Assembly: GCF_003008425.1 (NCBI RefSeq)
Contig: NZ_PXOQ01000009.1
Coordinates: 813,501-877,500 of the forward strand
Direction of reading: 5' to 3'
DNA: 64,000 nt
Source of the DNA: Aurantibacter aestuarii
GTDB lineage: Bacteria > Bacteroidota > Bacteroidia > Flavobacteriales > Flavobacteriaceae
The notes beneath the pieces were generated by a model. It ran no database searches. It saw nothing but the letters and a program-made list of their open reading frames with translations, and had not been told where the DNA came from. Each line of letters opens with the position of its first letter. The first letter of the stretch is position 1. Shown here piece by piece: positions 1 through 64,000 of the stretch. The position numbers and the translations under genes are program-made.

Positions 1-366
1 AAAGAAGCCATGCTTAATTTAACAGCAGAAATTAATGCGCAGTATGAGCGTGAAGTTGTTACAATTGTTATAAAAGACCAATATTATAACATGAAAGAAA
101 AAGTAAAACCTGTTATGCATATTGTAGATTTAGCAGAAGAAGCTATGTTACAATTAGACATAAAACCTCTTATTAAAGCTATTAGAGGTGGTACCGATGG
201 ATCCCAGTTAAGCTATATGGGCTTACCTTGTCCTAATATTTTTGCTGGAGGACATAATTTTCACGGACGTTACGAATATGTTCCTGTAGAAAGCATGATT
301 AAGGCCACACAAGTAATTTGTAAAATAGCAGAATTAGCTGCAACAAATAATTATAAACATGAATAA
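1..366 (+). CDS. pepT: Peptidase T (tripeptidase), C-terminal part, cut by the window edge
   Basis: The frame is open from base 1, so the gene starts left of the window and only about the last 121 residues are present. The C-terminal M20-family signature is clear: IRGGTDGSQLSYMGLPCPN followed by a GGHNFHGRYE segment, as in PepT. PepT is a cytoplasmic dizinc aminotripeptidase that releases the N-terminal residue of tripeptides. The metal-binding N-terminal half is not visible. The stop codon overlaps the start of the next gene, so the two are probably co-transcribed. The family call is secure; substrate specificity is known only from the family. Confidence 0.93.
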   Translation, partial: KEAMLNLTAEINAQYEREVVTIVIKDQYYNMKEKVKPVMHIVDLAEEAMLQLDIKPLIKAIRGGTDGSQLSYMGLPCPNIFAGGHNFHGRYEYVPVESMIKATQVICKIAELAATNNYKHE

Positions 367-778
367 TACACTTAGAAATATTCTAGCTGTGGTGTTAGGC
401 TGGTTTGCAGGAAGCATAGTAAATATGGCCTTAGTGCAGCTAGGATATTACATCTACCCTATTCCTAATGTAGACACTAATAATCTAGAAGCATTAACTA
501 ATGTTATGCCTAGTTTAAGTTCAAAACATTTTATTTTTCCTTTCTTAGCACACGCTGTAGGTACACTTGTTGGTGCATTTATAACAGCATTAATAGTTTT
601 AAAATATAAAGTAAGGTTTGCACTTGTTATAGGTACCTTATTTTTTATTGGAGGAATTATAGTAAATATGATGCTACCAGCTCCAACTTGGTTTAAAGCG
701 GTAGATTTACTTCTAGCTTATATGCCTATGGCTTTTGCTGGAGGCTTTCTAGCAAAATCATTAAAGAAAACTCACTAA
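359..778 (+). CDS. Small integral membrane protein, about four helices, unknown function
   Basis: 139 residues. Hydrophobic segments lie near residues 7-30, 58-82, 86-107 and 113-132, so it should be an inner-membrane protein with four helices. The N-terminal helix carries small residues (GWFAGSIVNMAL), and the C-terminus is short and basic. Its ATG overlaps the pepT stop by 8 nt, which suggests translational coupling. A strong hairpin terminator follows at 791-818. I recognise no characterised family; similar short proteins occur as conserved hypotheticals in flavobacteria. Function is not inferred. Confidence 0.8.
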   Translation: MNNTLRNILAVVLGWFAGSIVNMALVQLGYYIYPIPNVDTNNLEALTNVMPSLSSKHFIFPFLAHAVGTLVGAFITALIVLKYKVRFALVIGTLFFIGGIIVNMMLPAPTWFKAVDLLLAYMPMAFAGGFLAKSLKKTH

Positions 779-790
779 AGCTCACAAAAA

Positions 791-818
791 AAAGCTTCTC
801 TAAAAATAGAGAAGCTTT
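791..818. terminator. Bidirectional hairpin terminator
   Basis: A perfect 11-bp stem (AAAGCTTCTCT at 791-801 with AGAGAAGCTTT at 808-818) and a 6-nt loop. It lies between the end of the plus-strand membrane gene and the 3' end of the minus-strand tRNA-His, so it can serve both transcripts. Confidence 0.8.
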
Positions 819-827
819 GTTCTTTTG

Positions 828-902
828 GGTGGAAGACGGGATTCGAACCCGCGACCCTCGGTACCACAAACCGATGCTCTAACCAGCTGAGCTACAACCA
901 CC
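828..902 (-). tRNA. tRNA-His (anticodon GTG)
   Basis: Read on the minus strand, the D arm (AGCTCAGCTGGTTAGAGC), the anticodon arm (TCGGT, loop TTGTGGT, ACCGA) and the T arm (GCGGG, TTCGAAT, CCCGT) all fold. The loop gives anticodon GTG. The extra G at position -1 (base 902) faces C73 (base 828), the histidine identity pair. CCA is not encoded. The acceptor stem is odd: GTGGTTG opposite CTTCCAC leaves two adjacent U-U mismatches at positions 5:68 and 6:67. Confidence 0.93.
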
Positions 903-977
903 ATTTTAACACCTAAAATAGTGCGAGTGCAAATGTAATTGATTTAGTAAAAATCACAAACATTTTTTTATATTTTT

Positions 978-1694
978 TTATTTTAAATTAAATAAACTCT
1001 CTACAGCCACATAACGTTCTGCAGTAAACCCTTCTGCATAATCGCTATTAATTAATCTACCCAAGTCATTTGCTCGGTATTTTATACTGTCTAAAAAATT
1101 CTTGCTCGTAATTGGTGTTTCTGCTTCTTTATTTTCTGGATCATAAAACTGAGTTTTATAAGCCATCACACTTTGCATTTTAACATCTATATAAGATGAG
1201 ATATCCACTACAAAATCTGGTTCAATAGTTTTCCACTGAATATAATGATATACTTGTTTTGGACGCCATTTATCTTGGCGCTTTGCATTAAGTGTAGTTT
1301 CAATTTTTACTAAACCACTTAAAAAACAAGCATCACTTACTAGTTTACTGCCTTTTCCATGATCGATATGTCGGTCATCAATAGCATTACAAAGTACAAT
1401 TTCTGGTTGGTACTTTCTTAGCATTTTAATGATTTCAAGCTGATGTGTTTTATCATTTACAAAAAAGCCATCTGCAAAACCTAAATTCTCTCTTACTTGA
1501 ACTCCTAAAATCTTGGCCGCATTTGCTGCTTCTTCTTTACGAGTAAACTCTGTACCTCTTGTTCCTAACTCACCTTTTGTTAAGTCTATGATTCCAACTC
1601 TTTTTCCGTTAGCTATTTCTTTAGCTAGAGTACCTCCACAGCCTAACTCTACATCGTCTGGATGAGCTCCAAATGCCAAAATATCTAATTTCAT
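978..1694 (-). CDS. bshB1: Bacillithiol biosynthesis deacetylase BshB1
   Basis: 238 residues, the family's usual length. It removes the acetyl group from GlcNAc-malate, the second step of bacillithiol synthesis. This is a cytoplasmic zinc LmbE/PIG-L fold: the HPDD motif lies at residues 11-14 (metal ligands and catalytic Asp), and HIDH at 109-112 supplies the third ligand. It is the last gene of a minus-strand operon, 3 nt after rlmF and two genes after a trans-sulfuration enzyme. Sulfur metabolism next to a low-molecular-weight thiol gene makes sense. No bshA or bshC is in the window. Confidence 0.93.
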   Translation of the reverse strand: MKLDILAFGAHPDDVELGCGGTLAKEIANGKRVGIIDLTKGELGTRGTEFTRKEEAANAAKILGVQVRENLGFADGFFVNDKTHQLEIIKMLRKYQPEIVLCNAIDDRHIDHGKGSKLVSDACFLSGLVKIETTLNAKRQDKWRPKQVYHYIQWKTIEPDFVVDISSYIDVKMQSVMAYKTQFYDPENKEAETPITSKNFLDSIKYRANDLGRLINSDYAEGFTAERYVAVESLFNLK

Positions 1695-1697
1695 GTC

Positions 1698-2585
1698 TTA
1701 TAGTTTAAATGAATTTAACGCGTCTTCCTTTAAATAGGTCCATAATAACATATGACTTGTTTTTTTTCCTAAAGTCATTTTAATAACCTTTACTTGTTCA
1801 GGTTCATACTTTTTTAAAACGACTTTCATTGGTCTAAGCAGATCTTTGTCTGAAACTAAAGTTGTAAACCATGCCACGTTTGTTTTAATTAAACTACTGT
1901 CGTAAATATAATTTTGAATAAAGGCTTTTTCGCCTCCATCATACCAAAGTTCGTTTGCTTTACCACTAAAATTTCTACCCGTATTTGGATCTAATTTAAG
2001 ACCACGCCACTTTTTTTGTGTTGCTTTTATGGCAGAAGCTTCATCTTTATAAAAAGGCGGATTACTAATAGCAACGGTCACTTTCTCCTCTGGTTTTAAA
2101 ACATTTTGTAAAATATGAGCCGGATTATCTTGAGTTCTTAAAGAAATGGCATGACCTAGTTTATTTTTTTCAATAATTTTAGTCGCATTCTTTAAAGAGT
2201 CCTTATCTGTATCTGTTGCAATAAAATTCCAGCCAAATGCTTTTTGACCCAGTAATGGGTAAATTAATGTTGCACCTGTACCAATATCTAAAACTGTAGC
2301 TTTATCGTTAAGCTTGTTTATTTTTAAAACATCATTAATTTCATGAAGGTAATCTACACGACTAGGTATTGGCGGGCATAAATGCGCATTAGAAAATTCC
2401 CAATAATCGATATCATAATAGGATTTTATTAAGGCCTTATTTAAGGTCTTAACTGCTTCGGGATTAGCAAAATCAATAGTTTCTACTTTATATTGATTAA
2501 CAAATATGTAATCCTTTAATTTTGGAGTAAGTTTTGCTAAACGTTGTAAATCGTAATTGTTGATATGCGGATTGTTTGTGTTCAA
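1698..2585 (-). CDS. rlmF: 23S rRNA (adenine(1618)-N6)-methyltransferase RlmF
   Basis: 295 residues. The SAM-binding motif I is DIGTGA at residues 100-105, and the N6-adenine methyltransferase motif IV is NPPF at 175-178, followed by FYKDEASA as in RlmF. It methylates A1618 of 23S rRNA. The N-terminal block around HLCPPIPSRVDYLH (68-81) is typical of the RlmF/METTL16 group. It sits 13 nt after the trans-sulfuration gene and 3 nt before bshB1 in a minus-strand operon. Family call from motifs; target base from family knowledge. Confidence 0.93.
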   Translation of the reverse strand: MNTNNPHINNYDLQRLAKLTPKLKDYIFVNQYKVETIDFANPEAVKTLNKALIKSYYDIDYWEFSNAHLCPPIPSRVDYLHEINDVLKINKLNDKATVLDIGTGATLIYPLLGQKAFGWNFIATDTDKDSLKNATKIIEKNKLGHAISLRTQDNPAHILQNVLKPEEKVTVAISNPPFYKDEASAIKATQKKWRGLKLDPNTGRNFSGKANELWYDGGEKAFIQNYIYDSSLIKTNVAWFTTLVSDKDLLRPMKVVLKKYEPEQVKVIKMTLGKKTSHMLLWTYLKEDALNSFKL

Positions 2586-2598
2586 AGTTTTCTATGTA

Positions 2599-3747
2599 TT
2601 ATTTAGATGTTACTGCTTGTAAAATATCTTGTTTTAAATCGGCTATATCTTCAATGCCTACTGAGAAGCGAATTAACCGGTCGCTAATTCCTGTTTTTTT
2701 TCGTTCTGCTTCAGTTAAAAGCGAATGTGAAGTTAAGGCTGGGGAAAGTAACGTACTCTCTACACCTGCCAAACTCATAGACGATTTTATAAGTTTTAAT
2801 TTTTTTTGAAAGTCTAAAGATTCAAACTCTTTAGTTAATTCAAAAGACAACATAGCTCCAAAACCTTTCATTTGTGACTTTGCAAGCTTATACTGAGGAT
2901 GCGTTTTTAATCCTGGATAATATACTTTATCCACAAAACTCTGTTTATTTAGCCATTTTGCCATTTTCAAGGCGTTTTTAGTTTGTGCTTTAACACGTAA
3001 GCCTAAAGTTTTCATACTTCGCTCTAATAACCAAACGGTTTGGTCACTTAAGTTACCACCAAAATTTTTAGAGGTGTTCCAGATGGTATCTATATGTTTT
3101 TGACTAGATGCTATAGCTCCTGCAGAAATATCGCTATGTCCACCAAGATATTTTGTAGCAGAATGCATCACAATATCAACCCCAAAATCCATTGGAGTTT
3201 GGTTTATAGGACTAGCAAAGGTGTTGTCTATACTGGTAAGAATATTATGCTTCTTTGCTAAAGATGCAACACCTTTTATATCTGTAACCGTTAGTAATGG
3301 ATTAGAAGGTGTTTCTATATGAATTAATTTGGTATTTGGTTGAATGGCATTTTTAAAATCTTTAACCTCATAGCCATCCGTAAATGTATATTGGATATTC
3401 AATTTAGAGAATTCTTCTTTTACAAAGTTTAAAGTACCACCATAAATAGTGTTTTGTAAAACAATATGGTCTCCAGATTTTAAGAATGCTAAAAACATAT
3501 GACTTAAAGCTGCCATACCAGAGCTAAATATTAATGCCGCTTCTGTATGCTCTAAAGCAGCTATTTTTTGAGCTAAGTGGGTTTGATTTGGCGTATTAAA
3601 ATAACGTGGATAACGTTTAAGGTCTACATCTAAAAACTCATAAGATGTTGACATGTATATGGGAGAAACTGCACCTTTAAATTGCTCGTCTTTAATTTCT
3701 CCAACATGAGTACATATTGTATTTGTACCTAATTTTGAATCTTTCAT
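2599..3747 (-). CDS. PLP-dependent trans-sulfuration enzyme (cystathionine gamma-synthase/lyase or methionine gamma-lyase type)
   Basis: 382 residues, fold type I PLP enzyme of the Cys/Met metabolism family. SGMAAL (76-81) is the phosphate-binding turn, and HSATKYLGGHSD carries the Schiff-base lysine K199. IDNTFASP (173-180) and IETPSNP (144-150) are also standard. It handles cystathionine, homocysteine or methionine. The exact reaction within this family cannot be told from sequence alone. It is first in a minus-strand operon with rlmF and bshB1. A -7-like TATCTTTA lies about 20 nt upstream of the ATG. No SAM riboswitch is visible in the 160-nt upstream gap. Confidence 0.9.
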   Translation of the reverse strand: MKDSKLGTNTICTHVGEIKDEQFKGAVSPIYMSTSYEFLDVDLKRYPRYFNTPNQTHLAQKIAALEHTEAALIFSSGMAALSHMFLAFLKSGDHIVLQNTIYGGTLNFVKEEFSKLNIQYTFTDGYEVKDFKNAIQPNTKLIHIETPSNPLLTVTDIKGVASLAKKHNILTSIDNTFASPINQTPMDFGVDIVMHSATKYLGGHSDISAGAIASSQKHIDTIWNTSKNFGGNLSDQTVWLLERSMKTLGLRVKAQTKNALKMAKWLNKQSFVDKVYYPGLKTHPQYKLAKSQMKGFGAMLSFELTKEFESLDFQKKLKLIKSSMSLAGVESTLLSPALTSHSLLTEAERKKTGISDRLIRFSVGIEDIADLKQDILQAVTSK

Positions 3748-3908
3748 TTACTTATTTGATAATAGGGTAAAGATACTTAATTTTAATTCAACTCTGCTGA
3801 GATTAAAACGAAGTTAAAGCCTTATAAATTTAACTCAAAACACTCTAATTTAAAGCTTTAACACAGCCTTAACTAAAATTAGTAGTTATTTTTTGTATCT
3901 TACAAATT

Positions 3909-4280
3909 ATGGTACAATCACAAAAAGCAGAACATAAAGACTTATTAGAACAAAGTATTAACCATTTAGAACATTTGGGTTATGAAAAAATTAAAGCCGA
4001 TTTAGACGGTTTTGATTCTCCAAAATCCTTTCTTAAAAAAGGAAGCGATATTGTTGTAACACCAGACATTACAGCTTATAGGCGTTCTAAAAAATATTAT
4101 TTTGAACTCGGCATTAAGAATGATGAGACGAAACTTTTAAAATCCAAATGGCGATTTTTAGATGTGTTATCTCGTATGAAAAATGAACGATTTAAAATAA
4201 TTACTAAAAAAGGACATTATAGTTTTACCAATCAAGTATTAGATGACTTAAATCTTGAAAAAAACTTAATTAAATTATAA
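3909..4280 (+). CDS. Orphan protein with a possible restriction-endonuclease-like core
   Basis: 123 residues, basic, no signal peptide or membrane segment. The middle looks like the core of a PD-(D/E)XK fold. Residues 48-53 (IVVTPD) are followed by a strand containing FELGIK with E66 and K70, then a helix. The spacing fits the fold, but the usual E-x-K is E-x-x-x-K here, so nuclease activity is doubtful. No methylase, toxin or antitoxin partner is next to it. It has its own short promoter gap and ends in a strong terminator shared with the convergent mscL operon. The fold is an inference only. Confidence 0.6.
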   Translation: MVQSQKAEHKDLLEQSINHLEHLGYEKIKADLDGFDSPKSFLKKGSDIVVTPDITAYRRSKKYYFELGIKNDETKLLKSKWRFLDVLSRMKNERFKIITKKGHYSFTNQVLDDLNLEKNLIKL

Positions 4281-4283
4281 ACA

Positions 4284-4308
4284 AAAAGAGCGCTATTCGC
4301 GCTCTTTT
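4284..4308. terminator. Bidirectional terminator between convergent units
   Basis: Stem AAAAGAGCGC (4284-4293) and GCGCTCTTTT (4299-4308) with a 5-nt loop and T-rich flanks on both sides. It ends the plus-strand orphan gene. On the minus strand it overlaps the last codons of the 49-aa gene that follows mscL. Confidence 0.85.
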
Positions 4309-4442
4309 GCTTTTTGTATGATTTCTTTTAAACGTTGTTTCCTTAACGCTTCTTCAGCTTTCTTTTTGTTAATTTTTCTTGCCATTAACTTAGAGTGTAA
4401 AGCTTTATTTTTTGTGTTTTTTGCACTGCCTTTTTTTGCCAT
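4293..4442 (-). CDS. 49-residue highly basic protein coupled to mscL
   Basis: ATG at 4442, TAG at 4293. The start overlaps the mscL stop in the sequence TAATG, a classic translational-coupling arrangement. The product begins MAKKGSAKNT and continues with dense Lys/Arg (20 of 49 residues), predicted as a helix from about residue 14 to the end. Such composition suits binding to RNA, ribosome or membrane phospholipid, but no family is recognised. It ends inside the terminator stem, consistent with being the last gene of the mscL transcript. Length and start rest on the overlap and on the fully open frame. Confidence 0.7.
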   Translation of the reverse strand: MAKKGSAKNTKNKALHSKLMARKINKKKAEEALRKQRLKEIIQKAKERE

Positions 4443-4891
4443 TAATCTTTACTTACTTTCTTTAATAGTGCATTCTGCTCTTCCATTAAATCGTTAAGGT
4501 TGCTTAACAATTCTATATCTTTTGGAGTTTTAACCGTAGGATCTTTAGCATCGTTTGATTTATCCTTAAGTTTATTCATTGCTTTAACAACCAGAAAGAC
4601 TGTAAAACCAACTATTATAAAGTCTAAAACCACCTCAAACAATTCTCCGTAATAAATAGCAACTTCTTCTGTGGTCACTTTACCTTCTGCTGTTTTAACA
4701 GCTTCTCTAAGAATGTATCGTTTATTTTCATAATTAAGACCATTGGTCATTAACGATAATGGAGGTAAAAAAACTTTCTTTACTAAAACATCAATAACTT
4801 TATTAAAAGATGCGCCGATTATAATACCAATCGCCATATCTATCATGTTTCCCTTAACGGCAAACTCTTTAAATTCTTTTAAAAATTTCAT
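4442..4891 (-). CDS. mscL: Large-conductance mechanosensitive channel MscL
   Basis: 149 residues from the ATG at 4891. A longer open frame begins 10 codons upstream, but MKFLKEFKEFAVKGNMIDMA is exactly the conserved MscL N-terminus, so the inner start is chosen. TM1 follows with GIIIGASFNKVIDVLV, then a periplasmic loop, TM2 (about 93-113) and a C-terminal helix ending near LMEEQNALLKK. It opens under membrane tension and releases solutes on hypo-osmotic shock. It lies downstream of ccsBA and two tiny membrane genes, and upstream of a coupled 49-aa basic protein. Confidence 0.95.
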   Translation of the reverse strand: MKFLKEFKEFAVKGNMIDMAIGIIIGASFNKVIDVLVKKVFLPPLSLMTNGLNYENKRYILREAVKTAEGKVTTEEVAIYYGELFEVVLDFIIVGFTVFLVVKAMNKLKDKSNDAKDPTVKTPKDIELLSNLNDLMEEQNALLKKVSKD

Positions 4892-4950
4892 AGAAAATAT
4901 CGTGCAAAACGTAATACTCATATAAATATGAGCTCAATAGATAATTACCT

Positions 4951-5061
4951 TTAATTATTTCTATTTGTTTTATTATAAAAACGAACCATTGCTATAGCCC
5001 ATATTAGAACAAAAACAAATACAATAATAGAAAACCAAAATATTAGTGTATTACTTTCCAT
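4951..5061 (-). CDS. 36-residue single-pass membrane protein
   Basis: ATG at 5061, TAA at 4951. It overlaps the end of the 61-aa gene by 11 nt. One hydrophobic helix (about residues 5-26, containing FWFSIIVFVFVLIWAIAM) is followed by a short Arg/Lys/Asn tail. Size and topology resemble CcmD-like accessory peptides of cytochrome c maturation, and ccsBA is the nearest large upstream gene. That resemblance is only topological. No family is recognised. Support comes from the overlap, the strand agreement with its neighbours and the hydrophobic pattern. Confidence 0.5.
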   Translation of the reverse strand: MESNTLIFWFSIIVFVFVLIWAIAMVRFYNKTNRNN

Positions 5062-5236
5062 TATTTACAAGTCTAAAATAAATTAAAACTGCTAATAAAG
5101 TTGGAGCCCAAAGACCTACAAAAATGGCATGTATTTCTTCTCCTTTTAGAAACAGATATTCGGCAAATAAAATAATTACCAAACAAAGTAAAAGCATGAT
5201 TAAATTAATCAGTCCAATTCTTTTTATGTAATTCAT
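5051..5236 (-). CDS. 61-residue two-helix membrane protein
   Basis: Hydrophobic segments at about residues 7-28 and 36-55, joined by a short loop KGEEIHA, with a basic N-terminus (MNYIKRIG). It lies 80 nt after ccsBA on the same strand and overlaps the next 36-aa gene by 11 nt. A weak hairpin (5286-5312) sits between it and ccsBA. No characterised family is recognised. It may be a small subunit of the cytochrome c maturation machinery or unrelated; context is the only evidence. Confidence 0.6.
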   Translation of the reverse strand: MNYIKRIGLINLIMLLLCLVIILFAEYLFLKGEEIHAIFVGLWAPTLLAVLIYFRLVNNGK

Positions 5237-5316
5237 TACGAGTGTTAATATTATGTTAATATATAAAAACCAAATTTATTATGCTAACGCTATTAGGTTT
5301 ATTTCTAGCGTTTTAA

Positions 5317-8300
5317 TTATTTCTTATAATATTTGGCATATTTGAGATAAGAAAAAAGACTTAAAATAGCAATTATCCCTAAAGTAATAGCAATAAATTG
5401 AAAACTTAATATTTGGTCTCCACTAGCATAGCTATGTAGTCCTGAAAGATAAAAATTAACCCCAAAATACGTCATTAAAATACTTCCGAAGGTGATAATA
5501 GACATTAAGTTAAATAACCAACGTCCTCTTAAACCAGGTACTAAACGCATATGTATAACAAATGCATAAAGCATAATACTAATAAGCGCCCAAGTTTCTT
5601 TTGGATCCCAACCCCAGTATCTACCCCAGCTTTCATTAGCCCATTGTCCTCCTAAAAAGTTTCCAATGGTTAACATGACCAGACCTACGGTTAGTGCCAT
5701 TTCGTTTATAATAGTAAGCTCTTTAATATTAAGAAGCATTTTCTTTTTGTTCTTCTCGTTGGTTAATGTCATTAATATTAAGCTAACCGCTCCTAAAATC
5801 ATAGCCAAAGTAAATGGTCCATAACTGGCAACAATTACCGCAACATGAATCATTAACCAATAACTATTTAAAACGGGCTGTAAGTTAGCAATAGCAGGAT
5901 CCATCCAATTCCAATGTGCAATCATTAATATCATAGCTGTTACAAATGCGGTAGAAGCAATGGTTAAATCACTTTTACGACCAAAAGCCAAACCAAAAAA
6001 CATGGTTGCCCAAGCCACATATATCATAGACTCGTAAGCATCACTCCATGGGGCATGTCCAGAAATATACCAACGAGCTATTAAACCTAAAGTATGTAAT
6101 ATAAAAAGTAAAAGAATAATGACCTTAAACACTTTAACTGTAATTTTTAGTCCTTTACTCTGGTCTTTAAAAATCTGAATAATTAAAATTATAAATAGTA
6201 AAGTACCCGCGTACATGTACCAGCTGAATAGCTTTTTAAAGATATCGTACTTATTATAAAGAATTTCAGCATTAATTTTATCTTCTGAAAGCATCACCTC
6301 TTCACCTAATTTATTCTGAAGATTTGTAAACTCCTGAAGTAATTTATTAGACTTCGAAAAATCTTTAGTTTGCTTATCTTGATTTAGGTTATATAAATAA
6401 TAGTCGAAGCTAGAAGTAATATAATTACCATAAATGGTATCGTTTATTTTTTCCCTGTACCCTTCTTTTTGATATTCAAAAGGTGAAATCCACTTGTTAT
6501 TATCGTCGTTAGGAACAGGATATATTTTTATAGAACGACCTTCAATAACATTAGAGATTAAATTAACTCGCTCATTTGTTTCTACAAATTCTTTTTGAAT
6601 ACCGCTTTTTACCTGAGCCGAAGTTGCTTCGTCTAGATAAGGGTCTAATTTATATTTAAAATCTTCTCCAAAGAAATCTAAAAGTGTTACATATTTTTGA
6701 GATTTTGGTACGCCTATAATTTTACGAATAGAATCTCCTTTTTTAGGTTTTAAATAAATAATTGGCACGTTGTACCACAACATTGGACTTTCATGAATAC
6801 TTAAATACACTTGGTTTGCTGTTAAACCTTCATAAGTATCACTTTTACTTAATTTACGTAATAATTCTGATGCATAAGTGTCTACCGGCATCATACGTCC
6901 ACCAACATCCTGAATGACCAAACGCCCAAAAGCATCGGCAACCTCAACGGGTGCCACATTGGCTTTTAGCACAGAATCTATTTGTTGTTTTGTTGGTGCT
7001 TGTCGTGTTTCTCGTTTTACAGAGTGGTCGTGACCGTCATTCTCCGAATGTTGCTCCTGAGCTTGCAATCCAAAAGAAAGCGCTACGAAAAGCAGTGTTA
7101 ATAAAGCTTTCTTTTGAGATTTCACTTTCTCTAAATGGCGGGTTAAATCTGCAAAACGGGTTTTCTTATCAAACAAAATAGCCATTAAGCCGAAATACAG
7201 TAGAAAATAACCTAAGTAGGTTACCCAAGTTCCCCATTGATCATGATTTACAGATAAAATAGTTCCTTTTTCATCCGGATCAAAACCAGATTGAAAGAAG
7301 CGGTAGCCGCGATGATCTAAAACGTTATTCATAAATATTTTATAATCAAAATCGCCTTTATCTTCGTCTAAAATAGTCACCTTACTGGCAAATGAAGCAT
7401 ACCCTTTTTCAGTTCCAGGATATTTCTCTGCTTCAAAATCGTTTAATTTAATACTAAAAGGCAATTCTAAAACTTTTGCGCCATATTTTACATCTACACT
7501 TAAACCTCCAACCTCAACAGTCTCATAGGCATTATTTGTGCCCTTTCCTCCTAACAATTGCACCTTTTTAGTTTCGTTATTAGCGGTTACATTTAAAACC
7601 AATCCATCTTCATCGTTTTTTAAAAGTTTTGATTTTTGGACTATGTCAAACTTACCTTTAACCACAGGTTTAGGAAACACCATTTGCATATCGCCTATAA
7701 CATAACGAGAACGCAACATTAAAGGCTGCAAACTATCTTTATATAGTTGACCTTGATTCATGGTTGCCATTTGCAAATATTCGCCTTCAAAAGGAGAATT
7801 TATAGTCAGTTGCCCGGTTTCGGAATTTGTTATATTTATAGCGCCATCTGTTGGTTTATTTAACGCTATTAATACATTATGAATACTTTGAACTTCGCCT
7901 TCTTTTAAAAAATGGTTATGAGGTGCTCCATTTCCTGCTTCAACGATTTTTAAATAAGCTTCTCCGGTTTCGTCGGGAACAATATCTTTTTCTGCTCCAA
8001 CAATAAATTTATCGATCTCAATTTTTACTGCTGTATCTCCGTAAGTGGTATTTAATTCAAAATCGTTATCTAATCTGCCTGAAAAATCTACTTCCTCATT
8101 AAAAGGTCTACGTTGTGCTACGCCATTAATTTCATAATCCCCATTAATATAACCAGACACATAAGTTTTTTGAGATAGAAATACATTTTCTGTATTTCCC
8201 TCACGAATTGGCATCATCCCTTCAAAACCTACATATCGCGTAATAAATGCCCCAATTAAGATGAAGATAAAAGCAAAATGAAGAATAAAAGTCGCCCATT

Positions 8301-8535
8301 TTTCTTTTTTATACAAACGGAAGCGAAAGACGTTACCCACAAAATTAATTACAAAAAAGACCATAATAGCCTCAAACCACCAGGCATTATAAATTAATTG
8401 TCTTGTGTATGGTGTTGGTGAGGTATCCATGTTTCGGTCTAAAATAGTACCTACTGCCATAGCTATGGCAAAAACAAGGAAAAGTATAGAAGTTAATCGG
8501 GTAGAAAATAGAATTTTAGCCAGCTTATTTTGCAT
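5317..8535 (-). CDS. ccsBA: Cytochrome c biogenesis ResB-CcsA fusion (system II)
   Basis: 1072 residues. The N-terminal ResB half has membrane helices near 13-31, 52-70 and 77-98, a large periplasmic domain to about 430, and another helix near 435-455. The CcsA half (about 770-1072) is polytopic and carries the haem-handling WWD motif WGRYWGWDPKE at 970-980, plus histidines in HAPWS, HMRL (H995) and GLHSY (H1034). It exports haem and attaches it to CXXCH apocytochromes in the periplasm. Between the halves, about residue 475-500, lies a hydrophobic stretch ending FGLQAQEQ that looks like a signal peptide. A -7 box is at 8561-8568. Confidence 0.95.
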   Translation of the reverse strand: MQNKLAKILFSTRLTSILFLVFAIAMAVGTILDRNMDTSPTPYTRQLIYNAWWFEAIMVFFVINFVGNVFRFRLYKKEKWATFILHFAFIFILIGAFITRYVGFEGMMPIREGNTENVFLSQKTYVSGYINGDYEINGVAQRRPFNEEVDFSGRLDNDFELNTTYGDTAVKIEIDKFIVGAEKDIVPDETGEAYLKIVEAGNGAPHNHFLKEGEVQSIHNVLIALNKPTDGAINITNSETGQLTINSPFEGEYLQMATMNQGQLYKDSLQPLMLRSRYVIGDMQMVFPKPVVKGKFDIVQKSKLLKNDEDGLVLNVTANNETKKVQLLGGKGTNNAYETVEVGGLSVDVKYGAKVLELPFSIKLNDFEAEKYPGTEKGYASFASKVTILDEDKGDFDYKIFMNNVLDHRGYRFFQSGFDPDEKGTILSVNHDQWGTWVTYLGYFLLYFGLMAILFDKKTRFADLTRHLEKVKSQKKALLTLLFVALSFGLQAQEQHSENDGHDHSVKRETRQAPTKQQIDSVLKANVAPVEVADAFGRLVIQDVGGRMMPVDTYASELLRKLSKSDTYEGLTANQVYLSIHESPMLWYNVPIIYLKPKKGDSIRKIIGVPKSQKYVTLLDFFGEDFKYKLDPYLDEATSAQVKSGIQKEFVETNERVNLISNVIEGRSIKIYPVPNDDNNKWISPFEYQKEGYREKINDTIYGNYITSSFDYYLYNLNQDKQTKDFSKSNKLLQEFTNLQNKLGEEVMLSEDKINAEILYNKYDIFKKLFSWYMYAGTLLFIILIIQIFKDQSKGLKITVKVFKVIILLLFILHTLGLIARWYISGHAPWSDAYESMIYVAWATMFFGLAFGRKSDLTIASTAFVTAMILMIAHWNWMDPAIANLQPVLNSYWLMIHVAVIVASYGPFTLAMILGAVSLILMTLTNEKNKKKMLLNIKELTIINEMALTVGLVMLTIGNFLGGQWANESWGRYWGWDPKETWALISIMLYAFVIHMRLVPGLRGRWLFNLMSIITFGSILMTYFGVNFYLSGLHSYASGDQILSFQFIAITLGIIAILSLFSYLKYAKYYKK

Positions 8536-8560
8536 TGTAAATCGCCTTAAATTTTGACTG

Positions 8561-8568
8561 CAAAGATA
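8561..8568 (-). promoter_or_regulatory. -7 box of the ccsBA promoter
   Basis: On the minus strand TATCTTTG matches the Bacteroidetes TAnnTTTG consensus, 25 nt before the ccsBA ATG. No clear -33 TTG element is seen at the right distance. Confidence 0.55.
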
Positions 8569-8663
8569 GCGGTTTTTGTTGGTTTAATTTTGTATAAAAA
8601 CAAGGAATATTATGTTAAATATATAGACAAAGCTGCAAATTCATTATCTTCTTACAAACCTAG

Positions 8664-9061
8664 TTAGTACTCCCGAGCTTCAAAAAGTTTGATATGTATA
8701 AAACTTGCCATTTTACGGGCGCGTCGTTTGGCATTATTAGCAATTTCTCCTTCAAAAAGTTCATCTATTGTTTGAAACCAGTAATTCAACCAGATTCCAA
8801 AATGCTTTTCGTTAATTGTATTATTGTAAATTTATCTACTTTAATATGAGCTTCAATAGGATTATTAGCGTAGCGTTGTGTGTTTTTTTTGGTCATAAAC
8901 AACGAGCTTTCCCAAAACGTAGTAAGATGTTTTAAATGACTATCCCAATCTGAAATCATTCCACAAAAAATGGGTCCCAAAACTTCATCCTGTTTTAGTT
9001 TTTCATAAAATTTAAAAACTAAACGAGCAATATCCTCTCTGTTTTTAATATCCTGCTTCAT
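8664..9061 (-). pseudogene. Truncated haemoglobin (group III-like) broken by an 8-bp tandem duplication
   Basis: The intact frame from the ATG at 9061 reads a 2/2 globin: helix A/B REDIARLVFKFYEKLKQDE, then WDSHLKHLTTFWESSLF, and the proximal-His region PIEAHIKVDKF. After KFT the frame shifts and stops at 8786. In another frame the rest of the globin is intact: NEKHFGIWLNYWFQTIDELF, then EGEIANNAKRRARKM, ending ...KLFEAREY at 8664. Removing one 8-bp copy at 8813-8828 restores a 129-residue protein. Globins of this group bind O2 or NO. As written, the product lacks helices G and H and is probably not functional. Confidence 0.88.
8813..8828. repeat. 8-bp imperfect tandem duplication inside the globin gene
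   Basis: TAATTGTA (8813-8820) is directly followed by TTATTGTA (8821-8828), seven of eight bases identical. The unit is not a multiple of three, and its presence accounts exactly for the globin frameshift. Confidence 0.8.
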
Positions 9062-9119
9062 AATAACAAATATAGCTTTTTGTATTTGCTATCTTTATAA
9101 TCTTAGCTATTTTAGCCTT

Positions 9120-9881
9120 ATGATTACAGTGACTTTAATAGGCGCAGGAAATGTGGCCACTCATTTATACAAAATATTTAACAACACAGACCAAGTATTG
9201 GTTAAGCAATGGTATAACCGCACGTTAAAACCTATTGAACGCTATAAGACCAAGCTTAAAATTACGGATTGTTTAGAAGACTTAAAAGAAACAGATCTTT
9301 ATATTATTGCGGTAAGTGATGATGCTATTTCAGAACTTTCTAGCGCTTTACCTTTTTCCGATCGTTTAGTGGTTCATACTTCTGGAAGTGCTAGTTTATA
9401 TGATTTAGATATGAAGCATAAACGCGGTGTTTTTTATCCGCTACAAACCTTTTCTAAAGATGTTGACTTAGATTTTACTGAAGTTCCTATTTGCATTGAA
9501 GCCTTACATAAACCAGACTATAAATTTTTAAAAGAATTAGGTATTGCCTTAGGTTGTAAAGTTCATAAAGTAAATAGCGATCAACGCAAAGCATTGCATC
9601 TTGCGGCGGTTTTTGCAAATAACTTTACCAACCATATTTATCGTATTGCACATGAAATTTGCGAAAAAGATTCGGCTGAATTTGATATTTTAAAACCATT
9701 AATTAAAGAAACTGCTCGTAAAATCGAAACCGTTTCACCTTATAGAGCGCAGACCGGACCTGCTAAACGAGGCGATAAAAAAACCATAAAAAAACAACTT
9801 AAAGCTTTAGATAATTCTACACATAAAGCCATATACGACATCATGACCAAATCTATTAAAAACACCTATGGACAGCGCTAA
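9120..9881 (+). CDS. Rossmann-fold DUF2520 oxidoreductase-like protein
   Basis: 253 residues. The N-terminal dinucleotide-binding motif is GAGNVA at residues 8-13, in an F420/ketopantoate-reductase-like fold. The C-terminal helical DUF2520 domain includes HLAAVFANNFTNHIY (about 161-175), similar to the 6-phosphogluconate dehydrogenase-like dimerisation domain. The substrate is unknown for this family. Its end overlaps the start of the KdsC-like gene by 14 nt, heading a plus-strand run. A candidate -7 element TATCTTTA lies about 25 nt upstream. Confidence 0.88.
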   Translation: MITVTLIGAGNVATHLYKIFNNTDQVLVKQWYNRTLKPIERYKTKLKITDCLEDLKETDLYIIAVSDDAISELSSALPFSDRLVVHTSGSASLYDLDMKHKRGVFYPLQTFSKDVDLDFTEVPICIEALHKPDYKFLKELGIALGCKVHKVNSDQRKALHLAAVFANNFTNHIYRIAHEICEKDSAEFDILKPLIKETARKIETVSPYRAQTGPAKRGDKKTIKKQLKALDNSTHKAIYDIMTKSIKNTYGQR

Positions 9882-10380
9882 AAGTTATAAAGAATTAATG
9901 CATGATATTACCACATTTATTTTTGATGTAGATGGTGTTTTAACCAATGGTGATATTCAAATTTCAGAGAAAGGAGAACTTCTAAGAACCATGAATGTAA
10001 AAGACGGTTTTGGACTTAAAACTGCCATAAAAAAAGGGTTTAAGGTTTGTATCATTTCTGCAGGAACTAATGCAGGAGTTAAATCCAGACTTGAAGGTCT
10101 TGGTGTGCAGGCAGTATATTTGAATGCTCAAAACAAAATAGATATTTATAACGACTACCTAAAATCTGAAAACATAAACACCAATGAAATTGTTTATGTG
10201 GGAGATGATATTATGGATATAGAAGTTATGAAACAAGTAGGTTTAGCTTGTTGCCCACAAGATGCTGTGCCAGAAGTAAAAGCTATTTCTCATTATATTT
10301 CTCATAAAAATGGAGGAAAAGGCTGCGTAAGAGAAATTATCGAGCAAGTGTTAAAAGTACAACACAAATGGACCTTTTAA
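9868..10380 (+). CDS. kdsC: HAD-family phosphatase, KdsC type (KDO-8-phosphate phosphatase)
   Basis: 170 residues, the usual length of cap-less C0 HAD phosphatases. Motif I FDVDGVLTNGD has the nucleophile D20 and acid/base D22. Motif III/IV is YVGDDIMDIEVM, followed by the family's CPQDA and a C-terminal GGKGCVREI. It would hydrolyse KDO-8-phosphate in LPS core synthesis. Close relatives use other sugar acids, so the substrate is the likely one rather than proven. It overlaps the DUF2520 gene by 14 nt and lies 9 nt before a UbiA-like gene. Confidence 0.87.
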   Translation: MDSAKSYKELMHDITTFIFDVDGVLTNGDIQISEKGELLRTMNVKDGFGLKTAIKKGFKVCIISAGTNAGVKSRLEGLGVQAVYLNAQNKIDIYNDYLKSENINTNEIVYVGDDIMDIEVMKQVGLACCPQDAVPEVKAISHYISHKNGGKGCVREIIEQVLKVQHKWTF

Positions 10381-10389
10381 AATAAACTT

Positions 10390-11301
10390 ATGGCTATTCT
10401 AAAACTTATTCGTTTTAAAAATTTAATTATTATAGCGTTTGTTCAATACGTTATTAAATACGTATTATTTGACGCTTTTGACGCTTTCACAACACTTAAT
10501 GGATTACAGTTCACTCTATTAATGTTTTCAACTTTGTGCATAGCAGCTGCTGGCTATATTTTTAATGATATCCAAGATGTGGCTACAGACACCATAAATA
10601 AACCTGATAAGGTTTTAATTGGTAAACGTGTTTCTAAAAATTTTGCTTATAATTTGTATATGATTTTAACCTTAGCCGGTGTTGGTTTGGGTATGTATGT
10701 TGCTAATAGCATAGACAAAAATAGCTTTTTTAGCCTATTTGTACTTTCGGCAGGGTTACTCTATATTTATTCCAACACTTTAAAGCCAATTGCTGTTGTT
10801 GGGAATCTTACGGTATCTTTTTTAGTAGCTTTAAGTTTAATTATTATAGGCATATTCGATTTAATGCCTGCCATAACAGAGCAGAATAAAGCCTTCCAAA
10901 AAACCATGTTTTCGGTATTAGTAGATTATAGTGTATTTGCTTTTTTTATCAATTTTATAAGAGAACTTGTTAAAGATATTGAAGATGTTAATGGAGATTA
11001 TAGTCAAGGTATGAAAACACTACCTATAATTTTAGGACAAGGACGAACAGCAAAAATAGGTTTTGGTTTATGTTTAGTAGCAATAGCTGCAGTGACCTAT
11101 TATTTATCTAGCTATTTTTATAAAAACACATTTGTTATTGTATATATGCTTATCTTAGTAGTAGCACCTTTAATTTACTGTACTATAAAACTATTTTCAG
11201 CTAAACAGAAAAAGGAGTTTACTCTGGTAAGTCTTATCTTAAAAATAACTATGCTAACCGGTATTTGCTCTATGTTTTTGTTTAAATATATCTTAAACTA
11301 A
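10390..11301 (+). CDS. UbiA-family prenyltransferase (geranylgeranylglycerol-phosphate synthase-like)
   Basis: 303 residues with about eight to nine membrane helices. The first aspartate-rich motif is NDIQDVATD (N59 to D67) followed by INKPDK. The second is VKDIEDVNGD (about 196-205) followed by the GMKTLP turn. These bind the Mg-diphosphate of the polyprenyl donor. Bacteroidetes relatives are often labelled digeranylgeranylglyceryl phosphate synthase; the acceptor here is not known. It sits between kdsC-like and maf with a 9-nt gap and an immediate ATG after its stop. Confidence 0.87.
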   Translation: MAILKLIRFKNLIIIAFVQYVIKYVLFDAFDAFTTLNGLQFTLLMFSTLCIAAAGYIFNDIQDVATDTINKPDKVLIGKRVSKNFAYNLYMILTLAGVGLGMYVANSIDKNSFFSLFVLSAGLLYIYSNTLKPIAVVGNLTVSFLVALSLIIIGIFDLMPAITEQNKAFQKTMFSVLVDYSVFAFFINFIRELVKDIEDVNGDYSQGMKTLPIILGQGRTAKIGFGLCLVAIAAVTYYLSSYFYKNTFVIVYMLILVVAPLIYCTIKLFSAKQKKEFTLVSLILKITMLTGICSMFLFKYILN

Positions 11302-11895
11302 ATGCTTAAAGAAAAATTAACAAACTACAAGATTATTTTAGCTTCAGCTTCTCCAAGAAGACAGCAGTTTTTTAAAGATTTACACATACCTTTTGAGGTG
11401 CGTTTAAAACCTATTGAAGAAATTTATCCAGATACTTTGGTGCATTCTCAAATTAGCGATTATTTAGCACAACTAAAAGCCATTCCTTTTAAAGACGAGT
11501 TAAGCGAAAATGAACTTTTAATTACTAGTGACACAATTGTCTGGCATAATGGTACTGCTTTAGGTAAACCCAGAAATAATGATGAAGCTTTTGTAATGCT
11601 GAAATCTTTAAGCAATGCCACTCATGAAGTGATTACCTCTGTTAATTTTAAAAAAGGTGCTGCTCAAAAAACAGTTCATGCTATTACTAACGTAACATTT
11701 AAAACACTTAGTGAAGAAGAAATCTGGTTTTATATAAAAAATTATAAAGTATTAGATAAGGCTGGAGCTTACGGCATACAAGACTGGATTGGAAATATAG
11801 CGGTAACACATATAGAAGGTTCTTATTTTAATGTGATGGGGTTACCTACCCATCTTGTTTATGAAACGTTAAAGGACTTAGATTTAAGCTTGTAA
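11302..11895 (+). CDS. maf: Maf-like nucleoside triphosphate pyrophosphatase
   Basis: 197 residues. The N-terminal motif ILASASPRR (about 11-19) is the hallmark phosphate-binding loop. SDTIVWHNGTALGKP and KAGAYGIQDW complete the active site. Family members hydrolyse dTTP/UTP or modified pyrimidine nucleotides to monophosphates as house-cleaning enzymes; the QDW form points to the YhdE-like (dTTP/UTP) group. The ATG follows the UbiA-like stop directly, so they are one operon. Confidence 0.93.
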   Translation: MLKEKLTNYKIILASASPRRQQFFKDLHIPFEVRLKPIEEIYPDTLVHSQISDYLAQLKAIPFKDELSENELLITSDTIVWHNGTALGKPRNNDEAFVMLKSLSNATHEVITSVNFKKGAAQKTVHAITNVTFKTLSEEEIWFYIKNYKVLDKAGAYGIQDWIGNIAVTHIEGSYFNVMGLPTHLVYETLKDLDLSL

Positions 11896-11925
11896 ATACG
11901 TAATTTCACTATAAAATTATTTAAA

Positions 11926-12834
11926 ATGAAATATTTACTTGGTATTATATTTTGTAGTCTTATACTATGTTCTGGCTGCAAAAAAGAAGAACAAAGTCAA
12001 GAACCGATAATTACCGAAGAAGATTTAAAACCTAATAATCCAGAAACATTCGACGAGCCAAAACCACTAACCCAACAATTTAAAGATTACTGGTACGCTG
12101 GAGAAGCCGAAATTTCGTCTTACGACCTAGAGCAGTATCGTTATGGCGAAAAAAGAACTGGTAGTGCAGTATTAATTTACGTGACCGAACCTTTTTTGAA
12201 GAATAAACAGGTCAAATCAAATAAAAGTAACCCTGAAAATATTCCAGTACTTAAATTAAATTCCACTAAAAACTTTTTAACTGGTATCTATCCGTACTCC
12301 ATTATGCAGAGTGTGTTTTATCCAGTAGGAAATAACTCGTTTGCTTTAAAAGCAACTGCTTCTGTACAAGAGTGGTGTGGACAAACTTACACTCAACTTA
12401 ATAACCGCAAACAATTTGAGGTGATGTCTCACTCCTATTTTGAAGGTGAAGCAGACCAAAAATTTACTCTTGAAAAAACTGTATTAGAAAATGAACTTTG
12501 GGCGCAATTACGAATAGATCCAAAATCACTACCTACAGGATCTTTTGAACTTATTCCTTCATTAGAATACTTAAATCTTTACCATAAACCTTTACAAGCT
12601 TATAAAGCTACAGCAGAACTAAAGAATAATTCATATAGCATAACCTACTTAGAAATCAACAGAAAACTTACAATTAATTTTTCCGAAAATTTTCCATATA
12701 TCATAGAAAGTTGGGAAGAAGTTGTTGACAACAAAACAAGTACAGGCAAACTAAAAACGACTATAAAATCTAATTACTGGAATAAAAACAGTAACAACGA
12801 CTTACATTTTAGAGAAATCTTACAATTACAATAA
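11926..12834 (+). CDS. Lipoprotein of unknown function downstream of maf
   Basis: 302 residues. The signal peptide ends in CSGC with lipidation at C18, followed by an acidic, Pro/Glu-rich linker and a beta-rich body. The family is common in flavobacteria right after maf, and I believe it is often mislabelled septum formation protein Maf because of this neighbourhood, but it has no Maf motif. Two cysteines apart from the lipidated one are hard to pair. It should be anchored in the periplasm or outer membrane. It sits 30 nt after maf and 3 nt before an MscS-like gene. Confidence 0.75.
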   Translation: MKYLLGIIFCSLILCSGCKKEEQSQEPIITEEDLKPNNPETFDEPKPLTQQFKDYWYAGEAEISSYDLEQYRYGEKRTGSAVLIYVTEPFLKNKQVKSNKSNPENIPVLKLNSTKNFLTGIYPYSIMQSVFYPVGNNSFALKATASVQEWCGQTYTQLNNRKQFEVMSHSYFEGEADQKFTLEKTVLENELWAQLRIDPKSLPTGSFELIPSLEYLNLYHKPLQAYKATAELKNNSYSITYLEINRKLTINFSENFPYIIESWEEVVDNKTSTGKLKTTIKSNYWNKNSNNDLHFREILQLQ

Positions 12835-12837
12835 CCT

Positions 12838-13371
12838 ATGCTGGACTTTTTATTAGAGTATAAAATACCTCTTATAAAATCATTGATTTTATTTATCTTT
12901 TTTCTTATTCTAAGAATAACATTCCGATTTTCTATTTATAAGCTAGGACGAAAAAGCGGAATTAACGATGCCCGAAACCGATTAATTTCCAGATACGTAA
13001 CAGCTACTTTATTACTTATTTTTTTAGTGATTGAAGCTTTTATATTTGGTGCAGAACTTAAAGAAATGTCAGTGTTATTTTCTTCTATTTTTGCAGTTAT
13101 CGGTATTGGTTTGTTTGCTATTTGGTCTATCCTAAGTAACGTTACTTCTGGAATTATTATGTTTTTCTCGTTTCCTTATAAGGTTGGAGATAAAATAAAA
13201 ATTCATGATAAAGATTTTCCTATTGAAGCAATTATTGAAGACATTAGAGCTTTTCAGCTTCATTTACGATTAGACGACGGAAACCTTGTAACCTATCCTA
13301 ATAATTTAATTTTACAAAAACCAGTATCTTTAATTGAGAAAGATGCGATTTTAGAAGATTTTTTTGAATAA
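12838..13371 (+). CDS. Small MscS-type mechanosensitive channel
   Basis: 177 residues, shorter than E. coli MscS (286). Helices lie near 9-28, 49-70 and 80-115; the last is the Gly/Ala-rich pore helix followed by FSFPYKVGDKIKI, the start of the beta domain. The protein ends soon after the beta domain, and the large alpha/beta cage portion is missing. Such minimal forms are known in Bacteroidetes. It would vent solutes on osmotic downshift. It begins 3 nt after the lipoprotein gene. The frame ends just before corA. Confidence 0.85.
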   Translation: MLDFLLEYKIPLIKSLILFIFFLILRITFRFSIYKLGRKSGINDARNRLISRYVTATLLLIFLVIEAFIFGAELKEMSVLFSSIFAVIGIGLFAIWSILSNVTSGIIMFFSFPYKVGDKIKIHDKDFPIEAIIEDIRAFQLHLRLDDGNLVTYPNNLILQKPVSLIEKDAILEDFFE

Positions 13372-13381
13372 GCTTTTAGTT

Positions 13382-14461
13382 ATGCCAAAACGTAAAGGAA
13401 AAAAAAGAACGACACATTATAAAAAACAATTAGGTCAGGCACCTGGTACACTTATATATACAGGTGAAAAAGAAAAGACTAAATTATTTATAGAGTCGTT
13501 TGATTATACGCCAGATCAAGTTATAGAAAAAGAATTAGCTACAGTTGAAGATGTATTTAAATATAAACAAACGGACTCGATAAGTTGGATTAATTTAAAT
13601 GGCTTAAATCATATTACTGAAATTGAAAAACTTGGAGACCATTATAATTTGCATCCGCTGGTTTTAGAAGATATTGTTAATACCTCGCAGCGTCCTAAAA
13701 TAGACGACTATAATGATTATATCTTTTTGGTTGCTCAAATGATGTATTATGATGCTGATGAACAGATTGTTAATGAACAAATAAGCTTTATTCTTGGCAA
13801 AAATTATGTCCTTACGTTTCAGGAAGCTGAAGGTGATGTATTTGATATGCTAAGAGATCGAATAAGAAACGGGAAAGGTCGCGTAAGACAACATGGCTCG
13901 GATTATTTACTTTACGCTTTAATAGATAGTATTGTGGACCATTATTATGCTATAATTGAAACTATGGGTAATAAAGTTGAAGAATTGGAAGATCAATTAT
14001 TTGAAGGTATTAGAGAAGAAGAAATTACCAATGAAATCCAGACCCTAAAACGAGAAATTTTAAAAATAAGACGTGCTATATTTCCGCTTAGGGAAATAAT
14101 TAATCGTATCGAAAAAAGTGAAAGTTCTTTAATTGAAGAAAAAACACAACGATACTTTAGCGATGTTTACGACCATGTCATCCAGATTTCTGAAACTATT
14201 GAAATTTACAGAGAGATGATTTGGAGTTTAATGGATATGTATATGACTAACATTAGCAATAAAATGAATGAAGTCATGAAAGTGTTAACTATTATCGCTA
14301 CCATTTTTATTCCTTTAACCTTTATTGCTGGTATTTATGGGATGAATTTTGAATATATCCCAGAACTTCAGCTTAAAAATGGGTATTTCTATATTTGGGG
14401 ACTTATGATTCTTATCTTTATAGGCATGCTTTACTATTTTAAACGAAAAAAGTGGCTGTAA
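13382..14461 (+). CDS. corA: CorA-family magnesium/cobalt transporter
   Basis: 359 residues from the ATG at 13382. A start six codons earlier would overlap the MscS-like gene, but MPKRKGKKRTTHYKKQLGQ resembles other flavobacterial CorA starts. The GMN selectivity motif is at 320-322 (YGMNFEY), between TM1 (about 301-320) and TM2 (about 335-353). A long coiled-coil-like stalk helix spans about 200-300. It is a pentameric inner-membrane Mg2+ channel. It closes the plus-strand run that began at 9120. Confidence 0.94.
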   Translation: MPKRKGKKRTTHYKKQLGQAPGTLIYTGEKEKTKLFIESFDYTPDQVIEKELATVEDVFKYKQTDSISWINLNGLNHITEIEKLGDHYNLHPLVLEDIVNTSQRPKIDDYNDYIFLVAQMMYYDADEQIVNEQISFILGKNYVLTFQEAEGDVFDMLRDRIRNGKGRVRQHGSDYLLYALIDSIVDHYYAIIETMGNKVEELEDQLFEGIREEEITNEIQTLKREILKIRRAIFPLREIINRIEKSESSLIEEKTQRYFSDVYDHVIQISETIEIYREMIWSLMDMYMTNISNKMNEVMKVLTIIATIFIPLTFIAGIYGMNFEYIPELQLKNGYFYIWGLMILIFIGMLYYFKRKKWL

Positions 14462-14467
14462 TTAAAC

Positions 14468-14475
14468 TACCTTTG
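14468..14475 (+). promoter_or_regulatory. -7 box of the DEAD-box helicase promoter
   Basis: TACCTTTG matches TAnnTTTG exactly, 16 nt before the ATG at 14492. The gene should therefore have a very short leader of its own, separate from corA. Confidence 0.55.
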
Positions 14476-14491
14476 CATAAATTATAATCCA

Positions 14492-15730
14492 ATGTCATTT
14501 AAAGATTTAAAATTAAATAAACCCATTTTAAGAGCTGTTGCTAATGCAGGATACGACAACCCGACATTGGTACAAGAAAAAACCATTCCGTTCGTTTTAG
14601 CTAAAAAAGATGGGATTATCTCTGCACAAACCGGAACTGGTAAAACAGCTGCTTTTGCATTACCCATTATTCAATCTTTATATGACCAGCAGGTCGCTTC
14701 AAAAAAAGGCAAAAAAATAAAAGCTTTAGTGGTAAGTCCTACTAGAGAATTGGCAGTCCAGATTGCTGAAAATTTTAAAACGTATACCGAATTTACAAAT
14801 TTAACCAGTACGGTAATTTTTGGTGGAACTTCTGTAGATCCTCAAAAAGAGATTTTAAAAAAAGGAATTGATATTTTAATTGCTACACCAGGACGATTAT
14901 TAGACTTACACAAACAGGATGCTATCAATTTAGACTATGTCGAAACTTTAGTATTAGATGAAGCCGATTTGATGCTGGATATGGGATTTTTTGATGATGT
15001 TTCAAAAATTGAACGCTTATGTCCTAAGACCAAACAAACGCTGCTATTTTCGGCCACTATTCCTTTTAAGGTAGAACAACTTGCTAATTCTATTTTAAAA
15101 AACCCGGAACGCATTGAAGTTTCTCAAAATTCTTCAACCTCAAAAGACGTTAATCAGTTTTTATTTTATGTACCTAAAAAAGATAAAATCGAACTGTGTT
15201 TACATGTGCTTAGAAATTCTATTAAAGGACAAATTATTATTTTTAGACGTACTAAGTATGGGGTTAATAAACTGGAAGAAACATTATTAAAAAATGGTTT
15301 TAATGTATCTAGTTTACATGGCGATAAGTCTCAAAGTGACCGTCAAAATGCCTTAAATAGTTTTAAGAAAAAAGAAACCAATATTCTTATTGCAACCGAC
15401 GTTGCCGCAAGAGGTATTGATATAGATCATTTGGATGCAGTTGTTAATTTTGATTTACCAAGTAAGCCAGAAACTTATGTTCATAGAATTGGTCGAACTG
15501 CTCGTGCTGGAAATACAGGTAATGCCTATTCTTTGTGCTCTGCAGATGAAAAAGACTATCTAAAACACATCCAACAGCTTATTCATGTACAATTAGATGT
15601 TATAGATAATCATCCATATCCATTAGATCCTTCAGCTAAAAAAGAAGTCCACAAAAACCCAAACAAGAGTAAATATAAAAAAGGACGTAAGAGCGAAAAT
15701 TCTAAAAAGAAAAAGAAACGTTGGTATTAA
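14492..15730 (+). CDS. DEAD-box ATP-dependent RNA helicase (RhlE-like)
   Basis: 412 residues with both RecA domains. Q-motif glutamine is in NPTLVQEKTIP; motif I AQTGTGKT at 45-52; Ia PTRELA; Ib TPGR; II DEAD in VLDEADLMLD; III SAT; V TDVAARGID; VI HRIGRTARAG. A Lys-rich tail (KKGRKSENSKKKKKR) follows, typical of RNA-binding extensions. It remodels structured RNA or ribosome assembly intermediates. It converges with the 15737 gene with only 6 nt between the stops and no terminator hairpin. Confidence 0.95.
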   Translation: MSFKDLKLNKPILRAVANAGYDNPTLVQEKTIPFVLAKKDGIISAQTGTGKTAAFALPIIQSLYDQQVASKKGKKIKALVVSPTRELAVQIAENFKTYTEFTNLTSTVIFGGTSVDPQKEILKKGIDILIATPGRLLDLHKQDAINLDYVETLVLDEADLMLDMGFFDDVSKIERLCPKTKQTLLFSATIPFKVEQLANSILKNPERIEVSQNSSTSKDVNQFLFYVPKKDKIELCLHVLRNSIKGQIIIFRRTKYGVNKLEETLLKNGFNVSSLHGDKSQSDRQNALNSFKKKETNILIATDVAARGIDIDHLDAVVNFDLPSKPETYVHRIGRTARAGNTGNAYSLCSADEKDYLKHIQQLIHVQLDVIDNHPYPLDPSAKKEVHKNPNKSKYKKGRKSENSKKKKKRWY

Positions 15731-15736
15731 GTTAAA

Positions 15737-16642
15737 TTATTTGTAAATGTCTATAAGCGCCGCAGGTAGTTTATAAAATTCAAAATTAAAACCTTCATCT
15801 TCTATTTTTTGAGAACTTACTCGTTGACTTTCTATGACGATGATATGCATTTCACCTAAAAACAGCTTTAATATAAACTTAGGGACTTTGGGCATAAAAA
15901 AAGGTTTTTCTAAAACTTTAGCGACCCACTCGGTTAAATCTTTATTACTCTCTGGTGTTGGAGCTACACCATTATAAACACCTTCTAACTCATTATTTAA
16001 AACGTACATGTAAATGGATGCTAAATCTTTAACATGTATCCATGATTGCCACTGTTTACCTGTACCTAAAGGTGCACCTAATCCAAACATCACTGGTTTT
16101 GCAATTGCAGGCAATGCGCCTTCATTTTTGTCTAAAACTAAACCTGTACGTATTTTAGAGACACTTATATTTAATGCTTCAAACTGGTTGGCTGCATGTT
16201 CCCACGCTTCTACAACTTCACCTAAAAAACTAGAACTAGTATGCTCATAATCTTCGGTATAAAAATTCATTAATGAACTTGGGTAAATACCAATAGCACT
16301 TGCGCTTATAAAATGCTCAACTTGGTTAGGTGTGTCTTCCAGAAGTTGATATAAAAGTTTTGCAGACTCAATACGACTGTCTAAAATGGTCTGTTTATAA
16401 CTTTTAGTCCAACGTTCGGATATTGGAGCACCTGCTAAATGTATAATAGCATTAACGTCCTTAACACAAGCAGAATCTATTTCTTTTTTTGAGATATCCC
16501 AATGGAATCCTTGGTAGTTAGGTTGGTTTTTTAAATTATTTTTATCTCTGGATAAATAATTAACTGAATAACCCAATTGATGACATTGGTTTACAATTTC
16601 AGACCCTACAAGTCCTGTAGCTCCAGTGATTAAAATTTTCAT
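15737..16642 (-). CDS. TIGR01777-type sugar-epimerase-like oxidoreductase
   Basis: 301 residues, extended short-chain dehydrogenase fold. The N-terminal GATGLVGSEI (7-16) binds NAD(P). IHLAGAPI(S) and the SASAIGIYP segment, with the active-site Ser region, fit the YfcH/TIGR01777 family, and the C-terminus carries the DUF1731-like end. Its biological substrate is unknown; some relatives are linked to cell division. Single gene with its own promoter region, convergent with the helicase. Confidence 0.88.
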   Translation of the reverse strand: MKILITGATGLVGSEIVNQCHQLGYSVNYLSRDKNNLKNQPNYQGFHWDISKKEIDSACVKDVNAIIHLAGAPISERWTKSYKQTILDSRIESAKLLYQLLEDTPNQVEHFISASAIGIYPSSLMNFYTEDYEHTSSSFLGEVVEAWEHAANQFEALNISVSKIRTGLVLDKNEGALPAIAKPVMFGLGAPLGTGKQWQSWIHVKDLASIYMYVLNNELEGVYNGVAPTPESNKDLTEWVAKVLEKPFFMPKVPKFILKLFLGEMHIIVIESQRVSSQKIEDEGFNFEFYKLPAALIDIYK

Positions 16643-16717
16643 GCGTTTTTTTTACAAATATACCTTGCTGTAGCTAATAAAAACGCCTAATTAAGTAAGG
16701 TTTAACTTAAAAAACTC

Positions 16718-17395
16718 TTAAATTTTTACAGCTCTAGTAATATGTCTTTTGCTTGGTGGACCTGGAATGCGTTTTACACTAAAACCTGCTGCTTGCATGG
16801 CGCGTCTGGCATGACCTTGCGCACAATACGTTACTAAAACGCCATTAGGTTTTAAACTTGCATACATTTTTGAGAATAAATTTTCAGTCCACAACTCAGG
16901 TTGGTCGTTAGGAGCGAATGCGTCGAAATAAATGACATCATACTGGTTTAATGAATTGATAGTTGAAAAATCTTGAAAACTTTTTTTAAAATTGAAAAAT
17001 TCTGAAAAATTTAGGTTCTTATTTTCTATAGACTGATGCATTTCTATAAAAACCTTCTCTTTATCTTCTATTGAAAAAAAATTCAGAAAATTTAGCTGTT
17101 GAACAACTTCAAGACTTATTGGATATTTTTCAACACCAATATATTCCACAAACACCTCATGTTCCATTGCATACCGGTAAGTGTTTATGGCATTTAAACC
17201 AGAACCAAATCCTATTTCTAAAACAGAGACTGAATTCGTCTGAGTCGATTCTATAAAAAAATCTAACCCAGACTTAATATAAACAAAATCTGACTCTATT
17301 ATTGCACCCGCAGTTGAGTGGTAATGTGCATTATACTTTGGATGAACCAAGGTATTAGAGCCATCCTTTGTTAGTTCAATTTTAGGAGTGTCCAA
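16718..17395 (-). CDS. mnmD: tRNA (mnm5s2U34) methyltransferase MnmD
   Basis: 225 residues, equal to the N-terminal domain of E. coli MnmC without the FAD oxidase domain. SAM motif EIGFGSGLNA (about 61-70), the catalytic YFDAFAPNDQPELW block and the late GPPSKRHITRA motif are all present. It performs the last methylation to 5-methylaminomethyl-2-thiouridine at the tRNA wobble base. The stand-alone form is common outside gammaproteobacteria. Its ATG lies 3 nt after the stop of the DUF4920 gene, so they form a pair. Confidence 0.93.
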   Translation of the reverse strand: MDTPKIELTKDGSNTLVHPKYNAHYHSTAGAIIESDFVYIKSGLDFFIESTQTNSVSVLEIGFGSGLNAINTYRYAMEHEVFVEYIGVEKYPISLEVVQQLNFLNFFSIEDKEKVFIEMHQSIENKNLNFSEFFNFKKSFQDFSTINSLNQYDVIYFDAFAPNDQPELWTENLFSKMYASLKPNGVLVTYCAQGHARRAMQAAGFSVKRIPGPPSKRHITRAVKI

Positions 17396-17398
17396 AAG

Positions 17399-17908
17399 TT
17401 ACTTTTCCAATAAAACCCCATCAGCTTCAAATGAAAACGTACGTTCTGGAGTAGTAATTGCTGCGATTTCTTCTTCAGATTTGCCCGCATCTTCTGCATA
17501 ATGTTTTAACTCATCAACAGGCATTTCATTTACGAATGCTTTACCATTTATAATAACCTCTTGACCTTTAATATCTTTTGGCATAAAGAACGCATAATCT
17601 TTAAATTTTACCCTAGCGGTCTCATCATTTCCTAAATCTACAATCATCCAACAACCTTTAGCTTGGCATACATCTAATACTTTTACCTTAGCTTTAAGGT
17701 TAATGGTATCATTTAATTTTAAATCTGAATAATTAGCCGCAAGTTTTTCTGTCTCTAAGACGTTTTCATCTGTTATTAAAGCACCAAAAGATTTATATTT
17801 AGAACTTTCCACTTCAGATTCAGAAACTTCATCGGTATTTTGAGCTTGGCTTGTTTCATTTTTACATGAGAAAAAAGCAATTAATAACAGTATATATGCA
17901 TATTTCAT
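17399..17908 (-). CDS. DUF4920 lipoprotein
   Basis: 169 residues. The lipoprotein signal MKYAYILLLIAFFSC gives a lipidated C15, then an acidic Ser/Glu linker. The DUF4920 body follows, with VLDVCQAKGCWMIVDLG (two Cys, about 89-95) and the DELKHYAEDAGKSEEEI helix. The CxxxGCW pair could bind a metal or form a disulfide, though no reaction is established. Located on the periplasmic or outer membrane side. Upstream and co-directional with mnmD. Confidence 0.87.
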   Translation of the reverse strand: MKYAYILLLIAFFSCKNETSQAQNTDEVSESEVESSKYKSFGALITDENVLETEKLAANYSDLKLNDTINLKAKVKVLDVCQAKGCWMIVDLGNDETARVKFKDYAFFMPKDIKGQEVIINGKAFVNEMPVDELKHYAEDAGKSEEEIAAITTPERTFSFEADGVLLEK

Positions 17909-17982
17909 AACACAATGGTTTTATTTTGATTAATAATTAATAATTTTAAAATAAATTTAAGGATAAAACTATACTAAAAACG

Positions 17983-17990
17983 TATTTTTG
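17983..17990 (+). promoter_or_regulatory. -7 box of the ilvE promoter
   Basis: TATTTTTG matches TAnnTTTG and lies 26 nt before the ilvE start codon, giving a leader of about 20 nt. Confidence 0.55.
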
Positions 17991-18016
17991 CAAAAAAGTA
18001 ATCTTAAAAATTTACA

Positions 18017-19078
18017 ATGACAAAACTAACTATAAATTCTGTAAAAAACTCAAAAATTGACCACGTTAACTTTAACGAATTACCATTCGGTAAGGTCTTT
18101 ACAGACCATATGTTTAGTTGTGATTATGTGAATGGTGAATGGGTAAACCCGACGATTTCGGAATACGGACCTATAAGTTTAGATCCATCTGCAAGAGTGT
18201 TTCACTATGGACAAGCGGTATTTGAAGGGATGAAAGCTTATAAAGATGAAAATGATGATATCTTTTTATTTAGACCTGAAGATAATTTTGATCGAATAAA
18301 CAAATCGGCTCATCGTTTAGCTATTCCTGAATTCCCAAAAGAATTCTTTTTTGAAGGTTTAGAACAATTATTACTTTTAGAAAAAGAATGGATTAAAACT
18401 GGAAAAGGAAATTCGTTATACATAAGACCTTTTGTTATCGCAACTCAACCAGCTATTTCTGCATCACCAGCTGAAGAATATAAATTTATGATTATTTGTT
18501 CTCCCGCAAAATCGTATTACGCAGGTGAAGTAAGAGTTATTTTTGCTGAGGAGTATAGTCGCTCTGCCAATGGTGGCGTGGGTTATGCTAAAGCAGCAGG
18601 TAATTACGGTGCACAATTTTACCCAACTAGCCTTGCACATAAGGAAGGTTACCAACAAATTATCTGGACCGATGCTAATACCCATGAGTATTTAGAAGAA
18701 GCCGGTACAATGAACATCTTTTTTAGAGTAAATGATACTTTAATTACGGCTCCTACCAGTGACCGAATTTTAGATGGAATTACGAGAAAAAGTGTCTTAC
18801 AGCTTGCAAAAGACAACAATATAGCTACTGAAGTAAGACCCGTTTCTGTTGCAGAAATTAAGGAAGCTGCAAATAACGGAAGTTTAAAAGAAATTTTTGG
18901 ATCTGGAACAGCTGCGGTAATTAATCCTATATTAGGTTTTAAACATGGAGACTTTAAGTTTGAATTACCAGCTCTAACGGATAATAATTACTCGTCGTTC
19001 TTCAAAAAAGCTTTAAACGATATACAATACAATTTGGCTGAAGACAAACACCAGTGGAGACATAAAGTGACCAAATAA
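18017..19078 (+). CDS. ilvE: Branched-chain amino acid aminotransferase
   Basis: 353 residues, fold type IV PLP enzyme of the larger (eukaryote-like) BCAT subgroup. The Schiff-base lysine is K192 in GYAKAAGNYGAQ. HYGQAVFEGMKAY near 63-75 and EEAGTMNIFF with the phosphate-binding turn are conserved. It interconverts Leu, Ile and Val with their keto acids using glutamate. Single-gene unit: its own -7 box upstream and a strong terminator right after the stop. Confidence 0.95.
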   Translation: MTKLTINSVKNSKIDHVNFNELPFGKVFTDHMFSCDYVNGEWVNPTISEYGPISLDPSARVFHYGQAVFEGMKAYKDENDDIFLFRPEDNFDRINKSAHRLAIPEFPKEFFFEGLEQLLLLEKEWIKTGKGNSLYIRPFVIATQPAISASPAEEYKFMIICSPAKSYYAGEVRVIFAEEYSRSANGGVGYAKAAGNYGAQFYPTSLAHKEGYQQIIWTDANTHEYLEEAGTMNIFFRVNDTLITAPTSDRILDGITRKSVLQLAKDNNIATEVRPVSVAEIKEAANNGSLKEIFGSGTAAVINPILGFKHGDFKFELPALTDNNYSSFFKKALNDIQYNLAEDKHQWRHKVTK

Positions 19079-19082
19079 AAAT

Positions 19083-19113
19083 AAAAAAAAGCCTCGATTG
19101 AGGCTTTTTTTTT
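19083..19113. terminator. Terminator between ilvE and the convergent MazG-like gene
   Basis: GCCTC (19091-19095), loop GATT, GAGGC (19100-19104), flanked by eight A and nine T. It works for ilvE on the plus strand and can also work on the minus strand. Confidence 0.85.
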
Positions 19114-19498
19114 ATGAGTTAATAATATCTTTAATATTGGGTCTAAAATAGTTAGGTCCTTTTAAAACCTTACCGTCTTCTCGGTAAATTGGCTCGCCAT
19201 CTTGACCTAATTTACTCATATTACTGCGTTGTATTTCATTAAACACTTCTTCAATTTTATACTGCAAACCATGCTCTATAATGGTTCCACATAAAATATA
19301 CAACATATCGCCTAAAGCATCTGCAACTTCAACCAAATCATTATTATTTGCAGCTTCTAAATATTCTTCATTTTCCTCTTTCATCAAATCGAAACGTAGC
19401 TTATTTTTTGCTACTCCTAAATCGGCTTGAGGGATTTCTTTATGACCTATCTTGAATGCGGTATGAAACGCTTTTACAGCATCAATTTTATCTTTCAT
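19112..19498 (-). CDS. MazG-like all-alpha nucleotide pyrophosphohydrolase
   Basis: 128 residues, all helical. The metal site typical of the fold is present: EENEEYLEAA (about 46-55) and VEVADALGDMLY (about 61-72), with Glu/Asp in the EExxE and DALGD positions. A C-terminal segment with GEPIYREDGKVLKGPNY is typical of the subgroup also seen in phage and plant proteins. It should hydrolyse an NTP or dNTP to the monophosphate. The specific substrate is unknown. Confidence 0.85.
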   Translation of the reverse strand: MKDKIDAVKAFHTAFKIGHKEIPQADLGVAKNKLRFDLMKEENEEYLEAANNNDLVEVADALGDMLYILCGTIIEHGLQYKIEEVFNEIQRSNMSKLGQDGEPIYREDGKVLKGPNYFRPNIKDIINS

Positions 19499-19570
19499 AT
19501 TAATCTATAATTAGTTACAAATTGTTTATTTTTGAAAGATAATAACTTTTATAGAATTAAGCCGCTTTAT

Positions 19571-19756
19571 ATGTTTAGTAAAGGTCAAATTGTTTTTGGT
19601 GTATTATTCGCAATAGTATTTGCTATTATTATTGGATTTATGTACCGAAAAGATTTAAAATTACACAAACATCATTTTAAAGGTTCATTATGGGTTTTAT
19701 TAGCCTTTATTGGATTTATAGGTTTAATTGTTGCTATAAAAGTCATTTTTAAATAA
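19571..19756 (+). CDS. 61-residue two-helix membrane protein
   Basis: The ATG at 19571 is chosen. A TTG 13 codons earlier keeps the frame open, but MFSKGQIVFGVLFAIVFAI is a natural start of this flavobacterial family. Helices at about 6-24 and 40-59 are joined by the basic loop YRKDLKLHKHHFKGS. Function is unknown. It lies 12 nt before an SRPBCC-domain gene on the same strand and is probably co-transcribed with it and crcB. Confidence 0.75.
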   Translation: MFSKGQIVFGVLFAIVFAIIIGFMYRKDLKLHKHHFKGSLWVLLAFIGFIGLIVAIKVIFK

Positions 19757-19768
19757 AACCAAACCACC

Positions 19769-20791
19769 ATGAAAATTCTTAAATATTTTTTTTTTATTGT
19801 CTTAATTACTTGTATTGCAGGAGCCATTTATATTGCCGTACAACCAAGCTCTTATAGTTTTGAAAGAACAAAAGTCATAAACGCTCCAAAAGAATTGGTT
19901 TTTGACATGGTTAACACCTATAAAGAATGGCCAAAATTTTCTCCTTGGTTAGAGCAAGATAAAAATGCCACCTTGACTTATAACACCATAGAAAAAGGTA
20001 AAAACAGTAGTTACTCTTGGAATGGAGAAGTTTTAGGAGAAGGAAAAATGACTACATTAAGTGCTTATGAGTTTGATAGTATTACTCAGAAAATAGAATT
20101 TTTTAAACCTTTTGAAAGTAATGCTTCCATAAAATGGAATTTCAAAACTTTAGGGAATAAAACTGAAGTAACCTGGAAAATGTCTGGAAAACAAGATTTT
20201 ATGACTAAAATGTATACCGCTTTTAATGGTAGTATTGAAGAAAATACAGCTCCAGACTTTGAGCGTGGATTATTTAAGCTAGATAGCACTGTAACATCTA
20301 ACATGCGCGCCTACAACATTAAAGTAAATGGGGTTACAGAACACAGTGGCGGCTTCTATTTATATAACAGTACTGCAACTTCTATAGATGGTATGAAGCC
20401 TAAAATGAAGCAAATGATATCTCATTTACGGGCTTTTGTAACAACCAACAATATAAACACTTCTGGAAATCTTTTTATTATATATCACAACTGGGATATG
20501 GAAAACAACAGTGTTTTATTTTCTTGTGCCTTACCAACTTCTAGTAAAGTTGTAACAACCGATGCCACGATTTTAACAGGTCAGTTAGAACCTTTTAAAG
20601 CATTAAAAACAACTCTTACTGGAGACTATGTTAATTTAAAAGAAGCTTGGGACAAATCTTACGAGTATATTAAACAATACAACTTAGAGCCAAAAGTAGA
20701 TGGCATTGCTATTGAAAGCTATTTAAATTCTCCAGAAAACACAATTAACCCAGCAAATCTTAAAACGGAAATCTTTATCCAGCTTAACTAA
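19769..20791 (+). CDS. SRPBCC (START-like) protein fused to a GyrI-like domain
   Basis: 340 residues. An N-terminal membrane anchor or signal (about 1-25) is followed by a polyketide cyclase-like SRPBCC domain (about 30-165, with NAPKELVFDMVNTYKEWPKF at its start). A GyrI/SOUL-like effector-binding domain follows (about 180-340). Both folds bind hydrophobic small molecules. No ligand can be read from sequence. It sits between a small membrane gene and crcB (5-nt gap), in a likely three-gene operon. Confidence 0.82.
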   Translation: MKILKYFFFIVLITCIAGAIYIAVQPSSYSFERTKVINAPKELVFDMVNTYKEWPKFSPWLEQDKNATLTYNTIEKGKNSSYSWNGEVLGEGKMTTLSAYEFDSITQKIEFFKPFESNASIKWNFKTLGNKTEVTWKMSGKQDFMTKMYTAFNGSIEENTAPDFERGLFKLDSTVTSNMRAYNIKVNGVTEHSGGFYLYNSTATSIDGMKPKMKQMISHLRAFVTTNNINTSGNLFIIYHNWDMENNSVLFSCALPTSSKVVTTDATILTGQLEPFKALKTTLTGDYVNLKEAWDKSYEYIKQYNLEPKVDGIAIESYLNSPENTINPANLKTEIFIQLN

Positions 20792-20796
20792 GCATT

Positions 20797-21159
20797 ATGA
20801 AACAGGTTTTTCTGGTTTTTTTAGGTGGTGGTTTAGGTAGTGTGCTTCGATTTCTTATAGGTAAACTATATAACACACAGCAATTTCCATTAGGCACTTT
20901 TTTGGTCAACTGCATAGGCTGCCTTCTTATTGGCTTAATTATTGGATATGGTCTAAAGCAACAGTCTTTTTTAAAAGAACACCACATTCTTATATTAGCG
21001 ACTGGTTTTTGTGGCGGATTCACAACCTTTTCTTCCTTTGCTTATGAAAATGTATCTCTTTTAAAATTTGGCGAGTTTTACAATTTTGCGCTATATACCA
21101 TTGCTAGCTTAGTTATTGGCTTTTCCGCTGTATTTCTTGGGTTATATTTAACCAAATAA
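20797..21159 (+). CDS. crcB: Fluoride channel CrcB/FluC
   Basis: 120 residues, four helices. Family landmarks are GGGLGSVLRF near the N-terminus, PLGTFLVNCIGCLLIG with the conserved Asn, and GFCGGFTTFSSF with the Phe box and the Na+-site region. It forms a dual-topology dimer that exports fluoride. The 5-nt gap to the previous gene leaves no room for a fluoride riboswitch. Only one crcB copy is visible here. Confidence 0.95.
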   Translation: MKQVFLVFLGGGLGSVLRFLIGKLYNTQQFPLGTFLVNCIGCLLIGLIIGYGLKQQSFLKEHHILILATGFCGGFTTFSSFAYENVSLLKFGEFYNFALYTIASLVIGFSAVFLGLYLTK

Positions 21160-21181
21160 CACACTAAATTTATAAGATTAT

Positions 21182-21189
21182 TAATTTTG
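21182..21189 (+). promoter_or_regulatory. -7 box of the glnK-amtB promoter
   Basis: TAATTTTG fits TAnnTTTG. It lies 106 nt before the PII start, so the transcript would have a leader of about 100 nt, AT-rich with runs of T and repeated ATTTTC. Confidence 0.45.
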
Positions 21190-21294
21190 CATACATGAAA
21201 TTTTCATTTTCATAAAAATTTTCAGGCTTCTTCATTTTTTTAAATTTCTCGTTTTTTTAATGTTACTTTTATTGTCGAGATACATTAATTAAAG

Positions 21295-21633
21295 ATGAAA
21301 AAAATAGAAGCCATCATTAGAAAATCGCAATTTGAAGAGGTCAAAGAGGCTCTTCATGAGATAGAAGTTAATTTTTTTACTTATTGGGATGTTACTGGAG
21401 TTGGTAACGAAGAAAAAGGACATGTGTATCGTGGGGTTTCCTATAGCACAACTTCAATTCCAAGACGATATTTATCTATAGTCGTTTCCGATGATTTTTT
21501 ACAAATAACCATAGACACTATTTTAAAACATGCCTTTACTGGAGAAGTTGGTGATGGTAAAATTTTCGTTTCTCCTATTGAAGAAGCCTACAGAATACGC
21601 ACCAAAGAAACAGGTGCTAAAACCTTAAATTAA
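21295..21633 (+). CDS. glnK: Nitrogen regulatory protein PII
   Basis: 112 residues, the standard PII length. The T-loop reads GHVYRGVSYSTTSIPRR with Tyr50 at the position uridylylated in proteobacteria. The B-loop is TGEVGDGKIFV (about 80-90), which binds ATP/ADP and 2-oxoglutarate. The C-loop has YRIRTKETG. It senses carbon/nitrogen status and blocks the Amt pore when nitrogen is plentiful. It lies 23 nt before amtB, the universal pairing. Confidence 0.95.
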   Translation: MKKIEAIIRKSQFEEVKEALHEIEVNFFTYWDVTGVGNEEKGHVYRGVSYSTTSIPRRYLSIVVSDDFLQITIDTILKHAFTGEVGDGKIFVSPIEEAYRIRTKETGAKTLN

Positions 21634-21656
21634 TTGCAATAAAATATTTAGAACTC

Positions 21657-22889
21657 ATGAATGAAGCTTTATTTACAACAAATAATCTTTGGATGATGAT
21701 ATGCATTGCTTTAGTGTTTATAATGCACTTAGGCTTTTCATTATTAGAAATAGGTTTAACCAGATCTAAAAACACCATAAATATTTTGTTTAAAAATGTT
21801 ATGGTAATTATTATTGGGCTTCTAAGCTATACTTTTATTGGTTTTAGTTTAATGTATCCTGGAGAATACTTTTCCGGAATGTTTGCTGGTTTTGCAGGAT
21901 TTGGCGTTAATATCCCTGAAAATGGCTTAACAGCAGAATATTATAATGGACAATATACCTATTGGACAGAGTTTTTATTTCAGGCCATGTTTGCCGCAAC
22001 CGCAGCAACTATTGTTTCTGGTGCAGTTGCAGAGCGAATGAAACTTTCTGCATTTATAATTTTTTCTATAGTCTATGTAGGTGTGGTTTATCCTTTAGTT
22101 GGTATGTGGAAATGGGGCGGTGGATTTCTAGAAGCATTAGGTTTTTATGATTTTGCTGGTTCTACAATTGTACATTCTGTTGGTGGTTGGGCTGCTGTAG
22201 TTGCAGTATGGCTATTAGGAGCAAGAATTGGAAAATTTACAAAAAAAGGAATTGGTGTCATTCCTGGACACAACGTACCATTAGCTACTGCTGGTGTATT
22301 TTTACTTTGGTTTGGATGGTTTGGTTTTAATGGCGGATCAGTATTGTCTGCAAATCCGGGAGCTACTTCTTTAACTTTAGTAACCACTTGTTTAGCTGCT
22401 GCTGGCGGTGGTTTGGGAGCTGCAATTATAGGCTTAATTAAATATAAAGAAAACGATTTATCGATGCTTTTAAATGGTATTCTTGGTGGTTTAGTTGGTG
22501 TTACCGCAGGAGCAGATGTGATGTCGGTTACCGATGCTATATGTGTTGGCTTTATTGCTGGCGGTATTGTTGTTTTTGCAATAAGCTTATTCGATAAATT
22601 AAAATTAGACGATCCTGTTGGAGCTATTTCTGTACATTTATGTTGTGGTATATGGGGTACGTTAGCTGTTGGTATATTTGGAGAATTGGCAAGTTTAAGC
22701 CAATTTTTTAACCAGTTACTTGGTGTAGGTTGTGTTGCAGTTTTCTGTTTAATTACGTCATTTATCATATTAATTCTTTTAAAGAAAACTATTGGTTTAA
22801 GAGTTTCTAGAGCCGAAGAAGTTGATGGTTTGGACGCTCATGAACATGGCATGTCTGCTTATCCATATTTTAGAATAAACGATATTTAG
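21657..22889 (+). CDS. amtB: Ammonium transporter
   Basis: 410 residues, about 11 helices. Amt landmarks include the phenylalanine-gate and twin-histidine regions: TIVHSVGGWAAVV carries the first conserved His, and AISVHLCCGIWG the second. FLLWFGWFGFNGGS is also conserved. It moves ammonium into the cell under nitrogen limitation and is controlled by PII from the preceding gene. Its TAG stop interlocks with the stop of the convergent DUF1684 gene (4-nt overlap), and no terminator hairpin is seen. Confidence 0.95.
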   Translation: MNEALFTTNNLWMMICIALVFIMHLGFSLLEIGLTRSKNTINILFKNVMVIIIGLLSYTFIGFSLMYPGEYFSGMFAGFAGFGVNIPENGLTAEYYNGQYTYWTEFLFQAMFAATAATIVSGAVAERMKLSAFIIFSIVYVGVVYPLVGMWKWGGGFLEALGFYDFAGSTIVHSVGGWAAVVAVWLLGARIGKFTKKGIGVIPGHNVPLATAGVFLLWFGWFGFNGGSVLSANPGATSLTLVTTCLAAAGGGLGAAIIGLIKYKENDLSMLLNGILGGLVGVTAGADVMSVTDAICVGFIAGGIVVFAISLFDKLKLDDPVGAISVHLCCGIWGTLAVGIFGELASLSQFFNQLLGVGCVAVFCLITSFIILILLKKTIGLRVSRAEEVDGLDAHEHGMSAYPYFRINDI

Positions 22890-23491
22890 TGTTTTTTAAA
22901 CGCCTTTACTCCTGCTTCTACTTTTAAATCTAAACTATTCTCTAATGGCACAACCGGACAAGAATATTTAGGGTTATAAGCGCAATACGGATTAAAAGCT
23001 TCATTGAAATCTAAGATTAACATATTAGATGCTGGAATTCTTAATTCAATATAGCGTCCGCCACCATAAGTGGTGTCTCCATTGGTTTCATCTATAAATG
23101 GTAAGAACAAGTAATCCTCATAACCTTCTGTAGTTAATAATTCTTTATTTTGATACACATTAAGCTGGTAAGGTTTCCCTTTTATTTTAAAATGAAGCAC
23201 GCCGTAAACTCTATAAAGCGGCGTTCTACCCGTAGAAGTTTGCATTTCAAAGTATTCTGAATTTGGAGTTGGCTTCAACTCTGCTTCCACTTTAAAATCT
23301 TCATTAAAACCATAAAAATCTAAAGCTTTGAAAGTTTTTAAATCCTTCGCCGTTAAAGGAGATTCTGAAGCGTCTTTAAATTTCGCATTTTGAGACTTCT
23401 GGTAGCTCGTTTCTCCAAGTATTGGTTCTTTCTTTTGAGCACAACTCAAGCTTGTAAAAAGTACAATTATCGGTAGAATTAGGTATTTCAT
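22886..23491 (-). CDS. DUF1684 secreted protein or lipoprotein
   Basis: 201 residues. An N-terminal signal ends around TSLSCAQKK, which could be a lipobox or an ordinary signal cleavage site. The DUF1684 core includes FYGFNEDFKVEAELKP, GGRYIELRIP and the C-terminal NPYCAYNPKYSCPVVP, whose cysteines are conserved in the family. Function is unknown; the location is the cell envelope. It converges on amtB with interlocked stop codons. Confidence 0.87.
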   Translation of the reverse strand: MKYLILPIIVLFTSLSCAQKKEPILGETSYQKSQNAKFKDASESPLTAKDLKTFKALDFYGFNEDFKVEAELKPTPNSEYFEMQTSTGRTPLYRVYGVLHFKIKGKPYQLNVYQNKELLTTEGYEDYLFLPFIDETNGDTTYGGGRYIELRIPASNMLILDFNEAFNPYCAYNPKYSCPVVPLENSLDLKVEAGVKAFKKH

Positions 23492-23569
23492 AGTAAATAA
23501 ATGTTGTTTTGTAAAAATATAATAATAATTACTTATGTTTATACAAAATATTTAAAATCATGACATTTT

Positions 23570-23692
23570 CATACGTCACAACCTTTTGTAAATCGAGAGT
23601 TTCGCTTTTAAGCGGACGTATGTATTTGTTTTTTTAATATAGATATTATAGAAATCAATCTTAAAACGTCCAACTTAATTGTTGGACGTTTT
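23570..23692 (+). promoter_or_regulatory. Structured leader with terminator/antiterminator logic before the MFS gene
   Basis: A closing stem CATACGTC (23570-23577) with GACGTATG (23615-23622) encloses two small hairpins: ACAA/TTGT (23578-23589) and CGCTT/AAGCG (23603-23614). An intrinsic terminator follows at 23663-23692, 26 nt before the MFS ATG. GGACGT (23614-23619), part of the closing stem, is also complementary to ACGTCC (23666-23671) in the terminator's 5' arm. The two folds exclude each other. A promoter-like TTTTG (23507-23511), 22-nt spacer and TATGTTTA (23534-23541) lie upstream. This is the layout of a transcriptional riboswitch or leader attenuator. No known class is recognised. 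A 25-codon frame (23560-23637) overlaps it. Confidence 0.6.
23663..23692 (+). terminator. Strong terminator hairpin in the leader of the MFS gene
   Basis: A perfect 12-bp stem, AAAACGTCCAAC (23663-23674) with GTTGGACGTTTT (23681-23692), loop TTAATT, then the U-rich tail ACTTTTAT. It lies upstream of two divergent genes, so it can only end a transcript that starts inside this intergenic region. Confidence 0.85.
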
Positions 23693-23718
23693 ACTTTTAT
23701 AAACAGATTAATTAGTAC

Positions 23719-24912
23719 ATGAAATCAATAACTACAACATACATAAATACTTTTAAGGGCTTATCTAAAGAGGTTTGGTGGCTAGCTTTAGTAACTTTTA
23801 TAAATAGAGCAGGTACTATGGTTATTCCTTTCTTGTCGCTTTATTTAAGAGAAGATTTAGGATTTAGCTACAAGCAAGTGGGCTGGATTATGGCGTCTTT
23901 TGGTTTAGGTTCTGTTTTAGGTTCTTGGATTGGAGGAAAACTTACCGATAAAATTGGCTTTTATAAAGTAATGACTTACAGTCTTTTTATCTCTGGATTA
24001 CTTTTTATTGGTATACAATTTTTAAACACTTTTATCACTTTGTGTCTTGGTATTTTTATTTTAATGATGATTGCGGATAGTTTTAGACCTGCTATGTTTG
24101 TAGCCTTAAGTACTTACAGTAAACCTGAAAACAAAACCCGTAGCGTAACTTTAATACGTTTAGCCATAAATTTAGGATTTTCTGCAGGACCAGCTATTGG
24201 CGGATTAATTATCTCACAAATTGGCTACAACGGATTGTTTTGGGTAGATGGTTTAACTTGTATACTAGCCACTTTATTATTTATACAAGTTTTAAATCCT
24301 AAAAAAGCACGTATACAGGATGGTATTAAGGTTTTGCATCCCGATTCCGCCTACAAAGATTTTTCTTTTTTATGGTTTTTGGTTGGTTTAGTGTTGTTTG
24401 GAATTGTCTTTTTACAGTATTTTTCAACCATGCCAATTTACTATAAAGATATTCATGGTTTAACCGAATATGAAATTGGTTTACTTTTAGGATTTAATGG
24501 CCTGTTTATTTTCATATTTGAAATGCCTTTAATTAAGTGGCTAGAACATAAAACCTTTACTAAACTTAATTTAATTGCATTTGGTGCTCTATTAACTTTG
24601 CTCAGTTTTGTAGTTATAAATTTAACTGGCTGGTCTGGTATTTTAATAGTTGGAATGTTTTTAATGACTGTTGGAGAAATGATTGCCTTTCCTTTTGCCA
24701 ATGCTTTTGCATTAGAACGCGCTAAAAAAGGAAACCAAGGTGAATATATGGCGTTGTTCTCTATTGCTTTTTCTGCAGGACATATATTTGGTCACAAAAC
24801 AGGTATGGATTTGGTAAGCCTGTTTAATTTTGAAACAACTTGGTACATTATGGCTTTTTTAGGCTTCGTGTGTATGCTGGTTTTTATGTTTTTAAGAAGA
24901 AGAGCAAAATGA
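23719..24912 (+). CDS. MFS transporter (DHA1-like), substrate unknown
   Basis: 397 residues, about 12 helices. The MFS loop 2-3 motif is GSWIGGKLTDKIGFYKVM (about 73-90), and IRLAINLGFSAGPAIGG resembles the motif C region of drug/H+ antiporters. It is therefore an inner-membrane secondary exporter, more likely of a small molecule or drug than a sugar importer. Its expression is probably conditional, because a terminator with a competing leader fold lies just before it. It ends 13 nt before the convergent gene at 24926. Confidence 0.88.
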   Translation: MKSITTTYINTFKGLSKEVWWLALVTFINRAGTMVIPFLSLYLREDLGFSYKQVGWIMASFGLGSVLGSWIGGKLTDKIGFYKVMTYSLFISGLLFIGIQFLNTFITLCLGIFILMMIADSFRPAMFVALSTYSKPENKTRSVTLIRLAINLGFSAGPAIGGLIISQIGYNGLFWVDGLTCILATLLFIQVLNPKKARIQDGIKVLHPDSAYKDFSFLWFLVGLVLFGIVFLQYFSTMPIYYKDIHGLTEYEIGLLLGFNGLFIFIFEMPLIKWLEHKTFTKLNLIAFGALLTLLSFVVINLTGWSGILIVGMFLMTVGEMIAFPFANAFALERAKKGNQGEYMALFSIAFSAGHIFGHKTGMDLVSLFNFETTWYIMAFLGFVCMLVFMFLRRRAK

Positions 24913-24925
24913 ATATTAAAAAAAA

Positions 24926-25459
24926 TCACTCAGTCTTTATTTGACGATTGATAGACCCTAAATATAAGTTTAACTCTTTTAGAAATACTTCTTCAATGTC
25001 TATTGTATCGTCTTCAAACCTATTATGGCCAAGACTCTGTAAATCTATTAATTTCTTGTCATGAAATACGTATATACCACTATATCCACCATCAAATTTC
25101 TTGTAATTAAATTCATTTAGTTCTTTATCCCATAAGAATTGTTTAAACTTATCCGATACAAGAAATAATAATTCATTTTTTAAATAGAAAGAGTATTCTT
25201 GTACTCCGTTGGATAAATATATTATAACTTCTATTTTTCTAACTTTTTCTTCATTATCTATATATCCAGTTAAACTTAATCCTCCATCAGCAGACTGCTC
25301 CAAAAATTTTGGATTTTTAATAAATACTTTTTTTAAAGATTTATTTTTATCAATAAAACTAACTTCTTTATAAATATCAGGATACTTCCTAGATAAGTCT
25401 TGTCCGTAACACGACATGCAAATCATGAATATTAATAAAGCGGAAAGCTTGGATTTCAT
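24926..25459 (-). CDS. Secreted protein of unknown function
   Basis: 177 residues from the ATG at 25459. An upstream ATG eight codons earlier exists, but MKSKLSALLIFMICMSCYGQ is a complete signal peptide, so the inner start is preferred. Cleavage is probably after CYGQ, or C may be lipidated. The body is beta-rich and charged, with many Tyr and Lys. I recognise no family. The gene is flanked by the MFS gene (convergent) and by a CocE-like hydrolase upstream on the same strand. Base composition matches the neighbours. Confidence 0.65.
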   Translation of the reverse strand: MKSKLSALLIFMICMSCYGQDLSRKYPDIYKEVSFIDKNKSLKKVFIKNPKFLEQSADGGLSLTGYIDNEEKVRKIEVIIYLSNGVQEYSFYLKNELLFLVSDKFKQFLWDKELNEFNYKKFDGGYSGIYVFHDKKLIDLQSLGHNRFEDDTIDIEEVFLKELNLYLGSINRQIKTE

Positions 25460-25521
25460 TTTTAGTATTTTACTATAAATCAATGACTTACAAGTATTTT
25501 ATGAATAAAAGTAAATTAAAC

Positions 25522-27447
25522 TTACTTCAACACTGAAAACTCGATTTTAGAATCGTTATACAAAGTATGTGTTTGGTTTTTAAAATCTTTTTCTTGGGCT
25601 TTATAAATATTAGGCACAAAAGTTTGCGGATTTAAATCGATTAAAGGAAACCAGGTACTTTGCACTTGTATTTGCAACTTGTGCCCTGCTTTAATGGTAT
25701 GATACACATCTTGAAGTTTAATATTAACTTCGGTTTTTTGATTTGGCACAAATGGTTCTGGATGTTCAAAACTATTTCTAAATCGGCCACGCATTACTTC
25801 ACTTCTTACCATCATATGGTAATTGCTTAGCTTTAAATGGTCTTGCATGCCTTCCTCCTGCTCTGCAATATCACTAGGATGTACATCTATAACTTTTACA
25901 ATCCAATCGGCATCGGTTCCTGTAGTGGAAACTTTAAGGCTAGCTAAAATATCTCCAGCTAAAGTTAAATCTTCTTTTAAAACGTCGGTTTCAAACACTA
26001 ATACATCTGGTCGTCTTGCAGCAAAACGCTGGTCGTCTGTCATATACTTTCGAGGGGTAAAAACGGTTTTAATGTCTTCAGAATAAGGTACTGGTTTTTT
26101 TAAATTACTAACGAACACTTCTTTAGTACTTCCTTTTTTGGTTTGTGACAAGTCCTGATTTTCATTTAAAAACATATGATGCTTCACCATATTTTTAGGT
26201 GGCCATTCTGTGTAACTACTCCATTGTTTTTTACCAGAATCGAACACATAAGCTTCTGGAAGACCAGAATTTTTATCGCCTTTACCTTTTAGAAAATGAT
26301 TGAAGAATTTAGTCTCCACTTCTTTTTGAAAATTTAAAGAAATAGAATCTCCAAAATAATAATTTCCAACATAATTTTTAACATCGGTTTTTGCCCATCG
26401 TCCATGATCCCAGGGTCCAAACACAAGTGTATTATAATTATTAGGATTGTGTTTTTCTATAGTTTTATAAGTTTCTAATGGTCCGTATAAATCTTCTGCA
26501 TCAAAAAAACCACCAACAATCATTGTTGCCACGCTAGATTTAATAGTTTTTAAATGCTGAATTAATCCTTTTGGCTTCCATAAGCTATCATAATTAGGAT
26601 GTTCTATTATTTCTTTCCAAAACACATCATCTATTTCATTAGATTTTGAAACACTACTGCCATCAGGGTTTTTATATTGAAAAAAATGATTCAAATTACT
26701 AAGTGGTCCTGCATCTAAAAAGAATTGGTATTGATCCTGTGTTCCCAAATCTGGCGTTTTATACCAAGTAGAATCGGTAGGTTTATTCTTTTCAGTTCCA
26801 AAAAGCGAAATCGCTCTAAAATAACTTAGCATAAATGCACCGTTGTGATGAAAATCGTCAAAAAAGAAATCGCCAATACAAGCTTGAGGCGACGCTGCTT
26901 TTAAAGCCGGATGCGCATCTATAGTAGAATAGGTTGCGTAATAACCCGGATAAGAAATCCCCCAAGTTCCCACACGACCATTATTGTTTTTTACATTATT
27001 TACTAACCAATCTATGGTATCGTAAGTATCAGAAGATTCATCGGTTTGATTTCCCGTTTTATTGGGAATATAAGCGCGCATATTATCATAAACACCTTCA
27101 CTTTTCCAACGACCACGAACATCCTGATACACAATAATATTGCCTTCTTTCATTAAATGCTCATTAGGACCTATTTTTTCCTTCAATTCATCTTTTCCAT
27201 AAGGTTTTGAACTATATGGCGTACGCATCATTAAAATTGGATAAGTTTTAGTGGTATCTTTAGGAGAATAAATGGTGGTATATAATTTTATACCATCGCG
27301 CATAGATATTTCGACTTCTTTTTTATTATAATGCTGTTCTACGTAACTAAGTTCTTTAGTTTCTGCTGAAATTTCTTGTTCTGCCTCATAATTTTTACAA
27401 TTAAAACAAAGTAAAACTATAATTAAAATGTATAACGAGTGTTTCAT
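25522..27447 (-). CDS. CocE/NonD family hydrolase (S15-like, X-Pro acyl-peptidase)
   Basis: 641 residues with a lipoprotein-like signal (N-terminal hydrophobic run ending FNCKN). The alpha/beta-hydrolase core starts with VEISMRDGIKLYTTIYSP. The nucleophile Ser is in TWGISYPGYY (GxSYxG). A helical cap follows, then the C-terminal jelly-roll domain (from about residue 430) ending in QVQSTWFPLIDLNPQ. Relatives cleave acyl or X-Pro bonds, for example cocaine esterase or glutaryl-7-ACA acylase. The natural substrate is unknown. It probably acts in the periplasm or at the surface. The Lrp-type regulator just upstream could control it. Confidence 0.88.
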   Translation of the reverse strand: MKHSLYILIIVLLCFNCKNYEAEQEISAETKELSYVEQHYNKKEVEISMRDGIKLYTTIYSPKDTTKTYPILMMRTPYSSKPYGKDELKEKIGPNEHLMKEGNIIVYQDVRGRWKSEGVYDNMRAYIPNKTGNQTDESSDTYDTIDWLVNNVKNNNGRVGTWGISYPGYYATYSTIDAHPALKAASPQACIGDFFFDDFHHNGAFMLSYFRAISLFGTEKNKPTDSTWYKTPDLGTQDQYQFFLDAGPLSNLNHFFQYKNPDGSSVSKSNEIDDVFWKEIIEHPNYDSLWKPKGLIQHLKTIKSSVATMIVGGFFDAEDLYGPLETYKTIEKHNPNNYNTLVFGPWDHGRWAKTDVKNYVGNYYFGDSISLNFQKEVETKFFNHFLKGKGDKNSGLPEAYVFDSGKKQWSSYTEWPPKNMVKHHMFLNENQDLSQTKKGSTKEVFVSNLKKPVPYSEDIKTVFTPRKYMTDDQRFAARRPDVLVFETDVLKEDLTLAGDILASLKVSTTGTDADWIVKVIDVHPSDIAEQEEGMQDHLKLSNYHMMVRSEVMRGRFRNSFEHPEPFVPNQKTEVNIKLQDVYHTIKAGHKLQIQVQSTWFPLIDLNPQTFVPNIYKAQEKDFKNQTHTLYNDSKIEFSVLK

Positions 27448-27495
27448 AAAATTGGTTTTTTATAAAGTTACAAATTGTATTAAAGCGACTTACTT

Positions 27496-27936
27496 TTAGG
27501 ACATTTTTTTTATAGAATTATTTTTGACTACATGAGATAACACAATTTGAGTTTTTGTTTCGCCATAAACAATTAATTGATCTATAAAAGATTCTAAATG
27601 CTTCTGATTTCTTAAAACCACTTCCATAACAATATTTTCATTACCAGTTATTCTGTAGCAATTAACTACCTCATCATAAGTTTTTACTTTCTCCAGAAAA
27701 GGTTTTAGCTTCCCCATAAAAGCTCTAAGGTTTATAATTGCTTTAAGCTGATAACCGACTTCAAAAGGAGACACAGTTGTATGGTAACTTTCTATTATTC
27801 CTGCATCCTCCATCTTTTTTATACGTTCTGTAACAGCTGGTGAGCTAATACCAACTTGTCTACCAATTTCCGAACTTGAAGTTCTGGCGTTCTTTTGCAA
27901 AATTTTGAGTATGTTCCAGCTTATCGTATCTACCAT
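27496..27936 (-). CDS. Lrp/AsnC-family transcriptional regulator
   Basis: 146 residues. N-terminal winged helix-turn-helix: ILKILQKNARTSSSEIGRQV then GISSPAVTERIKKMEDAGII. The C-terminal RAM/ligand-binding domain contains the GNENIVMEVVLRNQ strand and ends in ...SIKKMS. Such proteins sense amino acids and act as octamers. It lies 48 nt upstream of the CocE-like gene on the same strand, and is divergent from the unknown gene at 28064, so either could be a target. Confidence 0.92.
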   Translation of the reverse strand: MVDTISWNILKILQKNARTSSSEIGRQVGISSPAVTERIKKMEDAGIIESYHTTVSPFEVGYQLKAIINLRAFMGKLKPFLEKVKTYDEVVNCYRITGNENIVMEVVLRNQKHLESFIDQLIVYGETKTQIVLSHVVKNNSIKKMS

Positions 27937-28030
27937 AGTATTTAAACAAAAACTTATTAATATATTTAATTATTAAAGTAAATATATGTTTTTAATTTAA
28001 ATCTTAAATACATTTTTTTAAACTTGTTAG

Positions 28031-28038
28031 TAATTTTG
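28031..28038 (+). promoter_or_regulatory. -7 box of the gene at 28064
   Basis: TAATTTTG fits TAnnTTTG, 25 nt before the ATG. No good -33 element is seen. Confidence 0.45.
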
Positions 28039-28063
28039 ATAAAACTGTTTGCCTTAAATAACT

Positions 28064-28453
28064 ATGTACGCACCTACACATTTATCGAATTCTCCTATGT
28101 ATAGGAAAGCTTTAGATATTTTTAATCTATCGTCTTCCATATCACATTATTTAGGAGAAGATCTTGCTGCGTTAAACCAAGATGGTGTCGAGGATATTAA
28201 TGTGTATTTTTCTGGGGATATTATTACCTACTCCAATGCTTTGGCACCACATATTTTAAAAGCTGAGATGGCTTCATTTTCCGATAACAAATACAAACAT
28301 GCCAATTTAGTTAAACAGTTAACTAACAAATTGTATGTAAGCTGCAAGAAACTTGAACGCTGTAATAGCAACGGTAAAGATTACATTCCTATATTAAGAC
28401 AAGAACTTAAAAAGTTTAGAAAGTTACAGCGTACGTGGTTTTTAACGCTTTAA
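28064..28453 (+). CDS. Conserved hypothetical protein, alpha-helical
   Basis: 129 residues, no signal peptide and no membrane segment. Mostly helical, with a basic C-terminus (LRQELKKFRKLQRTWFLTL). A central stretch, NVYFSGDIITYSNALAPHI, is neutral to acidic. I recognise no characterised domain; the sequence has the look of a family found only in flavobacteria. It has its own -7 box. Its stop interlocks with that of the convergent degenerate DEAD-box gene (4-nt overlap). Confidence 0.7.
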   Translation: MYAPTHLSNSPMYRKALDIFNLSSSISHYLGEDLAALNQDGVEDINVYFSGDIITYSNALAPHILKAEMASFSDNKYKHANLVKQLTNKLYVSCKKLERCNSNGKDYIPILRQELKKFRKLQRTWFLTL

Positions 28454-29094
28454 TTTTCTTCTGAAACAACCGTTTTCGTTTTAACCACTTCTGCATTGAA
28501 CATAAATGTTTCTCGATAGTTTTCGATTTTTTTGTGCATAGCATCTGCAAGAATTACAAATTTGCATTTATTACTAACACTTTCCGACAAACGTAAAATA
28601 TCGTTATGGTAGTTGTTTCGATTTAAAAACTCCGCATCATATACGCAGAACAACAACAATTCTCCCATATGTAGACTATTCTGGTAATACAGTTTATTTA
28701 ATCGTTTTGGGGTTACAATTAAAACATCTACTCCATGATAGACTTCTTCACGTTGTTTTTCTAAATCATATTCTGAATAAGCTTTGTAAACCCTAAGATT
28801 GGTATGCTTTGTATATTCTTCAAAACGTTCAGCTAAATCCCATGTAGCTTGCTTGTCTTTTACCACAATAATGCATCTTGGAGAGTCTTCATCTTCAAAA
28901 GCTTCACATTTCAATTTCTGTAAAACCCCCATAATTAATGCGGTTGTTTTTCCTGCTCCTTTTGGACCAATACCATAAACACTTTTACCTGCTTTTATAT
29001 GCGGTATGATTTTTTTCTGAAATGGTGCATAGCTTGTAATGTTCTTAGATTCTAAAACATTTTTTAGCGTTGGATGAAGTTTTTTAAAGGACAT
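28450..29094 (-). CDS. Degenerate DEAD-box protein, single RecA domain
   Basis: 214 residues from the ATG at 29094. MSFKKLHPTL matches the start of DEAD helicases, whereas a start seven codons upstream would lie next to a terminator hairpin. F25/Q26 form the Q-motif region, GPKGAGKT (43-50) is a good P-loop, and TPKR (128-131) is motif Ib. Motif II is DAEF (153-156) instead of DEAD, so the catalytic Glu is lost, and motif III is ADA instead of SAT. The second RecA domain is absent. It may bind ATP and RNA without unwinding, as a regulator or ribosome-assembly partner. The cleanly open frame argues against simple decay. Confidence 0.82.
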   Translation of the reverse strand: MSFKKLHPTLKNVLESKNITSYAPFQKKIIPHIKAGKSVYGIGPKGAGKTTALIMGVLQKLKCEAFEDEDSPRCIIVVKDKQATWDLAERFEEYTKHTNLRVYKAYSEYDLEKQREEVYHGVDVLIVTPKRLNKLYYQNSLHMGELLLFCVYDAEFLNRNNYHNDILRLSESVSNKCKFVILADAMHKKIENYRETFMFNAEVVKTKTVVSEEN

Positions 29095-29107
29095 AGTTTT
29101 AAATTTA

Positions 29108-29136
29108 AAAAGCACTTAAAGAGTTTAAGTGCTTTT
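29108..29136 (-). terminator. Terminator hairpin 13 nt upstream of the degenerate DEAD gene
   Basis: AAAAGCACTTAAA (29108-29120) pairs perfectly with TTTAAGTGCTTTT (29124-29136), loop of 3 nt, with a T-rich tail on the minus strand leading directly into the ATG region. It could attenuate transcription into the gene or end a small upstream RNA. Confidence 0.75.
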
Positions 29137-29169
29137 ACAATTTGTTGCAAGATATGAATTTTGTATTTA

Positions 29170-29229
29170 TTATAATGTAATTAATATCTTAAACCCACCT
29201 AAACTACTTATATAAAAAGATTCAGGCAT
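29170..29229 (-). CDS. Candidate 19-residue leader peptide
   Basis: ATG at 29229, TAA at 29170, encoding MPESFYISSLGGFKILITL. It lies between the hsp20 terminator and the hairpin at 29108-29136, on the same strand as the degenerate DEAD gene. The even hydrophobic composition looks protein-like, but at this length a chance frame is quite possible. If translated, it could act as a leader that influences the downstream terminator. Confidence 0.3.
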   Translation of the reverse strand: MPESFYISSLGGFKILITL

Positions 29230-29302
29230 TTTAATGAGTATAACTTAAAACGTGATATTTAACTTCATTTTTTTTTAACATCGATTGCTGTTTTAAATTA
29301 AA

Positions 29303-29340
29303 AAAGTGTAATTGGATGTTTTAAAATCGAATTACACTTT
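29303..29340 (-). terminator. Terminator of hsp20
   Basis: AAAGTGTAATT (29303-29313) pairs with AATTACACTTT (29330-29340), and the loop can form three more pairs. On the minus strand it is followed by a T run. It lies 25 nt after the hsp20 stop. Confidence 0.75.
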
Positions 29341-29364
29341 CAAACTAAAAATCTGTAAAGTAAA

Positions 29365-29829
29365 TTATGTAATTTTAATACTACGAACAGGCTTTTGTTT
29401 TGCCTCTTCTTTTTTAGGTAGCAAAATACTTAATACTCCATCTTTATAACTAGCGTTTATAGCCTCATCATCCACAGAATCTGGTAAAGTAAATGTTCTT
29501 TTAAAAGACGCATAACCAAATTCTTTTCGACTATAATTCTCTTCCTTATTTTCGGTTTCTTCCTTAATTTCGGCAGATATAGACAACACTTTATGATCTA
29601 AATCTAACTTAAAGTCTTTCTTATCAAAACCTGGCACCGCCAATTCTACTGTAAAAGCCTCAGCATTTTCCTTAATATTCACTTTAGGCATTTCATAATC
29701 TAAATGATTAAAAACAGATGGAATATCACGATTTAACATATCGTCAAACCAGTGCGATAAGTTTGTAAAATTATTTTTCGTTTTGTTTGCTATTGTTCCA
29801 TTATGAGGAACAGTTACTAAATTACTCAT
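29365..29829 (-). CDS. Hsp20/alpha-crystallin small heat shock protein
   Basis: 154 residues. The alpha-crystallin domain runs from about 45 to 140: PKVNIKENAEAFTVELAVPG at its start, the family's A-x-x-x-n-G-v-L signature as ASYKDGVLSILLPK, and an IxI-like end, RSIKIT, which docks on neighbouring subunits. It holds unfolding proteins without ATP. Single-gene unit with a terminator. The 280-nt upstream gap shows no CIRCE-type inverted repeat that I can see. Confidence 0.93.
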   Translation of the reverse strand: MSNLVTVPHNGTIANKTKNNFTNLSHWFDDMLNRDIPSVFNHLDYEMPKVNIKENAEAFTVELAVPGFDKKDFKLDLDHKVLSISAEIKEETENKEENYSRKEFGYASFKRTFTLPDSVDDEAINASYKDGVLSILLPKKEEAKQKPVRSIKIT

Positions 29830-30075
29830 AATAATAAATTTTTTAATTAAACATTATTTTATTTTAAAATCTTTTGTTGATTTAATAGATAATAGACAAA
29901 ATAAATACCAAACAGAAAATTATGCCTTATTATAGTTTTTATGATAAAAAATGCTAATGCTTTATGTCATAATGTCGTTTTACTACTAAAATCACATGTC
30001 TTTTTGTCGTGTTTTAATTTTTATTAAAGTTAAATATACGTCAACTGCCCTATTTCAAACTATGCGTTTTGAGGA

Positions 30076-30083
30076 TAAATTTG
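30076..30083 (+). promoter_or_regulatory. -7 box of the beta-helix gene
   Basis: TAAATTTG fits TAnnTTTG, 27 nt before the ATG at 30111. The rest of the 29830-30110 gap is AT-rich and holds nothing else that I can name. Confidence 0.5.
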
Positions 30084-30110
30084 TAAATACATTCTTAAAC
30101 ATTAAGCCTT

Positions 30111-31154
30111 ATGAAAACTTTATTATTTTGCATTTTAAGCTGCTTAACTATTGAAGTAAGCTTTGCACAAAACATTTTAATTGTAGACAACAACCCTGTT
30201 GTAGACACTACTCCTGCAGATGTATTTAACAACTTTAACGATGCACAAACTGCAGCTGTTAATGGGGACATTATTTACGTACAACCATCTATCACTGCAT
30301 ATGGCTCTGTAAATATTACAAAAGAAATAACTGTTTATGGCATTGGACACGAACCAGAATTGAACAGCGGTAGAAATGCTTCTTTTAATGGTATTGGTAT
30401 TGTAGCAGATAATGTAACAGTATCTGGCTTAGACATTACCGGATCTGGAATTGTATTTTCTGGAACAAGATCTAATATTAAAATTGAAAATAATAGAACT
30501 ACTGGTGTTACATTAAATTCTGCAATAACAAATAACATTTCCATACAAGGAAATATTATATTAACCGCATTAGGTTTAAATGCCAACCCTGCAAATGCTA
30601 CTAATATTACTATAACTCACAATTTTTTTGACTCTACAAATAATAACGGGATTCAAAATTTAAACAGCTCAACCATTTTTAATAATAATGTAATTTATTT
30701 TGCTCTTAATAATACTTTATCAATATTTTCAAATCCAATAGACTTAGTTGCCCAAAATAATGTTTTTGTAAGCACTGGTACTTTTAATGGAACAAACTGG
30801 TGGTCTGGTGGAACACCAATTACTTTTAATAATTGTTTATCTTTTAGTTATAGTGGTATTACTCTAGCTGCTCTAAATGGATCTGGTAATTTTAATAATA
30901 CCAACCCACAGTTTACTTCTATACCAGTAAACAACCCAACTTTTAACGTAGCTAACGATTATACCATTGGTTCTGGATCTCTTGGAACAGATGGTAATAC
31001 TATTGGCTTATTTAATGGCACTTACGATTTTGATATGAGAGGTTACCCAACCTTATTACCATATATTTCTGAAATGACTGTGGTTAATAATATGATTATG
31101 GCTGGTCAAAACCTTGATGTTAATTTAAAAGCAAACGCTAACAAAACCAACTAA
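30111..31154 (+). CDS. Secreted right-handed beta-helix protein
   Basis: 347 residues. The signal peptide ends in SFAQ (cleavage after about residue 20). The body is a ladder of short Asn/Ile/Thr-rich turns such as ADNVTVSGLDITGSGIVF and NISIQGNIILTAL, typical of parallel beta-helices (NosD/pectate-lyase-like folds). No catalytic motif is visible and no T9SS sorting domain ends it, so it may stay periplasmic or be carried by a partner. It lies 13 nt before a T9SS protein with four repeats, probably in the same operon. Confidence 0.78.
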   Translation: MKTLLFCILSCLTIEVSFAQNILIVDNNPVVDTTPADVFNNFNDAQTAAVNGDIIYVQPSITAYGSVNITKEITVYGIGHEPELNSGRNASFNGIGIVADNVTVSGLDITGSGIVFSGTRSNIKIENNRTTGVTLNSAITNNISIQGNIILTALGLNANPANATNITITHNFFDSTNNNGIQNLNSSTIFNNNVIYFALNNTLSIFSNPIDLVAQNNVFVSTGTFNGTNWWSGGTPITFNNCLSFSYSGITLAALNGSGNFNNTNPQFTSIPVNNPTFNVANDYTIGSGSLGTDGNTIGLFNGTYDFDMRGYPTLLPYISEMTVVNNMIMAGQNLDVNLKANANKTN

Positions 31155-31167
31155 AAACCTAGAACCT

Positions 31168-32391
31168 ATGAAAACTATTTTTTTTAGTTTAATAGTTCTA
31201 CTTTTTACATCCTTTGGTTCAGCTCAAGATGATATCGATTTAATTGAATATTTTTTTGACAACGATCCTGGACTGGGGCTTGCAACACCTTTAGATATTA
31301 ATCCGGATGCAGAAATTATTAATAGTAGCTTTAGTATTTCGACATCTGGATTAACAGAAGGGACGCACAGATTATTTATTAGAACGATTAAACAAGACGG
31401 TACTATTGGTTTGTATGAACATAAGACCTTTAGAATTTATCCTACACCAGACAATAACACCGCAGATATAGTAGAAATGGAATACTTCTTTAATACCGAT
31501 CCTGGTGTTGGAAACGGATTTGTGTTAGATGTAACTGATGCAGCCAATATAGATGAAGTGATTACATTGAATACCTCATCTTTACCTGTTGGCACGCATA
31601 GAGCTTTTGTAAGAGTTAAAAATGCTGATGATACGTATAGTATTTATGAACACAAAACTTTTAGAGTCTATCCTACTCCAGATAATAACGCTGCAGATAT
31701 TGTAGAAGTGGAATACTTCTTTAATACCGATCCTGGTGTTGGTAACGGATTTGTGTTAGATGTAACCGATGCAGCCGATATAGATGAAGTGATTACGTTA
31801 AACACCTCTGCATTACCAGTAGGCACACACAGAGCTTTTTTAAGAGTTAAAAATGCCAATAATATTTACAGTATTTATGAGCATAGAACTTTTAGAGTTT
31901 TTCCTACTCCAGATACTAACACCGCCAATATAACTGCTGCAGAATTTTTTATAGATGCAGATCCTGGCATAGGCAATGGAACTGCATTAACGGTTTCTGG
32001 AGACGATATTGACACTAATTTGGTTGTCCCAACTACGGGAGCTTTAGCAGATGGATTTCATTATTTATATATTAGAGTGTTAAATGCAGATGGTAATTGG
32101 TCGCTTTGGGCAGTAGATGAATTTGAAGTAAGTGGTACATTAGGTGTTGAAGATATTGCGCTTAAAACTTTAAAAATTTATCCAAATCCTGTTGAAGATA
32201 ATTTATTTATAAGCACACCAAATACTATAAAAATAAATAATTTAAAAGTATATAATTTAGAAGGTAAATTAGTGTTAAAGACTAATACGTTTAAAGAAAA
32301 ACTAAATGTTTCTAACTTAAATGCTGGCACATATTTGGTAATTATTGAAACCGACAAAGTTACTATTAACAAAAAAATGATTAAGAACTAA
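31168..32391 (+). CDS. T9SS-exported protein with four tandem ~77-residue repeats
   Basis: 407 residues: signal peptide (about 1-20, ending GSAQ), four repeats (about 23-100, 101-177, 178-254, 255-322) and a C-terminal type A sorting domain (LKIYPNPVEDNLFIS ... KKMIKN). Each repeat begins EYFF-type, has a DPGxGNG turn and ends in a TFRxYPTPD strand, so it is beta-sandwich-like. The DPG/GNG loops might bind calcium. Export is by the type IX system to the cell surface. Repeats 2 and 3 are almost identical at DNA level. A surface adhesin or structural role is inferred. Confidence 0.82.
   Translation: MKTIFFSLIVLLFTSFGSAQDDIDLIEYFFDNDPGLGLATPLDINPDAEIINSSFSISTSGLTEGTHRLFIRTIKQDGTIGLYEHKTFRIYPTPDNNTADIVEMEYFFNTDPGVGNGFVLDVTDAANIDEVITLNTSSLPVGTHRAFVRVKNADDTYSIYEHKTFRVYPTPDNNAADIVEVEYFFNTDPGVGNGFVLDVTDAADIDEVITLNTSALPVGTHRAFLRVKNANNIYSIYEHRTFRVFPTPDTNTANITAAEFFIDADPGIGNGTALTVSGDDIDTNLVVPTTGALADGFHYLYIRVLNADGNWSLWAVDEFEVSGTLGVEDIALKTLKIYPNPVEDNLFISTPNTIKINNLKVYNLEGKLVLKTNTFKEKLNVSNLNAGTYLVIIETDKVTINKKMIKN
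31468..31929 (+). repeat. Two near-identical 231-bp tandem repeats
   Basis: Units at 31468-31698 and 31699-31929 encode repeats 2 and 3 of the T9SS protein and differ by only scattered bases. The more distant repeats 1 and 4 flank them. This indicates recent duplication and makes the locus prone to copy-number change or assembly collapse. Confidence 0.85.
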
Positions 32392-32410
32392 TCACTTTTT
32401 TAAGAAAAAC

Positions 32411-32441
32411 AAACCCCAAAATAGTTGTTATTTGGGGGTTT
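32411..32441. terminator. Terminator between the T9SS gene and icmF
   Basis: AAACCCCAAAAT (32411-32422) pairs with ATTTGGGGGTTT (32430-32441) with one mismatch and a 7-nt loop, T-rich on the plus side. Convergent genes share it. Confidence 0.8.
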
Positions 32442-32446
32442 ATTTT

Positions 32447-35400
32447 TTACATATTACGTCTATACTGACCGCCAACCTCAAATAACGCATCGGTTATTTG
32501 ACCTAAAGAACACACTTTACACACATCCATTAAAGCTTCAAAAATATTCTCGTTATGAATGGCTTTTCGTTGTAATTCTTTTAGTAAAGCATCTGTATCA
32601 TTAGACTTATGAAGGTTTTCTAATGTTTTAATCTGAAATTGTTTCTCTTCTTCCGTAGCTCTAATTACTTCCGCAGGAACAACCGTTGGAGAACCTTTAC
32701 TACTTAAGAAGGTATTTACACCAACAATTGGGAAATCGCCATTATGTTTTAAGGTTTCATAATACAAACTTTCTTCTTGGATTTTAGAACGTTGATACAT
32801 GGTTTCCATTGCTCCTAAAACGCCTCCACGTTCCGTAATTCTATCAAACTCTAATAAAACGGCTTCCTCTACTAAATCGGTTAATTCTTCAATAATAAAA
32901 GAACCTTGAATTGGATTTTCATTTTTGTTTAACCCTAATTCTTTGTTAATAATTAACTGAATGGCCATAGCACGACGCACCGATTCTTCGGTTGGCGTTG
33001 TAATAGCTTCATCGTAAGCATTGGTGTGTAACGAGTTACAGTTATCGTAAATCGCATATAATGCTTGTAATGTAGTACGAATATCATTAAAATCGATTTC
33101 CTGAGCGTGTAAACTACGTCCAGACGTTTGAATATGATATTTAAGCATTTGCGCTCTGGCATTTGCTCCGTATTTATTCTTCATGGCTTTAGCCCAAATT
33201 TTACGAGCTACACGACCTATTACGGCATATTCTGGATCTATACCGTTAGAGAAAAAGAACGATAAGTTTGGTCCGAATTTGTTAATATCCATTCCGCGAC
33301 TTAAGTAATACTCTACATATGTGAAACCGTTAGATAAAGTCAAGGCTAATTGTGTAATTGGATTGGCTCCAGCTTCTGCAATATGATATCCAGAAATAGA
33401 TACTGAATAAAAATTACGTACATTATTCTCGATAAAATATTCTTGCACATCACCCATTAATCGCAGTGCGAATTCGGTAGAGAAAATACAGGTGTTTTGC
33501 GCCTGGTCTTCTTTTAAAATATCTGCTTGTACCGTACCACGAACCTGAGCAATAGTATTCTTTTTAATATCTGCATAAACATCTGCCGGTAACACTTGGT
33601 CTCCAGTAACGCCTAAAAGAAATAAACCTAACCCGTTATTTCCTTCAGGTAAAGCACCATTATAAGTTGGTCGTTCTACGCCTTTAGATTTATAGATTTT
33701 AGCTATTTTAGCTTCCACTTCTTTTTCTAAGCAATGCCCCTTAATGTATAATTCACATTGTTGGTCTATAGCAGCATTCATAAAGAAACCTAATAACATT
33801 GGTGCTGGACCATTAATGGTCATAGACACTGAAGTTAAAACGTGTGCTAAATCGAAACCAGAATATAATTTTTTAGCATCGTCTAAACAACAAATAGATA
33901 CCCCTGCGTTTCCAATTTTACCGTAAATATCTGGACGTAAATCTGGATCGTTACCGTAAAGCGTTACACTATCGAATGCGGTAGATAAACGTTTTGCTGG
34001 TAAACCTGCACTTACATAATGAAAACGGCGGTTGGTTCTTTCCGGTCCACCTTCACCTGCAAACATACGTGCTGGATCTTCTCCGGTACGTTTAAAAGGA
34101 TATAATCCAGAAGTATAAGGGAATTCTCCCGGAACATTTTCTTGCAAACACCATTTTAAAATATCTCCCCAAGCTCTATACTTTGGTAAAGCAACTTTTG
34201 GAATTTGTAAATGTGATAAAGACTCTGAATGCGTTTCAATTTTAATTTCTTTATCCCTTACTTTAAATGAATAAATAGGGTTTTTATACTTATTTACTTT
34301 TTCGTCCCAACCTGTAATAACTTCCCAATTATATGGGTCTAAGTTTAGTTTAACTCTGTCGAATTCTCCTAACAGCATTTTTACAAAGTCTTTACTCTCG
34401 ACTGCGCACGAACTTACAGACTTCGTGTCAATACCTGCTTTATCTAACTTTGGTGTCGTATCTAAAACAGATTCTATTGTTTTAAAAATACCGTATAATT
34501 TTTGAGCAACTTCAACTTGTTTCGTAGCCGTATCGTCGTATGTACGGTTATTTTCTGCAATTTCAGATAAATAACGTGTTCTACTTGGTGGAATAACAAA
34601 AATCTTTTCGCTCATTTCTTTAGAAATCACAAAAGTAGAGTCTAATTCCGTCGCTGTTTTTTCAACCAACTTATCCATAATCGCTTTATAAAGCGTATTC
34701 ATTCCTGGATCGTTAAACTGCGAAGCTATCGTACCAAAAACTGGTAATTGATCTTGTGGTATATCCCAAAGATTATTATTACGCATGTACTGTTTCTTTA
34801 CATCACGCAAAGCATCCAAAGAACCACGTTTATCAAATTTATTAATAGCTACTAAATCGGCAAAATCAAGCATGTCGATTTTTTCTAATTGTGTGGCAGC
34901 ACCAAATTCTGGTGTCATTACATATAATGCCACATCACTGTGCTCCATAATTTCGGTATCAGATTGTCCAATACCTGAAGTTTCTAATATAATAAGGTCA
35001 AATTCTGCTGCTTTTAAAACCTCAACAGCTTCGTTAACATATTTTGATAAGGCTAAATTAGATTGACGTGTTGCCAAACTACGCATATATACGCGTTTAT
35101 TGTTAATCGCATTCATACGAATACGATCACCTAATAAAGCACCACCAGTTTTACGTTTAGATGGATCTACAGAGACTAAACCAATAGTTTTTTCTGGAAA
35201 ATCTATTAAAAAACGACGTACTAATTCATCTACTAAACTAGACTTACCTGCGCCTCCAGTTCCTGTAATTCCAAGTACAGGAGTTTTAGAATTTTTATTT
35301 TTTATATGAATTTTATCTAGGGTAGCTTTTGCAACTTCTGGGAAATTTTCGGCAGAAGAAATAACGCGAGCAATAGACTTAGGTGTTTTACTTGCTAAAT

Positions 35401-35869
35401 CTTCAACCTTTACATCAAGTTTATCACCAATTGCAAAGTCTGAAGTTTTCACAAGATCATTAATCATCCCTTGTAATCCCATAGCGCGACCATCGTCTGG
35501 AGAATATATTCTGGTAATTCCATAATCCATTAACTCTTTAATCTCCGTTGGAAGGATAACACCGCCACCACCACCAAAAATCTTGATGTGTCCAGCGCCA
35601 CGTTCTTTTAATAAATCGAACATGTATTTGAAATACTCATTATGTCCACCTTGATATGATGTTAAGCAAATAGCATTAACATCTTCCTGAATTGCTGTAT
35701 TAACAACCTCTTCAACACTTCTATCATGACCTAAGTGAATTACCTCAACACCAGTTGACTGTATAATTCGTCTCATGATGTTTATTGACGCATCATGACC
35801 ATCAAATAATGCTGCCGCAGTTACAATTCTTACTTTATGTTTAGGCTTATAAGGTTTAATTTGTTCCAT
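32447..35869 (-). CDS. icmF: Fused isobutyryl-CoA mutase IcmF (B12-dependent mutase with built-in G-protein chaperone)
   Basis: 1140 residues. The N-terminal cobalamin-binding domain (about 10-140) carries DGHDAS (23-28). A MeaB-like GTPase domain follows with P-loop GTGGAGKSS (203-211). The C-terminal TIM-barrel mutase includes [18 protein letters not shown], a form seen in IcmF rather than methylmalonyl-CoA mutase. It interconverts isobutyryl-CoA and butyryl-CoA (some also isovaleryl/pivalyl-CoA). The G domain protects and loads the cofactor. It links branched-chain amino acid breakdown to fatty-acid oxidation. No B12 riboswitch is visible in the 187-nt upstream gap. Confidence 0.93.
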
Positions 35870-36056
35870 TCGTAAAAAAATATCGATTTAGTTGGTGCAA
35901 TTTACGGATTTATCAAAAAACCTACATTAAAAATTACAAATGATTAAGGCTAAAAAATTACTTTAATCCGTTTTTTAAATAAATCCGTGTTAACAATAGT
36001 GCTTCAGTTAAATTGTTTAATTATTTTAGAGGCATAAAAGTAAAAAACCTCTCATT

Positions 36057-36761
36057 ATGATTAAAAAAATATGTACTGTCGTAGTTTTATTCGTATTAAC
36101 TTCTTGTAACGAATTACAACAAGTTATAGACACACTTCCACAAGGAACAGGAATTACACCTACAGAAATGGCAAATGGTTTACGCCAGGCTTTAGATTTT
36201 GGAATTGATAAACAAGTAACCAAACTAACTCAAACCGACGGTTTTTACAGAAATGAATTAGTTAAAATTTTATTGCCTGAAGAATTACAAAAAGTTGACA
36301 AAGCACTAAGAGATATAGGTCTTAGTAGTTTAGCTGATGAGGGCTTAAAAGTTTTAAATCGTGCTGCAGAGGATGCTGTTGGAACAGCTACTCCGATTTT
36401 TGTTAATGCTGTAAAAAATATTTCATTTGCAGACGCTAAGGGTATTTTATTGGGTCCAGATGATGCAGCAACCAATTATTTAAAATTAAATACAGAAACT
36501 CAGTTATTTGCTAGTTTTGAGCCTGTTATAAAAAAATCATTTAGCAAAGTAGGCGCAGATGATATTTGGAGTAATTTGATTACTAGATATAATGCCATTC
36601 CTTTTACGACTGATGTTAACCCAGATTTAACCAATTATGTTACTGGAGAAGCTTTAAAAGGTGTTTATAGAATGATTGCTGTTGAAGAAAAAGATATTAG
36701 AACCCAATTAAGCTCACGAACAACAGACTTACTAAAAAAAGTGTTTGCATTACAAGATTAA
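36057..36761 (+). CDS. DUF4197 lipoprotein
   Basis: 234 residues. Lipoprotein signal with LTSC and lipidated C17. The DUF4197 body starts after a short linker, with GLRQALDFGIDKQVTKLTQT, then FYRNELVKILLPEELQKVD and NISFADAKGILLGPDDAAT. It is all helical. Function is unknown; the position is the periplasm or outer membrane. It is followed about 110 nt later by a hairpin terminator. Confidence 0.87.
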   Translation: MIKKICTVVVLFVLTSCNELQQVIDTLPQGTGITPTEMANGLRQALDFGIDKQVTKLTQTDGFYRNELVKILLPEELQKVDKALRDIGLSSLADEGLKVLNRAAEDAVGTATPIFVNAVKNISFADAKGILLGPDDAATNYLKLNTETQLFASFEPVIKKSFSKVGADDIWSNLITRYNAIPFTTDVNPDLTNYVTGEALKGVYRMIAVEEKDIRTQLSSRTTDLLKKVFALQD

Positions 36762-36871
36762 AGTTAAACTTAACTATTTGATAATAGAGGCTTAACACAC
36801 TTAAAGTCCTTTTAAACTAATTTTGCTTTAGGTATTTGTATTCTTTATATAGAATTAGTTAGTAAAAAATT

Positions 36872-36896
36872 AAACCACTTATTATTTAAGTGGTTT
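36872..36896 (+). terminator. Terminator after the DUF4197 gene
   Basis: AAACCACTTA (36872-36881), loop TTATT, TAAGTGGTTT (36887-36896), then a run of T. The 110 nt between the gene stop and this hairpin are AT-rich with no frame I can support. Confidence 0.8.
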
Positions 36897-36944
36897 TTTT
36901 GATTTATTTAACTATCTATGTATCAATATTTTGTGTATATTTAA

Positions 36945-36960
36945 TGTTCTAAATAGAACA
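36945..36960. promoter_or_regulatory. Inverted repeat TGTTCT-N4-AGAACA before the 60-aa gene
   Basis: A perfect 6-bp inverted repeat with a 4-bp spacer, ending two bases before the ATG at 36963. TATATTTA (36936-36943) just upstream is close to the -7 consensus, so the repeat would cover the transcription start. It may be an operator or a small hairpin masking the start. Confidence 0.4.
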
Positions 36961-36962
36961 CT

Positions 36963-37145
36963 ATGCAAAACCAGCATTTAAAATCTTTTAAGACCAAGCT
37001 TAATTACAAACACAAAATTTTAATGGAGCAGGCTTACAACTTTAGACAGACAGACTCTGCTTTAAGTGATTATTGTGAATACAAAGCGATTAAAGTTTTA
37101 AATAAATTAAATCGTTTAAACTACTTAGATCCGTTCTCTAAGTAA
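36963..37145 (+). CDS. 60-residue helical protein, Lacal_2735-like
   Basis: Two helices, with a core ILMEQAYNFRQTDSALSDYC and then EYKAIKVLNKLNRL. This pattern (an AY/H-x-x-S/R-x-x-D-x-K/x-x-E unit) resembles the small Lacal_2735 family of flavobacteria, though the usual wording is only partly present. Function is unknown. Its last 21 nt overlap the convergent substrate-binding protein gene. An inverted repeat lies just before the start. Confidence 0.65.
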   Translation: MQNQHLKSFKTKLNYKHKILMEQAYNFRQTDSALSDYCEYKAIKVLNKLNRLNYLDPFSK

Positions 37146-37865
37146 TTTAAAATAGTCGAACGCCTTTAAAAGCCTTGATCCGTACCATGAAAATAGTTCG
37201 CCATCTACAAAAATAGTTTTGGGGTTGTGCGCCACACGCCCAATTTCAAATGCATGTTCATCTTTAAACGGATAAGGCTCACTAGATAGCATTACTATTT
37301 CTGGGTCGCCTTCTTGCTGGATTTTGGTAATATCGACTTCCGGATAACGCTCTAAGTTTCCATAGATATTTTCAAACCTATTAAGTGTTAGCATATAATC
37401 TATAAACGTATTTTTTGCAGCAACCATCCAAGGTTTTCTCCATATAAAATAAGCTACTTTAATTTTAGGTTTATCTGCTATAAATTTTTTAAAATCCTGA
37501 AGTTTATACTTAATTTTTTCATTTATAGCTTCAGCATTAGTGCGTTTATTGAAGCGTTCTCCATAATATGATATTAATTTTAGAGTATCTTCAATAGTAT
37601 ATAGTTCGGACACATGCACTTCGCAAATATCCTGACAAGCTTCTACAATTTCTTTGGTATTTTCTTCCTTATTACAAAGGATAATATCGGGGTTTAATGC
37701 CTTTATTTTTTCAATTTTAATCTGTTTAGTCCCACCAACCATTGTTTTTACCGATTTGTAATGATACGGATGTACGCAAAACTTGGTGATACCCACAATT
37801 TGATCCTCTAAACCTAAATCATGCAAAAGTTCGGTTTGAGATGGTACTAAACTTACAATACGCAT
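37125..37865 (-). CDS. BtuF-like helical-backbone metal/cobalamin receptor
   Basis: 246 residues from the ATG at 37865. An upstream start would run 28 codons into pyrF, while MRIVSLVPSQTELLHDLGL is the family's natural beginning. Two lobes are joined by a long helix, as in BtuF/class III binding proteins. No signal peptide is seen, which is unusual for a periplasmic receptor, although flavobacterial relatives are the same. No permease or ATPase is adjacent. It follows pyrF with a 1-nt gap. Substrate unknown; cobalamin or iron complex by family. Confidence 0.82.
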   Translation of the reverse strand: MRIVSLVPSQTELLHDLGLEDQIVGITKFCVHPYHYKSVKTMVGGTKQIKIEKIKALNPDIILCNKEENTKEIVEACQDICEVHVSELYTIEDTLKLISYYGERFNKRTNAEAINEKIKYKLQDFKKFIADKPKIKVAYFIWRKPWMVAAKNTFIDYMLTLNRFENIYGNLERYPEVDITKIQQEGDPEIVMLSSEPYPFKDEHAFEIGRVAHNPKTIFVDGELFSWYGSRLLKAFDYFKLLRERI

Positions 37866-37866
37866 A

Positions 37867-38688
37867 TTAATTATTTTGTAGAATTTCTGCCATTTGCTGC
37901 TGAAGCTCCTCTGCTTTATCTTTTGCTTTTTCGGCAAAATCATCTTCATTTGAAGCGTATATAACGCCTCGTGAAGAATTAATTAATAATCCCACTTGAC
38001 TATTTAAACCATATTTGCAAACATCCTGTAAGTTGCCGCCTTGTGCACCTACGCCAGGAACCAATAAAAAACTATCTGGAACTATAGCGCGAATATCCTT
38101 GAAGAATTCGGCTTTTGTAGCTCCAACCACATACATTAAATGTTCTGAATTTTCCCAAGTTTTAGAGGTTTCCAAAACGGTTTTGTATAACTCTGCTTTT
38201 TGCTGAAGTGCTTGTGTTTGAAAATCAAAAGCCCCTTGATTTGAGGTTAACGCCAACAAAATAGTGTGCTTATCTTTAAAGGCTAAAAATGGCTCTACGG
38301 AATCTTTACCCATATAAGGTGCAACCGTAACACTATCAAACTCTAAATCTTCAAAAAAAGCTTTAGCATACATGGTACTCGTATTTCCAATATCCCCACG
38401 TTTTGCATCTGCGATTGTGAAAATCTCTGGATAAGTTTCATTTAGATAAGCAATAGTACGTTGTAAAGACTGCCAACCTTTTAAACCATAAGCTTCATAA
38501 AAAGCAGTGTTTGGCTTATAAGCTACACATAAATGGTGTGTGGCATCTATAATAGCCTTATTAAATGCAAAAATAGGATCGTCTTCAAGTAATAAACTTA
38601 CTGGTATTTTATCTAAATCGACATCCAAACCAATACATAAAAAAGATTGCTTGGCTTTTATTTGTGCTACAAGTTCTTGTGTGGTCAT
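37867..38688 (-). CDS. pyrF: Orotidine 5'-phosphate decarboxylase (type 2)
   Basis: 273 residues, the longer type 2 form. The catalytic tetrad region is [11 protein letters not shown] (D94, K96, D99). The phosphate loop is PGVGAQGG with the late SSRGVIYA. It makes UMP from OMP in the last step of pyrimidine synthesis. The gene starts 15-20 nt after the prfA terminator tail and is followed 1 nt later by the BtuF-like gene. Confidence 0.95.
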
Positions 38689-38710
38689 TTTATTTTTTTA
38701 AATGAAAAAA

Positions 38711-38728
38711 GCCTCTACATAGAGAGGC
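38711..38728 (-). terminator. Terminator after prfA
   Basis: GCCTCT (38711-38716) and AGAGGC (38723-38728) with a 6-nt loop. On the minus strand a T6 run follows. It lies within 50 nt of the pyrF start, so pyrF must use read-through or a promoter overlapping it. Confidence 0.75.
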
Positions 38729-38735
38729 CAATTTA

Positions 38736-39812
38736 TTACATAACGTTATCGTTAGCTTTTAATTTTTCTGTATTATCTGCCAACTGTAATTCGTCTATAA
38801 TTTTTTGAATATCACCATTTACAATATTTGGCAAATCGTATAAAGTTAAACCAATTCTATGGTCTGTTACACGACCTTGCGGATAGTTATAGGTTCTAAT
38901 TTTAGCACTACGGTCTCCAGACGTAACCTGTGAGCCTCTAATTGCTGCATCTTCTTCCTGCTTTTTAGCCAGCTCCAAATCGTATAATCTTGAACGTAAC
39001 ACTTTAAAAGCTTTTTCTTTGTTTTTATGCTGCGATTTTTGATCCTGACATTGCGCCACTAAACCTGTTGGAATGTGTGTTAAACGCACTGCAGAATACG
39101 TTGTATTTACCGACTGACCACCCGGACCCGAAGAACAGAAAAAATCTATTCTTACTTCTTTTGGGTTAATTTCAATATCAAATTCTTCAGCCTCTGGAAA
39201 CACCATACAGGTTGCCGCACTAGTATGCACACGTCCTTGAGTTTCGGTTTGTGGCACACGTTGTACACGATGTACACCAGCTTCAAATTTTAAAGTACCA
39301 TATACATCTTCGCCAGAAACTTCAAATTGGATTTCTTTAAATCCGCCATTTGTTCCTTCACTAAAATCTACCGTATCAACTTTCCAGCCCTTACCTTCGC
39401 AATACTTGGTGTACATCCTAAATAAATCGCCTGCAAAAATACTTGCTTCATCTCCACCAGTACCGGCACGTAATTCTACCACCGCATTTTTAGCATCGGT
39501 TGGATCTTTAGGAATAAGCATAAAACGAATTTCTTCCTCTAATCTTGGAATAGTTTCTTTAGCTTCATCATATTGCATTTTTGCCATATCCACCATTTCG
39601 GCATCGCTACCATCTGAAATAATCTCTTCAGCTTCGGCTAAATTATTTGTCGCTTCTATATATTCTTCACGCTTTTTCATTAAAGCGTTCAAGTCTTTAT
39701 ATTCCTTATTTAATTGCACATAACGCTTTTGATCTGATATAATATCTGGTTGAATGATTAAGTCACTCACCTCATCAAAACGCTGTTTAACAATCTGTAA
39801 TTTCTCTAACAT
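38736..39812 (-). CDS. prfA: Peptide chain release factor 1
   Basis: 358 residues. The GGQ motif is at 231-233 in [10 protein letters not shown] and triggers peptidyl-tRNA hydrolysis. The stop-codon recognition motif is PQT (187-189) instead of the enterobacterial PAT, with GRVHTSAAT after it. It reads UAA and UAG. Start and length agree with the family. Monocistronic, with a terminator before pyrF. Confidence 0.95.
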
Positions 39813-39850
39813 TTATCTTCTAAATTGAATAAACAAAAATACGATAATTT

Positions 39851-40201
39851 ATGAATTTACCATATATTTATAAACCTATTGCACTATTCCTAAAGTTTGC
39901 AAGTTATAGTACTATGACTAAATTAATTTCTGCTATTTTTATTTTTTATAAACCCGCTATTTTAGTATCTGTATTAATAACTATCCTATTATTAGGTTTA
40001 AACACCAATTTATTTTTAATCTTAGTATTAAAATTATTTCTAACCTTTTTTATCTGGTATCTTATTAATGAAACCAATAAAAAATCTGCTTTTGTTTTTT
40101 ATCAAAATATAGGAATACAACCATGGCAAATTATATTAGGTATCTACTTTTTAGATAGCTCCTTAAGTACACTACTATTTATTTTATCCATTATTTTATG
40201 A
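39851..40201 (+). CDS. Small membrane partner of an ABC ATPase
   Basis: 116 residues with three or four hydrophobic segments (about 22-32, 34-53, 55-72, 92-115). Basic N-terminus, no signal peptide. Its last codons overlap the ATG of the ATPase gene by 4 nt (ATGA), so the pair is translationally coupled. It is far smaller than normal ABC permeases. I recognise no family. It likely forms the membrane part of a minimal ABC complex, perhaps as a dimer. Alternative start at residue 22 is possible. Confidence 0.65.
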   Translation: MNLPYIYKPIALFLKFASYSTMTKLISAIFIFYKPAILVSVLITILLLGLNTNLFLILVLKLFLTFFIWYLINETNKKSAFVFYQNIGIQPWQIILGIYFLDSSLSTLLFILSIIL

Positions 40202-40842
40202 TCATTGAAGCAGATAGCATAGAACTTACATATGGATTAAAAAAAGTACTAAACAGTGTTTATCTTAGGGTTGAAACAGGTAAAATCACAGGTTTATTAG
40301 GAAGAAACGGTAGTGGTAAAAGCAGTTTGTTTAACGTTCTTTTTGGAAACAAAAAAGCCCAGAACCAACATATTAAAGTTAACCAAAAAGTTTGCACGAA
40401 GCCTCTATACATTTCAAAAAGAATAGCCTACTTACCGCAGACACAATTACTTCCTAAACACATTTCTATAAAAAATGCTTTTAAACTTTATGAGGTAAGT
40501 CTGGAATTATTTACCAAGGATTTTCCCGATTTAAAAATTGAGCACAATAACAACGTAAGTCGGTTATCTGGTGGCGAACGCAGAATTATAGAAATTTATC
40601 TAATACTTAAAAGTAACACTAATTTCATAATTTTAGATGAACCATTTAATCATCTATCACCTTTATATGTTGAAAAATTTGAATCACTTTTTAATGAAGA
40701 GAAACAACATAAAGCTATACTTATATCCGATCATATATTTAGGCCTATTTTGAGGTTAAGTGATACACTGTATTTTTTAGACAAAGGAAATATGAAACTT
40801 ATAAACTCTGAAAATGAACTAAAAGATTTGCAGTATTTCTAG
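40198..40842 (+). CDS. ABC transporter ATP-binding protein
   Basis: 214 residues, a single nucleotide-binding domain. Walker A is GRNGSGKS (about 36-43), Q-loop YLPQTQ, signature LSGGERR, Walker B FIILDEPFNHLS and the switch His in LISDHIF. The domain is slightly short in its helical part. Its start overlaps the 3-4 helix membrane gene by 4 nt, and no other permease is nearby. Substrate unknown. It could also act as an exporter of a lipid or peptide. Confidence 0.87.
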   Translation: MIIEADSIELTYGLKKVLNSVYLRVETGKITGLLGRNGSGKSSLFNVLFGNKKAQNQHIKVNQKVCTKPLYISKRIAYLPQTQLLPKHISIKNAFKLYEVSLELFTKDFPDLKIEHNNNVSRLSGGERRIIEIYLILKSNTNFIILDEPFNHLSPLYVEKFESLFNEEKQHKAILISDHIFRPILRLSDTLYFLDKGNMKLINSENELKDLQYF

Positions 40843-40852
40843 TAATTATAAA

Positions 40853-41809
40853 TTAAAATACCACAACCACTCCTATACCCAAAATCTGTTTCCATTGAAT
40901 TTTAGGACCTTTATTGATTTGCTCTCCATCTTTTTCTTCAAAAGCATCGATATCATCATCGTAAATTAAATGAGAGCCCAAGCCTGCTTTTACATAACTA
41001 TTGACCTTAAAATCTAATAAAAATTCCCAGTCAATATCTACATTTCCGAAGCTATTCAAATAGTCCGTATACAACTCTACTTGCGACCTTAAATCGATAT
41101 TTTCAAATAAATTGGTTTCATAGGTACCTTGAAGCAGTATACCTATTTCAGACCTTACACGCTCACCATCTTTTATAACATTTCCTTGACTGTCCAAAAC
41201 TGCTTTATCAACACCAAAAGCACCTGCATTAGACAATGCTTCATCTAACACAAACGTACCTTTATAGGTTAGCGGAGAAAGGTATAAAGAAAATTCCTCA
41301 ATGTTTCTTCCATATTCTGCACCTAAACCAACAAAAACATATCCTGGAGCAAAAAATTTAGAAATACGCTTTTCACGATTAGGATAATTATAACCATCTA
41401 AAATCTGTGTTTTTGCATTAAAACGACTCGAATAATACCAGTTAGACAAGGAGTCTTTTTGAAATCCAAAATTTGAAGACAACTCTACAACATCATCGGT
41501 TTTTCTAATACGTTGACCTTCTTGTTTATTACCTCCTAGTCTTAGCACCGCCCTATTTACCCAAGATACTCTTTCTTTTCTGTAAGAAACCGAACTCACA
41601 ATATTAGTTAAGGCAGAAATTGAATTACTACCACCTGCACTCCAGTTCACAAAAGTTACCTCACTTAAATCAACACCAACTTTATGTTTAATTTTCCAAG
41701 GTTTTAAGGAATCTGGTAATGGCTTTTTAGTTATAATAACAGAGTTTTGCTGTGCATTTAGAGTGCTACAAAGCACAAGTAGAACTATAAAAAATCTTAA
41801 TAATTTCAT
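40853..41809 (-). CDS. DUF3078 outer-membrane-like protein
   Basis: 318 residues from the ATG at 41809. A start 12 codons upstream would fall within the end of purM, while MKLLRFFIVLLVLCSTLNAQ is a clean signal peptide. The body is rich in alternating beta strands ending in an aromatic/hydrophobic C-terminus (ILGIGVVVVF), which suggests an outer-membrane beta-barrel. DUF3078 landmarks include VTFVNWSAGGSNSISAL. Function is unknown. It follows purM by 13 nt on the same strand. Confidence 0.85.
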   Translation of the reverse strand: MKLLRFFIVLLVLCSTLNAQQNSVIITKKPLPDSLKPWKIKHKVGVDLSEVTFVNWSAGGSNSISALTNIVSSVSYRKERVSWVNRAVLRLGGNKQEGQRIRKTDDVVELSSNFGFQKDSLSNWYYSSRFNAKTQILDGYNYPNREKRISKFFAPGYVFVGLGAEYGRNIEEFSLYLSPLTYKGTFVLDEALSNAGAFGVDKAVLDSQGNVIKDGERVRSEIGILLQGTYETNLFENIDLRSQVELYTDYLNSFGNVDIDWEFLLDFKVNSYVKAGLGSHLIYDDDIDAFEEKDGEQINKGPKIQWKQILGIGVVVVF

Positions 41810-41822
41810 GCAAAAAAAACGT

Positions 41823-43004
41823 TTATGCGTAATTAAACGTTCCAAATTCGCTTTCTATTGTAAGCTTTTTAGCTTCCGATGCTTCTACACGACCAATTAC
41901 TTGAGCATTAACATTATAAGATTTTGAAATTTTGATAATTTGCTCTGCAATATCTGGAGATACATATAACTCCATTCTATGACCACAATTAAATACTTGA
42001 TACATTTCTTTCCAATCGGTTTTAGATTGTTCTTGTATAAGTTTGAATAATGGCGGCACATTAAACATATTATCTTTAACAATATGTAAATTATCTATAA
42101 AATGAAGGATTTTAGTTTGGGCACCACCGGAACAGTGTACCATACCATGAACTTTGTCACTATTATATTGAGCCAAAACCTCTTTTATAATTGGCGCATA
42201 GGTTCTTGTTGGAGATAACACTAATTTACCAGCATCTATAGGCGCATTTTCAACATTATCGGTTAATTTTACTTGACCGGAATACACTAAGTCTTCTGGT
42301 ACCGCAGCATCATAACTTTCAGGATACTTTTCAGCTAAATACTTATGAAATACATCGTGTCGTGCAGAAGTTAAACCGTTAGAGCCCATTCCTCCATTAT
42401 ATCCCGACTCGTAAGTCGCTTGACCGAAACTTTCTAAACCAACAATAACATCTCCTGCTTTTATGTTAGCGTTATCTACAACATCACTTCGTTTAATGCG
42501 AGCCGTTACAGTAGAATCTACAATAATGGTTCTAACCAAATCTCCAACATCGGCAGTTTCGCCTCCTGTAGAATGAATAGTAACACCGAATTTTTTTAAA
42601 TCTTCAATTAACTCTTCTGTTCCATTAATAATAGCCGAAAGCACTTCACCTGGAATATTATTTTTATTTCTACCAATTGTTGAAGACAACATGATGTTAT
42701 CTGTAGCACCAACACATAACAAATCGTCAATATTCATAATTAAGGCATCTTGAGCAATACCTTTCCAAACCGATAAGTCTCCGGTTTCCTTCCAGTACAT
42801 ATATGCCAAAGAAGATTTTGTACCTGCTCCATCTGCGTGCATGATTAGACAATAATCATCATCATTAGTTAAATAATCTGGAACAATTTTACAGAACGCT
42901 TTAGGAAATAAACCTTTGTCTATATTTTTAATAGCATTATGCACTTCTTCTTTAGATGCCGAAACACCTCGTTGCGCATATCTTTTACTTACTTCCTGGC
43001 TCAT
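41823..43004 (-). CDS. purM: Phosphoribosylformylglycinamidine cyclo-ligase
   Basis: 393 residues, longer than E. coli PurM (345) but normal for Bacteroidetes. ATP/FGAM site: MHADGAGTKSSLAY (about 55-68). DALIMNIDDLLCVGA holds the metal-binding Asp pair, and STGGETADVGD is the glycine-rich loop. It closes the imidazole ring of aminoimidazole ribotide in purine synthesis. Upstream is the type III glutamine synthetase; downstream, a DUF3078 gene. Confidence 0.94.
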   Translation of the reverse strand: MSQEVSKRYAQRGVSASKEEVHNAIKNIDKGLFPKAFCKIVPDYLTNDDDYCLIMHADGAGTKSSLAYMYWKETGDLSVWKGIAQDALIMNIDDLLCVGATDNIMLSSTIGRNKNNIPGEVLSAIINGTEELIEDLKKFGVTIHSTGGETADVGDLVRTIIVDSTVTARIKRSDVVDNANIKAGDVIVGLESFGQATYESGYNGGMGSNGLTSARHDVFHKYLAEKYPESYDAAVPEDLVYSGQVKLTDNVENAPIDAGKLVLSPTRTYAPIIKEVLAQYNSDKVHGMVHCSGGAQTKILHFIDNLHIVKDNMFNVPPLFKLIQEQSKTDWKEMYQVFNCGHRMELYVSPDIAEQIIKISKSYNVNAQVIGRVEASEAKKLTIESEFGTFNYA

Positions 43005-43058
43005 AATTGTGGGTTTTACACTTGCAAATATATTTAATCTTATTAAAAACGAAAGGAT

Positions 43059-45245
43059 TTATTTGGTATATAATAACTCTCTGTATTTTGGTAATGACCA
43101 AAAATTATCGTCTACAATTAACTCTAATTTATCACAGTTATAGCGTATATTTTCAAACATTGTTCTAACAGAATTACAATACATAATAGCTTTATTTTGT
43201 AAAACATCCACAACATTTGCTTTCTTTCTAGCCTGAACCATAATATCTGTTTCGGTTTTTATTAGCCTAATGTATTTAGAAATAGCCTCTATTAATTCCA
43301 GTTGAGATTTTCCATGTAATATAAAATCATCATTATAAATACTTTTTAAGATTTCAACATTCTTTAATAAAACATTTTGATAATTGATTGCAGAAGGAAT
43401 AATATGGTTAAATACAAGTTCCGATAATACACGACCTTCTATTTGAACCCTTTTTATATAATCTTCCAATTCGATAGTATACCTAGCATTTACCTCTACC
43501 TTATTTAACACTTGATACTTTTCAAACAAAGCCACATGAGATTGGGTTAACATTGCCTTTAATGCTTCTGGTGTATTTAATGCGTGACTTAAGCCTCGTT
43601 TTTTAGCTTCTTTTACCCAATGCTCACTGTAGCTATTTCCTTCATATAAAATATGTTTTGAACTTTTAATGTAATCTCTTAATACATTAAAAATAGCATC
43701 ATCTTTAGGTAAATCTTTTTTACTAATTAACAAATCAACCTCAGTCTTAAATTCTAGTAATTGATTTGCTACAATAGTATTAAGTACCGTAATAGGGTTT
43801 GCACAGTTAGTTTTGGAGCCTACAGCCCTAAATTCGAATTTATTTCCTGTAAATGCAAAAGGTGATGTTCTATTTCTATCGGTATTATCTAAAAGAATTT
43901 CCGGAATTCGACCAATAATATTCAATTTTAAATCGGTTTTTTCATCTGGAGACAACTTCCCTTTTGATACTTTTTCTAATTGCTGAAGAACCTTGCTAAG
44001 TTTTTCACCTATAAAAACAGATATAATATTTGGTGGTGCTTCATCCCGCCCTAACCTTAAATCGTTGCTTGCTGAAGTAATTGATGCTCTTAGTAATGAC
44101 TCATAGGTGTTAACAGCTTTTATGGTATTTATAAAAAAAGCTAAAAACTGAAGATTTCCCATTGGAGTTTTTCCTGGTTTTAATAAATTAATTCCAGTAT
44201 CTGTACTTAAACTCCAATTATTATGCTTACCTGAACCGTTTAAGTAATCAAATGGTTTTTCATGGAATAAAACCTTAAAAAAATGCCGTTCAGAAATTCT
44301 ATCCATCACATCCATTAAAAGTGAATTATGATCTATCGAAAGATTAGCTTCTTCAAATATTGGTGCTATTTCAAATTGATTTGGTGCCGCTTCATTATGC
44401 CTTGTTTTTAGAGGTACCCCTAACAGCGTACATTCATCTTCAAGCTCTTTTAAAAACACCATTACTCTATTTGGAATGGTCCCAAAATAGTTATCATTAA
44501 TTTGGTGCCCCTTAGCTGCAGACTGCCCCACAAGAGTTCGACCTGTTAATACCAAATCTGGCCTAGAATTAAATAATGCCCGATCTATTAAATAAAATTC
44601 TTGCTCCCAGCCTAGTTGAGCTTTAACGTGTTTTACATTTTTATCAAAATATTTACAAACTGCTACAGACGCTTCATTTAATATATTAATTGATCGCAAC
44701 AAAGGAGTTTTGTAGTCTAAAGCTTCTCCATTAAACGACACAAATATAGTAGGAATACATAAGGTAGAACCATATATAAAAGCTGGAGAAGATGGATCCC
44801 ATGCAGAATAACCCCTAGCCTCAAACGTACTACGAGAACTTACATTTGGGAAACTAGCCGCCTCAGGTTCCTGTTGAATAAGTTGACTACCTTGAAACTG
44901 CTCTATAGCCATCCCATTTTCTAAAAGATCCAAAAATCCATCATGCTTTTCTGCTGTAGTACCACTTAAAGGCTGAAACCAATGCGAATAATGCGTAACA
45001 CCTTTAGAGATTGCCCATTCTTTCATTCCTAAGGCAATCAAATCGGCTGCATTACCATTTATTTTACGTTTATTATATATAGCATCAACAACTTCATCCA
45101 ATATATCCTCAGAAACATATTGGCGCATGACATTTGGACTAAACACATATTCCCCGAAATGTGCAGACCTTTTTTTTATTGATTTGTGTTTTAAAGGCTT
45201 ACGGTCATGAACCTTACTTATCGTATTAAATCTTAAATTTGACAT
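43059..45245 (-). CDS. glnN: Glutamine synthetase type III
   Basis: 728 residues, the GSIII length (about 700-730; GSI and GSII are shorter). The GSIII signature LRSINILNEASVAVCKYFD region, WEQEFYLID with the metal Glu, the catalytic-site KHNNWSLSTDTGINLL and NRTSPFAFTGNKFEFRAVGS are present. Makes glutamine from glutamate and ammonia. It is divergent from a GSII gene across a 180-nt region, so both could share control. The glnK-amtB pair is about 20 kb away. Confidence 0.94.
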   Translation of the reverse strand: MSNLRFNTISKVHDRKPLKHKSIKKRSAHFGEYVFSPNVMRQYVSEDILDEVVDAIYNKRKINGNAADLIALGMKEWAISKGVTHYSHWFQPLSGTTAEKHDGFLDLLENGMAIEQFQGSQLIQQEPEAASFPNVSSRSTFEARGYSAWDPSSPAFIYGSTLCIPTIFVSFNGEALDYKTPLLRSINILNEASVAVCKYFDKNVKHVKAQLGWEQEFYLIDRALFNSRPDLVLTGRTLVGQSAAKGHQINDNYFGTIPNRVMVFLKELEDECTLLGVPLKTRHNEAAPNQFEIAPIFEEANLSIDHNSLLMDVMDRISERHFFKVLFHEKPFDYLNGSGKHNNWSLSTDTGINLLKPGKTPMGNLQFLAFFINTIKAVNTYESLLRASITSASNDLRLGRDEAPPNIISVFIGEKLSKVLQQLEKVSKGKLSPDEKTDLKLNIIGRIPEILLDNTDRNRTSPFAFTGNKFEFRAVGSKTNCANPITVLNTIVANQLLEFKTEVDLLISKKDLPKDDAIFNVLRDYIKSSKHILYEGNSYSEHWVKEAKKRGLSHALNTPEALKAMLTQSHVALFEKYQVLNKVEVNARYTIELEDYIKRVQIEGRVLSELVFNHIIPSAINYQNVLLKNVEILKSIYNDDFILHGKSQLELIEAISKYIRLIKTETDIMVQARKKANVVDVLQNKAIMYCNSVRTMFENIRYNCDKLELIVDDNFWSLPKYRELLYTK

Positions 45246-45384
45246 ACCCTATATTTTTGAATGTAAAAATAAAAAGATATTACAATAAATACCTAATAAC
45301 CCTAATTTATTAAGGGATACAAACCCATTCTTACAATTAATCAAAATTTTTACCCTATTTTTTTTAGGGCTTTTCGATATACTC

Positions 45385-45392
45385 TATATTTG
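45385..45392 (+). promoter_or_regulatory. -7 box of the GSII gene
   Basis: TATATTTG matches TAnnTTTG, 33 nt before the ATG at 45426. The intergenic 45246-45425 serves two divergent glutamine synthetases. No clear operator repeat is seen. Confidence 0.5.
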
Positions 45393-45425
45393 CATAGAAA
45401 TTAATTTTTAATTGTAAACTATATT

Positions 45426-46442
45426 ATGGCTAAAACTAAATTAGAATATATCTGGTTAGATGGGTACAAACCAACTCAAAACATGAGAAGTAAAACCAAA
45501 GTTGTAGAAGACTTTAATGGAACGCTTGAAGAATGTCCTATGTGGTCTTTTGACGGTAGTTCTACTAGACAAGCAATGGGCGACAATTCTGATTGTTTAC
45601 TTAAACCAGTTGCTATTTATCCAGATCCTGCACGTAGAGATGCGTTTCTAGTTATGACAGAGGTTTTAAATTCGGACGGAACACCTCATGTATCTAACGG
45701 AAGAGCAACAATAGATGACGATGATAATGATTTCTGGTTTGGTTTTGAGCAAGAATACTTTATTATGGACAAGAAAACACAATTACCTTTAGGATTCCCT
45801 ATTGGTGGTTATCCTGCTCCACAAGGTATGTACTATTGCTCTGTTGGTGGTAGAAACACCCACGGACGTAATTTAGTTGAAGAGCATGCGGATTTATGTA
45901 TTGATGCTGGTTTAAATTTTGAAGGTATTAATCAAGAAGTTGCTTCTGGACAGTGGGAATTTCAATTATTTGCTAAAGGCGCAAAAAAAGCTGGTGATGA
46001 AATTTGGGTTGCACGTTATTTACTAGACCGTCTTACTGAAAAATATGGTTATTACATTGAATACCATCCAAAACCTTTAGGGGATACAGATTGGAATGGA
46101 TCTGGAATGCACGCTAATTTCTCTAACGAAGTTTTAAGAACTTGTGGTTCTCGAGAAACTTACGAGAAAATTTGTGAAGCATTTAGACCTGTAGTTAAAG
46201 AACATATTGAAGTATACGGAGAGTTTAACGACCAACGTTTAACTGGTAAGCACGAAACAGCTTCTATAGATGACTTTAGCTATGGTATCTCAGATCGTGG
46301 TGCATCTATTAGAATTCCAATTATTACAGTAGAGAAAAACTGGAAAGGTTGGTTAGAAGACAGAAGACCTGCTTCTAATGCAGATCCATATAAAGTTGCG
46401 GGACGTATTGTTAAAACTGTTAAGTCTGCAAACATTCACTAA
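45426..46442 (+). CDS. Glutamine synthetase type II (eukaryote-like, short)
   Basis: 338 residues, GSII size. Beta-grasp start EYIWLDGYKPTQNMRSKTK, substrate region WSFDGSSTRQAMGDNSDC, metal Glu in FGFEQEYF, NGSGMHANFSNE for ATP/ammonia, and the late GASIRIP arginine site. Shares the reaction of GSIII. Having GSII and GSIII side by side is a known flavobacterial pattern. It ends at a very strong terminator. Confidence 0.94.
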   Translation: MAKTKLEYIWLDGYKPTQNMRSKTKVVEDFNGTLEECPMWSFDGSSTRQAMGDNSDCLLKPVAIYPDPARRDAFLVMTEVLNSDGTPHVSNGRATIDDDDNDFWFGFEQEYFIMDKKTQLPLGFPIGGYPAPQGMYYCSVGGRNTHGRNLVEEHADLCIDAGLNFEGINQEVASGQWEFQLFAKGAKKAGDEIWVARYLLDRLTEKYGYYIEYHPKPLGDTDWNGSGMHANFSNEVLRTCGSRETYEKICEAFRPVVKEHIEVYGEFNDQRLTGKHETASIDDFSYGISDRGASIRIPIITVEKNWKGWLEDRRPASNADPYKVAGRIVKTVKSANIH

Positions 46443-46471
46443 TTAATAAATTTTAGTTAGTACTACATACT

Positions 46472-46507
46472 AAAAAAGCACTTTCAACAAATTGAAAGTG
46501 CTTTTTT
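46472..46507. terminator. Strong terminator after GSII
   Basis: A perfect 16-bp stem, AAAAAAGCACTTTCAA (46472-46487) with TTGAAAGTGCTTTTTT (46492-46507), loop of 4 nt. It is shared with the convergent antiporter gene. Confidence 0.88.
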
Positions 46508-46531
46508 TATTAAAGTTTAACCAATATGGCT

Positions 46532-47476
46532 TTAGTTTTTAAATACTAAGAAAATAAAAACACCATACACCACAACCAGAAAGAACCCTTTATATTTATT
46601 AATTTGATGTTTTAATGGCAGTAATGCCAAAATTAAAACAAGAGCTGCAAATAAAATCATCCAGAAAATATCTCGTGATAAAATTGTAGCTTCTGTAACT
46701 TGAATAGGTTTTATAATAGAAGTTAAACCCAATACAGAACCTATATTAAATATATTAGAACCTATTAAGTTACCTAAAGATATAGCTTTTTCTTTTTTAG
46801 CTGCTGCAATTACAGAAGCTGCAAGTTCTGGAACACTAGTTCCAATAGCAATCATAGTAACCCCAATAACAGCTTCACTAACTCCTAAATCTACAGCTAA
46901 GTCTGTAGCACCTCTTACCAGCCACTCACTACCAAAGTACAAAGCTGAAGCTCCAATAAGTAACCAAATTACTATTTTAAAATTTGACACTACTGCTAAC
47001 GCCCCATCTACCTCTTCTGCTTCTAAAGGTTGTTTCTGAAATTTTACGATATAAACAACAAAAATAATTAAAGACACAAAAAGAATAATTCCTTCTACCT
47101 GACTTAATTGCCCGTCATTTTGAAGAAAATAATATAATGCTCCAGAAAACACCATCATAACAGGCCAATTAACCTGATAAAACGATTTATCTACTGCAAT
47201 AGAACCTACAACAGCTGTAATTCCTAAAACCAGACCAATATTAGCTATATTAGAACCCACAACATTATTAATTGCAATAGCAGGAGAACCACTTAGAGCC
47301 GCTTGTAAACTTACCAATAACTCTGGAGCAGATGTCGCAAAAGACACCACAGTCATTCCTATAACAATTTTTGAAATATTTAGTTTAAAAGACAGTCCAA
47401 CCGATGAACGCACCAAAAATTCTCCACCAATAACTAATAATATAAATCCTAAAATTAAAAACCCTATACTTTCCAT
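46532..47476 (-). CDS. Calcium/sodium antiporter (CaCA family, YrbG-like)
   Basis: 314 residues, ten helices in two inverted halves. The two alpha-repeat motifs are SFATSAPELLVSL with GSNIANIGLVLG, and AIGTSVPELAASV with GSNIFNIGSVLG, whose acidic and Asn residues bind Ca2+/Na+. It exchanges cytosolic calcium for sodium. Single gene with its own gap upstream; convergent with the GSII terminator. Confidence 0.93.
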   Translation of the reverse strand: MESIGFLILGFILLVIGGEFLVRSSVGLSFKLNISKIVIGMTVVSFATSAPELLVSLQAALSGSPAIAINNVVGSNIANIGLVLGITAVVGSIAVDKSFYQVNWPVMMVFSGALYYFLQNDGQLSQVEGIILFVSLIIFVVYIVKFQKQPLEAEEVDGALAVVSNFKIVIWLLIGASALYFGSEWLVRGATDLAVDLGVSEAVIGVTMIAIGTSVPELAASVIAAAKKEKAISLGNLIGSNIFNIGSVLGLTSIIKPIQVTEATILSRDIFWMILFAALVLILALLPLKHQINKYKGFFLVVVYGVFIFLVFKN

Positions 47477-47544
47477 TTTCTAAATTTTATGCGAATATAA
47501 TTAATTAAATATGCACATTTACCTTAAAAGCAATCACAAAAAAA

Positions 47545-47568
47545 TCCGTAGACAATTACATCTACGGA
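47545..47568 (-). terminator. Terminator of the endonuclease gene
   Basis: TCCGTAGA (47545-47552) pairs with TCTACGGA (47561-47568), loop of 8 nt, with T7 after it on the minus strand. Confidence 0.75.
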
Positions 47569-47589
47569 CTTTTAAATATATTAAAAAGT

Positions 47590-49554
47590 TTATTTAACTT
47601 GTAATTTCTTAGTTATATTAGTTTTTTCAGTACTAATATTAACAAGATACAAACCACTACTTAAATTTAAGTTCACAACTCTATCGTTAACACTGAAATT
47701 CTTAGAAAGAACTTTTCGCCCTTCAGTTGAATAAATAGTTATTTTAGCTTGAGATTGCAAACCTGAAATATAGAGTTTATCTGAAGCTGGATTAGGATAC
47801 ATAACGAAATTGTCTTTTTCAAAAGTAGGCGTACTTAAAGAGTTATTCCAGACATCACCTACATTATTTCCCCATATATATTCTACTAAGTCAGGCATAT
47901 CAATTAATGGATTTCTATTGAATTGCCATGTATACACTACATTATTTCTATTCATCTCAAAATCGTCAGGTGGATCATTTCTATGCCAGTCTAATAAAGT
48001 AGTTAAGTCTCCCATTTGCCCTGAAACAGAAGGAAACCCGTTAACCACACTTAATCCATTATATCTTAGTTGCAAAAACAAAACACTTCGAGCAACGTCA
48101 CCCTTAAAACTTCCTTGATTTCCCATTGGTCCGTTATACTCACCATAATGTTGATTATTACGACTACTGTTTTCTGGGCCATCTGCTGCTCTTAAAGCAT
48201 GTGCATCACTATTGCCATGACGTAAAGAATCTGCTTTTGTTGTCCAGAATATATCTCTACCATCACGAATTTCGTCAGCCTCTATACTAAAATAACCAGC
48301 TAATGATCTCGGAAACGTATGCTCCCTATTCCATTTCCCAGTACTTGTAGAGCCTGTTTGATAATCTAAAATAGGACGGCTTTGTTCTGTATAAACTAAC
48401 CAAACCTTATTACTATTTTCTGGACTTATATCTGCTTCTGCTAAAATATCAATCACATCATTATATGTTTGCGCTCTTACAATTGATGGATCTGCAATTA
48501 TATCCTGAATGGCTTGTTCTAAAGCAGCACCAGATAATCCATCAATACTATCATAATAACCTGCTGGCTGTGTGCTTGCAACAATACCATAAGTAGGGTT
48601 TACTGGCGTACCATATGGCGCAACCACAAAATCATTATCTACAACTCTAACTATGATAAAATTGTTAAAAGGGATTAAAGGATCTGGTAGATTACCAAAA
48701 ACAATTTTTAGTTCTTCATCTCCTTCATCTAAAGTATCGTCTACTAAAGTGATGGTTGTTGACACAGAAGTTTGACCTGCCGGTAGAGTTAAATTTAAAT
48801 TACCAGTAAAATCCGAAGTATCAAAATCGCCATTAGACAAAGTAAAATCAAAATTATAGTCGGAACTTAATGGTGCTAAAGTTGAAAATGTAATATCAAA
48901 ACTAGTACCCTCGTCGAACTGTAAAGCTGTTGTAGAAATTTCCAAAGCCTTAAGAGGAGACGTGTCATCATTATTTTGACGTGGTGTTGGTGTAGCTGCC
49001 GCAAAAGTTTCGTTACCCATCCCATCTACATAACGCTGAATAGATTTAGGATTAGAGGTTGTTCCATTATCATTATATTGAGTTGTTTCACCCAACAAGG
49101 CTAATAAACCTGTTGCTTCAGGATCATTGGTCCCATAGACCATTGCATCCACTAAGTTGTTTTGTGTTGCTAATGTTCCGTTTGGAAAATCAAAAAAACT
49201 TCCAACATACAACCCCACAGCGTCCGCTCCGTTTTGAATAACACTTTCTGAAATAAGCATTTGAGGAAATGGAGTTAGTTTATCGCTTGCAATAACAAAT
49301 AAGCCATTAGAGTCTGTTACTCCACCATCCAAATCTATTGTAAAATAACTAGTATTTCCCCCAGACGAAGAACCGTTGAAAAACACTAAAACATAACCGT
49401 CTAAAGCGAGATTTGGAACATCAGATTTTAACTCAATAAATTCTTTATCATCAAAACCTGGACTATCACAGTCCAATTCGTTAATTACAATATTTTGTGC
49501 ACATATAATTGAGGTAAATATTGAAAAACAAAGTACTAAATATAATTTCATCAT
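47590..49554 (-). CDS. Secreted endonuclease I with lamin-tail-like and Calx-beta-like modules and T9SS sorting domain
   Basis: 654 residues. Signal peptide (about 1-19, IICAQ), then a lamin-tail-like domain starting IVINELDCDSPGFDDKEFIE (about 20-190), and a Calx-beta-like module with VDDTLDEGDEELKIVF (about 200-310). The endonuclease I domain (NucM/EndA type, about 320-565) has the catalytic WNREHTFPRS and DAHALRA. The type A sorting domain ends it (FVMYPNPASDKLYIS...). It would degrade extracellular DNA or RNA for phosphate and nitrogen. Export by the type IX system. The N-terminal domains probably position it on the surface. Confidence 0.88.
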   Translation of the reverse strand: MMKLYLVLCFSIFTSIICAQNIVINELDCDSPGFDDKEFIELKSDVPNLALDGYVLVFFNGSSSGGNTSYFTIDLDGGVTDSNGLFVIASDKLTPFPQMLISESVIQNGADAVGLYVGSFFDFPNGTLATQNNLVDAMVYGTNDPEATGLLALLGETTQYNDNGTTSNPKSIQRYVDGMGNETFAAATPTPRQNNDDTSPLKALEISTTALQFDEGTSFDITFSTLAPLSSDYNFDFTLSNGDFDTSDFTGNLNLTLPAGQTSVSTTITLVDDTLDEGDEELKIVFGNLPDPLIPFNNFIIVRVVDNDFVVAPYGTPVNPTYGIVASTQPAGYYDSIDGLSGAALEQAIQDIIADPSIVRAQTYNDVIDILAEADISPENSNKVWLVYTEQSRPILDYQTGSTSTGKWNREHTFPRSLAGYFSIEADEIRDGRDIFWTTKADSLRHGNSDAHALRAADGPENSSRNNQHYGEYNGPMGNQGSFKGDVARSVLFLQLRYNGLSVVNGFPSVSGQMGDLTTLLDWHRNDPPDDFEMNRNNVVYTWQFNRNPLIDMPDLVEYIWGNNVGDVWNNSLSTPTFEKDNFVMYPNPASDKLYISGLQSQAKITIYSTEGRKVLSKNFSVNDRVVNLNLSSGLYLVNISTEKTNITKKLQVK

Positions 49555-50026
49555 TTTTTTTTCAAAGATATTGGTTTTCCATTAAGTGGCAGGAAATTAA
49601 TTCGTTAAATCTTTGTATTGAAACAAAAAGTAACAAAAAAGCACATTTTTAAATGAACTGAGCCTTGTATAAAAAAAACAAGTCTAAAAAACACCTTCAA
49701 TTGTTACATTTTATTACAAATAACGAATATACAGTTTCAATTACAAATAAAAATATAGGATAAATTAAAAATACTACAACAACTTACGTTTATTAACTTA
49801 TATATTCATAGTTAATTTTACAGATAATTAGTTTTTTATAATTGCAGAAGAATAGACTTTGATATATTGGGCGTATAGTTAAAATGTTTAATCTCTAAAA
49901 ATTAAAAACCATGATTGCACTTATTACTTTTATTGTCGAATTAATTTTAAGTTTAATTGGATAAATTAATGTAAAACTTAGTTCTAGAATAAGTTTTACT
50001 CTAATTTTGTATAAAGTAAAAGTGAC
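49555..50026. other. Low-content intergenic region
   Basis: About 470 nt, very AT-rich. It should hold the promoter of the minus-strand endonuclease and of the 50-aa gene at 50027. I see no hairpin terminator, RNA gene or repeat. The only frame of note is a 17-codon hydrophobic one at 49911-49964. Confidence 0.5.
49911..49964 (+). CDS. Candidate 17-residue hydrophobic peptide
   Basis: The frame encodes MIALITFIVELILSLIG, a single membrane-helix-like peptide, preceded by the A-rich stretch AATTAAAAACC usual before flavobacterial starts. It lies 62 nt upstream of the 50-aa gene. Such short hydrophobic peptides can be type I toxins or leaders, but a chance frame in AT-rich DNA is equally possible. 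Confidence 0.25.
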   Translation: MIALITFIVELILSLIG

Positions 50027-50179
50027 ATGAAAAAATATTTTTTTAAGGTTTTAGCACAAATTAATAAGGCCATTCTACCAAGTCTTAGTAAAAGACGTGT
50101 AGATTTAACCAAAGCATCTAAGCTACAATTAGCTTTATTTGGCTGGCGTGTTTATGTAACTAAAAATGCATTGGATTAA
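50027..50179 (+). CDS. 50-residue conserved flavobacterial protein
   Basis: ATG at 50027, TAA at 50177. The product starts MKKYFFKVLAQINKAILPSL, then has a basic turn, and ends in a LALFGWRVYVTKNALD helix. I recall this family in flavobacteria, where automatic annotation often calls it SsrA-binding protein, but it lacks the SmpB beta-barrel and is one third its size, so the function is unknown. Its stop interlocks with that of apt (4-nt overlap). It is amphipathic, possibly membrane- or ribosome-associated. Confidence 0.72.
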   Translation: MKKYFFKVLAQINKAILPSLSKRRVDLTKASKLQLALFGWRVYVTKNALD

Positions 50180-50691
50180 AATCTGAAAATAGAATGGCTA
50201 CTATAAGGGCTTAATTGCTTTGCACCATCTAAAAAGGTTAATTCTATTAAAAAATTTACTGCAACCACCTCGGCATTTAAACGCTCTACTAAATTACAAG
50301 CTGCTTTTGCTGTGCCACCAGTAGCCAGAACATCGTCATGAATTAACACTTTTTCTCCAGGCGCAATAGCATTTTCATGTATTTCTAAAGCATCTGTACC
50401 ATATTCAAGGTTATAATTTTCAGACAAGACTTTTCCAGGTAGTTTTCCGGGTTTTCTAATTGGAACAAACCCTACACCTAAGCGTTGTGCTAATAACATT
50501 CCAAATAAAAATCCTCTAGACTCTATGCCTACAACCTTATCAATTTTAACACCTTCAAGTGCTTTTATAAAATATTCTAAACATGTATTAACCGCAGAAT
50601 GATCTTTTAATAATGGCGTAATATCTTTAAATACAATTCCTTTTTTAGGAAAATCTGGCACGTCTTGAATAAGGTGTAATAAGTCTTTCAT
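50176..50691 (-). CDS. apt: Adenine phosphoribosyltransferase
   Basis: 171 residues. The PRPP-binding loop is VLIHDDVLATGGTAKA (about 113-128), and the purine-site ESRGFLFG (57-64) and PIRKPGKLPG are conserved. It salvages adenine to AMP in the cytoplasm. Convergent and interlocked by stop codons with the 50-aa gene. Its upstream region is shared with the tRNA-Arg promoter on the other strand. Confidence 0.95.
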   Translation of the reverse strand: MKDLLHLIQDVPDFPKKGIVFKDITPLLKDHSAVNTCLEYFIKALEGVKIDKVVGIESRGFLFGMLLAQRLGVGFVPIRKPGKLPGKVLSENYNLEYGTDALEIHENAIAPGEKVLIHDDVLATGGTAKAACNLVERLNAEVVAVNFLIELTFLDGAKQLSPYSSHSIFRF

Positions 50692-50720
50692 AGATTAAAA
50701 ATAAAAAAATATAATTATTC

Positions 50721-50752
50721 TTTGAGCTTAATGCAAAATATATTTATATTTG
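50721..50752 (+). promoter_or_regulatory. Complete promoter of tRNA-Arg
   Basis: TTTG (50721-50724), 20-nt spacer, TATATTTG (50745-50752): a full Bacteroidetes -33/-7 promoter, with the tRNA starting 15 nt later. Confidence 0.75.
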
Positions 50753-50766
50753 CACTCACAAAAAAA

Positions 50767-50840
50767 GGCCTCGTGGCGCAACTGAATAGCGCACTTGATT
50801 ACGGCTCAAGAGGTTACAGGTTTGAATCCTGTCGAGGTCA
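50767..50840 (+). tRNA. tRNA-Arg (anticodon ACG)
   Basis: 74 nt. The acceptor stem GGCCTCG pairs with CGAGGTC (one G-U pair), discriminator A. The anticodon arm is CTTGA, loop TTACGGC, TCAAG, giving ACG, presumably edited to ICG. The T arm is ACAGG, TTTGAAT, CCTGT. CCA is not encoded. It has its own promoter upstream and a strong terminator 3 nt downstream. Confidence 0.95.
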
Positions 50841-50843
50841 CAA

Positions 50844-50877
50844 AAAAAACCCTAACTAAATTTAGTTAGGGTTTTTT
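50844..50877. terminator. Terminator shared by tRNA-Arg and the SulP gene
   Basis: A near-perfect palindrome: AAAAAACCCTAACTAAA (50844-50860) with TTTAGTTAGGGTTTTTT (50861-50877). It ends the tRNA on the plus strand and directly abuts the SulP stop on the minus strand. Confidence 0.88.
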
Positions 50878-50879
50878 AT

Positions 50880-52541
50880 TTAAAATTTATACTCTTTTAA
50901 CGATTTAGGAAAATCTTCCGGATTTGCCGCTAAATAGTATCTTGGATCGTCTACATCTTCAACAATAACACTTCTAAATTTTGGACTTGCCTTATAAAGA
51001 AGAGCTTTACAATCCTCACTTAAATGCTTTAATTTGATTTGTTTATTTTCTGATTCATACTTCTCTACCAGATTAAATATAGCCTCTAAAGCAGAATGAT
51101 CACTAATACGTGACTCTACAAAATCTATTTCCACTTTAACTGGATCATTTTTAACATCAAATTTATCATTAAAAGCTTGAATACTTCCGAAAAAAAGTGG
51201 TCCCCAAATTTCATAAACTTTAGTTCCGTCATCTTTAATTCGTTTTCTTGCTCTAATTTTTTTTGCATTTTCCCAAGCAAATACCAAAGCAGAAATAATA
51301 ACACCTACAAAAACAGCAATTGCTAAATCGAATATAACTGTAACCGCAGAAACAATAATTAATACTGCTGCATCGCTTTTAGGGATTTTACGCATAATTC
51401 TAAAACTAGACCACGCAAAAGTTTCTATAACCATCATAAACATAACTCCAATTAATGCAGCAATAGGAACTTGTTCTATTAATTTATCAGTAAACAAAAT
51501 AAAAGTTAATAAGGTTACTGCCATCATAATACCAGATAACCTTCCGCGTCCGCCCGCATTAATATTAATAACCGTTTGACCTATCATACCACAACCTCCA
51601 GTGCCTCCAAAAAGACCAGACACCATATTACCAGCACCTTGTGCAATACATTCTCTATTGCCATCTCCTCTACTTTCAGTCAATTCATCTACCAAATTCA
51701 TAGTCATTAAAGACTCTATTAAACCTACAGATGCTGCCAAAAATGCATATGGCAATATAAATTGAAGCGTATCTAAATTAAATGGCAAATTTTGCCACAA
51801 CTCTAAGTTTGGTGTTGGAAATTCGCCTTTTAAACCCGTTCCGCCACCTTCAATAATATAAGATCCAACAGTAGACACATTTAAATCTAAGCCAACAACA
51901 ACCAACGTTGTAATAAATATAGCTGTTAAAGCAGCAGGGATTTTAGTAGTAATTCTTGGTAACAACCAGATAACTGCCATAGTTAACGCCACTAGACCTA
52001 TCATAATATAAAGCTCAATTCCTTGCATAAAAGTACTTACATACTCTTTAACGCCATCAGAAGACACTTGTAACGATTTATGCGAAAACATTTTAACTTG
52101 TGCCCAGAATATAACAATAGCCAAACCATTTACAAATCCCATCATTACAGGATGTGGTATCAACCGCACAAATCGGCCCAACTTAAAAACTCCAGCAAAG
52201 ATTTGAATTAAACCCATTAAAATAACACAAGCCATTAAATAAAAGAACCCCATGTTTTCCACAGGCTGGTCAAATAACATACCTTTCGTATGTCCATCTG
52301 CAATCATAGTTACAAAAATAACAGCTACTGCACCTGCAGCTCCAGAGATAAGACCTGGACGTCCACCAAATATTGCTGCAATTAAACCTATAATAAAAGC
52401 TCCGGAAAGTGCCATTAGAGGATCAATTTGAGCCACAAATGCAAACGCAACAACCTCTGGAATCATAGCTAAAGAAACAGTAATACCTGCCAGTACATCA
52501 TCTTTAGCATTTGGCACGATTTTACGAATAAATTCTGTCAT
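50880..52541 (-). CDS. SulP-family anion transporter with STAS domain
   Basis: 553 residues. About 12-14 helices (about 15-420) with the SulP motif GGRPGLISGAAGAVAV (about 60-75) and GTGGCGMIGQTVININAGGRGRLS. A C-terminal STAS domain (about 435-535) follows. SulP proteins carry sulfate or bicarbonate; a substrate cannot be read out safely. The GNRECIAQGAGN form fits the bacterial bicarbonate/sulfate group. A -7 box is at 52565-52572. Confidence 0.92.
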   Translation of the reverse strand: MTEFIRKIVPNAKDDVLAGITVSLAMIPEVVAFAFVAQIDPLMALSGAFIIGLIAAIFGGRPGLISGAAGAVAVIFVTMIADGHTKGMLFDQPVENMGFFYLMACVILMGLIQIFAGVFKLGRFVRLIPHPVMMGFVNGLAIVIFWAQVKMFSHKSLQVSSDGVKEYVSTFMQGIELYIMIGLVALTMAVIWLLPRITTKIPAALTAIFITTLVVVGLDLNVSTVGSYIIEGGGTGLKGEFPTPNLELWQNLPFNLDTLQFILPYAFLAASVGLIESLMTMNLVDELTESRGDGNRECIAQGAGNMVSGLFGGTGGCGMIGQTVININAGGRGRLSGIMMAVTLLTFILFTDKLIEQVPIAALIGVMFMMVIETFAWSSFRIMRKIPKSDAAVLIIVSAVTVIFDLAIAVFVGVIISALVFAWENAKKIRARKRIKDDGTKVYEIWGPLFFGSIQAFNDKFDVKNDPVKVEIDFVESRISDHSALEAIFNLVEKYESENKQIKLKHLSEDCKALLYKASPKFRSVIVEDVDDPRYYLAANPEDFPKSLKEYKF

Positions 52542-52564
52542 AATCTTTTAAATAAATGAAGATG

Positions 52565-52572
52565 CAAAAGTA
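52565..52572 (-). promoter_or_regulatory. -7 box of the SulP gene
   Basis: On the minus strand TACTTTTG fits TAnnTTTG, 23 nt before the ATG at 52541. Confidence 0.5.
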
Positions 52573-52605
52573 CGCTTAATTAAAAGATTCACAAATGGAT
52601 ATATG

Positions 52606-52613
52606 TATATTTG
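52606..52613 (+). promoter_or_regulatory. -7 box of the M14 peptidase gene
   Basis: TATATTTG fits TAnnTTTG, 30 nt before the ATG at 52644. It is divergent from the SulP -7 box 34 nt away. Confidence 0.5.
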
Positions 52614-52643
52614 TGTTTAACCGATTCCACTAAACCGTTTTAG

Positions 52644-54365
52644 ATGAAAAAAAGTATATATATTTTAGTATTACTCATAATCGCTTGTCAAAATAAGAAA
52701 GAGAGTTCTAAGTTTGATTTTACAACACGTTTTGAAAAAAGTAACGGTCTTGAAACTGCTACTTATGAAGAAATAATTTCTTTTTATAAGGCATTAGCTT
52801 CTACTTACCCTAATGTTACTATAGACTCTATTGGCTTAACAGACTCAGGAAAACCTCTACACGCAGTAAGTTTAAAACCAAAAGAAACTTCTGATGAGTT
52901 GGTGACATTACTTATCAATAATGGAATTCATCCCGGTGAAAGCGACGGAATTGATGCTACAATGATGCTTTTTAGAGACATCTTACAAGGTAAAATAAAG
53001 GCTCCAAAACATAATGAACTAGTAACTATACCTGTTTATAATGTTGGTGGTAGTTTAAATAGAAATAGCTCTACAAGAACCAATCAAAATGGACCAAAAG
53101 CTTATGGGTTTAGAGGAAATGCCAGAAACTTCGATTTAAATCGTGATTTTATAAAATGTGATACTGAAAATGCAAAAAGTTTCGCAAAGTTATTTCACTC
53201 CATTGAACCAGAACTTTTTATTGATAATCACGTAAGTAATGGAGCCGATTACCAATATACCTTAACCCACTTATTTACACAACATAATAAACTTAATGGT
53301 GTTTTAGGAAATTATTTACATAAAAATCTCATGCCAGGTTTAGAGCAAAAATTAAAGGAAAAGGATTGGGATATTACACCATATGTTAATGTTTTTAATA
53401 GTGTCCCTGAAAAAGGTTTTTCTCAATTTATGGATTACCCACGTTATTCCACAGGTTACACCACATTGTTTCACACACTTGGAATGATGGTTGAAACCCA
53501 TATGCTAAAACCATACAAACAAAGAGTTTTAGGGACATATGAATTAATGCAGAGTATGATAGAAATTTCTGAAGCAGATTATTTAAAAATTATAGACCTT
53601 AAAAAACAACAGAGTTCATTTTACAAAACTTCGAAATCATACGCATTAGACTGGAAAATAGACACTACTAGACACACTACTATACAGTTTAAAGGATTTG
53701 AAGGTGAATTTATCGACAGTGAAATAACCGGGCAAAAACGCCTTAAATACGACCCAAATAAACCATTCACAAAGCCTGTAGTTTATCAAAACTACTTTGT
53801 ATCAAGTAATGAAATAACAATTCCAGAAGCATATATTATACCTCAAGGCTGGCATGATATTGTAGAGTTGTTAGACTTAAATAAGGTGCAGTATGAAGTG
53901 CTAAAAAAAGATACACTTATTGAAGTTAGCCAATATAAAATTAAAAGCTATGAAACTAGGAATTCGCCATACGAAGGTCACTATTTACATTATAACACTA
54001 AAGTTAATAGCCTTAATAAAACGCTTGCATTTAAAAAAGGGGATTTGTTAGTTTTTACGAATCAAACAGCTGTAAGATATGTTTTAGAAACACTAGAGCC
54101 ACAAGCTCCTGATTCTTTTTTTAACTGGAATTTTTTCGATACTATTTTACAACAAAAAGAAGGTTTTTCACCTTATGTTTGGGAAGATAAAGCTGTTGAA
54201 CTGTTAAGTAGTGACCCAGAATTAAAAAATGAATTTGAATCAAAAAAAATAAATGATCAGAAATTCGCAGAAAACTGGTATGAACAACTCGATTGGCTTC
54301 ACAAACAGAGCCCAAATTATGAAAACGCTCACATGACCTATCCTATTTATAGGATTGAGAAATAA
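52644..54365 (+). CDS. M14-family zinc carboxypeptidase-like lipoprotein
   Basis: 573 residues. Lipoprotein signal LIIAC with C15. The zinc site is HPGE (H96, E99) and H196 in FIDNHVSNG. NRNSSTRTN and NFDLNRDF fit the substrate arginine/asparagine region. The general base Glu is probably in MMVETHMLKP. A C-terminal beta-rich extension (about 340-573) has no clear family. It would cleave a C-terminal residue from a peptide or cell-wall fragment on the outer face of the cell. Followed by a DUF3124 lipoprotein after 62 nt. Confidence 0.88.
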   Translation: MKKSIYILVLLIIACQNKKESSKFDFTTRFEKSNGLETATYEEIISFYKALASTYPNVTIDSIGLTDSGKPLHAVSLKPKETSDELVTLLINNGIHPGESDGIDATMMLFRDILQGKIKAPKHNELVTIPVYNVGGSLNRNSSTRTNQNGPKAYGFRGNARNFDLNRDFIKCDTENAKSFAKLFHSIEPELFIDNHVSNGADYQYTLTHLFTQHNKLNGVLGNYLHKNLMPGLEQKLKEKDWDITPYVNVFNSVPEKGFSQFMDYPRYSTGYTTLFHTLGMMVETHMLKPYKQRVLGTYELMQSMIEISEADYLKIIDLKKQQSSFYKTSKSYALDWKIDTTRHTTIQFKGFEGEFIDSEITGQKRLKYDPNKPFTKPVVYQNYFVSSNEITIPEAYIIPQGWHDIVELLDLNKVQYEVLKKDTLIEVSQYKIKSYETRNSPYEGHYLHYNTKVNSLNKTLAFKKGDLLVFTNQTAVRYVLETLEPQAPDSFFNWNFFDTILQQKEGFSPYVWEDKAVELLSSDPELKNEFESKKINDQKFAENWYEQLDWLHKQSPNYENAHMTYPIYRIEK

Positions 54366-54427
54366 GACGAAATAATTAACAAAATAGTTTAAAATAATTC
54401 TTATATATTTCTAAAAAATCAACACAC

Positions 54428-54937
54428 ATGAAACTATTAATAAAATCATTATTTATTTTTTTGTTACTCTTAAGCTGCAACAAAGAAAAAAAAACTATAA
54501 CTATAGAAAAAGTTGATTGGGTAAAACACGAGATTAAGCTACCTCTATCTAATAGTTTAGAAACAGGCAAAACCTATTTATCTATCTATCCACAAATTTA
54601 TAGTTTTAGTAAAAATAAAACACATGATCTAACCACGTTGGTTAGCTTAAGAAATGTGAGTGAAACAGATACCATTTTTATGTCCAGAGCAGACTATTTT
54701 AATACGCATGGAGATAAAATTGAATCTTATATTTCTAAATCGATATACTTAAAGCCGTTAGAAACTATAGAAATTGTAATTGAAGAAAATGATTCTAAAG
54801 GTGGAACTGGATCAAACTTTATATTTGAATGGCATAAAGAAAGAACGTCCAACGACCCGTTATTTGAAGCCATAATGAGCTCTACCATGGCACAACAAGG
54901 CTTATCTTTCACAACCCAAGGAGTAAGAATAAAATAG
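54428..54937 (+). CDS. DUF3124 lipoprotein
   Basis: 169 residues. Lipoprotein signal with LLLLSC, lipidated C17. The DUF3124 body contains KTYLSIYPQIYSFSKNKTHD, VSLRNVSETDTIFMSRADYF and the terminal GGTGSNFIFEWH. Function is unknown. Located at the envelope. It is 3 nt before marC and 62 nt after the peptidase gene, all on one strand. Confidence 0.85.
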   Translation: MKLLIKSLFIFLLLLSCNKEKKTITIEKVDWVKHEIKLPLSNSLETGKTYLSIYPQIYSFSKNKTHDLTTLVSLRNVSETDTIFMSRADYFNTHGDKIESYISKSIYLKPLETIEIVIEENDSKGGTGSNFIFEWHKERTSNDPLFEAIMSSTMAQQGLSFTTQGVRIK

Positions 54938-54940
54938 AAT

Positions 54941-55546
54941 ATGAAGGAGATTTTAACTACATTTTTCTTTTTAATTGCGGTAATAGACCCAATTGGGTCA
55001 GTTCCAGTTTATTTAGAGGCCACAAAGAAATTTGATAAATTTCATAAACGAAAAATTGCATTAAGAGCTGCTACTATTGCCTTTTTAATTTTATTATTTT
55101 TTATAGTAATAGGTCAACTTATTCTGGAAGGTATGCAAATCTCATTACAAGCGTTTCAAATTTCTGGAGGTATTATTTTATTTTTATTTGCTCTTACTAT
55201 GGTTTTTGGAGACGGGAAACCAGAACAGGAAAAAAACCATATTACAGATTATAAACATGTTACTATTTTCCCTATTGCAATACCTTCAATTGCTTCACCT
55301 GGAGCTATAATGGCAGTTGTATTAATGACAGACAATCATATCTTTACCATCCAACAACAGTTTTTTACGACCCTACTTGTTCTAGGGGTAATCATTTTAA
55401 CAGCATTAATATTATTAATAGCAAACCATGTCCAAAAAGCCATAGGTAGCTATGGAATTACAGTTATTAGTAAAATTATGGGGCTTATTTTGGCATCTTA
55501 CGCAACACAAAGTATTCTAAGTGGTATAAGTGCCTATTTTAGTTAA
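54941..55546 (+). CDS. MarC-family integral membrane protein
   Basis: 201 residues, six helices. MarC/UPF0056 landmarks are AVIDPIGSVPVYLEAT near the N-terminus, QISGGIILFLFALTM, and TIFPIAIPSIASPGAIMAVV. A transport role has been proposed for the family but is not established. Its stop codon overlaps the 3' end of the convergent nudix gene by 8 nt. Confidence 0.9.
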   Translation: MKEILTTFFFLIAVIDPIGSVPVYLEATKKFDKFHKRKIALRAATIAFLILLFFIVIGQLILEGMQISLQAFQISGGIILFLFALTMVFGDGKPEQEKNHITDYKHVTIFPIAIPSIASPGAIMAVVLMTDNHIFTIQQQFFTTLLVLGVIILTALILLIANHVQKAIGSYGITVISKIMGLILASYATQSILSGISAYFS

Positions 55547-56123
55547 ATAACAGCTTAATATTAGCATAACTATTCTTCATAGCTTTAACAACCTCAGCTT
55601 CCTCTAACCACTCTACTTTGGTGATTCCTTCATTTTGTTGTGGGTTAAGTTTACCAGTATAATCTGAAGTCATATTGTACCAATGGGTAATTTTCAATCT
55701 ATGTTTTCCTCTCTTTCTAAAAACATGATAAGTCACTGCTAACTTATCAACTATTTTAAGATTTTTAACGCCTGTTTCTTCTTCAACCTCTCGAATAGCG
55801 GTTTCCTCTATTGTTTCTTTTTTTTCAGCCTTTCCCTTAGGTAAATCCCACTTGCGCTTTCTGTAAATAAATAAAGTTTCACCTGCTTTATTTTTTACCA
55901 TTCCGCCTCCTGCAATTACATTTGGCAATTTTTTGCAAAAATGTTTAAGTAAGGTCTTTTCGTTATGATGGATTAATCGGACAGAATTGTATTGTTTTTT
56001 TTTCAGAGTTCTTAAAACCCTTTTAATACTAACATCTTTAAGTAAAAAATTTTTAAAGTCGGTTTCTTTTTCAACTTTAGTCGTTAAAATAATAGGTTTA
56101 TCGTTAACAAATACAAAATGCAT
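55539..56123 (-). CDS. NUDIX hydrolase
   Basis: 194 residues. The Nudix box (residues 97-119) begins GKAEKKETIEETAI and ends REVEEETGV, matching GX5EX7REUXEEXGU. A flavobacterial N-terminal extension of about 65 residues precedes it. WDLPKGK before the box resembles the Ap4A/MutT-like group. The substrate is unknown. Divergent from pyrE, whose -7 box is only 110 nt away. Confidence 0.9.
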   Translation of the reverse strand: MHFVFVNDKPIILTTKVEKETDFKNFLLKDVSIKRVLRTLKKKQYNSVRLIHHNEKTLLKHFCKKLPNVIAGGGMVKNKAGETLFIYRKRKWDLPKGKAEKKETIEETAIREVEEETGVKNLKIVDKLAVTYHVFRKRGKHRLKITHWYNMTSDYTGKLNPQQNEGITKVEWLEEAEVVKAMKNSYANIKLLFN

Positions 56124-56226
56124 ACAAGCTATTTTTATATGAAGCGATAAAAGTATTAAAAAAAATACTAGAGAACGATTATTTATTAAATTCAGCTAAA
56201 AATTCTTCAAAATTTAAATTATAGTG

Positions 56227-56234
56227 TAATTTTG
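56227..56234 (+). promoter_or_regulatory. -7 box directly before pyrE
   Basis: TAATTTTG fits TAnnTTTG and ends only 4 nt before the pyrE ATG. Transcription would start at or within a base or two of the start codon, so the mRNA may be leaderless. Confidence 0.5.
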
Positions 56235-56238
56235 TAGT

Positions 56239-56883
56239 ATGACAGTAGATAAGAATAGTTCTCGAGAAACCGCTAAAGCTTTGTTGCAAGTTAATGCTAT
56301 AAAGCTACAGCCAAACCAACCATTTACATGGGCTAGCGGATGGAAGTCTCCAATATACTGCGATAATAGAATTGTGTTATCATTTCCTATTATTAGAAAT
56401 TATATTAGAGAGGAAATGGCGAAATTTATTGAACAGAAATACGGTAGACCAGACGTTATAGCAGGTGTTGCAACAGGTGCTATTGGTATTGGGATACTTG
56501 TAGCCGAGTATTTAGGAATTCCGTTTATTTATGTGCGTCCAGAAGCTAAAAAGCATGGTAGACAAAACCAGATTGAAGGTTTTGCTGAAAGCGGACAAAA
56601 TGTAGTGGTCATTGAAGATTTAATAAGTACAGGTAAAAGTAGTCTTGCTGCGGTAGATGCTTTAAAAGCTGCTAAATTAAATGTAAAAGGTATGGTTGCT
56701 ATTTTTTCTTATGGCTTTGAGGTTGCTAAGAAGAATTTTGAAGATGCTCATATTGAATTACATACTATGAGTAACTACGAAGATTTATTAAGTCAAGCCT
56801 TAGAAACCAATTACATTTCGAAATCGGATTTGCAAACTTTATCCGACTGGAACGCCAATCCGGCAGAATGGAATGCTAATTGA
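56239..56883 (+). CDS. pyrE: Orotate phosphoribosyltransferase
   Basis: 214 residues. NQPFTWASGWKSPIYCDNR (substrate binding) and the PRPP loop VVIEDLISTGKSS are diagnostic. RPDVIAGVATGAIGIG and YVRPEAKKHGRQNQIEG are the catalytic loop region. It joins orotate to PRPP, giving OMP, the substrate of PyrF. Followed 22 nt later by an SRPBCC gene. The start agrees with relatives, even though the promoter seems to sit right against it. Confidence 0.95.
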   Translation: MTVDKNSSRETAKALLQVNAIKLQPNQPFTWASGWKSPIYCDNRIVLSFPIIRNYIREEMAKFIEQKYGRPDVIAGVATGAIGIGILVAEYLGIPFIYVRPEAKKHGRQNQIEGFAESGQNVVVIEDLISTGKSSLAAVDALKAAKLNVKGMVAIFSYGFEVAKKNFEDAHIELHTMSNYEDLLSQALETNYISKSDLQTLSDWNANPAEWNAN

Positions 56884-56905
56884 TATATACCGAAAAAACA
56901 AATAA

Positions 56906-57301
56906 ATGAAATTAGAATCAAAAAAAACGATAGTAAATAAGTCGGCTCAAGAAACTTTCAACTTTTTAAACAATGTTGAAAATTTTAAAGCCTTAATGCC
57001 AGAAAACATAAGCAAATTTGAAGTTTTAGATAACGATAAATTTTTATTTGCTTTAAAAGGCATGCCTGAAATTGTTTTAAAACGTAAGGAAACAAAAGAA
57101 CCATCTCAAATCGTTTTAGGCGCTGCTGGTGGAAAATTAGATTTCTCTTTAACAGCAAATATTACAGAATTAGAAGCCAATAACAGCGAAGTCCAACTTT
57201 TATTTGCTGGAGAATTTAATGCCATGATGGCAATGATGATTAAAGGGCCTATTTCTAAATTTATAGATACTTTAGCCGAAAATATGCCAAAAGCAGTTTA
57301 G
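56906..57301 (+). CDS. SRPBCC-domain protein, hydrophobic-ligand fold
   Basis: 131 residues. N-terminal KKTIVNKSAQETFNFLNNVE and a helix-grip fold ending in a long C-terminal helix (GPISKFIDTLAENMPK). Conserved downstream of pyrE in flavobacteria as far as I recall. Ligand unknown. Its stop interlocks with that of birA (4-nt overlap). Confidence 0.85.
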   Translation: MKLESKKTIVNKSAQETFNFLNNVENFKALMPENISKFEVLDNDKFLFALKGMPEIVLKRKETKEPSQIVLGAAGGKLDFSLTANITELEANNSEVQLLFAGEFNAMMAMMIKGPISKFIDTLAENMPKAV

Positions 57302-58026
57302 TAAATTAATTTGACTTCTTTAAGATTAAATGATTTTATCACTTGATCTTCAAACTCTATAAAAAGTTGTCCATCTAAAGAAACTTTTTTTATAATTCCA
57401 ACATATTTAGAACCTTCGACTTCAAACATCGAAGGTTTTTCTTTTCTAAAAAGTACGGCGTTATAATCTTTTAAAATGGTTTTAGCTCCTTCATTTTTTA
57501 GCCTTTCAAAATAATATTTTAAATTTTGAATAACATTAAGTAAAACTTCATCTAAAAAATATGTTTTACCTGTTAATTGTTTTAAAGAAGATGCTTGAGG
57601 TAGATAATTAAAATTTAATTGATTTACATTAATTCCTATACCAATTATTGAAGAGTTAATTGAGGTTTGACTTATAGAATTCTCAATTAAAATGCCACTT
57701 ACTTTCTTTTTTTCTGCCAAAATGTCGTTTGGCCATTTAATTTGTACTTGTTTTAAATCTAAAATACATAAGCTCTTGTAAACTGCTAAAGCACTTACCA
57801 TACTTAGAACAAATGCATTATCGATATCAATATTTAAATGGGTCTTATAGACACTAAAAGTAAGGTTTTTACCGCTTTCAGAATGCCATTCACTTCCCAT
57901 TTGCCCCTTACCTTTTGTTTGATATTTGGAAACAACCACCGTAAAATCATCACAAGATTGCTTAGCAGACAATTCGCGCAAATAATCGTTAGTAGAATGA
58001 GTGGCATTAAGTTTGATTATACGCAT
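57298..58026 (-). CDS. birA: Biotin-protein ligase
   Basis: 242 residues, class I without the DNA-binding domain, so it is not a repressor. The biotin/AMP loop is KGKGQMGSEWHS (about 37-48, GRGRxG-like), and IKWPNDI (about 98-104) with KKVSGILIE holds the catalytic Lys. The C-terminal SH3-like domain follows. It attaches biotin to acetyl-CoA carboxylase. Divergent from rsfS, convergent on the SRPBCC gene. Confidence 0.94.
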   Translation of the reverse strand: MRIIKLNATHSTNDYLRELSAKQSCDDFTVVVSKYQTKGKGQMGSEWHSESGKNLTFSVYKTHLNIDIDNAFVLSMVSALAVYKSLCILDLKQVQIKWPNDILAEKKKVSGILIENSISQTSINSSIIGIGINVNQLNFNYLPQASSLKQLTGKTYFLDEVLLNVIQNLKYYFERLKNEGAKTILKDYNAVLFRKEKPSMFEVEGSKYVGIIKKVSLDGQLFIEFEDQVIKSFNLKEVKLIY

Positions 58027-58079
58027 AAAAAAGAATTATCTTTGCACACAAAATCTTTATGATTTTTTTTAGAAGCCCG

Positions 58080-58101
58080 CAAAGCTAAAATAATAACTTT
58101 G
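58080..58101. promoter_or_regulatory. Divergent -7 boxes for birA and rsfS
   Basis: On the minus strand TAGCTTTG (58080-58087) faces birA. On the plus strand TAACTTTG (58094-58101) faces rsfS, whose ATG is 18 nt away. A second plus-strand candidate, TATCTTTG, lies at 58037-58044. Confidence 0.5.
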
Positions 58102-58119
58102 CAATAATTAATCACTTTA

Positions 58120-58491
58120 ATGAGTAAAAATAAAAACAATTCTGACGACTTAATCGCGCATATTATTAGCGGCATAGAAGATGTTAAAGGGAAGGAAATT
58201 AACCTTTTAGATTTAAGAGAACTAGAAAATACAGTTTGCGACTATTTTATTATTTGTGAAGGAACCTCTAATACACAAGTAAATGCTATTGTAAGTTCCA
58301 TACAAAAAAAAGTAAGTAAAGCCATAAAAGATAAACCTTGGCACGTAGAAGGTGAAAATAATGGCGAATGGGTTTTAATGGACTATGTAAACGTTGTGGT
58401 ACATGTTTTTCAAAAACATATTCGTGAATATTATGATATCGAAGGTCTTTGGGGCGATGCAAAAACAACTGTAATAGAAACAAATTATTAA
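58120..58491 (+). CDS. rsfS: Ribosome silencing factor RsfS
   Basis: 123 residues, a single RsfS (DUF143/Iojap) domain. CDYFIICEGTSNTQVNAIV, WHVEGENNGEWVLMDYVNVV and VHVFQKHIREYYDIEGLWGD are diagnostic. It binds ribosomal protein uL14 and blocks 50S-30S joining in starvation. Followed by ftsH 8 nt later, as usual in this phylum. Confidence 0.95.
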   Translation: MSKNKNNSDDLIAHIISGIEDVKGKEINLLDLRELENTVCDYFIICEGTSNTQVNAIVSSIQKKVSKAIKDKPWHVEGENNGEWVLMDYVNVVVHVFQKHIREYYDIEGLWGDAKTTVIETNY

Positions 58492-58499
58492 ACAATTAC

Positions 58500-60452
58500 A
58501 TGGTAGATAAAAAAAATAAACCTGTACAACCAAAAAAACCTAAATTTAATCCCTATTGGATATATGGCGGATTACTGTTGGTTTTTATAGCAATACAAGT
58601 TTTTGGAAGTAGCATTGGAGACGCTACAAAAACAACTCCTTCTCAATTTTTTGAATTTGTTAGAAATGGAGATGTAGCCAAAGTGGTTATTATTAAAAAT
58701 ACCCGGGTGGCACAAGTTTACCTAACCACCGAGGCTGAACAGAAAAAAATTCACGAGAAAGGGAAACCTAATAATTTCAATTTACCTGGTGGTAATATCC
58801 CTAATTATACTTTTGAGTTTGGAGATCTTCAAAATTTTGAAAATGAACTTGATAATGTCTCTAAGGACTTACAACAAAAACCAGAAGTTGGTTTCAAAAC
58901 CGAGAGCAGTACTTTTGGCGATTTGTTCTTAAGTCTATTACCAATAATTATTTTAGTAGCTGTTTGGATTTTTATCATGAAACGTATGTCCGGCGGTGGC
59001 GGCGGTGGTGCTGGAGGACAGATATTTAACATTGGTAAGTCTAAAGCTAAACTATTTGACGAAAAGACAGACGTTAAAACTACTTTTAAAGACGTAGCAG
59101 GTTTAGAAGGTGCAAAAGAAGAAGTTCAGGAAATTGTAGATTTTCTTAAAAATCCAGAAAAATACACTAATCTTGGTGGTAAAATACCTAAAGGCGCCTT
59201 GCTAGTAGGACCTCCAGGAACTGGTAAAACCTTATTAGCAAAAGCGGTTGCAGGAGAAGCCAAAGTGCCTTTTTTCTCATTATCTGGATCGGATTTTGTT
59301 GAAATGTTTGTGGGTGTTGGAGCTTCTCGAGTTAGAGATTTATTTAAACAAGCTAAAGAAAAATCTCCTGCTATTATTTTTATAGATGAAATTGATGCTA
59401 TTGGGCGTGCGCGTGGTAAAAATGCAATGTCAGGTAGTAATGATGAAAGAGAGAATACGCTAAACCAGTTATTAACTGAAATGGATGGTTTTGGCACTAA
59501 AACAAATGTTATTGTTTTAGCTGCTACTAACCGTGCAGATGTATTAGATAAAGCATTAATGAGAGCAGGTCGTTTTGACCGTCAAATTCATGTAGATTTA
59601 CCAAATTTAACAGAGCGTAAAGCTATTTTTGAAGTACATTTAAAACCACTTAAGAAAGCCGAAGGCTTAGACGTAAGTTTCTTATCTAAACAAACGCCAG
59701 GCTTTTCAGGAGCAGATATTGCCAATTTATGTAATGAAGCGGCTTTAATTGCAGCGAGAAAAGATAAAAAAGCAGTTGAAAAACAAGACTTCTTAGATGC
59801 AGTAGATCGAATTGTTGGTGGATTAGAAAAACGGAGTAATTTATTTTCTGTTGAAGAAAAGAAAACTATTGCTTATCACGAAGCAGGTCATGCTACAGTT
59901 AGTTGGTTTTTAGAACATGCAGATCCTTTAGTTAAAGTAACTATCGTACCGCGTGGTCGTTCCCTTGGAGCCGCTTGGTATTTACCTGAAGAAAAATTTA
60001 TTACCCGTACAGAGAAATTTTTAGATGAAATTTGTGTAACTATGGGTGGTAGAGCTGCCGAAAAATTAATTTTTGGTAAAATTTCTACTGGTGCATTAAG
60101 CGATTTAGAAAGCGTAACCAAAAAAGCTAAAGCTATGGTTATGATATACGGTTTAAATGAAAAAGTGGGTAATGTTACTTTTTATGATCCAGCTGGTGAA
60201 AGTGGGTTTGTAAAACCTTACAGCGAAAAAACAGCTGAACTTATTGATAATGAAATTAAAAATATAATCGAAACTCAATATCAAAGAGCTATTGACCTTT
60301 TAGAATCTAAGAAAGACATTCTAAAACTTTTAGCCGAACGTCTTATTGAACGTGAAGTTATTTTTAAAGATGATTTGGAAGAATTATTTGGAAAAAGCCC
60401 CTTTAAGAACAATAATCCAGTAGAGGTTTTAGAAGAAAAGGAAGAAGAATAA
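58500..60452 (+). CDS. ftsH: ATP-dependent zinc metalloprotease FtsH
   Basis: 650 residues from the ATG at 58500. A longer frame would start inside rsfS, so the inner ATG is preferred. TM1 at about 20-36, periplasmic domain, TM2 at about 141-160, a Gly-rich linker ([10 protein letters not shown]), AAA+ domain with Walker A GPPGTGKT (237-244) and Walker [11 protein letters not shown], and the zinc site HEAGH (460-464). It degrades membrane and regulatory proteins. Monocistronic with rsfS, ended by a strong terminator. Confidence 0.96.
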
Positions 60453-60474
60453 TTTTTTTATATAAAATTTCATT

Positions 60475-60513
60475 AAAAATCTCAGATTAACACTATGTTA
60501 ATCTGAGATTTTT
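60475..60513 (+). terminator. Terminator after ftsH
   Basis: A perfect 17-bp stem, AAAAATCTCAGATTAAC (60475-60491) with GTTAATCTGAGATTTTT (60497-60513), loop of 5 nt, followed by T. Confidence 0.88.
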
Positions 60514-60514
60514 T

Positions 60515-60522
60515 TATATTTG
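60515..60522 (+). promoter_or_regulatory. -7 box of the lipid operon
   Basis: TATATTTG fits TAnnTTTG and begins right after the ftsH terminator, 40 nt before the ATG at 60562. It marks the start of an operon running to about 63253. Confidence 0.5.
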
Positions 60523-60561
60523 AGTTAACCATATTTCTCAAATTTTACTTAAAAACCCTTA

Positions 60562-61176
60562 ATGAGTATTTTTAATAAACTATTTGGTTCTAAAACAAAA
60601 AAGGAAAAAGACTCTCAAAATCAGGAAAGAGGCAAACACATGCCCAAAATAGAGCTGCCAATAGATGAGAAATTCATGATTGAGTTTAAAGAAAATGGCG
60701 GTAAATTTTTATACTGTTCGGACGAAAGTGAAGTACTTTCTAATTTTAAATGTATTTTAGATGAAAACAACTGGAAAAAAGCTTCTTGCTATATTAAAAA
60801 ACCAGAATTAAATGAGTTTTTATCTTCTTTTAAATTAAACTACACAAAAAAAATAAATCAGGCAGAATTTTTTGTTACAAATGTTGAAGCATTAGTAGCA
60901 GAAGTTGGCGCCTTATTAATTTCATCTAATCAAATTGCTGAAATTAAATTACATGAATACCCTAAAAACATTATAGTTATTGCAAAAACCAGCCAAATTG
61001 TTAAAAATATTGGCGATGGTTTAACCGATATCAAAAATAAAAACAAGCCTAGAATACCTTCTAATATAACCACTATTCAAAACTTCAAAGAAAATGAGTC
61101 TGGAGATGAAAAAGACTTTTTAACTTACGGTAGTCATATTAAAAATGTGTATTTATTATTACAAGAAGATCTTTAA
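60562..61176 (+). CDS. LUD-domain protein (LutC-like)
   Basis: 204 residues. A short basic N-terminus is followed by a LUD (DUF162) domain: VEALVAEVGALLISSNQ and the ending FLTYGSHIKNVYLLLQEDL. In LutC-type proteins the fold accompanies lactate-utilisation iron-sulfur proteins, but no lutA or lutB is here. In flavobacteria this gene sits between ftsH and cdsA, so its role may differ. 3 nt before cdsA. Confidence 0.82.
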   Translation: MSIFNKLFGSKTKKEKDSQNQERGKHMPKIELPIDEKFMIEFKENGGKFLYCSDESEVLSNFKCILDENNWKKASCYIKKPELNEFLSSFKLNYTKKINQAEFFVTNVEALVAEVGALLISSNQIAEIKLHEYPKNIIVIAKTSQIVKNIGDGLTDIKNKNKPRIPSNITTIQNFKENESGDEKDFLTYGSHIKNVYLLLQEDL

Positions 61177-61179
61177 AAG

Positions 61180-62001
61180 ATGAAAGAAACACTTCTTCGA
61201 GGCTTTTCTGGTTTAGTTTACATTGCTTTACTACTTCTCTCTTTTTTAAATGAGCACACTCTTATTTTAATTTTTTTTGTATTTGGTCTTATATGTATTT
61301 CAGAGTTTAAAAAACTGGTTCAATTAAGTCATTGGTCACCATACTTAATTTTTACCATTATTTATTTTGTTTTTGGATACTGGAAAATTTTTGTAAACTC
61401 TACATACGGATTAGATGTTGCCACTCAAATCCTTCAAGTTATTACTATTTTTGTGTTGTTATTTTTAATCAAAGATTTGTTTTCAGAAAAGACCATTCCA
61501 CTATTTGAATTTAAAAAATACATTCTTACCACATTCTATCTTTCAAGTGCATTTGTATTTTTACCACTTATTACCAAATACGATGGTTTTTTTGATGTTT
61601 CTATTTTATTAGGTTCATTCATTTTAATATGGATCAATGACACCGCAGCTTACTTTGTTGGTAAGAATTTTGGTAAACAAAAATTATTCCCATCTGTATC
61701 TCCAAAAAAAACAGTAGAAGGCTTTTTAGGTGGTGTTTTTTTTGCTTGTGTTGCAAGTTTCTTTATTTCATTATATACATATGATGTTTCTTTTAATAGC
61801 TGGCTTATTTTAAGTATTATTGTAAGCACAACCGGAACTTTAGGTGACCTTATAGAATCCAAGTTTAAAAGACAGGCCAATGTAAAAGATAGCGGTACTA
61901 TAATGCCTGGACATGGAGGGCTTTTAGATCGATTAGATAGTATTATATTTGCCGCACCATTTATCTATTTATTTTTAAGAATTTTAAGACATGTTTCATA
62001 A
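61180..62001 (+). CDS. cdsA: Phosphatidate cytidylyltransferase
   Basis: 273 residues, about eight helices. The CDS signature is LFPSVSPKKTVEGFLGG (about 168-184) and the late KDSGTIMPGHGGLLDRLDS (about 233-251). It makes CDP-diacylglycerol, the branch point for phospholipids. Overlaps psd by 11 nt. Confidence 0.94.
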   Translation: MKETLLRGFSGLVYIALLLLSFLNEHTLILIFFVFGLICISEFKKLVQLSHWSPYLIFTIIYFVFGYWKIFVNSTYGLDVATQILQVITIFVLLFLIKDLFSEKTIPLFEFKKYILTTFYLSSAFVFLPLITKYDGFFDVSILLGSFILIWINDTAAYFVGKNFGKQKLFPSVSPKKTVEGFLGGVFFACVASFFISLYTYDVSFNSWLILSIIVSTTGTLGDLIESKFKRQANVKDSGTIMPGHGGLLDRLDSIIFAAPFIYLFLRILRHVS

Positions 62002-62644
62002 AGAAGGCTATAAAATTATTGCTGTAACATTTATTCTAGTTATTGGCTTTTACTTAATTACAGATTATTACGTAGTTAACAATTGGTTGAGATGGCCCAT
62101 ATTTGCTATCTTAGGATTATTTCTTATTATAATCTTACAGTTTTTTAGAAATCCTAAAAGAAATACGCAGCTAAGTGAAAAAACAGTAACTTCTCCTGTA
62201 GATGGAAAAGTAGTTGTTATTGAAGAAGTATATGAACCTGAATTTTTTAAAGATAAGCGATTACAGGTAAGTGTATTTATGTCTCCAATTAATGTACATG
62301 TTACTAGATATCCAATAAGCGGAAAAGTAACCTATAGTAAATATCATCCAGGAAAATATCTAGTAGCTTGGCACCCAAAAGCAAGTACTGAAAATGAGCG
62401 AACTACGGTTGTTGTAGAGAACGAAACTTTTGGGGCGGTACTATACCGTCAAATTGCTGGTGCTTTAGCCAAACGTATTGTAAATTATGCTACTACGGAA
62501 GATAAAGTTATTCAAGGAACAGATTCAGGATTTATAAAATTTGGTTCTCGTGTAGATTTATATTTACCTTTAGGTACAAAATTAGACGTTTCTCTTAATC
62601 AAAAAGTAAAAGGAGGAGAAAGTATTATTGCATCTTTACAATGA
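61991..62644 (+). CDS. psd: Phosphatidylserine decarboxylase
   Basis: 217 residues, short bacterial type with one or two N-terminal helices. VTSPVDGKVV, MSPINVHVTRYP and the self-cleavage site FGSRVDLYLP (Gly-Ser) are conserved. The serine becomes the pyruvoyl group. It makes phosphatidylethanolamine. It overlaps cdsA by 11 nt and the ACBP gene by 4 nt. Confidence 0.94.
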   Translation: MFHKEGYKIIAVTFILVIGFYLITDYYVVNNWLRWPIFAILGLFLIIILQFFRNPKRNTQLSEKTVTSPVDGKVVVIEEVYEPEFFKDKRLQVSVFMSPINVHVTRYPISGKVTYSKYHPGKYLVAWHPKASTENERTTVVVENETFGAVLYRQIAGALAKRIVNYATTEDKVIQGTDSGFIKFGSRVDLYLPLGTKLDVSLNQKVKGGESIIASLQ

Positions 62645-62907
62645 CAGATGAAGAATTAAATAAAGCTTTTGAACTTGCGGTAGAACGCATCAATAATTAT
62701 AAGGAACCTTATCCTGCAGACTTACTATTGCGACTTTATGCCTATTATAAAAAGGCTACAAACAATTATAATAGACCTAGTAGTAAAAAGCAAATTATAA
62801 ATGCCTTTAAAACAAATGCTTTATTTCAAATTCAAAGCGTCGATAGTAATGAAGCTAAAAAAGCTTATATTGAATTAGTTGACAACTATTTTTTATACCG
62901 TAAATAA
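62641..62907 (+). CDS. Acyl-CoA-binding protein
   Basis: 88 residues, a complete ACBP fold of four helices. LNKAFELAVERINN, then LLRLYAYYKKATNNYN (the helix that holds the acyl-CoA phosphate), and SVDSNEAKKAYIELVDNY are diagnostic. It buffers long-chain acyl-CoA in the cytoplasm and delivers it to lipid enzymes, which suits its place after psd (4-nt overlap). Confidence 0.9.
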   Translation: MTDEELNKAFELAVERINNYKEPYPADLLLRLYAYYKKATNNYNRPSSKKQIINAFKTNALFQIQSVDSNEAKKAYIELVDNYFLYRK

Positions 62908-62908
62908 A

Positions 62909-63253
62909 ATGAACTTAGATACTCTATTAATTATGCCCTTAATTACAGGTGCTATTTTTTGTGCTACTGGTATAATTATGTATTATTTTCCTCCCAAAAA
63001 TATAAACGCACTTTACGGTTATAGAACTCCAAAATCCATGAAAAATCAAGAGCAATGGGATTTTGCTCAAATATATAGTGCTAAATTATTAATAAAACTT
63101 GGTTTAGTGCTTTGTTTAAGTAGTGTTATAGGTTGTATGTTTACAATTGAAGAACCTCTTGGATTAATTTTAAGTATGGTACTTCTCTTAACGACTGTTG
63201 CCCTAATATTAATTTTTACTGAAAAAGCAATTAATAAAAAGTTTAACTTGTAA
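62909..63253 (+). CDS. SdpI-family membrane protein
   Basis: 114 residues from the ATG at 62909, one nucleotide after the ACBP stop; an earlier start would overlap ACBP. Three helices. The SdpI motif is YGYRTPKSMKNQEQWDFAQ (about 35-53). In Bacillus SdpI gives immunity to the SdpC toxin; here no toxin gene is visible, so a general membrane role is more likely. Last gene of the operon; no hairpin follows before the convergent phosphatase. Confidence 0.85.
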   Translation: MNLDTLLIMPLITGAIFCATGIIMYYFPPKNINALYGYRTPKSMKNQEQWDFAQIYSAKLLIKLGLVLCLSSVIGCMFTIEEPLGLILSMVLLLTTVALILIFTEKAINKKFNL

Positions 63254-63258
63254 AAAAA

Positions 63259-64000
63259 CTAATTACTTTTTAACACAAAATCTAAAACATGTGTAGAGCT
63301 TCCATTAGGAAAACTAATCCCTAATAGAGCTGAAATTGTTGGAGCAATATCGGTTATTTCAGTTTTTTGAAATGTCTCACCGGAAACAATACCAAATCCA
63401 TAAAAAAGTAAAGGGACATGTGTGTCGTAATTTAAGGCTGAACCATGCGTAGATCCTGTTGGTCCATAACTAATATAATTAGGCTGTGTTACATAAATTA
63501 CATCTCCAGAATATTTTTGATTATAACCATTTTGCAATAAATACTCTAAATTATTTTTAAAAGCACCTTCTCTAATACTCTTTGACGTATAAGATTTATA
63601 GATAAAGTCAAAATTCATTAACTCTTCAACTATAGCATTTTGAATAGCTTCAAAATTTAGATTGTAGTCTAATATCTCTTGTCGATTTAAGAAAATCTGA
63701 TCGTTACTAATATTAGTAATTAAACCCGAAAAATTAAACCTTTCTATTAAAAACTGATTTAGTTTTCTCTTTAAACTATCGTCTTCTATATATCCCGCAG
63801 GAATTTTTTTACTTTTTAAATAATTTGGTACATCAATAGCGCCATGGTCTGAGGTAAGAAACAATGTGTAATTGTTTTTACCTATGCTTTTATCTAAATA
63901 ATTTAAAAACCGTTCTATATCCTTATCTAATCGAATATAGGTATCCTCTATTTCTTTTGAATTTACTCCAAAATTATGACCAATATAGTCGGTACTCGAA
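63259..64000 (-). CDS. PafA-like alkaline phosphatase, C-terminal part, cut by the window edge
   Basis: The frame is open to the right edge, so the N-terminal half lies outside. The visible 247 residues include STDYIGHNFG (metal-binding Asp and His), the SDHG motif (Asp-His pair) and GPTGSTHGSALNYDTHVP with the third metal His. These match the type I phosphodiesterase/PafA alkaline phosphatase family. The nucleophile Thr/Ser region is not in view. It would release phosphate from phosphomonoesters in the periplasm. Convergent with the sdpI-like gene (5-nt gap). Confidence 0.88.
   Translation of the reverse strand, partial: SSTDYIGHNFGVNSKEIEDTYIRLDKDIERFLNYLDKSIGKNNYTLFLTSDHGAIDVPNYLKSKKIPAGYIEDDSLKRKLNQFLIERFNFSGLITNISNDQIFLNRQEILDYNLNFEAIQNAIVEELMNFDFIYKSYTSKSIREGAFKNNLEYLLQNGYNQKYSGDVIYVTQPNYISYGPTGSTHGSALNYDTHVPLLFYGFGIVSGETFQKTEITDIAPTISALLGISFPNGSSTHVLDFVLKSN

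Follow-up and report, generated by a model that had tools for sequence, protein, structure and literature searches.

The intergenic gap between a divergent DUF1684 gene and an MFS transporter gene in Aurantibacter aestuarii is, with high probability, a ribosome-mediated transcription attenuator in which a leader peptide would switch on the MFS gene (Table 1). Within the window, as the whole 64,000-nucleotide stretch of DNA analysed is called here, a sequence-only reading had favoured the label of an unrecognised ligand riboswitch for this gap and had given leader-peptide attenuation as its alternative. Comparison of relatives partly supports that reading: attenuation before the MFS gene by competing folds is supported, but the ligand riboswitch is not, its stem lying inside a short open reading frame (ORF), the N-terminal core of which evolves as a protein. 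The alternative is the reading backed by the conserved ORF, the selection on its core and the helices, and the positions claimed for the elements were correct to within one or two bases.

The MFS protein is a general member of its superfamily with NorA as its closest solved structure, and the top two NCBIfam models for it (H+ antiporter and multidrug resistance) scored far under their cut-offs. The minimum free energy (MFE) of the 212-nt gap is -48.9 kcal/mol (z = -5.1), a stability equalled by 0 of 200 shuffles, and a search of the gap against its own genome at E <= 0.001 gave one match. A DUF1684 homologue on the opposite strand, at most 2.5 kb upstream, was seen at 67 of the 80 named loci.

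Table 1. Features of the gap and its flanking genes, in positions of the window
Feature	Position	Strand	Basis or remark
DUF1684 gene	22886-23491	-	divergent, upstream of MFS gene
Intergenic gap	23492-23718		flanked by divergent DUF1684 gene and MFS gene
Promoter -7 box-like site, TATGTTTA	23534-23541	+	flavobacterial consensus TAnnTTTG, last base differs
Leader-peptide ORF, 25 codons, MTFSYVTTFCKSRVSLLSGRMYLFF	23560-23637	+	ORF and terminator in 122/146 slices; core selection
Sequestering helix A, 5' arm, CATACGTC	23570-23577	+	MFE fold; family-wide helix
Peptide core, residues 6-15, VTTFCKSRVS (alignment columns 6-16); proposed stall-inducing segment	23575-23604	+	low pN/pS
Antiterminator 5' strand, GGACGT	23614-23619	+	family-wide helix
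Sequestering helix A, 3' arm, GACGTATG	23615-23622	+	MFE fold; family-wide helix
Intrinsic terminator, 13 bp, loop of 6, then T-rich tail	23662-23693	+	pairing in 88 sequences
Antiterminator 3' strand, ACGTCC, also within terminator 5' arm	23666-23671	+	family-wide helix
MFS transporter gene, proposed regulated gene	23719-24912	+	PF07690, 1.6e-52; NorA best solved relative, 1.4e-12

The leader ORF in related genomes

Comparison across relatives was made by MFS orthology in place of a DNA-level search with the gap, which in 397 family genomes was too noisy, 298 of them matching at E <= 0.1; its best foreign match (G016) was the terminator of an orthologous leader, and its matches in G009 and G030 overlap leaders found by the covariance model. 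The comparison covered 146 slices upstream of MFS orthologues, made up of the window, 80 named loci, 29 whole-genome loci and 36 more distant loci, with some genomes represented in two slice sets. A leader was defined by a terminator hairpin and an ORF of 19-33 codons that starts with ATG or GTG and has its stop 20-45 nt before the hairpin.

The 25-codon frame that had been pointed out inside the gap is present, and a leader was found by the above rule in 122 of the 146 slices, of which 115 are distinct (seven identical ones were dropped). Named loci with a leader include those of Tenacibaculum, Polaribacter, Lacinutrix, Algibacter, Psychroserpens and Flavivirga. The distinct leaders are 20-29 codons long, and in 98 of the 115 the stop codon lies 24-29 nt 5' of the terminator. 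An ATG ORF of 19-29 codons at the leader's place occurs in 112 of the 115 real leaders, which had been picked for having such an ORF, compared with 137 of 2300 dinucleotide shuffles (about 6%), and at this chance rate a few of the 122 may be there by chance. Alignment A1, on which the counts for the helices are based, holds 88 of the 115 leaders, the 27 that were near-identical or unalignably divergent having been left out by eye, and its counts are biased towards those members of the family that can be aligned.

The rule found no leader in 24 of the 146 slices. One of them (L058) is uninformative, the locus lying at a contig start with the cut inside the gene, and the covariance model finds a leader there (G052). 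Four others (L050, L083, L118 and L165) resemble leaders on reading of the sequence though the rule rejects them, G014 (L144) was missed by the rule and matched by the model, and ten distant loci (L168-L177) have no visible leader.

The leader of L108 (Arcticiflavibacter luteus) seems to start with GTG and that of L165, as read from the sequence, with TTG, either of which possibly tunes leader translation. A second, overlapping ORF in another frame, about 17-20 codons long and starting with MDL, is seen in L038, L045, L065, L078, L086 and others.

Specificity of the leader for the MFS gene

The covariance model was searched in 149 relatives, a number of genomes at which the tool applies stricter filters, and matched at E <= 1.2e-6 in 42 of them, once in each. 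By their coordinates 41 of these matches directly precede the orthologous MFS gene, and the 42nd (G080) is followed by an MFS start when the locus is read. An MFS orthologue at E <= 1e-60 is present in 68 of the 149 genomes, including all 42 with a match, and no match at E <= 1.2e-6 was found in the 81 genomes without such an orthologue. The remaining 26 orthologue-bearing genomes also have no match at this threshold, though leaders are visible by eye in some. Many of the matched loci are in the training alignment, which makes the sensitivity partly circular; the absence elsewhere is not circular. The next matches start at 3.3e-5, and five of the weaker ones away from this MFS gene (E 3e-5 to 1e-3) were rejected as gene ends beside ordinary terminator-like hairpins.

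A search of Rfam, which the sequence-only reading had proposed, matched no known non-regulatory RNA. At gathering scores it gave nothing for the gap and only two tRNAs for the whole window, and at a permissive threshold the region 23400-23800 gave E values of 0.96 or worse, far below the gathering scores. No match to the gap was found among phages.

A terminated transcript of about 150 nt could itself be the product, as a short RNA or by constitutive partial termination, with the MFS gene expressed through leakage or from its own promoter. The terminator is strong and the DNA would look alike in that case, but such an arrangement leaves no role for the antiterminator pairing or for a selected peptide, and it is very unlikely given that the confident model matches all adjoin this MFS gene and that the spacing between ORF and terminator is near constant.

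Selection on the peptide core

The core of the aligned leaders reads V/I, T/N, I/T, Y/C, K/R, K/Q, Q, a variable residue, T/S and S/T. From 39 independent pairs, the core has a pN/pS of 0.46 (95%, 0.38-0.56) in frame 0, whereas the two alternative frames give 2.01 and 1.49; for the whole ORF the ratio is 0.65 in frame 0, with 0.95 and 1.07 in the alternative ones. Among the segments, frame 0 gives 0.69 for columns 3-5, 0.45 for columns 6-10, 0.41 for columns 11-16, 0.92 for the linker and 0.82 for the C-terminus. These ratios indicate that the N-terminal core is under purifying selection as a protein, and they do not clearly indicate peptide-level selection on the linker and C-terminus. In the C-terminal half, pN/pS is lower in frame 1 (0.71; 95%, 0.57-0.88) than in frame 0 (0.95), a difference for which RNA pairing or an overlapping frame may be responsible.

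This pattern bears on the ligand riboswitch, in which a small molecule would bind a three-way-junction-like fold and tip the choice between terminator and antiterminator, with an ORF present by accident. Competing folds, a terminator platform and an exporter downstream suit such logic, and the lack of a matching known class in Rfam leaves room for a new one. The frame is nevertheless kept across many genera with a core that evolves as protein, and the stretch between the stem arms, as read in A1, varies in both length and sequence where an aptamer would be expected to keep a conserved core, making this explanation highly improbable.

The peptide sequences bear likewise on a classical amino-acid attenuator, in which starvation for a single amino acid would stall ribosomes at its codons and raise MFS expression. 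Its plan of ORF, antiterminator and terminator is identical, and strong hints of such leader-peptide control have been reported for the amino-acid operons of Flavobacterium psychrophilum (PMC9723704). Such an attenuator is, however, quite unlikely here, since the aligned peptides as read have a mixed core and share no run of any one amino acid, and the gene encodes an MFS transporter, with a drug exporter as its best solved relative, and is not biosynthetic.

Competing helices

Sequence comparison shows three conserved helices, and the check for compensatory changes proposed by the sequence-only reading gave clear covariation in the terminator and partial covariation in the antiterminator and sequestering helix A, for which the controls are weaker. 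The terminator, previously described with 12 bp, is present with 13 pairs and a loop of 6; among the 88 leaders of A1 it is paired in 100% of cells, with both sides changed in 8 of 9 pairs. The antiterminator joins the 3' end of the ORF and the spacer to the terminator 5' arm, and helix A joins codons 4-10, approximately, to the last codons. In the window, helix A is an 8-bp stem, a perfect helix in the MFE fold that closes two small hairpins as had been proposed, and the antiterminator core has only 6 bp, formed by the complementary GGACGT and ACGTCC on which the proposed competition between folds depends.

Antiterminator cells in A1 are paired in 84.5% of cases, compared with 31-44% when the pairing is slid by 1-3 columns, and the covariation score is 0.190, compared with 0.027-0.061 after sliding; all five measures exceed every one of 500 shuffles. 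Both sides have changed in 10 of 15 antiterminator pairs, a count that a slide of +1 also reaches, and double-change cells number 24 in the real pairing and 39 at slide +1. Helix A cells in A1 are paired in 80.7% of cases compared with 23-52% after sliding, with a score of 0.276 compared with 0.043-0.165; three of the five measures lie above every shuffle and two do not, and double-change cells number 48 in the real pairing and 54 at slide -2.

Two comparisons that use no alignment, and from which kinship was not removed, gave stronger pairing of each leader with itself: pairing with its own terminator arm has -12.75 kcal/mol and with those of other leaders -11.17 (0 of 5000 permutations), and helix A has -12.0 with its own partners and -9.6 with those of others (0 of 5000 permutations). 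When the ORF alone was folded, the helix A regions were paired in 114 of 115 real leaders, compared with 597 of 1150 shuffles.

One position of the terminator has changed at least 10 times on a tree of 78 MFS proteins built with FastTree. Three independent-pairs tests on this tree yielded 4-5 supported pairs each, too few for significance to be reachable. RNAalifold on the alignment recovered the terminator and not the other helices, which were therefore tested as named structures.

Candidate promoter

A promoter-like pair had been claimed ahead of the element, but sigma-70-type pairs in 22800-24500 occur at chance level, with 6 found and 7.1 expected. The -7 box consensus of flavobacteria is TAnnTTTG (PMC9723704), and exact copies of it lie 15-24 nt 5' of the leader ORF in 90 of the 115 leaders, compared with 3.5 expected from mononucleotide shuffles. 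The window's TATGTTTA, which sits 18 nt 5' of the 25-codon frame, would on this comparison be the likelier promoter signal, and the transcript would start about 14 nt before the leader ORF, judging by the position of the box.

Several relatives (among them L044, L074 and L089) have, by eye, a AAAAATACAACTT-like stretch about 20-30 nt before the leader -7 box. On the opposite strand it forms a TAnnTTTG-like box, perhaps the promoter of the divergent gene.

Ribosome position and proposed mechanism

The effect of a stalled ribosome was computed by removing everything up to 15 nt beyond the first base of the P-site codon and folding the remainder. Among the 115 leaders, a P site placed 11-18 codons ahead of the last sense codon leaves the terminator 5' arm paired with the ORF in 108-110. 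The antiterminator then falls to 78 of 115 at a distance of 10 codons, to 26 at 9, to at most 9 at 8 or fewer, and to 0 at 5 or fewer, so that in these computations the choice of fold depends sharply on the P-site codon. With the ribosome on the stop codon all 115 form the terminator, an outcome almost built into the procedure. In a leader of 25 codons, read-through would thus be permitted by a stall within roughly the first 14, the part of the ORF that contains the selected core.

Once the full terminator is present, the antiterminator survives equilibrium folding in only 22-25 of the 115 leaders, the window not among them. Since the full terminator is favoured at equilibrium in most leaders, the switch must rely on co-transcriptional timing and would be kinetic. 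Of the 115 naked transcripts that extend to the terminator 5' arm, 93 prefer the antiterminator at equilibrium, the window again not among them, and this preference makes the state without a ribosome uncertain.

In the proposed mechanism, a ribosome that translates the leader to its stop would cover the 3' end of the ORF and prevent the antiterminator, so that the terminator would form and transcription would stop before the MFS gene. Without a ribosome, the 5' part of the ORF would pair with its 3' part as helix A, leaving the terminator free to form. A ribosome stalled in about the first 14 codons would block helix A and allow the antiterminator, and transcription would proceed into the MFS gene. 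A translation inhibitor acting together with the conserved nascent core is the probable cause of the stall, and the same compound is probably exported by the MFS protein.

The trigger is most likely a ribosome inhibitor; of the leader attenuators listed before transporter or resistance genes, most sense such inhibitors (PMC5418344, PMC10314930). The +X+ macrolide motif is rarer in the leaders than chance predicts, occurring within residues 2-14 of 13 of the 115 leaders compared with an average of 30.7 and a lowest value of 18 in shuffles, and the trigger is therefore likely to belong to another drug class or to act by another arrest chemistry. A macrolide leader of the MefAL/ErmDL type was rejected for the set on this rarity; the window's own leader has a +X+ motif (K-S-R).

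The balance tips slightly towards a new family of drug-sensing arrest peptides, with a core near V-T-I-Y/C-K-K/Q-Q-x-T-S and unlike +X+, that stall ribosomes with some compound and induce a dedicated MFS exporter in many marine and fish-associated Flavobacteriaceae. If the attenuator works as proposed, many marine flavobacteria have an exporter that can be induced, with a peptide of about 25 residues absent from Rfam as its on-switch. The leader could then readily serve to report on translation inhibitors that occur naturally in the sea, and its peptide, with the constraint mapped to a short core, would be a candidate arrest peptide.

Comparison with known systems

Searches of open-licence PMC papers found no description of the peptide or of a leader attenuator before a flavobacterial MFS gene. 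Within the phylum, leader attenuation has been described for amino-acid operons (PMC9723704) and for tetQ (PMC5418344). The amino-acid operon attenuators of Flavobacterium psychrophilum, from the same family, likewise combine a leader peptide with transcription control, but they precede biosynthetic operons, and the term MFS is absent from the main text of PMC9723704; for Bacteroides thetaiotaomicron, short ORFs within long 5' UTRs have drawn a similar comment (PMC7366714). The tetQ leader of Bacteroides, in the same phylum, is drug-responsive, but as listed in Table 1 of PMC5418344 it controls translation and not transcription and precedes a ribosomal protection gene.

Outside the phylum, the toiL upstream ORF of Escherichia coli is also short and senses ribosome-targeting antibiotics from several classes, but it works on translation and on Rho-dependent termination of a toxin-antitoxin transcript (PMC12121999). 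The bmrB-bmrCD system of Bacillus subtilis likewise places translation-dependent transcription attenuation, induced by ribosome-targeting antibiotics, before a multidrug transporter (PMC4191407, PMC5418344); its sensor is the bmrB gene and its pump an ABC transporter. The mefA leader of Streptococcus mefA/msrD (MefAL) likewise joins ribosome-mediated transcription attenuation and a short leader peptide to an MFS drug-efflux gene (PMC10314930, PMC5418344). The MefAL peptide, MTASMRLR, contains a +X+ macrolide-arrest motif (PMC10314930), whereas the flavobacterial leader has 20-29 residues, is depleted in +X+ and belongs to a different phylum. As these attenuators are described in the cited texts, the plan of the proposed flavobacterial switch is that of the MefAL, ErmK and bmrB attenuators.
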